From: a virus
Reading direction: 5' to 3' (one strand)
Length of the DNA stretch: 20,538 nt
Virus record (IMG/VR): IMGVR_UViG_3300020185_000318
Location: 1-20,538 of that record
Positions 1 to 20,538 of this stretch are shown one piece after another (within the stretch, counting starts at the first letter, position 1; the number at the start of each line of letters is the position of its first letter). The notes beneath the pieces are model-generated. The model was not told the origin of the DNA. It did not search any database and saw only the letters and a list, made by a program, of their open reading frames with translations. The position numbers were made by a program, and so were the translations under genes.

Positions 1-1
1 G

Positions 2-136
2 TACACTCAACTTGGTAGTGATTCAACTAAAGCAGAAAAGAAAGAAGTAAAAGCAACATCTAAGCAGATATACAAGTATATAAAAGGAATAGATGAAGTA
101 TCAGGTAATCTTCTATTAAAATCTTTAGATGCCTAA
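2..136 (+). CDS. C-terminal fragment of an unknown gene
   Basis: An open frame enters from the left edge and ends at TAA 134-136, giving 44 residues that end in LLLKSLDA. The visible part is Lys-rich and helical-looking (KAEKKEVKATSKQIYKYIKG). The stop overlaps the ATG of the downstream NinG-like gene at 129, the kind of tight overlap seen throughout this genome, which supports it as a real gene end. I do not recognise the family from this fragment, and the start lies outside the window. Confidence 0.55.
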   Translation, partial: YTQLGSDSTKAEKKEVKATSKQIYKYIKGIDEVSGNLLLKSLDA

Positions 137-521
137 GAAGAAGCTAACACGTTCAAAGCTTGTTAAGAAACTAGATAATATCTTCAGTCAATACATAAGA
201 CTAAGCAACTCTAAGAACGGTAACTGTACTTGTGTTACTTGTGGTAAGGTAGGAGACTGGAAGAACGGAGGTATGCAGGCAGGACACTTTATGAGTAGAA
301 AGCACTATGCTACTAGATGGGATGAACGTAATGTTAAACCACAATGCGTAGGGTGTAATATGTTCAAAGCAGGAGAACAATATAAATTCAGTTTATATCT
401 TGGTGTAAAACTTTCAGAGGAGTTACTACAAAAGAGTAGAGAAACTGTTAAATTTGCAGATGTAGACTTGTTAGAGATGGTAGAACATTACTCTGATAAA
501 GTTAAAAAGTATTTAAGATAG
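129..521 (+). CDS. ninG: NinG/Rap-like recombination nuclease
   Basis: This 130-residue protein resembles the lambda NinG (Rap) recombination family, which acts on recombination intermediates with phage annealing proteins. It has a basic N-terminus (MPKKKLTRSK). A zinc-binding and HNH-like core follows: C35-x2-C38, then GHFMSR at 52-57, then C73-x2-C76-N77. It is shorter than lambda NinG (about 200 residues) and has mainly the C-terminal nuclease-like part. The start at 129 overlaps the preceding gene by 8 nt. The gene ends at a terminator and lies upstream of the ERF annealing gene, which fits a recombination role. The family call is strong; the activity is inferred. Confidence 0.85.
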   Translation: MPKKKLTRSKLVKKLDNIFSQYIRLSNSKNGNCTCVTCGKVGDWKNGGMQAGHFMSRKHYATRWDERNVKPQCVGCNMFKAGEQYKFSLYLGVKLSEELLQKSRETVKFADVDLLEMVEHYSDKVKKYLR

Positions 522-547
522 TTTTTTTATGTTAATTGTTTGTTTGA

Positions 548-584
548 ATGGGTAGAGATTAAAATTCTTTACCCATTTTTTTTT
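548..584 (+). terminator. Rho-independent terminator after ninG
   Basis: ATGGGTAGAGA at 548-558 pairs with TCTTTACCCAT at 566-576 (one G-T wobble), with a short A/T-rich loop. A run of T follows at 576-584. It separates the ninG unit from the next transcription unit. Confidence 0.85.
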
Positions 585-612
585 GGTATGTTGAAAAATA
601 GTTGTATGTTTG
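582..612 (+). promoter_or_regulatory. Bacteroidetes-type promoter for the 637-2122 operon
   Basis: TTTG at 582-585, a 19 nt spacer, then TATGTTTG at 605-612. This is a perfect match to the known Bacteroidetes consensus (-33 TTTG, -7 TAnnTTTG). The -33 box lies at the end of the T tract of the preceding terminator. Transcription would start near 617-620, leaving a leader of about 20 nt before the ATG at 637. Confidence 0.85.
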
Positions 613-636
613 TATCAACATTAAAAACAAATAGAT

Positions 637-918
637 ATGGCAAGAATGAACTGGAGTAGATTTAGCCGAAACAATTACGAACGAGGAGCTAAACGTCCTA
701 ACTACAACATATACGATAGTAGTAACGAACGTTATTCAACGGTAAGCAAGAAACAAAAGGATATTATATATAGACTCATAGAAAGCTACAAGACCAATAA
801 CTGGGAAAAAGAGTTCTTAAAAAGCTGCATTACTTGTAGTAAGTTCTCACTAAAACAAAAGAACCTTTTAAATAAGATATACTTAAAAGTAAAATGTAAA
901 CCACTAAAACAAACGTAA
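637..918 (+). CDS. Small basic protein of unknown function
   Basis: This 93-residue protein is the first gene behind a strong promoter. It is rich in Lys, Arg, Asn and Tyr, and its C-terminal half is predicted helical with repeated Lys. It has two pairs of cysteines (SCITCSKF, then a lone Cys near the C-terminus), too few for an obvious zinc finger. The basic character suggests nucleic acid binding, but I recognise no domain. A second ATG three codons downstream (646) is a possible alternative start. The stop overlaps the next ATG as TAATG, indicating translational coupling. Confidence 0.7.
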   Translation: MARMNWSRFSRNNYERGAKRPNYNIYDSSNERYSTVSKKQKDIIYRLIESYKTNNWEKEFLKSCITCSKFSLKQKNLLNKIYLKVKCKPLKQT

Positions 919-1289
919 TGACAAAAGAAGAAAAAACAGAGTATAACAAGAAGTACTATCAAGCTAACAAAGAGAAGAAAAAGGCTTATTACAAAGCTAA
1001 TAAAGAAAAACGCATTGCTCAAATGAAAGTTAACCAAGATTCTAAAAAAGATGGTTACTATACAGTTTACTATCTGAAAGAAGAACACTATGCTGGAATG
1101 ACTAATAATTTAACCTATAGACTTAACAATCACAAAAGTCACTATAACCGACATATAGAGGACGTAGAAATTATAGGCAAATACAAAACCAAAGCAGAAG
1201 CAACAAGAGTAGAAGCAGCACTTCATTTAATGGGCTACTTAGGAAGACATCCACAACATAAACAACAAACACTAACACAATTACTATGA
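918..1289 (+). CDS. GIY-YIG family endonuclease-like protein
   Basis: This 123-residue protein has two parts. Residues 9-32 contain the repeated motif KKYYQANKEKKK / AYYKANKEKR, a basic linker often seen in phage homing endonucleases. Residues 47-107 match a GIY-YIG nuclease: YYTVYYL (47-53) replaces the GIY strand, YAGMT (58-62) the YIG strand, R68 is the conserved Arg and E99 (in ATRVEAALH) the metal-binding Glu. The catalytic set appears intact, so it may be active. It could be a free-standing homing nuclease or a recombination nuclease; its place directly before the ERF gene (ATGA overlap) favours a core role. No HTH or NUMOD-type C-terminal DNA-binding domain is present. Confidence 0.75.
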   Translation: MTKEEKTEYNKKYYQANKEKKKAYYKANKEKRIAQMKVNQDSKKDGYYTVYYLKEEHYAGMTNNLTYRLNNHKSHYNRHIEDVEIIGKYKTKAEATRVEAALHLMGYLGRHPQHKQQTLTQLL

Positions 1290-1798
1290 AAGAACAATCA
1301 ATCAATGAGAAGCTATTTAACCTGCAGCAGGAAATAGGAACAGTAAGTAAAGATGCAAAGAACCCATTCTACAAGAGTCGTTACTTTGATATCAACTCTT
1401 TAATTAAACAACTCCAACCACTACTAAAGAAGCATAGGTTACTCCTATTGCAGCCAATTGAAGAAGATATGGTATACAGTAAACTTATATGCGTTGATGG
1501 AACAGGAGGCGTTATAAGTGCTTTAAAGCTACCTGAGATGAACGACCCTCAGAAGCTTGGCTCTTGTATCACATATTACAGACGTTATACACTAGCATCT
1601 TTATTAGGATTACAAGCAGTGGACGACGATGCCAATCTAGGTAGCGGTAAGATAGTAGAGGTAGAGTTGCCTTGGTTAAATGCAAATACACCACAATTTA
1701 ATAAAGTAAAGAAAGCCTTATCAGAAGGGACTGCAACAATAGCAGACGTACGAACAAAGTTCAAAGTATCAACTAAAGTAGAAGGACTACTTAAATAA
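1286..1798 (+). CDS. erf: ERF family single-strand annealing protein
   Basis: This 170-residue protein belongs to the ERF superfamily of phage annealing proteins, which pair complementary single strands in recombination. The N-terminal helix (EKLFNLQQEIGTVSKD) is followed by NPFYKSRYFDINSL at 26-39, and the signature GSCITYYRRYTLASLLGL at 92-109 is followed by the acidic VDDDAN at 112-117. The C-terminal 45 residues (from about 127) form a short helical extension, WLN...VEGLLK, typical of Bacteroidetes versions. The gene overlaps the upstream nuclease by 4 nt. An SSB-like gene lies 18 nt downstream, a usual partner for an annealing protein. Confidence 0.9.
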   Translation: MKEQSINEKLFNLQQEIGTVSKDAKNPFYKSRYFDINSLIKQLQPLLKKHRLLLLQPIEEDMVYSKLICVDGTGGVISALKLPEMNDPQKLGSCITYYRRYTLASLLGLQAVDDDANLGSGKIVEVELPWLNANTPQFNKVKKALSEGTATIADVRTKFKVSTKVEGLLK

Positions 1799-1816
1799 CA
1801 ATTTAAATTTAAAATT

Positions 1817-2122
1817 ATGACAACAGGAATTATCTCAGGCTCAATTGATTTAGAATCAATAGACAAAACAAAGTTAGCAAAAGGAAAGTATCTACAGTTT
1901 GATATTATCTTAAGCGATGAAAGCAAGTACGGAAACAACGCTTGGGTTGTACAAGGACAATCTAAAGAAGAGCGTGAAGCTAAAGAGAAGAAAGTATCTT
2001 TAGGTAATGCAGGACTTAGATGGATTAACCCAGATGCTACAATAGTAGTAGCACAACGTGAAGAGGTTACCAATACACAACAGCAGTCTTCAAGAGAAAC
2101 AACAGCTGACTTACCATTTTAA
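1817..2122 (+). CDS. Small SSB-like single-stranded DNA-binding protein
   Basis: This 101-residue protein starts with a β-rich segment (TGIISGSIDLESIDKTKL, then KYLQFDIILSD). It ends in a disordered Gln/Ser/Thr tail closing with ADLPF, an acidic-hydrophobic tip like the DDDIPF tail of bacterial SSB that recruits repair and replication partners. The middle (YGNNAWVVQGQSKEEREAK) fits an OB-like strand and loop. Its position directly after the ERF gene and directly before a terminator supports an SSB role. It is shorter than canonical SSB (about 150-180 residues) and sequence similarity to it is weak, so the function is inferred from the tail and context. Confidence 0.65.
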   Translation: MTTGIISGSIDLESIDKTKLAKGKYLQFDIILSDESKYGNNAWVVQGQSKEEREAKEKKVSLGNAGLRWINPDATIVVAQREEVTNTQQQSSRETTADLPF

Positions 2123-2129
2123 TCTAATT

Positions 2130-2157
2130 GGGAGAGTGTAAAAGCTCTCCCTTTTTT
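2130..2157 (+). terminator. Rho-independent terminator after the recombination operon
   Basis: GGGAGAG at 2130-2136 and CTCTCCC at 2145-2151 form a perfect 7 bp stem with an 8 nt loop, followed by six T at 2152-2157. It ends the 637-2122 operon. Confidence 0.92.
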
Positions 2158-2169
2158 AATAAACAAACT

Positions 2170-2325
2170 ATGAGCAAACTAACGAAACTACCTGAAGGAA
2201 AAGATATGCCATTTGATTTTTGGAACTACTTAGTAAATCCTATTACTGGATATTACATAGAGCCTAAAGACAAATACAATAAAGCTAATCAATATAAGTA
2301 TCACAAGACAAGCAGTATAAGATGA
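2170..2325 (+). CDS. Small protein of unknown function
   Basis: This is a 51-residue protein starting MSKLTKLPEG. A longer frame exists from 2128, but that start would place coding sequence inside the terminator hairpin, so the ATG at 2170, preceded by A-rich AATAAACAAACT, is preferred. The sequence holds two aromatic-rich stretches (PFDFWNYLVNPITGYYIEP) and a basic Tyr/Lys tail. I see no known domain. It overlaps the helicase start by 4 nt (ATGA), so it may be coupled to it. Confidence 0.65.
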   Translation: MSKLTKLPEGKDMPFDFWNYLVNPITGYYIEPKDKYNKANQYKYHKTSSIR

Positions 2326-3239
2326 TAGCACAAGCAAAAAACATAGAAGCAAAGATACTAGACATCAAGTATGGCAGAATAAAAGAAGGTCTAAAGATGG
2401 ATATACCAGACATAGACGAATACATAAGATTTAAACAAGGGAACTTCAATCTACTAATAGGTCACGCGAATGTAGGTAAGACAACAATAATAACATACCT
2501 CTTTACAGTATGGGCAATAAAGCACAACTTAAAGTTTCTTGTATGGTCTAGTGAGAATAGTTCTTCTGGTCTAGTAAGAAAGATTATAGAATTCAAGATG
2601 GGTCTACCTATTCAAGATGCATCAGATTCACAGATTAACACAGCGGTTAAATGGTGTGATTTACATTTTAAGATTATAGAAGTAGAAGACCTGTTTACAT
2701 ACAAGCAGTTACTTAAACAAGCAAACGATATTAAAGATGCTTGGGATTATGACGCTTTACTAATAGACCCTTATAACTCTTTAGCTAAAGACACTCAGAT
2801 AATGAGGGGAGTAGGTTCTCACGAATACGATTACCAAGTAGCTTCTGAGTTTAGACTGTTTGCAAAGAGGAGAAACGTTGCGGTGTATTTAAACGCTCAC
2901 GGTGTAACGGATGCACTTCGTAGGGTACATCCTAGAGACCACGAATATGAAGAGCTACCTCAACCTTTAGGACTAGCTGGTGTAGAAGGAGGAGGGAAAT
3001 GGGGTAACCGTTCAGATGATGTTATCTGCATACACAGATATACTGGTTCTGCAATGGACTGGATGTATTCACACCTTCACGTACTTAAAGTAAAAGAGAC
3101 TGAGACTGGTGGACGTTGCACACCACACAACGAACCTATTAAGTTAAGGATGTCAAGAAACAATGTAGGCTTTGAGTTTATGGGTAAAGACATTTTACAT
3201 AGCAAGAAAGCAGACGTTACAGAAATACTTAAATTTTAA
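2322..3239 (+). CDS. DnaB-type replicative helicase ATPase core
   Basis: This 305-residue RecA-fold ATPase matches the C-terminal motor domain of DnaB/gp4-type helicases. Walker A is at G47-HANV-GKTT (47-55). The catalytic Glu is probably E78 (VWSSEN) and Walker B is ALLIDPYN (144-151, D148). NVAVYLNAHGV follows with the sensor-like His. RSDDVICIHR resembles the DnaB segment before the arginine finger region. It lacks the N-terminal primase-interaction domain of full DnaB (about 450 residues), like other phage-encoded short helicases. The upstream recombination genes and downstream DnaA-like and exonuclease genes fit replication. Loading onto DNA by a partner is inferred, not seen. Confidence 0.85.
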   Translation: MIAQAKNIEAKILDIKYGRIKEGLKMDIPDIDEYIRFKQGNFNLLIGHANVGKTTIITYLFTVWAIKHNLKFLVWSSENSSSGLVRKIIEFKMGLPIQDASDSQINTAVKWCDLHFKIIEVEDLFTYKQLLKQANDIKDAWDYDALLIDPYNSLAKDTQIMRGVGSHEYDYQVASEFRLFAKRRNVAVYLNAHGVTDALRRVHPRDHEYEELPQPLGLAGVEGGGKWGNRSDDVICIHRYTGSAMDWMYSHLHVLKVKETETGGRCTPHNEPIKLRMSRNNVGFEFMGKDILHSKKADVTEILKF

Positions 3240-3242
3240 ACT

Positions 3243-3461
3243 ATGATATCAATAGCCTTATTACTACTAATAGCCACTATCTTTGTATTTATAAGTAACC
3301 AAGTACAAGCAGATGTTTATATTCAACCAATCATTGGTTTAATGTTTGGAGCGTTATACTCTAAGGATAGATTTGAGGAAGAAAGTTTAGTACAGCACAC
3401 CCTGCAATGTTGCATAGGTGTAATCAGCTTAACAGTAATATGGATAGAGAAAAAAGAATAA
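3243..3461 (+). CDS. Small membrane protein
   Basis: This 72-residue protein has an N-terminal hydrophobic helix (residues 2-18, ISIALLLLIATIFVFIS), a second moderately hydrophobic segment (about 28-40) and a third near residues 55-68 (CCIGVISLTVIWI), ending in a charged KKE. Two or three membrane passes are plausible. It overlaps the downstream sigma-like gene by 22 nt if that gene starts at 3440. No family is recognised. Presence in an early replication operon argues against a lysis role, though that is not excluded. Confidence 0.6.
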   Translation: MISIALLLLIATIFVFISNQVQADVYIQPIIGLMFGALYSKDRFEEESLVQHTLQCCIGVISLTVIWIEKKE

Positions 3462-4003
3462 TAGGCACAGACTGGTTAAACATCGTAGCTAAACAACACG
3501 ATGATTGGATTAAGATAGTAAATGCTTTTGGTGAGTATAACTACGCTGAAGACATTGTACAGGAGGCTTACATTAGACTAATTAAATATGCAACACCCCA
3601 TAGGATTATCAAAGATAACAAAGCATCTAGAGGATATTTATACTTTACTTTGCGTAGTGTTTACTTTCAGTATTATAATTCTAAAAGCAGAATTACGAAG
3701 GTTAGCCTTAATGATGACGAGAATTTTCTACAGATAGCAGACGAAACTGATTTAGAAGAGCAAGAAGCTTTTAATAAAGTCTGCACACTTGTAGATGAAG
3801 TTGCAGAAGAATGGGCTTGGTATGACAGGAAGCTGTTTAAGTTGTACCGAGATACTGATTTAAGTATAAGAAAGATAGCAGCAGATACTAGCATAAGTTG
3901 GGTAAGTATATTTAATACATTAAAGAATTGTAAAACCGATGTCCGTAGTAAGTTAGGAGAAACTTATGAGGACTACAAAAATGGAGACTATGACAGAATT
4001 TAA
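3440..4003 (+). CDS. Sigma-70-like RNA polymerase sigma factor
   Basis: This 187-residue protein looks like an ECF-type sigma factor, which redirects host RNA polymerase. AEDIVQEAYIRL is the region 2.1-2.2 helix, followed by GYLYFTLRSVYFQYY (regions 2.3-2.4). A linker rich in Asp/Glu then leads to a C-terminal helix-turn-helix of the region 4 type: LFKLYRDTDLSIRKIAADT, then WVSIFNTLKNCK. A frame extends upstream to 3407, but the ATG at 3440 (MDREKR) overlaps the preceding gene less and starts at the first charged residues. If active it could drive the late virion genes. A shared A+T-rich motif before those genes is a candidate target. Confidence 0.75.
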   Translation: MDREKRIIGTDWLNIVAKQHDDWIKIVNAFGEYNYAEDIVQEAYIRLIKYATPHRIIKDNKASRGYLYFTLRSVYFQYYNSKSRITKVSLNDDENFLQIADETDLEEQEAFNKVCTLVDEVAEEWAWYDRKLFKLYRDTDLSIRKIAADTSISWVSIFNTLKNCKTDVRSKLGETYEDYKNGDYDRI

Positions 4004-4400
4004 AGGAGACAAAAGAAGTAAGGCTTACAAAGAGTGGAAGAAGAACCACGCAGAATCTACCAAAGGGTTGGGTGATGCGGTAGAGAAATTCACAGAAGCT
4101 ACAGGAATTAAAGCTGTTGTTAAGTTTATAGCTGGTGATGATTGTGGTTGTGATGAACGCAAAGAGAAACTAAACTATCTATTTCCTAACTACAGACCTA
4201 ACTGCCTTACAGAAGATGAGTACAACTATCTAGAAGAAAGAGTAGGCAAACTCAATACAGTAACTATAGAAGAGCAGAAAGCTTTGTTGAGCATATACAA
4301 CAGAGTGTTCAACGATAGAAGAGAACTAACAGGATGCAACAGTTGTTTCTTGAACGGCGTATGGAAGAAACTAGAGAGAGTGTTTAACGAATACAAGTAG
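3990..4400 (+). CDS. Conserved cysteine-motif protein of unknown function
   Basis: This 136-residue protein has a Lys-rich N-terminus, a helical segment (STKGLGDAVEKFTEATGI), then DDCGCDERKEKLN, PNCLTEDEYNYLEERVG and near the C-terminus GCNSCF. The C-x-C, the single Cys and the C-x2-C could bind zinc. I recall the same ordered motifs in flavobacterial phages, but no function is known to me. Starts at 3966, 3981 and 3990 are all possible; I prefer 3990 (MTEFKG) because it limits the overlap with the sigma-like gene to 14 nt. Confidence 0.65.
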   Translation: MTEFKGDKRSKAYKEWKKNHAESTKGLGDAVEKFTEATGIKAVVKFIAGDDCGCDERKEKLNYLFPNYRPNCLTEDEYNYLEERVGKLNTVTIEEQKALLSIYNRVFNDRRELTGCNSCFLNGVWKKLERVFNEYK

Positions 4401-4781
4401 ATGAAGGAGCAGGACTTGTTTGATTACCTAGTAAATAATTACTATCCAGACTTAGTTAAGGCTAAGAGTAAGATGAGTAGATGGGATTGTTACTCTCCTG
4501 AAACTTCACACAGGATAGAATTAAAGTGTAGAGCTGCTCACTACGATACTTTAATACTTGAAAAGAAGAAGTACGATGCTATGATTTTAAAGTGTAACGA
4601 CAACTTAGATATTCCAATGTACATCAATTCTACACCAGAAGGAATCTACAGCTTTAATCTATTTGAAATAAAACCTAAGTGGGAAGTGAAGTATCTAAGA
4701 AAAACTACTACATTTACAAACGCTAACCAGATACCAAAAGAGATAGCAATGTTACCAGTAATAGACGCAGAGATATTATGA
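4401..4781 (+). CDS. Candidate PD-(D/E)XK-type nuclease
   Basis: This 126-residue protein has an N-terminal helix (DLFDYLVNNYYPDL), then D29 (RWDCY) and, 11 residues later, E40-L-K42 (RIELKCR). This is the D...ExK arrangement of the PD-(D/E)XK nuclease fold, followed by a helix AAHYDTLILEKKKYDAM expected after the core strand. The small size fits a single-domain resolvase or repair nuclease. The motif is short and could occur by chance, so the fold needs a profile search. ATG follows directly on the preceding stop (TAGATG). The C-terminal 40 residues look β-rich. Confidence 0.5.
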   Translation: MKEQDLFDYLVNNYYPDLVKAKSKMSRWDCYSPETSHRIELKCRAAHYDTLILEKKKYDAMILKCNDNLDIPMYINSTPEGIYSFNLFEIKPKWEVKYLRKTTTFTNANQIPKEIAMLPVIDAEIL

Positions 4782-5110
4782 CACCAAGAGAACCAATGTA
4801 TAAGAAGCTGGAAGTAATGGAAGACATCCAGCTAACAAGTAACCTGCTCACGTTACAATCAAACGTATTGGAATGGGTTAAAGCTAAACCAGACAACAAG
4901 AAGCTAAACGAAGTATGTGATGCAGTAGTTAAAATAAGCTTTACCTGTAACAAGTTACAACTAGAGAAGAACAATTATCATCTAGCAATGAAAGAATACA
5001 GACACGACTCTATTAGAGCTATAGAGAGAGCAAGAAAGGCAGAGGGTAGAATAGAAGAGTTAGAGAAAGAACTAAAGGTACATAGAAAGAAACAAGAACT
5101 AGGATTATAA
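4778..5110 (+). CDS. Coiled-coil protein of unknown function
   Basis: This 110-residue, mostly helical protein has a C-terminal charged coiled coil (about residues 75-106, RAIERARKAEGRIEELEKEL). The N-terminal half is amphipathic (LLTLQSNVLEWVKAKPDNKK). No catalytic motif is seen. It overlaps the upstream gene by 4 nt (ATGA) and the downstream gene by 1 nt (TAATG), so it belongs to the same transcript. It may be an accessory to the replication proteins, but that is only context. Confidence 0.65.
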   Translation: MTPREPMYKKLEVMEDIQLTSNLLTLQSNVLEWVKAKPDNKKLNEVCDAVVKISFTCNKLQLEKNNYHLAMKEYRHDSIRAIERARKAEGRIEELEKELKVHRKKQELGL

Positions 5111-5391
5111 TGGGAGACTCAATTAAAAAGTATTTTGAAACAGAAAGAGATTATTCGGATTGGATGGAGCAACGTTGGACTAAGAACACTACAGAAGACA
5201 TAAAGACTGATAGTGTAGTAGAAAGCGTTATAAGCCGTTTTAAGGAACGAAGTGCTGTAGGTATAGATAAGTACAATACAACGCTAGAAGATTCAACAGA
5301 GAGCTTTAAAGCATTCTTAAACCACGCGCAGGAAGAAGCTATGGACTTCTGCCTGTATTTAGAGAAACTAAAACAAATGAATGATAAATAA
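5110..5391 (+). CDS. Possible MazG-like or phage dNTP-metabolism protein
   Basis: This 93-residue protein carries SRFKERSAVGIDKYNTTL followed by FLNHAQEEAMDFCLYLEKL. The pattern R-x-x-x-G-x-x-K-Y-x-x-x-L, then HAxEExxDxxxYL, recurs in small phage proteins related to MazG-like all-α nucleotide pyrophosphohydrolases. EExxD could be one of the metal-binding motifs. The first ExxE motif of true MazG is not clear, so activity is uncertain. It follows the coiled-coil gene with a TAATG junction and overlaps the zinc-finger gene by 11 nt. Confidence 0.55.
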   Translation: MGDSIKKYFETERDYSDWMEQRWTKNTTEDIKTDSVVESVISRFKERSAVGIDKYNTTLEDSTESFKAFLNHAQEEAMDFCLYLEKLKQMNDK

Positions 5392-5575
5392 AACTTGGAA
5401 CTGTATAAGCTGCGGAGCATTGAACTCAGGTAGCAGAACAGAATGCGGTAACTGTAATAAACAAAGATATGAAAGAGAACAGACTAATACTAATGGAGAA
5501 GAACGTTCAGCAAATACAAAGAGTGCTGATGGTAATGATTCAAAGAATAGAGAAGATGGAGGAGGTAATGTTTAA
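5381..5575 (+). CDS. RanBP2-type zinc-finger small protein
   Basis: This 64-residue protein begins with WNCISCGALNSGSRTECGNC (residues 6-25), a W-x-C-x2-C ... N ... C-x2-C pattern matching the RanBP2/zinc-ribbon fold that can bind single-stranded RNA or protein. From about residue 32 the sequence is low complexity (Asn, Gly, Glu, Ser, Asp), probably because a second reading frame overlaps here (5469-5591). That suggests the functional part is the N-terminal finger. The start overlaps the upstream gene by 11 nt. Confidence 0.6.
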   Translation: MINKTWNCISCGALNSGSRTECGNCNKQRYEREQTNTNGEERSANTKSADGNDSKNREDGGGNV

Positions 5576-5591
5576 AGAAGAGAAAGAATGA
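5469..5591 (+). CDS. Overlapping coiled-coil mini-ORF
   Basis: In a second frame inside the zinc-finger gene, ATG 5469 opens a 40-codon ORF beginning MKENRLILMEKNVQQIQRVL and ending in KEEKE. It shows regular heptad spacing of hydrophobic residues (I/L/V/M) and a charged end. Its stop TGA overlaps the exonuclease ATG at 5588 as ATGA, the coupling seen elsewhere in this genome. The finger protein's tail in the same stretch is low complexity, as expected if this frame is the constrained one. A later ATG at 5493 is also possible. Confidence 0.5.
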   Translation: MKENRLILMEKNVQQIQRVLMVMIQRIEKMEEVMFKEEKE

Positions 5592-6304
5592 TACTTCTAG
5601 TAGATGCAGACAGCTTAATCTGGAGTAGTTGTTATAAGAAGAAAGATAATCCAGAAGATAGTCCTTACTTTGAAGATATAGAAGATGCAACTGCAAAGTT
5701 TGATGAGGTCTTTATGTCTATAGTAAATAAGCTAGAAGACTCTTACGACATAGAAAAGGTGTTAGTGTTCTCAGGTTCATTAGGAAACTTTAGAAAGCTA
5801 ATAACTCCTAAGTACAAAGCAAACAGAACAAACACTCCTAAGCCCATCCTTTTACAAGAGATGCACGATTGGGTCAAAGAGAACTACAACTCTCTCTACG
5901 GTCACGGCATAGAGACGGACGACCTAGTAGCTAAGTATTGGTATAACCTATCTCAAGAAGTAGGAAGAGACAACGTAATGATTGTATCAATAGATAAAGA
6001 CTACAAACAATTTCCCTGCTTGATGTACAACTACCACTACAAGCACCAGATAGTATATGACATAACAGAAGAGGAAGCAATGTTTAACTTCTATGAGCAA
6101 ATGATTATAGGAGACACAGCAGACAATGTAAACTACTTTAAAGGTAAAGGAAAGAAGTTCGCAGAGAAATACCTAGCTGATTGTAATACACAATACCAAT
6201 ACACAAAGAAAATGTATCAACTCTTTAAAGATACATACAAAGGAAAAGCAAAGCAAAGATATGTTGAATGCTATAATTTACTTAAACTTCGTACAGAGTT
6301 TTGA
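5588..6304 (+). CDS. FEN-type 5'-3' exonuclease
   Basis: This 238-residue protein matches the phage 5'-3' exonuclease/flap nuclease family (T4 RNase H, T7 gp6-like, Pol I N-terminal domain), which removes RNA primers and resects ends. The acidic metal-binding motifs are in order: LLVDADSL (D6, D8), YKANR (76-80), ETDDLVAK (109-116; D111, D112), SIDKDYKQ (134-141; D136, D138) and GDTADNV (175-181; D176, D179). The helix-hairpin region after GDTADN includes GKGKKFAEKYL. Length is near the T4/T7 range. It would generate the single strands that the ERF and SSB-like proteins act on. Confidence 0.88.
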   Translation: MILLVDADSLIWSSCYKKKDNPEDSPYFEDIEDATAKFDEVFMSIVNKLEDSYDIEKVLVFSGSLGNFRKLITPKYKANRTNTPKPILLQEMHDWVKENYNSLYGHGIETDDLVAKYWYNLSQEVGRDNVMIVSIDKDYKQFPCLMYNYHYKHQIVYDITEEEAMFNFYEQMIIGDTADNVNYFKGKGKKFAEKYLADCNTQYQYTKKMYQLFKDTYKGKAKQRYVECYNLLKLRTEF

Positions 6305-6330
6305 TATGTCAAAAATGTTTTGTAGTTTTA
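6300..6330 (+). promoter_or_regulatory. Probable internal Bacteroidetes-type promoter
   Basis: TTTG at 6300-6303, a 19 nt spacer, then TAGTTTTA at 6323-6330 matching TAnnTTTG except for the last base. It overlaps the end of the exonuclease gene and is followed by an A/C-rich leader to the ATG at 6351. It would boost the three genes before the terminases. Confidence 0.6.
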
Positions 6331-6350
6331 CACAAACAAACAAACATATT

Positions 6351-6518
6351 ATGAATTACACAGACTTTATTTATTCGCAGTACACAACTCAAGAACTTAC
6401 AGAGATAATAGCAGGAAACAAATACAACGACAGCTATTTGGATTCACACGCTAAACGATGCAGATTAGAAATAATTAAGAGACATCAAGCAGAACAAGAA
6501 ACTTTAACACTAAACTAA
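6351..6518 (+). CDS. Small protein of unknown function
   Basis: This is a 55-residue protein starting MNYTDFIYSQ. An open frame extends upstream to 6261, but that part overlaps the exonuclease end and the promoter, so the ATG at 6351, preceded by an A/C-rich leader, is chosen. The sequence is helical-looking, with TQELTEIIAGNKYNDSYL and a basic helix (HAKRCRLEIIKRHQAEQE). It lies four nucleotides before the DnaA-like gene. No known domain. Confidence 0.6.
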   Translation: MNYTDFIYSQYTTQELTEIIAGNKYNDSYLDSHAKRCRLEIIKRHQAEQETLTLN

Positions 6519-6522
6519 ACAA

Positions 6523-7056
6523 ATGAGAGCAGAATACACACAAGTAGTACTAAACAAAGCAGAGCTACTAAAATACGTAATAAGAGAACAACTAAAGAAA
6601 GACGTAAACAGAGTAAATAGAGACAGACTATTAATAGAAGCTAGGTTTATTTATTTCTACATCCTAAGAGAGGATGAGCAGATGGTATACCAAAAGATAG
6701 GCGATACCGTTAATATGAATCACGCATCAGTATTACACGGATGTCAGAAGGTTAAGTTCTGGTTAGAGACAGACCACGAGTTTAGAGACAAGTATCTAAT
6801 GATATTATCAATCTACAACAGAGAAGTTTACGGAATAGAGAAAGAAGCAGAGACAAACGAACTTAGAGACAAACTAAACAAAGAGAGAGAAGAGAAGACA
6901 AAACCTACAAAGCAAGAAAGAAAAGTAGGAACTGTATACGATAGACTACACTTACTAATAGACAAGACACCAGAGGAGAAGGCAAACGACCTTTTGACAA
7001 GGGTAGAAGCTATTTACAATATGATGCAAATGGATTTAAAAAGAAAACGGATATGA
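6523..7056 (+). CDS. DnaA domain IV-like DNA-binding protein
   Basis: This 177-residue protein carries, at residues 38-90, a region like the origin-binding domain IV of DnaA. A first helix EARFIYFYILRE (39-50) is followed by a YQKIGDTVN turn (56-64). NHASVLHGCQKV (66-77) corresponds to the DnaA signature DHTTVLHACRKI, whose residues contact the DnaA box. No AAA+ ATPase domain is present. The C-terminal half is a charged coiled coil (AETNELRDKLNKEREEK) and a helical tail. It could mark the phage origin for the helicase encoded upstream, or repress transcription. Phage homologues with this isolated domain exist, but their role is not established to my knowledge. Confidence 0.75.
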   Translation: MRAEYTQVVLNKAELLKYVIREQLKKDVNRVNRDRLLIEARFIYFYILREDEQMVYQKIGDTVNMNHASVLHGCQKVKFWLETDHEFRDKYLMILSIYNREVYGIEKEAETNELRDKLNKEREEKTKPTKQERKVGTVYDRLHLLIDKTPEEKANDLLTRVEAIYNMMQMDLKRKRI

Positions 7057-7172
7057 TGGGAAGTTATTTACTATTGTTCTTCTTAGGATGGGCAATTACC
7101 ATAGCAAGTATATGGGTATATTTTGAAGATTATTACAATAGAAAAAATGATAATGATGCAGGTGGTATTTAA
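7053..7172 (+). CDS. 39-residue single-pass membrane protein
   Basis: This short ORF starts ATGATG at 7053, overlapping the DnaA-like gene's stop by 4 nt (ATGA). It encodes MMGSYLLLFFLGWAITIASI, one hydrophobic helix (about residues 4-23), followed by an acidic-basic tail with DYYNRKNDNDAGG. The orientation cannot be set from sequence. The ORF ends inside the stem of the terminator at 7159-7187. It could be a small membrane effector; a holin is less likely this far from lysis genes, none of which are visible. Confidence 0.6.
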   Translation: MMGSYLLLFFLGWAITIASIWVYFEDYYNRKNDNDAGGI

Positions 7173-7187
7173 CAACCGCCTGTTTTT
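7159..7187 (+). terminator. Rho-independent terminator before the terminases
   Basis: CAGGTGGT at 7159-7166 pairs with ACCGCCTG at 7175-7182 (one T-G wobble) over an 8 nt loop, followed by TTTTT at 7183-7187. Its 5' arm is the last codons and stop of the membrane ORF. It closes the early gene block. Confidence 0.85.
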
Positions 7188-7189
7188 AT

Positions 7190-7205
7190 TATTGTTATAG
7201 TATAT
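7190..7205 (+). promoter_or_regulatory. Shared late-unit motif, copy A
   Basis: TATTGTTATAGTATAT lies two nucleotides after the T tract of the terminator. It matches 15 of 16 bases of the copy at 9272-9287, also just after a terminator and before a virion gene block. It may be a late promoter element; see findings. Confidence 0.4.
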
Positions 7206-7226
7206 CATTAATGAAATTATTTGATT

Positions 7227-7463
7227 ATGGATAAGAGGAAATTCAACGGAGGTAATAAGAACGCAGGACGTAAGTCTAAGAGCGAAGAGATAGCTTTAAT
7301 AGAGAAACTAACACCATTAGAGCCATTAGCACACGCAGCTTTAATGAAAGGCTTAGAGGAGGCTGACTTTAAATATGTACAGTTATTCTACAACTACTAT
7401 GCTGGTAAACCTAAAGAGACTAAAGATATTACCATCAACGAAGACTTACCTTTATTCCTATAG
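7227..7463 (+). CDS. terS: Probable small terminase subunit
   Basis: This 78-residue protein lies directly upstream of terL (TAGATG), the usual place for the DNA-recognition subunit. The N-terminus RKFNGGNKNAGRKSKSEE is basic and Gly/Asn-rich, a start often seen in small terminases and phage DNA-binding proteins, followed by helices (EIALIEKLTPLEPLAHAAL and EEADFKYVQLFYNYYAG). It is much shorter than a classic TerS (100-170 residues) and I see no clear helix-turn-helix, so the call rests on position and composition. ATG 7227 is preferred to the upstream TTG at 7221. A separate 7-codon ORF starts at 7211. Confidence 0.65.
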   Translation: MDKRKFNGGNKNAGRKSKSEEIALIEKLTPLEPLAHAALMKGLEEADFKYVQLFYNYYAGKPKETKDITINEDLPLFL

Positions 7464-8633
7464 ATGCAGGTAGCTAGAACGCAAGCACTAGATAAGTTAC
7501 AACAATTAGATAGCAGGGTTAAGATAGTAAGAGGTGGAACGTCCGCTGGTAAGACTATTTGTATTCTGCTAATTCTTATTGATTACGCTATAAGAAACAA
7601 AGGTAAAGAGATTAGTGTAGTAAGTGAATCAGTACCACATCTACGTAGAGGTGCTTTTAAAGACTTCCAAGGCCTTCTTAAAGGTATGAATAGGTATAAG
7701 GATGTTCAGCTTAATAAGAGTACCTTAAAATACACCTTTACTAACGGAAGCTATATAGAGTTCTTTAGTACAGACCAACCAGATAAACTTAGAGGAGCAA
7801 GACGTACAGACTTATATATTAACGAGTGTAACAATATCCCATTTGATGCATACCAACAATTGGTAGTAAGAACGTCAGGAAACATCTGGCTAGATTACAA
7901 TCCATCTGCATTGTTCTGGGTAGACAAAGAACTAATAGGAAAAGATGATACAGACTTCATAACCTTAACTTATAAGGATAATGACTCACTACCTGAAAGC
8001 ATTGTAAAGGAAATAGAGAAAGCAAAGGATAAGGCTAAGACATCTACCTACTGGGCTAACTGGTGGAGAGTATACGGACTAGGTGAGGTAGGAAGCTTAG
8101 AGGGTGCTTGCATACCTGACTGGAAAGAGATAGATACAGTTCCACAAGAGGCAAGGTTACTAGGATATGGAATGGACTTTGGCTACAGCGTAGACCCTAC
8201 AACATTAATAGCATTATACAAATGGAATGATTCTTATGTATATGATGAGGTACTTTATAAGAAGGGAATGCTCAATAGAGACATCAGTAGATTCTTAGAG
8301 TCACACGATATAAGAGAAAACATAACAGCTGATAGTGCAGAGCCTAAATCAATAGCAGAGTTACAAGGGTATGGTCACAACATACACGGAGTAAGTAAGG
8401 GAAGAGACTCAGTTGTATATGGTATCAACTTAATGAATCAAAATGAGATATACGTTACAAGCCGTTCTAAGAACCTTAAAAGGGAATTAGGTGGTTATGT
8501 TTGGTCAACAGATAAAGAAGGCAACAAGACACAGAAGCCAAGCGGTCTACACCCCGATTGTATAGATGCTGCTAGGTACATACTAACCGATACATTGGAG
8601 AACCCAAACAAAGGAAAGTATTTTATCTACTAA
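7464..8633 (+). CDS. terL: Large terminase subunit
   Basis: This 389-residue DNA-packaging motor has both domains. The N-terminal ATPase has Walker A RGGTSAGKT (23-31) and Walker B TDLYINE (115-121, E121), preceded by LRGARRTD. The C-terminal RNase H-like nuclease has GMDFGYSVDPTT (D238), ITADSAEPKSI (D290) and HPDCIDAARY (D365 or D368), the three acidic metal-binding positions. It looks like a Terminase_3 or PBSX XtmB-type protein and is on the short side (usually 400-450). The start immediately follows the small-subunit stop. It cuts and packages DNA at the portal, though no portal gene is visible next to it. Confidence 0.93.
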   Translation: MQVARTQALDKLQQLDSRVKIVRGGTSAGKTICILLILIDYAIRNKGKEISVVSESVPHLRRGAFKDFQGLLKGMNRYKDVQLNKSTLKYTFTNGSYIEFFSTDQPDKLRGARRTDLYINECNNIPFDAYQQLVVRTSGNIWLDYNPSALFWVDKELIGKDDTDFITLTYKDNDSLPESIVKEIEKAKDKAKTSTYWANWWRVYGLGEVGSLEGACIPDWKEIDTVPQEARLLGYGMDFGYSVDPTTLIALYKWNDSYVYDEVLYKKGMLNRDISRFLESHDIRENITADSAEPKSIAELQGYGHNIHGVSKGRDSVVYGINLMNQNEIYVTSRSKNLKRELGGYVWSTDKEGNKTQKPSGLHPDCIDAARYILTDTLENPNKGKYFIY

Positions 8634-8634
8634 T

Positions 8635-8665
8635 TTTGCTAATCCAAAAAAAGGTTATACATTTG
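8635..8665 (+). promoter_or_regulatory. Bacteroidetes-type promoter of the small-gene cassette
   Basis: TTTG at 8635-8638, a 19 nt spacer, then TACATTTG at 8658-8665, a perfect match to the Bacteroidetes consensus. It begins 1 nt after the terL stop and drives the genes at 8680-9216, which end at a separate terminator. Confidence 0.8.
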
Positions 8666-8679
8666 AAAAAACAAACAAT

Positions 8680-8787
8680 ATGTACGACCCATCAAACGAA
8701 CCAAAAGAAAACCAATGTCTAGAATGTCTTAATCCTTGTGATGGAGACTTCTGTAGTAAACAATGCGATAGAGCTTATATGAGTTAA
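8680..8787 (+). CDS. Cysteine-rich 35-residue mini-protein
   Basis: This ORF begins about 14 nt downstream of the -7 box of a perfect promoter. It encodes a protein with five cysteines: CLECLNPCDGDFCSKQC. The C-x2-C ... FCSxxC arrangement resembles small treble-clef zinc fingers (FCSxxC is a frequent ending of such fingers). It may bind zinc and act as a nucleic-acid or protein adaptor. The first 12 residues are Asn/Pro/Glu-rich. No homologue is recognised with certainty. Confidence 0.6.
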   Translation: MYDPSNEPKENQCLECLNPCDGDFCSKQCDRAYMS

Positions 8788-8808
8788 ATTATTAATATTT
8801 ACAAAAAC

Positions 8809-8833
8809 GAAAGATATGAAAGATATGAAAGAT
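8809..8833 (+). repeat. GAAAGATAT direct repeat over a start codon
   Basis: GAAAGATAT occurs at 8809-8817 and 8818-8826, with a partial third copy to 8833. It creates two in-frame ATGs (8816 and 8825) for the membrane-protein gene, so the start could be either. Confidence 0.75.
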
Positions 8834-8995
8834 TTAAAAGAAAGTTATGAGTACAAGTTAGTAAGACAATTAACAGCGGAAGAGAATAGAAGCCTCGTAA
8901 GGAGTACAATTAAAAGAGGACTAATACTAACAGGCATTTGTATTATAAGCCTTCACGTCTTCTTAAATGCATTCCTATGGCTACTCAAGTACTAA
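8816..8995 (+). CDS. 59-residue membrane protein
   Basis: An open frame from ATG 8816 (or 8825) runs to TAA 8993. The charged N-terminal part (KDLKESYEYKLVRQLTAEEN, then SLVRSTIKR) is followed by one hydrophobic helix (about 35-56, GLILTGICIISLHVFLNAFL), so it is predicted to be anchored by its C-terminal half. It sits between the Cys-rich mini-protein and the next small gene, which it overlaps by 19 nt. No family is recognised. The location in a self-contained cassette suggests a host-facing function, which is inference. Confidence 0.6.
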   Translation: MKDMKDLKESYEYKLVRQLTAEENRSLVRSTIKRGLILTGICIISLHVFLNAFLWLLKY

Positions 8996-9216
8996 AGGAC
9001 TGGGAGGTAAAGAAAGAATGTTGGGCTAACGATGTATATGTAATACAGACGCCAATATCTAATAAGTGGAAAAGAGGTGGACAACCTGTTACTTTAACAA
9101 TAGACTTCCAGAGGACATACAAAAAAGGAAAAGACATCTATAGTCAGAACAGTAAAGAGCTAGAAGATAAGATAGATGAGATATACCGATACTTATACGA
9201 GAACAACTTAAAATAA
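8977..9216 (+). CDS. Small protein of unknown function
   Basis: This is a 79-residue protein starting MATQVLKDWEVKKECW. The frame reaches upstream to 8938, but the ATG at 8977 gives a cleaner N-terminus. It is charged with a mixed α/β look (VYVIQTPISNKWKRGG, then VTLTIDFQRTY) and a helical C-terminal end (ELEDKIDEIYRYLYENNL). It contains no known motif. It is the last gene of the cassette and ends just before a hairpin terminator. Confidence 0.6.
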   Translation: MATQVLKDWEVKKECWANDVYVIQTPISNKWKRGGQPVTLTIDFQRTYKKGKDIYSQNSKELEDKIDEIYRYLYENNLK

Positions 9217-9250
9217 AAGGGGGCTGCAGAGATGTAGCCTTCTTTCTGTT
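9216..9250 (+). terminator. Rho-independent terminator after the small-gene cassette
   Basis: AAAGGGGGCTGCA at 9216-9228 pairs with TGTAGCCTTCTTT at 9233-9245 (wobbles only) around a GAGA tetraloop. A T-rich stretch CTGTTT follows. The strong GC core GGCTGCA/TGTAGCC makes it the clear end of the cassette. Confidence 0.8.
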
Positions 9251-9271
9251 TATACAAAACACTATAAATTT

Positions 9272-9287
9272 TATTGTTATATTATAT
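9272..9287 (+). promoter_or_regulatory. Shared late-unit motif, copy B
   Basis: TATTGTTATATTATAT overlaps the first two bases of the ATG at 9286. It differs by one base from copy A at 7190-7205. Upstream of it ACACTATAAA (9259-9268) resembles ACACTAAAAA (17463-17472) before the XkdF-like gene. Confidence 0.4.
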
Positions 9288-9948
9288 GAAAGTAGAAATA
9301 CAAATACCAAGTAGCTTATCTGAAATAACACTAGAGCAATACCAGAAATTTGCTAAGTTAAACACAGAAGAAAATCAAGACAGCAGCTTCTTAATGCACA
9401 AGACTGTAGAGATATTCTGCGACCTTAACCTAAAGGATATAGCTAAGATTAAATACATCTACGTACAAGAGATACTAAACGATATAAACAAACTGTTTGA
9501 ATCTAAACAAGACTTGACACCTACGTTTACAATGAAGGGTGTTGACTATGGTTTCGTACCTGTGTTAGATGATATGACATTAGGAGAGTACATAGACCTT
9601 GATGAGAACTTTACTGATTGGGATATGATGCATAAGGCTATGGCGGTTCTTTACAGACCTATCACATTACAAAAGGGAGACAGATACCAAATAGAAGAAT
9701 ACGATGGACTAGAGAAGTCTGAGTTAATGAAGCAAATGCCTTTGGATATTGTAATGGGTTGTATGTTTTTTTTTTACAATTTAAACAACGAACTACTGAA
9801 AACTACCCTGAACTATTTGAATCAGGAAATACCGAAGGAACTGACTACGGAGCAGCTACAAACTTTGGCAAAAAGTGGGGGTGGTATCAATCACTCTATG
9901 GACTCTCTAAGGGAGATGTTAGACGATTTGAACATATCACTAAATTAA
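9286..9948 (+). CDS. Tail-assembly-chaperone-like protein (short form)
   Basis: This 220-residue product is read without frameshift. The sequence has a helical N-terminus (SSLSEITLEQYQKFAKL), FTMKGVDYGFVPVLDDMTLG, a conserved-looking EYIDLDENFTDWDMMHKAMA and VLYRPIT, then GCMFFFYNLNNELLK with the T10 run, and a C-terminal tail SMDSLREMLDDLNISLN. I recall such proteins from flavobacterial phages but no assigned function. The position before tail genes and the frameshift site suggest a gpG/gpGT-like chaperone role. ATG 9286 is chosen because the upstream codons of the open frame overlap the cassette terminator region. Confidence 0.65.
   Translation: MKVEIQIPSSLSEITLEQYQKFAKLNTEENQDSSFLMHKTVEIFCDLNLKDIAKIKYIYVQEILNDINKLFESKQDLTPTFTMKGVDYGFVPVLDDMTLGEYIDLDENFTDWDMMHKAMAVLYRPITLQKGDRYQIEEYDGLEKSELMKQMPLDIVMGCMFFFYNLNNELLKTTLNYLNQEIPKELTTEQLQTLAKSGGGINHSMDSLREMLDDLNISLN
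9766..9775 (+). other. T10 run, candidate -1 ribosomal frameshift site
   Basis: Ten T in a row span zero-frame codons TTT TTT TTT (9766-9774) plus one further T at 9775. A -1 slip here leaves the 9286 frame and enters the frame that runs to 10028. The heptamer T TTT TTT fits the X XXY YYZ slippery pattern. A base-count error in the run is the alternative. Confidence 0.6.
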
Positions 9949-10028
9949 ACTTTCACGAGTGCTTTATGTTTTTAGCATTTGAAAAAGAAAAGAACCAACT
10001 AGAAGCAAAACTAATTAAGAACAGATGA
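9774..10028 (+). CDS. Frameshift extension of the tail-chaperone-like gene
   Basis: After a -1 shift the frame reads FLQFKQRTTENYPELFESGN, then FGKKWGWYQSLYGLSKGD, VRRFEHITKLNFHECFMFLA and FEKEKNQLEAKLIKNR, to TGA 10026. Joined to the first 163 residues this gives a 247-residue product. The only ATG in this frame is at the CFMFL methionine near 9966, after the conserved-looking GKKWGWYQSLYGLSKGD segment, so independent translation is unlikely. The first 175 nt are read in two frames. It overlaps the next gene by 4 nt (ATGA). Confidence 0.65.
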   Translation, partial: LQFKQRTTENYPELFESGNTEGTDYGAATNFGKKWGWYQSLYGLSKGDVRRFEHITKLNFHECFMFLAFEKEKNQLEAKLIKNR

Positions 10029-10480
10029 CAGGATTTTACAACGTAACAAAGATAATAAAGGATGCACTTAATGCAGAGCCTTTTGTAAACACGGTTTCTT
10101 ATGGTAGCTTGGATGATGTTGATTTAAACAAACAAACTATCTTTCCATTATCTCACATAATAGTAAACAACTGTAATGTAGTATCCAATACAATGACGTT
10201 TAACATTAGCATACTAGCAATGGATATTGTAGATGAATCAAAGGACGAGGTTACAGATATCTTTGTAGGTAATGATAATGAGCAGGATGTTTTAAATACT
10301 CAGTTAGAAGTCCTTAATAGAGTTGTAGCGTTATTACAGAGAGGGGATTTATATACAGACCTATTCCAAATAGAAGGAACTGTAGGATGTGAGCCATTTG
10401 TAGACAGATTTGAGAACAAGTTAGCTGGATGGGCTGCAACGTTTGACGTATTAGTTAAAAACGATATGACAATATGTTAA
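10025..10480 (+). CDS. Tail terminator/tail-completion candidate
   Basis: This is a 151-residue α/β protein: MTGFYNVTKIIKDALNAEPF, a strand pair (NTVSYGSLDDVDL, TIFPLSHIIVNN), then FNISILAMDIVDESK, a helix TQLEVLNRVVALLQRGD and a C-terminal LAGWAATFDVLVKNDMTIC. The size (about 150), the helix plus β-sheet pattern and the place between chaperone and neck or tail genes suit a tail terminator (gpU-like). The sequence itself does not prove it. It is flanked by an ATGA overlap upstream and a 7 nt overlap downstream. Confidence 0.55.
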   Translation: MTGFYNVTKIIKDALNAEPFVNTVSYGSLDDVDLNKQTIFPLSHIIVNNCNVVSNTMTFNISILAMDIVDESKDEVTDIFVGNDNEQDVLNTQLEVLNRVVALLQRGDLYTDLFQIEGTVGCEPFVDRFENKLAGWAATFDVLVKNDMTIC

Positions 10481-10980
10481 CCAATACTAAAGAATCTTTA
10501 GAGAAGTTCAGGAAGTTTGTTGCACAACAATCTAGAAGCAGACTATCTAAGGCTAGAAAGAACGATTCTAAGGGACTCTATAAGAAATTGGATGGTGTAT
10601 TAAAGGTTAGTCCTAATTCGTTTAAACTAAGCTGGGATTTAGGATATGGTAATTTCCAAGATAAAGGTGTAAGCGGAACTGAAAAGAAGTACAATACTCC
10701 TTATAGCTACAAGAGCAAGATGCCTCCAATAAAACCATTAGCTGACTGGGCTAAAAGAAAAGGAATAAAACTAAGAGACGAAAAGGGTAAGTTTAAAAAG
10801 GGTGGTTATAAAACACTAGGTTTTCTTATAGCAAGAAGCATACAGCGTAAAGGTATTAAGCCTAGCTTATTCTTTACTAAGCCATTTGAACAAGGATTTA
10901 AGAAGCTACCAGATGAACTACTAGAAGCATACGGATTAGACGTAGAAGAGTTCTTACAATTTACATTAAACAAAAAATAA
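10474..10980 (+). CDS. HK97 gp10-like neck/tail-completion protein
   Basis: This 168-residue basic protein has a helical, Ser/Arg/Lys-rich N-terminus (residues 1-45). YGNFQDKGVSG then matches the Y-x-x-F-x-x-x-G pattern of HK97-gp10-type head-tail connector proteins. It is followed by YSYKSKMPPIKPLADWAKRK and KTLGFLIARSIQRKG, and ends KPSLFFTKPFEQGFKKL (KPxLFFxxP, like the ARPFLxP motif). In related phages it completes the head-tail joint or tail tube end. It overlaps the upstream gene by 7 nt and the next gene by 1 nt (TAATG). Confidence 0.6.
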   Translation: MLTNTKESLEKFRKFVAQQSRSRLSKARKNDSKGLYKKLDGVLKVSPNSFKLSWDLGYGNFQDKGVSGTEKKYNTPYSYKSKMPPIKPLADWAKRKGIKLRDEKGKFKKGGYKTLGFLIARSIQRKGIKPSLFFTKPFEQGFKKLPDELLEAYGLDVEEFLQFTLNKK

Positions 10981-12464
10981 TGAGTACAAAGATAAACGCG
11001 AGAAGTCCATTCTTTATAGAAGCAACAGAACCTACAGTAACCTTAGGCATCTTTGATTGTACAACGGCAAACCTATTAAACTTTGCTGTAAGTTCAGCAG
11101 GAGACGTTACAGAGCCAAGTATTTTAAATGGTACTATAATAGATAGAACAGCAACTAGCTTTGCATCTAACACTTCTGGTAGTGCTATATCAAGAAGCGT
11201 AACATACACAATACAGATACCAACAGGATATTCTAACACAAGTGATGGTACTTTACTCTGTGTTAAAACTATAGACCAACCAAGTCAGACATCACAATGT
11301 AACCCAGCTACCAACAACAATATGGTTGTGTTTTCTGGTACTATTCCAGCTATTCCAAACCTAACATCTACAACGGTTAACTTAGCAACATACTTTACAG
11401 CGGGCTCAACGGCAAGCATTAGTAGTTATAGCATACAGAATTATGGAGCAGCTGCTATATCAACTTCGGTTAGTGGTAATACATTAACTATATCTACAGG
11501 AAGTAACTGTGCAGCTACTACTCTTAGAGTTACTGCATTCAATAGTGCGGATACCTGTACTACCATATCTAATACCTTTTCAGTTTCTGCAGCTTGTACA
11601 GAAGCTTTAGACTGTAGCGATGTTAATTTAATCGGTGGTGCTATATCTGCAACAGGGGTTATATCAAATCCAAGTTATTCAATAGCACACTTAGACCACA
11701 TAGAAGACTCAGGTGGTAATACAATTACATCAGTACCTTCAAACGGTGGAGCATCAGCTATAGACGTATCCTTAACTTTTGTATTTACAGTTCCAGCTGG
11801 TTATACAAATGCAGGTGCAGAACTAGAATGTACGCCAGCAGCTTTTTCACAACCTACAACGGCAGCACCTTTAGTTAATTTAGAATGTAGTGACGTTACC
11901 TTTAGTGGGTTTACAATTACAGACCAAGGAAATATAATAGCGGGTAATATTAGTTATTTAGGTACAACAACTTCAACACCTACAAACGTAACTACAGAAA
12001 CTGGTGGTTTTAAATATGATGTAGTTGCTAGTTTAACATCAAGAACGGTAAGCGTAACCTTTAGGGTTTTAAATACTAATTGGTTAAATAACAACACTTT
12101 CATTACTTGTACACTTCCTTTAACACAACCGCCTAGTGCTAACGCTTGTGATTTTGCTACAGGAAACTATGCAATATCTAGTCAAGGATTTACAGCAGCT
12201 AATTCATTTTGTGATAACAATGCGGTTTACTCAATATTAGTACAGGTTAATGGTACACCATCTACAGGTAATACGGTTTGCTATTTAGGTGATACGTTTA
12301 ACGGTGGAGGTAAATGGTATGCATACAATACTTCACAAGTACAAAATGGTGCTGGTAACATAGGAGCTTCATTTAATATAATGCAAATAGATTCAAACGG
12401 TACTATACTAGCAACAAACACCACTAATTGTCAAGGTGATGACGGCGGAGATACTCAACTTTAA
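10980..12464 (+). CDS. Modular tail protein, probably the major tail protein
   Basis: This 494-residue Ser/Thr/Asn/Gly-rich β-protein contains three similar cysteine-bracketed modules: about 27-103 (C27, C94), 212-293 (C212, C284) and 303-385 (C303, C377). Each runs from a Cys-led DCSDVxL-type strand to VTYTIQIPTGY-like strands, then LLC/LEC/ITC and a QP motif. A distinct Ig-like segment (107-206) lies between the first two. The last 100 residues start with ACDFATG and look like a further degenerate module. The position after neck genes and before tail tip genes suits a tail tube protein. No known catalytic motif; a fibre-like decoration protein is the main alternative. Confidence 0.6.
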   Translation: MSTKINARSPFFIEATEPTVTLGIFDCTTANLLNFAVSSAGDVTEPSILNGTIIDRTATSFASNTSGSAISRSVTYTIQIPTGYSNTSDGTLLCVKTIDQPSQTSQCNPATNNNMVVFSGTIPAIPNLTSTTVNLATYFTAGSTASISSYSIQNYGAAAISTSVSGNTLTISTGSNCAATTLRVTAFNSADTCTTISNTFSVSAACTEALDCSDVNLIGGAISATGVISNPSYSIAHLDHIEDSGGNTITSVPSNGGASAIDVSLTFVFTVPAGYTNAGAELECTPAAFSQPTTAAPLVNLECSDVTFSGFTITDQGNIIAGNISYLGTTTSTPTNVTTETGGFKYDVVASLTSRTVSVTFRVLNTNWLNNNTFITCTLPLTQPPSANACDFATGNYAISSQGFTAANSFCDNNAVYSILVQVNGTPSTGNTVCYLGDTFNGGGKWYAYNTSQVQNGAGNIGASFNIMQIDSNGTILATNTTNCQGDDGGDTQL

Positions 12465-12474
12465 ATAATACATA

Positions 12475-13467
12475 ATGGCTTTAAAAAGTGTAACAATAAA
12501 ACTATACATCTATTCTGGAACTGAAGGAGTTTATACCGATTCAGATTTAAAATACACTATATCAAAAGACAGGATAAGTACAAACTCTAATATCACAATA
12601 GAGATAGCTAACCTAGTAAGGGATTACTTAGACACGACATTTAACGATGACTACTTAGGTTTTACTAAATGGGTTACAGTATCACAGACCTTATACGATT
12701 CAGAAACAGGATTAGAATACGGTCAAGGTGCAAGCCCTGTAGTGAATAGTTATTTAGCTTTTGATGGTTATGGTTACTTTGAAGATGAAATCAATCCACA
12801 GCTAAGTACAAACGCTTTATACAGCTCTAACAATATGTATCTTCCAGAAGGTGTTGCTGGTAAGTTTCCAATCTTTTCAGAAGGTGTAGGTAAGGTTATT
12901 ATTGATTCGGTTACAACAGAGATAACAGACTCAGGTAATTCAAACCAAAAGATTCAGTACTTAACTATTCCTGCTAACAGTAATTCAATTGAGATTTATG
13001 ACACGGATGATGCTACACTTTTAAAAACGGTTACAGTTACAAATGTATGCGAGCCTAAATATACACCTTACAAGATTACATTCATAAACAAACTAGGAGC
13101 GTTACAAGATTTGTATTTCTTTAAAAAGACTACAGAAACATTTAACGTAACAGATGAGAAGTACAAACGTAATAACATAGTTGCATCTACTATATCTTAT
13201 AACACTTACTCAGGTCAGCAACAAAGACAGAACGTAAACGGTACTACAAGCCTATCACTTAATACAGGATATGTAAAGGAAGATTTCAATAGTGCAATAG
13301 AAGAACTATTCTTATCTGAGAATGCTTGGATTAGATTTGAAGGTAAGACACTTCCTATTATAGCTAAGACTAAATCTTATACAGAAAAAACTGTATTGAA
13401 TGACAGATTAATAAACCATACAGTAGACTTTGACTTTGCCTTTAACAAGATAAACAATGTGCGTTAA
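12475..13467 (+). CDS. Tail structural protein of unknown role
   Basis: This 330-residue protein is dominated by β-strands: SVTIKLYIYSGTEGVYTDSD, then ITIEIANLVRDYL, GFTKWVTVSQTLYDSETGL, KYTPYKITFINKLGALQDLY and a C-terminal INHTVDFDFAFNKINNV. It is rich in aromatic and Thr/Ser residues and has no signal peptide or membrane helix. It sits between the modular tail protein and the hub-like protein, so it is probably part of the tail (distal tail or an associated protein). I do not recognise a named family. Its stop overlaps the next start as TAATG. Confidence 0.6.
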   Translation: MALKSVTIKLYIYSGTEGVYTDSDLKYTISKDRISTNSNITIEIANLVRDYLDTTFNDDYLGFTKWVTVSQTLYDSETGLEYGQGASPVVNSYLAFDGYGYFEDEINPQLSTNALYSSNNMYLPEGVAGKFPIFSEGVGKVIIDSVTTEITDSGNSNQKIQYLTIPANSNSIEIYDTDDATLLKTVTVTNVCEPKYTPYKITFINKLGALQDLYFFKKTTETFNVTDEKYKRNNIVASTISYNTYSGQQQRQNVNGTTSLSLNTGYVKEDFNSAIEELFLSENAWIRFEGKTLPIIAKTKSYTEKTVLNDRLINHTVDFDFAFNKINNVR

Positions 13468-15659
13468 TGATACAACTACAACTATATATAGAAGGGCAAC
13501 AGGTAGAGCTACACGACAATGAAAGTGTTACACTTACTCAAAGCCTTCAAGATGTATTAGACCTACAGAAGATATTCACAGACTTCAGTAGAACGTTTAA
13601 CGTACCTGCATCTAAAGTAAACAACAAGATATTTAAGCATTTCTACAATCCATCTATTAGAGGGTTTGATGCAAGGTCTAAAAAGGAAAGTGAGTTATAT
13701 TTAAACTACAAACCTTTTAAAAGTGGTAGGATAAAACTGGAAAGCGTTCAGATGAAGGGCAACAGTCCAATCAACTACCGCATTACTTTCTTTGGTAAAA
13801 CGATAGAGTTAAAAGACATACTAGGAAAAGATAAACTATCTAGCTTAACTAATATAACAGATGGAATAAGATACGATGCACCTACTATTAAAGCAAGAAT
13901 GCAGAGTGCATATCAAATAAGCGTAGGGGATGCAACGGTAGAGGAAGCAGTTATATATCCTATTGTTACACACACTAACAGATTGGTTTATGATTCAACT
14001 GATGACACTGCAGGGACTTATAACATATCTGCAAACGGTACTAACAATCACGGTCTACCAGTTAACGAATTAAAACCTGCTGTAAGAATACACCTACTAA
14101 TTAAAGCAATAGAAGATAAGTATGGATTTAAGTTTAGTACTGATTTTTTCAATGCTAACAATCCAGCTTATTACAATTTGTATTTATGGCTAAGTAAACA
14201 AAAGGGAAAGCTAGAGCAAGAAGATGGAGATAAGCCAGCTTTAAGAGTTAGAAGAGTTTTATCTAGTGGAGGTGATTCTAATCTATTTGGCTTTCAAGAT
14301 GACACCTACGTTAATAGAACAAGAGATAGGGATAGGATTATTGTTATTAGCATACAAGCACCAGCTGGTACAAAATATTCTTTAAGAATTGTTTCAGATG
14401 CTAACCGTGTTCTTCCTTCTCCCTTCTATGAATCAGAACATACTGCAACAGGTGGAACTGACTCTGTAATCTCTGCGAGTGATAGATTATTTTTAAAAGA
14501 AGCTTCAGGCAATACAAACGTTTGGAATGGTAACCACCACGAGATAAGAATAAGCAGCAATACAGCTGCTACTTTTATAATGACTCAATCTGTTATAGAG
14601 TTTTCATCTGAAACGGCAGAAGGTCTTGGTGTTGCACAAGCTACAAGAGTTGTAGAATGCATACAAGAAGTATCTTACCTAACTACTATAGTTGATGAGA
14701 TGCCAGACATTAGCGTTATGGACTTCCTTACAGGGCTTTTTAAGGCTTTTAATCTTACAGCTTACTATGAAGATGATACTATTAAGATAATACCCTTAGA
14801 CAGCTTCTATGCAAGTTCTACAGAAACGTTTGATATAACAGAATACATAGATACAACCACGTCTGAAGTTAGTTCGGTGCTGCCTTATAATCGTATCTCT
14901 TTTGAATATGAAGGAAATGAGACTTTCTTTTCAGCTTTTCACACACAAATGTTTGGTTCTAAGTGGGGGTCTGTATCTGAAACGGTTGAAGATGTACCAG
15001 AAGGAGACGACTATATAATTAAGTTACCGTTTGAGCATCAGAAATTTGAGAAGTTATTAGATTCAGGAGGTTCAGAAACACCTTCCGTTCAATGGGGATG
15101 GTCAGTAGATGACGGTCAAGAATCATATTTAGGCAAACCATTCTTATTTTACGGACATAAGATAACAAATGGTACTCCTATAAACGTTTTAGATACGCCT
15201 GCAGGAGCTAAAGATGCACTGACAACGTATTTCATACCTAGTAATTTAGCAGACCCTACAACGGCTATAAGCCAGTCTATCCATTTTGGACAAGAGAAGA
15301 ATGAGTACACGGGAACGAACGCTAACAATTCTCTATTCAATACATACTATAGAAATTACATTACTGAATCTGTAAACTCTTCTAGAAGACTATTTAAGTT
15401 TACTGCCTTTCTTCCTTTAAAGGTTATCCTAAACATCAAACTACAAGATAAGGTTGTAATCTTTAACGACTTGTACAAGATAAATAAGATTGTAACAAAC
15501 TTTGAGAACGGTAAGACTCAACTAGAATTACTAAACGAAGTAATAAACTTTGATATAGAACTAGATGACGTAATAGGTAACCTAGCAACAACAGCCGACA
15601 ATACATTAATCCTAGCTGATACAACACTAACAACCGCCGATGCAGGCAGAACGATATGA
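13467..15659 (+). CDS. Tail hub/baseplate-like structural protein
   Basis: This 730-residue protein begins with a β-rich domain (MIQLQLYIEGQQVELHDNES). DLQKIFTDFSRTFNVPASKV then leads into NNKIFKHFYNPSIRGFDARS, and IKLESVQMKG and YRITFFGKTIELKDILGKDK follow. This N-terminal block is a pattern I know from structural proteins of flavobacterial phages, and the β-sandwich-with-arm style resembles distal tail or tail hub proteins. The middle holds AVRIHLLIKAIEDKYGFKFS, and the C-terminal end is low complexity (DTTLTTADAGRTI). Its place before the tape measure gene is unusual for a hub. No peptidase or lysozyme motif was noticed. Confidence 0.6.
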   Translation: MIQLQLYIEGQQVELHDNESVTLTQSLQDVLDLQKIFTDFSRTFNVPASKVNNKIFKHFYNPSIRGFDARSKKESELYLNYKPFKSGRIKLESVQMKGNSPINYRITFFGKTIELKDILGKDKLSSLTNITDGIRYDAPTIKARMQSAYQISVGDATVEEAVIYPIVTHTNRLVYDSTDDTAGTYNISANGTNNHGLPVNELKPAVRIHLLIKAIEDKYGFKFSTDFFNANNPAYYNLYLWLSKQKGKLEQEDGDKPALRVRRVLSSGGDSNLFGFQDDTYVNRTRDRDRIIVISIQAPAGTKYSLRIVSDANRVLPSPFYESEHTATGGTDSVISASDRLFLKEASGNTNVWNGNHHEIRISSNTAATFIMTQSVIEFSSETAEGLGVAQATRVVECIQEVSYLTTIVDEMPDISVMDFLTGLFKAFNLTAYYEDDTIKIIPLDSFYASSTETFDITEYIDTTTSEVSSVLPYNRISFEYEGNETFFSAFHTQMFGSKWGSVSETVEDVPEGDDYIIKLPFEHQKFEKLLDSGGSETPSVQWGWSVDDGQESYLGKPFLFYGHKITNGTPINVLDTPAGAKDALTTYFIPSNLADPTTAISQSIHFGQEKNEYTGTNANNSLFNTYYRNYITESVNSSRRLFKFTAFLPLKVILNIKLQDKVVIFNDLYKINKIVTNFENGKTQLELLNEVINFDIELDDVIGNLATTADNTLILADTTLTTADAGRTI

Positions 15660-15802
15660 TAGAGAACATTTTACAAATGCTAGAGATAGCAAAGAGAGAA
15701 GAGCAAATAGGGAAGTTAACTCACATTGCATTAGGAAAAAACAAATATCCTGAATCAATAAGAGAAGCATACAAACAATTTAAAACAGAACTATGTCAGT
15801 AA
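15656..15802 (+). CDS. 48-residue helical protein before the tape measure gene
   Basis: ATG 15656 overlaps the hub-like stop (ATGA), and the ORF ends at 15802, 10 nt inside the tape measure gene (ATG 15793). The protein is helical and charged: MIENILQMLEIAKREEQIGK, then HIALGKNKYPESIREAYKQF. The double overlap strongly suggests coupled translation with the tape measure protein, where many siphophages encode a chaperone. A chaperone function is only inferred; the size is far below gpG. Confidence 0.6.
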   Translation: MIENILQMLEIAKREEQIGKLTHIALGKNKYPESIREAYKQFKTELCQ

Positions 15803-17457
15803 CAAAGACTATTGAGATTGAAGCAAGGGTTGATAAGGCTGAGAAAGACTTAGAGGGTGTTGCAAAATCTGTACAGAATATAGATAAGAACTTAGAAGGT
15901 GTAAAAGATTCTTCTAACGTAGCAGCTAAAGGTATTAAGGGAATTGGTACGGCTTTAAAAGCTGCTGGTATTGGACTAGCTATTGCTGCATTCGGTAAAC
16001 TTGTAGAAGTTTTTAATGAGAATCAAAAAGTAGCCGATGCATTTAACACAACATTTGAGGCACTTAGTTTAGGCTTTAATGACTTCTTTAATTTCTTAGA
16101 TAGAAACGCTGGAACTGTAATAGATTATTTTAAAGGAATCTTTAGCGACCCTAAACAAGCGGTTATAGATTTAGGTCAAGCTATAAAAGATAACATTATA
16201 GAACGCTTTAATAGTACCTTAGATATGCTAGGATATTTAGCTACAGCATTTAAGCAGGTATTTGAAGGGGATTTTGATGGTGCTATGCAGTCGGCTAAAA
16301 TGGCTGGTAAGGAGTATGTAGACGTATTGACTGGAGTTGATGGTAGTGTTGACAAAGTAGCTAGTACTATTTCTAAGGCAGCTACTGGAATAGCAGACTA
16401 TGCTAAAAGCACACTAGATGCAGCTAAGTCAAATGTAGACCTAACTAAATCGGCAGAGGTTGCAGCGGTTAAGCAACAGGGTCTAGTTGAAAAGTACGAC
16501 AGACAAGCAGAACTTCAAAGACAAATTAGAGATGATGAATCTAAAAGTATAGAAGAAAGAGTTGCAGCGAATACAAAGCTAGGAGAAATTCTTGACGAGC
16601 AGGAAGCTGCAATGTTAAAACAAGTTGACGTTCAGTTACAAGCAGCACAAGCTCAATATGATAAAAACGGAAACCAAGAAAACTATATAGCTTTATTAGA
16701 AGCACAAAACGAAAAAGAAGCTGTACAGGCACAGATTGCAGGCTTTAGGTCAGAGCAATTAACTAACATCAATTCATTAGAAAGAGAGCGTGTAGACTTA
16801 ATAAAAGAAGAGCGTGAAAATGATTTAGAATACTTTGCAGAAGAAGCAGACCGAAAAGCAAAAGAAGACGAAGATAAAAAGAAAGCACACGAAGAGGAGT
16901 TAAAGCAAAAAGAAGAAATAAGACAAGCAACCTTAAACAACCTAGATACTATAATTGCTTCGGCAGGTCAAGAAACTAAAATAGGTAGGGCGTTATTCAT
17001 TGCTAAACAAGCTATGTTAGTTAAAGAACAAATTGCAAAAGCAAAAGCTACATTGACTGAGCTAGGAATGATTGCAGCAAAAAGCGGAGCGGATATAGCT
17101 TCTGGTGCTGGTGCAACTGCTAAAGTTGGTTTTCCTCAAAACGTTCCTTTATTAATTGCGTTTGCAGCTCAAGCTGCTGGTATATTTTCAAGTATAAAGT
17201 CTGCGGTTAATGCTGCTAAAGGAAGTGCATCTAAGATGGGAGCTTCTGGTGGTGGTTCTGTATCTATGCCTAGAATGTCTGCTGCCTCATCTGCTCCACC
17301 ATCATTCAACGTTGTAGGAGCAAGCGAAACAAACCAACTAGCACAATCTATAGGACAAGATGAGAAACAGCCTATAAAAGCCTTTGTAGTGTCTAACGAT
17401 GTAAGTGATGCACAATCACTAGACAGAAACATTATAGAATCAGCTTCAATAGGATAA
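15793..17457 (+). CDS. Tape measure protein
   Basis: This 554-residue protein has the expected layout. A helical N-terminus (TKTIEIEARVDKAEKDLEGV) is followed by a Gly/Ala-rich hydrophobic segment (about 48-70, KGIGTALKAAGIGLAIAAFG). A long charged coiled coil then runs from about 205 to 385 (for example ERERVDLIKEEREND and EDKKKAHEEELKQKEE), and a Gly/Ser/Ala-rich C-terminal part contains SKMGASGGGSVSMPRMS. It runs inside the tail tube and sets its length; at about 1.5 Å per residue it predicts a tail near 80-85 nm. It is short for this family, matching a medium siphovirus tail. Confidence 0.85.
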   Translation: MSVTKTIEIEARVDKAEKDLEGVAKSVQNIDKNLEGVKDSSNVAAKGIKGIGTALKAAGIGLAIAAFGKLVEVFNENQKVADAFNTTFEALSLGFNDFFNFLDRNAGTVIDYFKGIFSDPKQAVIDLGQAIKDNIIERFNSTLDMLGYLATAFKQVFEGDFDGAMQSAKMAGKEYVDVLTGVDGSVDKVASTISKAATGIADYAKSTLDAAKSNVDLTKSAEVAAVKQQGLVEKYDRQAELQRQIRDDESKSIEERVAANTKLGEILDEQEAAMLKQVDVQLQAAQAQYDKNGNQENYIALLEAQNEKEAVQAQIAGFRSEQLTNINSLERERVDLIKEERENDLEYFAEEADRKAKEDEDKKKAHEEELKQKEEIRQATLNNLDTIIASAGQETKIGRALFIAKQAMLVKEQIAKAKATLTELGMIAAKSGADIASGAGATAKVGFPQNVPLLIAFAAQAAGIFSSIKSAVNAAKGSASKMGASGGGSVSMPRMSAASSAPPSFNVVGASETNQLAQSIGQDEKQPIKAFVVSNDVSDAQSLDRNIIESASIG

Positions 17458-17486
17458 CAAAAACACTAAAAAGATATTGTATTAAT

Positions 17487-18401
17487 ATGGACATAATAGA
17501 ATTATTTATAGACGAAGAAGATGAGGTTTCTGGAATAGAAGCTGTATCAATCGTAGAATCCCCTGCAATTGAAAGCGACTTTATAGCATTGAAGAACCAA
17601 GAGTTCAAGTTTGCAGAAGTGAACAAAGAGAAGCGTATTCTTATGGGTGCAGCTTTGATTCCTAATAAGCCTATATACCGAAAGAACGATGAGAATGAGT
17701 ATTATATTTATTTCTCTAAAGATACTGTTCGTAAGGCTTCTGAACTATTCTTTATACGTGGCAATCAGAATAACTCAACACTTGAACACAATGTACCTTT
17801 AACAGGATTGACTGCGGTTGAAAGTTGGATTGTAGAAGATGAGAAAGACAAAACAAGATTCTACGGTTTAGATGTACCGATAGGAACTTGGATGCTTTCA
17901 ATGAAAGTTCAGAACGATGAAGTCTGGAATGACTACGTTAAAAGCGGAAAAGTAAAAGGATTTAGTATTGAAGGATACTTTGCAGATAAATTAGAGAGAC
18001 CTAACGAACCAAAAAAAGATATGAGTAAAGAAGAAATAGCTGAAGCTAAAATAGAAGAACTAAGACAATTGTTTTCTAATCAAAAAGTTGATTTAGGTCT
18101 TATAGATGAAGTTAAAAAAGTATCATCAACTATTGAAAGTGATTGGAAAAAAGCATTACGAATTGCTGAAGATGGTTCTAAAAATTTAGTTTTTAAATTA
18201 AATTCTAAAATAAAACCATTAAGAAGTCAAGTACTCTCATTAAAGGATGGTATAGAGAAAGCTGAAAAAATGCTTAAAGATTTAGGTATAGGTAAAAACT
18301 CAGATATTGCCCAAGCTAAAAGAGAATTAAACATTGCAAATGGGCAAATAGCCGAACTTGATAGAATAATTAAGAATTTATATAATTATATTAATTATTA
18401 A
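17487..18401 (+). CDS. XkdF-like prohead protease with extra C-terminal domain
   Basis: This 304-residue protein has an N-terminal domain (1-165) that resembles PBSX XkdF and related prohead serine proteases: EAVSIVESPAI at 18-28, RILMGAALIPNKPIYR at 50-65, YYIYFSKDTVRKA at 72-84, H101 (TLEHN) and S160 (KGFSIEGYF) as the likely catalytic pair. Residues 174-304 form a separate helical, Lys/Glu-rich part (KIEELRQLFSNQK ... DRIIKNLYNYINY) with a markedly lower G+C content (about 18-32% over 60 nt blocks). It could be a scaffold or cargo domain fused to the protease, as delta-domain-like helices do in HK97-type phages. The gene follows the tape measure gene, an unusual place for a head protease. 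Confidence 0.75.
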   Translation: MDIIELFIDEEDEVSGIEAVSIVESPAIESDFIALKNQEFKFAEVNKEKRILMGAALIPNKPIYRKNDENEYYIYFSKDTVRKASELFFIRGNQNNSTLEHNVPLTGLTAVESWIVEDEKDKTRFYGLDVPIGTWMLSMKVQNDEVWNDYVKSGKVKGFSIEGYFADKLERPNEPKKDMSKEEIAEAKIEELRQLFSNQKVDLGLIDEVKKVSSTIESDWKKALRIAEDGSKNLVFKLNSKIKPLRSQVLSLKDGIEKAEKMLKDLGIGKNSDIAQAKRELNIANGQIAELDRIIKNLYNYINY

Positions 18402-18411
18402 TTAAAATTTA

Positions 18412-18603
18412 ATGAGTAGAATACCTAGCCCTCAAAATGATAAGCGTGGATGCCTTTGCAAAAACGGAAAGTACTCCAGAAAATGTTGTGATGGAACTTT
18501 ACAAGCACAAGGTATAGGAAACATTACAGAAATAAGAGATTCACTTCTTCAGGAGACTGCGTTTAAAGTATTGCAAGAAGATAATAGTAAAATAAATTTA
18601 TAA
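18412..18603 (+). CDS. SEC-C-motif small protein
   Basis: This 63-residue protein contains GCLCKNGKYSRKCCDG at 13-28: C-x-C-x8-C-C, the spacing of the SEC-C zinc-binding motif known from SecA and other proteins (CPCGSGKKYKKCC). It is followed by TLQAQGIGNITEI, which I recall as a fixed neighbour in flavobacterial phage versions. It may be a zinc-stabilised adaptor. It lies between the protease and the fibre gene, and the next ATG overlaps its stop (TAATG). Start MSRIPSPQND follows an A+T-rich leader. Confidence 0.7.
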   Translation: MSRIPSPQNDKRGCLCKNGKYSRKCCDGTLQAQGIGNITEIRDSLLQETAFKVLQEDNSKINL

Positions 18604-20538
18604 TGGCAGATAAAAAAATAACCGAGTTAATAACAGTTGCAAGTGCTGACATTACAGGTTCTGAGATTTTCCCAATAGTACACAGCGGAGAAACTAAACA
18701 AACAACCTTACTAGCCGTAAAAGATTATGTTGAAACCAATATAACAGGTAATCCTGTAACTGGAATTGCTTTAAGCGGAAACACCTTAACGGTTACCTTA
18801 GAAGATAATTCTACTTTTGATGCCGATGTAACGGCTTTAGCTATTGACACTAACACAGATACTAATACTACTGTTTCTAGTGGTTTAGTAGATGACAACC
18901 TTTTGATACTAACTATGTCAGATGGTTCTACGGTTGACATACCTGTATCGTCTTTACTTGTAGATACTAATACTCAACTATCAGATTCGGATATAACGGC
19001 ACTAGGTTACATTAAAACAGACACAAATACACAACTAACTGATTCCGATATTGCATCTTTAGGGTATATAAAATCATATACTAATACACAATTATCTGAC
19101 TCAGACATTGCAGCCTTTGGGTATGTAAAGAATGACCAGAACACTCAGTTGACTGACTCTGACATAGCTGCTTTTGGATATATAAAGACCGATACTAATA
19201 CACAAATTAGTGATGCGGAAATTGCTGCATTAGGCTATATCAAGTTTGACACAAATACTCAGCTAACAGATGCCGAGATTACCAACCTTGGTTACATAAA
19301 AACCTATACTGATACACAGCTAACAGACGCACAGATTACTGCATTAGGTTATATCAAAACAGACACTAACACACAATTAAGTGACGCTGATATAGCTGCA
19401 CTAGGTTACGTTAAAACTGATACACAATTAACAGACGCTGAAATAGGTGCTTTCGGCTATATTAAAACTGATAACGATAACAATACTCAGCTATCTGACG
19501 CTGATATTGCAGCCTTTGGTTATGTGAAAACTGACACACAATTAACCGATGCAGAGATAGCCGCTTTAGGATACGTTAAGACAGACAATAATACGCAATT
19601 AAGCGATGCAGATATTGCTGCATTTGGATATGTTAAGACAGATAATGATACACAGCTATCAGATGCGGACATTGCTGCTCTAGGATATGCCAAGACTAGC
19701 AGTTTAAGAACTATTACAGCTGCTGAGATAGAGACTTTAAGTCACTTTGAGTATGATGCATCACAAGACCAATTAGTAGCAGATAGAGCTATTGAAACTA
19801 CTCTTAACTCATTATTCTTAGGTGAGCAGCACAAGATGTCTTCTGGTTCTGAGAATATCTTCTTTACTAACCTAACTTCAGATATTAACTTCTTTCCTAT
19901 GTGGGGAGGTCTTAAAGACCAAAGCATTGTAGCTAATCAAGGTTCTGACGGATACATTCCACCTAGTGGTCGTGTATATACCGATATGTTTAGTTTACCG
20001 TTAGGAGGAAGCCCAGTAACATCTACTGCTATAGGTTATTCAGGAGATAACTTCTTTGGCATCAATATCGCAGGATTAGGAATAACTACTGTTGCAGCTG
20101 AAGCTGTAGACCAGAGTTTAGTCCGCTTAGATTACAAAATATCAATTAATAGTAGACAAGTTTACAAACAAACATTACCTGAGAATGCAGTAAGAGCTGC
20201 AAATACAATAGCCGCAGGGGATACTATAGAATGGTTCTTTGACCATCCAGTAGACGTAAGAGCTGGTACTACTATATTTGCTGAGATACGTAAAGTAAGA
20301 AAATCAGATGATGTAGACTTAGGTGTATTCCAAGTTAGAGAAGGGGACACAGTAGACCCAACTTCAGGTCTAGTAAGATACCAATCTACAGTACACAATA
20401 GGTTATTTGAAGATAAAGACTTAGAATTTGCTTCTCCTAACCTAAGTAAAACAGCAATGGACTTTGGACTTGATTCTACAGGCTCTACGATACTTCTAAG
20501 AGACTTATCTCTAGGTTCTGACAATGTAATAGAATCAC
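18603..20538 (+). CDS. Fibre-like structural protein with repeat array (partial)
   Basis: ATG 18603 opens a frame with no stop to the window end (645 complete codons). The N-terminal 120 residues (TELITVASADITGSEIFPIV ... GIALSGNTLTVTLEDNSTFD) resemble β-rich attachment domains of phage fibres. Then come 13 copies of a 17-21 residue repeat such as TQLSDADIAALGYVK (about 18964-19695), and then a β-rich C-terminal region (HFEYDASQDQLVADRAI, SGSENIFFTNLTSDINFFPM, RVYTDMFSLPLGG). It probably forms a long trimeric-like fibre on tail or head that binds the host. The C-terminal end lies beyond the window. Confidence 0.7.
   Translation, partial: MADKKITELITVASADITGSEIFPIVHSGETKQTTLLAVKDYVETNITGNPVTGIALSGNTLTVTLEDNSTFDADVTALAIDTNTDTNTTVSSGLVDDNLLILTMSDGSTVDIPVSSLLVDTNTQLSDSDITALGYIKTDTNTQLTDSDIASLGYIKSYTNTQLSDSDIAAFGYVKNDQNTQLTDSDIAAFGYIKTDTNTQISDAEIAALGYIKFDTNTQLTDAEITNLGYIKTYTDTQLTDAQITALGYIKTDTNTQLSDADIAALGYVKTDTQLTDAEIGAFGYIKTDNDNNTQLSDADIAAFGYVKTDTQLTDAEIAALGYVKTDNNTQLSDADIAAFGYVKTDNDTQLSDADIAALGYAKTSSLRTITAAEIETLSHFEYDASQDQLVADRAIETTLNSLFLGEQHKMSSGSENIFFTNLTSDINFFPMWGGLKDQSIVANQGSDGYIPPSGRVYTDMFSLPLGGSPVTSTAIGYSGDNFFGINIAGLGITTVAAEAVDQSLVRLDYKISINSRQVYKQTLPENAVRAANTIAAGDTIEWFFDHPVDVRAGTTIFAEIRKVRKSDDVDLGVFQVREGDTVDPTSGLVRYQSTVHNRLFEDKDLEFASPNLSKTAMDFGLDSTGSTILLRDLSLGSDNVIES
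18964..19695 (+). repeat. 13-copy protein repeat TQL(S/T)D(A/S)(D/E)IAA(L/F)GY(V/I)K
   Basis: Thirteen tandem copies are encoded with a basic 57 nt period (19 residues); some copies are 17 or 21 residues between TQL starts. The protein pattern is nearly invariant, while codons differ widely between copies. Copies 8-9 and 10-11 look like a pair unit duplicated (LSDADI...LTDAEI). Confidence 0.85.

Follow-up and report, generated by a model that had tools for sequence, protein, structure and literature searches.

We report that two overlapping reading frames of a 20,538-nt viral DNA stretch (the whole of which is hereafter called the window) belong to an unannotated gene family whose sequences are best read as encoding a conserved programmed −1 frameshift, behaving like that of the lambda G/GT tail chaperones. 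This reading follows from the conjunction of an invariant run of T at the junction of the frames, of coding constraint on both frames past that run, and of the lack of a start for the second frame in 31 of 51 lineages. On this basis, the gene is probably a frameshift gene of the G/GT kind, for which a tail-assembly chaperone pair would be the most likely identity. Systems of this kind are already known; what is new here is the long, selected dual-coding overlap, together with the alternative C-terminus that it provides.

The features of the locus are collected in table 1. An earlier note, made from the letters of the window alone, had described a run of exactly ten T at which a 220-residue frame meets a second frame, and both the run and the coordinates of the two frames agree with the sequence. 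The −1 frame is open from position 9723, right after a TGA, to the TGA at 10026–10028, and a tandem −1 slip on T_TTT_TTT would join residue 163 to LQFKQRTTENY..., giving a product of 247 residues, in which both the direction of the shift and the length of the fusion put forward in that note are recovered by computation.

Table 1. Coordinates in the window of the two frames, the candidate slip sites, and the junction with the next gene
Feature	Position (strand)	Remarks
Zero frame, "G-like" product, 220 aa	9286..9948 (+)	ATG 9286, TAA 9946–9948; conserved core (residues 1–163) and 57-residue tail
Slippery run T10, ATG TTT TTT TTT TAC	9766..9775 (+)	Proposed tandem −1 slip on T_TTT_TTT, 9768–9774 in register
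−1 frame extension, "T-like" domain, 84 aa, KWGWYQS...EKEK	9774..10028 (+)	Joined after the proposed slip
Dual-coding overlap, 57 codons in both frames (171 nt)	9775..9945 (+)	Subject of the stop, rate, and identity tests
Second in-frame heptamer T_TTA_AAC (zero frame aaT TTA AAC)	9780..9786 (+)	Possible auxiliary slip site; not universal among relatives
ATGA, −1 frame stop overlapping the start of the next gene (10025–10480)	10025..10028 (+)	ATGA in 141/154 loci; next gene present in 153

Relatives were gathered from IMG/VR, where a search with the zero-frame protein returned 80 loci and an aligned set of −1 domains, used as query, returned more than 500 related stretches, 80 of which were kept; a genome search added two MAG contigs. 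The main family count refers to 154 related loci in which both frames are complete, and the stop and start tests to 51 lineages sharing less than 80% nucleotide identity. One contig was left out as chimeric or recombinant: over L062:1946-2600, it matches the window at 98% identity along 143 residues, beyond which comes a divergent homolog out of frame, this junction inside the frameshift gene being either recombinant or mis-assembled. At the nucleotide level, the window had no match among phage records, and only 2 of 395 Bacteroidetes genomes matched the family, one of the two weakly, which indicates that it is found mainly in virus contigs; these belong to uncultured tailed phages, probably of marine Bacteroidetes. 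Flavobacterium phage 6H was considered as a cultured relative and set aside, its fold match being weak (TM about 0.35) and its frames lacking the same T run.

Among the 154 complete loci, 111 have T9 and 43 have T10, with no other length, and the downstream domain is always in the −1 frame relative to the run; the lengths of 8 or 11 T, either of which would fuse the two frames into one, were looked for and are absent. Nearly all loci of the −1 domain are readable at the junction and every readable one has T9 or T10, the same run also standing at the same frame junction in loci found via the downstream domain alone. The base before the run is G, C, or A, and the codons are mostly NTT TTT TTT TNN or TTT TTT TTT TNN. 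The core of the run shows almost no substitution over 43 taxa, when upstream wobble sites underwent a mean of 8.2 changes, and the neighboring wobble positions vary freely around this near-invariant stretch; likewise, the Phe codons at the slip are TTT in 102 cases out of 102, as against 76% TTT upstream. The earlier note was right in placing a slippery run here, but the ten T that it described are not special, T9 being the commoner form.

As for elements that might stimulate a shift, the 15 codons leading to the run were no more conserved at synonymous sites than others (0.56 vs. 0.49–0.61 elsewhere) and gave no sign of an upstream element, and downstream RNA structure was sought without success, the alignment being devoid of covariation, the energies weak, and the z values of single sequences ranging from −1.8 to +0.9. 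Four nucleotides 3′ of the T run, the window also carries T_TTA_AAC, a strong slippery heptamer of the coronavirus type, which is in frame in about half of the relatives as well. It is, however, very unlikely that slippage takes place mainly at this heptamer with the T run as a mere bystander: many relatives have AGC, AAA, or GGG in place of its AAC codon (giving for instance TTTAAGC or TTTAGGG), so that it cannot be the common slip site, whereas the T run is universal.

Downstream of the run, the overlap is truly dual coding across the family, with both frames under selection at the protein level. This was assessed by redrawing the synonymous codons of one frame while holding its protein fixed, and by counting the stops that arise in the other. 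With the −1 protein fixed, 4 zero-frame stops were observed in the 51 lineages over the first 50 codons of the overlap when 135.8 were expected, all four of them in Nonlabens phage P12024L; with the zero-frame protein fixed, no −1-frame stop was observed when 186.6 were expected in the same 51 lineages, all of these counts being taken over related lineages and hence not over independent events. Control genes from the same loci, submitted to the same procedure, returned observed/expected ratios of 1.00 and 0.99. Substitution rates tell of the same constraint: the parsimony changes per site at zero-frame positions 1/2/3 pass from 2.9/1.6/8.2 upstream to 2.1/3.7/3.5 in the overlap, as it should be if a second frame has its wobble at position 2 and its first base at position 3. 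In divergent pairs, zero-frame synonymous wobble identity is 0.84 in the overlap as against 0.52 upstream, and zero-frame amino acid identity reaches 0.423 there when 0.286 would be expected from the −1 protein alone (0.298 vs. 0.277 in a control region), which implies that the zero frame is under a constraint of its own, even if KWGWY in the −1 frame imposes part of its conservation, namely the GxGI motif. Past the run, the zero frame continues for 51–79 codons in relatives other than the Nonlabens phages. The synonymous-site conservation and the search for homologs in both frames that the earlier note had called for are accordingly positive, two frames and not one being conserved, and its impression that the 57 zero-frame codons past the run look coding is borne out by the stop and identity tests.

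With regard to these observations, the simplest objections to a frameshift fare poorly. Homopolymers are error-prone in sequencing, and a miscounted run or a decayed pseudogene could in principle produce two broken frames; this explanation is refuted by the family data, given that T9 or T10 stands in 154 out of 154 loci, always in the phase keeping the frames apart, that both frames are under selection, and that the GenBank phages P12024L and P12024S agree. The alternative of an independent second gene, initiated by itself and translated without any shift, would draw on the TTG at 9759, which is in frame and is the sole possible start ahead of the −1 domain in the window (where, as the earlier note had said, no ATG is present), and on some close relatives that have ATG or GTG at this very place. 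Nevertheless, we hold such a separate gene to be highly improbable: from the last −1 stop up to the KW motif, 31 of the 51 lineages are devoid of ATG, GTG, and TTG alike, only 1 of the 51 has an ATG in that stretch, and the invariant T run would be left unexplained.

A more serious rival would place the slip in transcription, the RNA polymerase adding a base (or dropping two) within T9/T10 in such a way that some mRNAs carry the fused frame. Slippage of bacterial RNA polymerase on homopolymeric A or T is known (PMC3711429), the run never falls below nine, its length of T9–T10 suits such slippage, and a ribosome-stimulating RNA structure was not found. Against this, a length of nine is what results from the heptamer and its neighboring codons, with NTT (Val/Leu/Ile) before and the T of Trp/Tyr after, to which TTR Leu in the −1 frame also contributes, so that no surplus length is being kept; moreover, the lambda-type tail-chaperone frameshifts are ribosomal (PMC5009743). 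All in all, we consider transcriptional slippage unlikely, and slippage of the ribosome likely.

Under a ribosomal −1 shift, most ribosomes would read straight through the T run and yield the 220-aa protein, made of the 163-residue core and of the 57-residue zero-frame tail, when a minority of them would move one base back, with two Phe-tRNAs on T_TTT_TTT, and yield the 247-aa protein, in which the same core carries the 84-residue helical domain in place of the zero-frame tail. The two forms would presumably be made in a fixed ratio and would most likely act as a chaperone pair in tail assembly, the core possibly binding the tape measure or another copy of itself and the −1 domain recruiting the tail-tube subunit, as for gpG/gpGT in lambda. 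Given that the 171-nt overlap encodes both C-termini, the shift would swap one end of the protein for another rather than merely lengthen the short form. We lean toward the view that the frameshift is a switch between two functional C-terminal domains encoded by the same 171 nt: if selection maintains the 57-residue helical tail of the unshifted protein in its own right, then the binding partners would differ between the two chaperone forms. Since the next gene starts on the stop of the −1 frame (table 1), it may also be translationally coupled to the shifted ribosomes.

The function of the pair can be approached through its gene neighborhood, in which a conserved order leads from the terminase through the frameshift gene and two neck-like genes to the tail genes; in calling genes neck, tail-tube, or tape measure, we rely on our own reading of the sequences, for which the libraries give only "virion structural protein." The frameshift gene directly follows the large terminase gene, and the tape-measure candidate (15793–17457) lies 5.8 kb downstream, the position before the neck genes and the distance to the tape measure both being as the earlier note had them; the probable major tail protein is encoded at 10980–12464. 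Farther along, downstream of the tape-measure candidate, the product of 17487–18401 is an XkdF-like head protease (Pfam PF14550); from the terminase to that gene, neither a portal nor a capsid gene was recognized, which makes for an unusual order. The region 18603–20537 encodes a protein of structural appearance, in which a GYIKTDTNTQLTDSDIAAL unit is repeated many times in tandem.

The zero-frame product matches PHROG 32199 with E=4e-21, as do all 46 of the 46 members of its alignment that were scanned; no function is assigned to this family, and its model has 175 positions, meaning that little of the zero-frame tail is covered. PHROG 166, a "tail protein" family, was weakly matched by 5 of the 46 members, Pfam and NCBIfam returned no family match for the products of the frameshift gene, and a sequence search of solved structures with both products gave nothing credible. 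The AlphaFold2 model of the zero-frame product has a mean pLDDT of 80, with values of about 78–93 over residues 1–160, and a helical tail of low confidence (about 52–62 from residue 171); that of the −1 domain is helical, with moderate confidence (pTM 0.42). With Foldseek, the 220-aa model found no match in the PDB and 34 matches in BFVD at E≤0.001, all phage proteins bearing no functional name, the nearest functionally named match being a weak one to a "Tail assembly chaperone protein" (E=0.064, prob 0.97); the −1 domain model found two BFVD matches at E≤0.001, both unnamed.

Because the close BFVD matches are unnamed, the PDB yielded none, and the named match stands at E=0.064, the tail-chaperone role is to be taken as likely by analogy. 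The tail-chaperone-like label given to the gene by the earlier note finds indirect support in the frameshift architecture and in the genomic context, but neither in Pfam, NCBIfam, or the PDB nor in a place adjoining the tape measure gene. As a matter of fact, the gene has two features of the G/GT class, in that its two frames are joined in −1 by a conserved slippery site and that its second frame lacks an independent start in most lineages, when a third, the place between the major tail protein and tape measure genes, is not the one that it occupies. A real programmed shift could instead produce a pair with another task, for example a head–tail connector or a packaging helper, as might be suspected from a gene that directly follows the large terminase throughout the family and that has no structural match to solved tail chaperones. 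We nonetheless find this doubtful, for G/GT genes typically pair a short form with a −1-extended one inside a phage structural cluster, the genes directly downstream are neck-like and tail genes, and both the weak PHROG 166 matches (5/46) and the named tail assembly chaperone model point toward the tail.

The comparative data thus show that more than 50 truly double-coded codons can be maintained in a tail-chaperone-like frameshift gene throughout a large set of environmental phages, in which genes otherwise lack annotation; the double-coded length is several times that found in lambda, P2, or actinobacteriophages. Programs such as PRFect, which search for frameshifts by giving weight to the closeness of the slip site to an in-frame stop, do poorly on long overlaps, and genes of this type are therefore easily missed. 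The extra end of the short form also offers a testable case of alternative C-termini, as opposed to a simple extension.

The resemblance to lambda G/GT lies in the arrangement, that is, one gene with a −1 shift near the end of its first frame and a second frame reached by that shift, to which may be added that the next gene starts within the end of the second frame, as for T/H in lambda. However, the two show no detectable sequence relation, the slip site is GGGAAAG in lambda and T_TTT_TTT here, the overlap is of about 18 nt in lambda versus 171 nt here, and the next gene, which is the tape measure in lambda, is not so here. The E/E+E′ pair of P2, which is essential for the tail, is likewise produced by a −1 shift at a slip site of the poly-T type (TTTTTTG), and the end of E′ overlaps the start of T; its sequence is unrelated, its overlap is of about 20 nt (annotated shift site at 19685, end of E at 19705) versus 171 nt, and it directly precedes the tape measure gene T when the present gene lies 5.8 kb before its candidate. 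In the tail chaperones of the SEA-PHAGES collection, the zero-frame remainder after the slip averages 26 nt (PMC10885494). The closest counterparts are the cultured and sequenced Nonlabens (Persicivirga) phages P12024L and P12024S, which are homologous in both frames, carry the gene after the terminase, and have the run CTT TTT TTT TAT, although the arrangement is annotated in them as two hypothetical genes. In P12024L, P12024L_40 and P12024L_41 are the halves of one frameshift gene (L082:12001-12695), the latter being annotated from an internal ATG, and the zero frame stops 25 codons past the run, as compared with 57 in the window.
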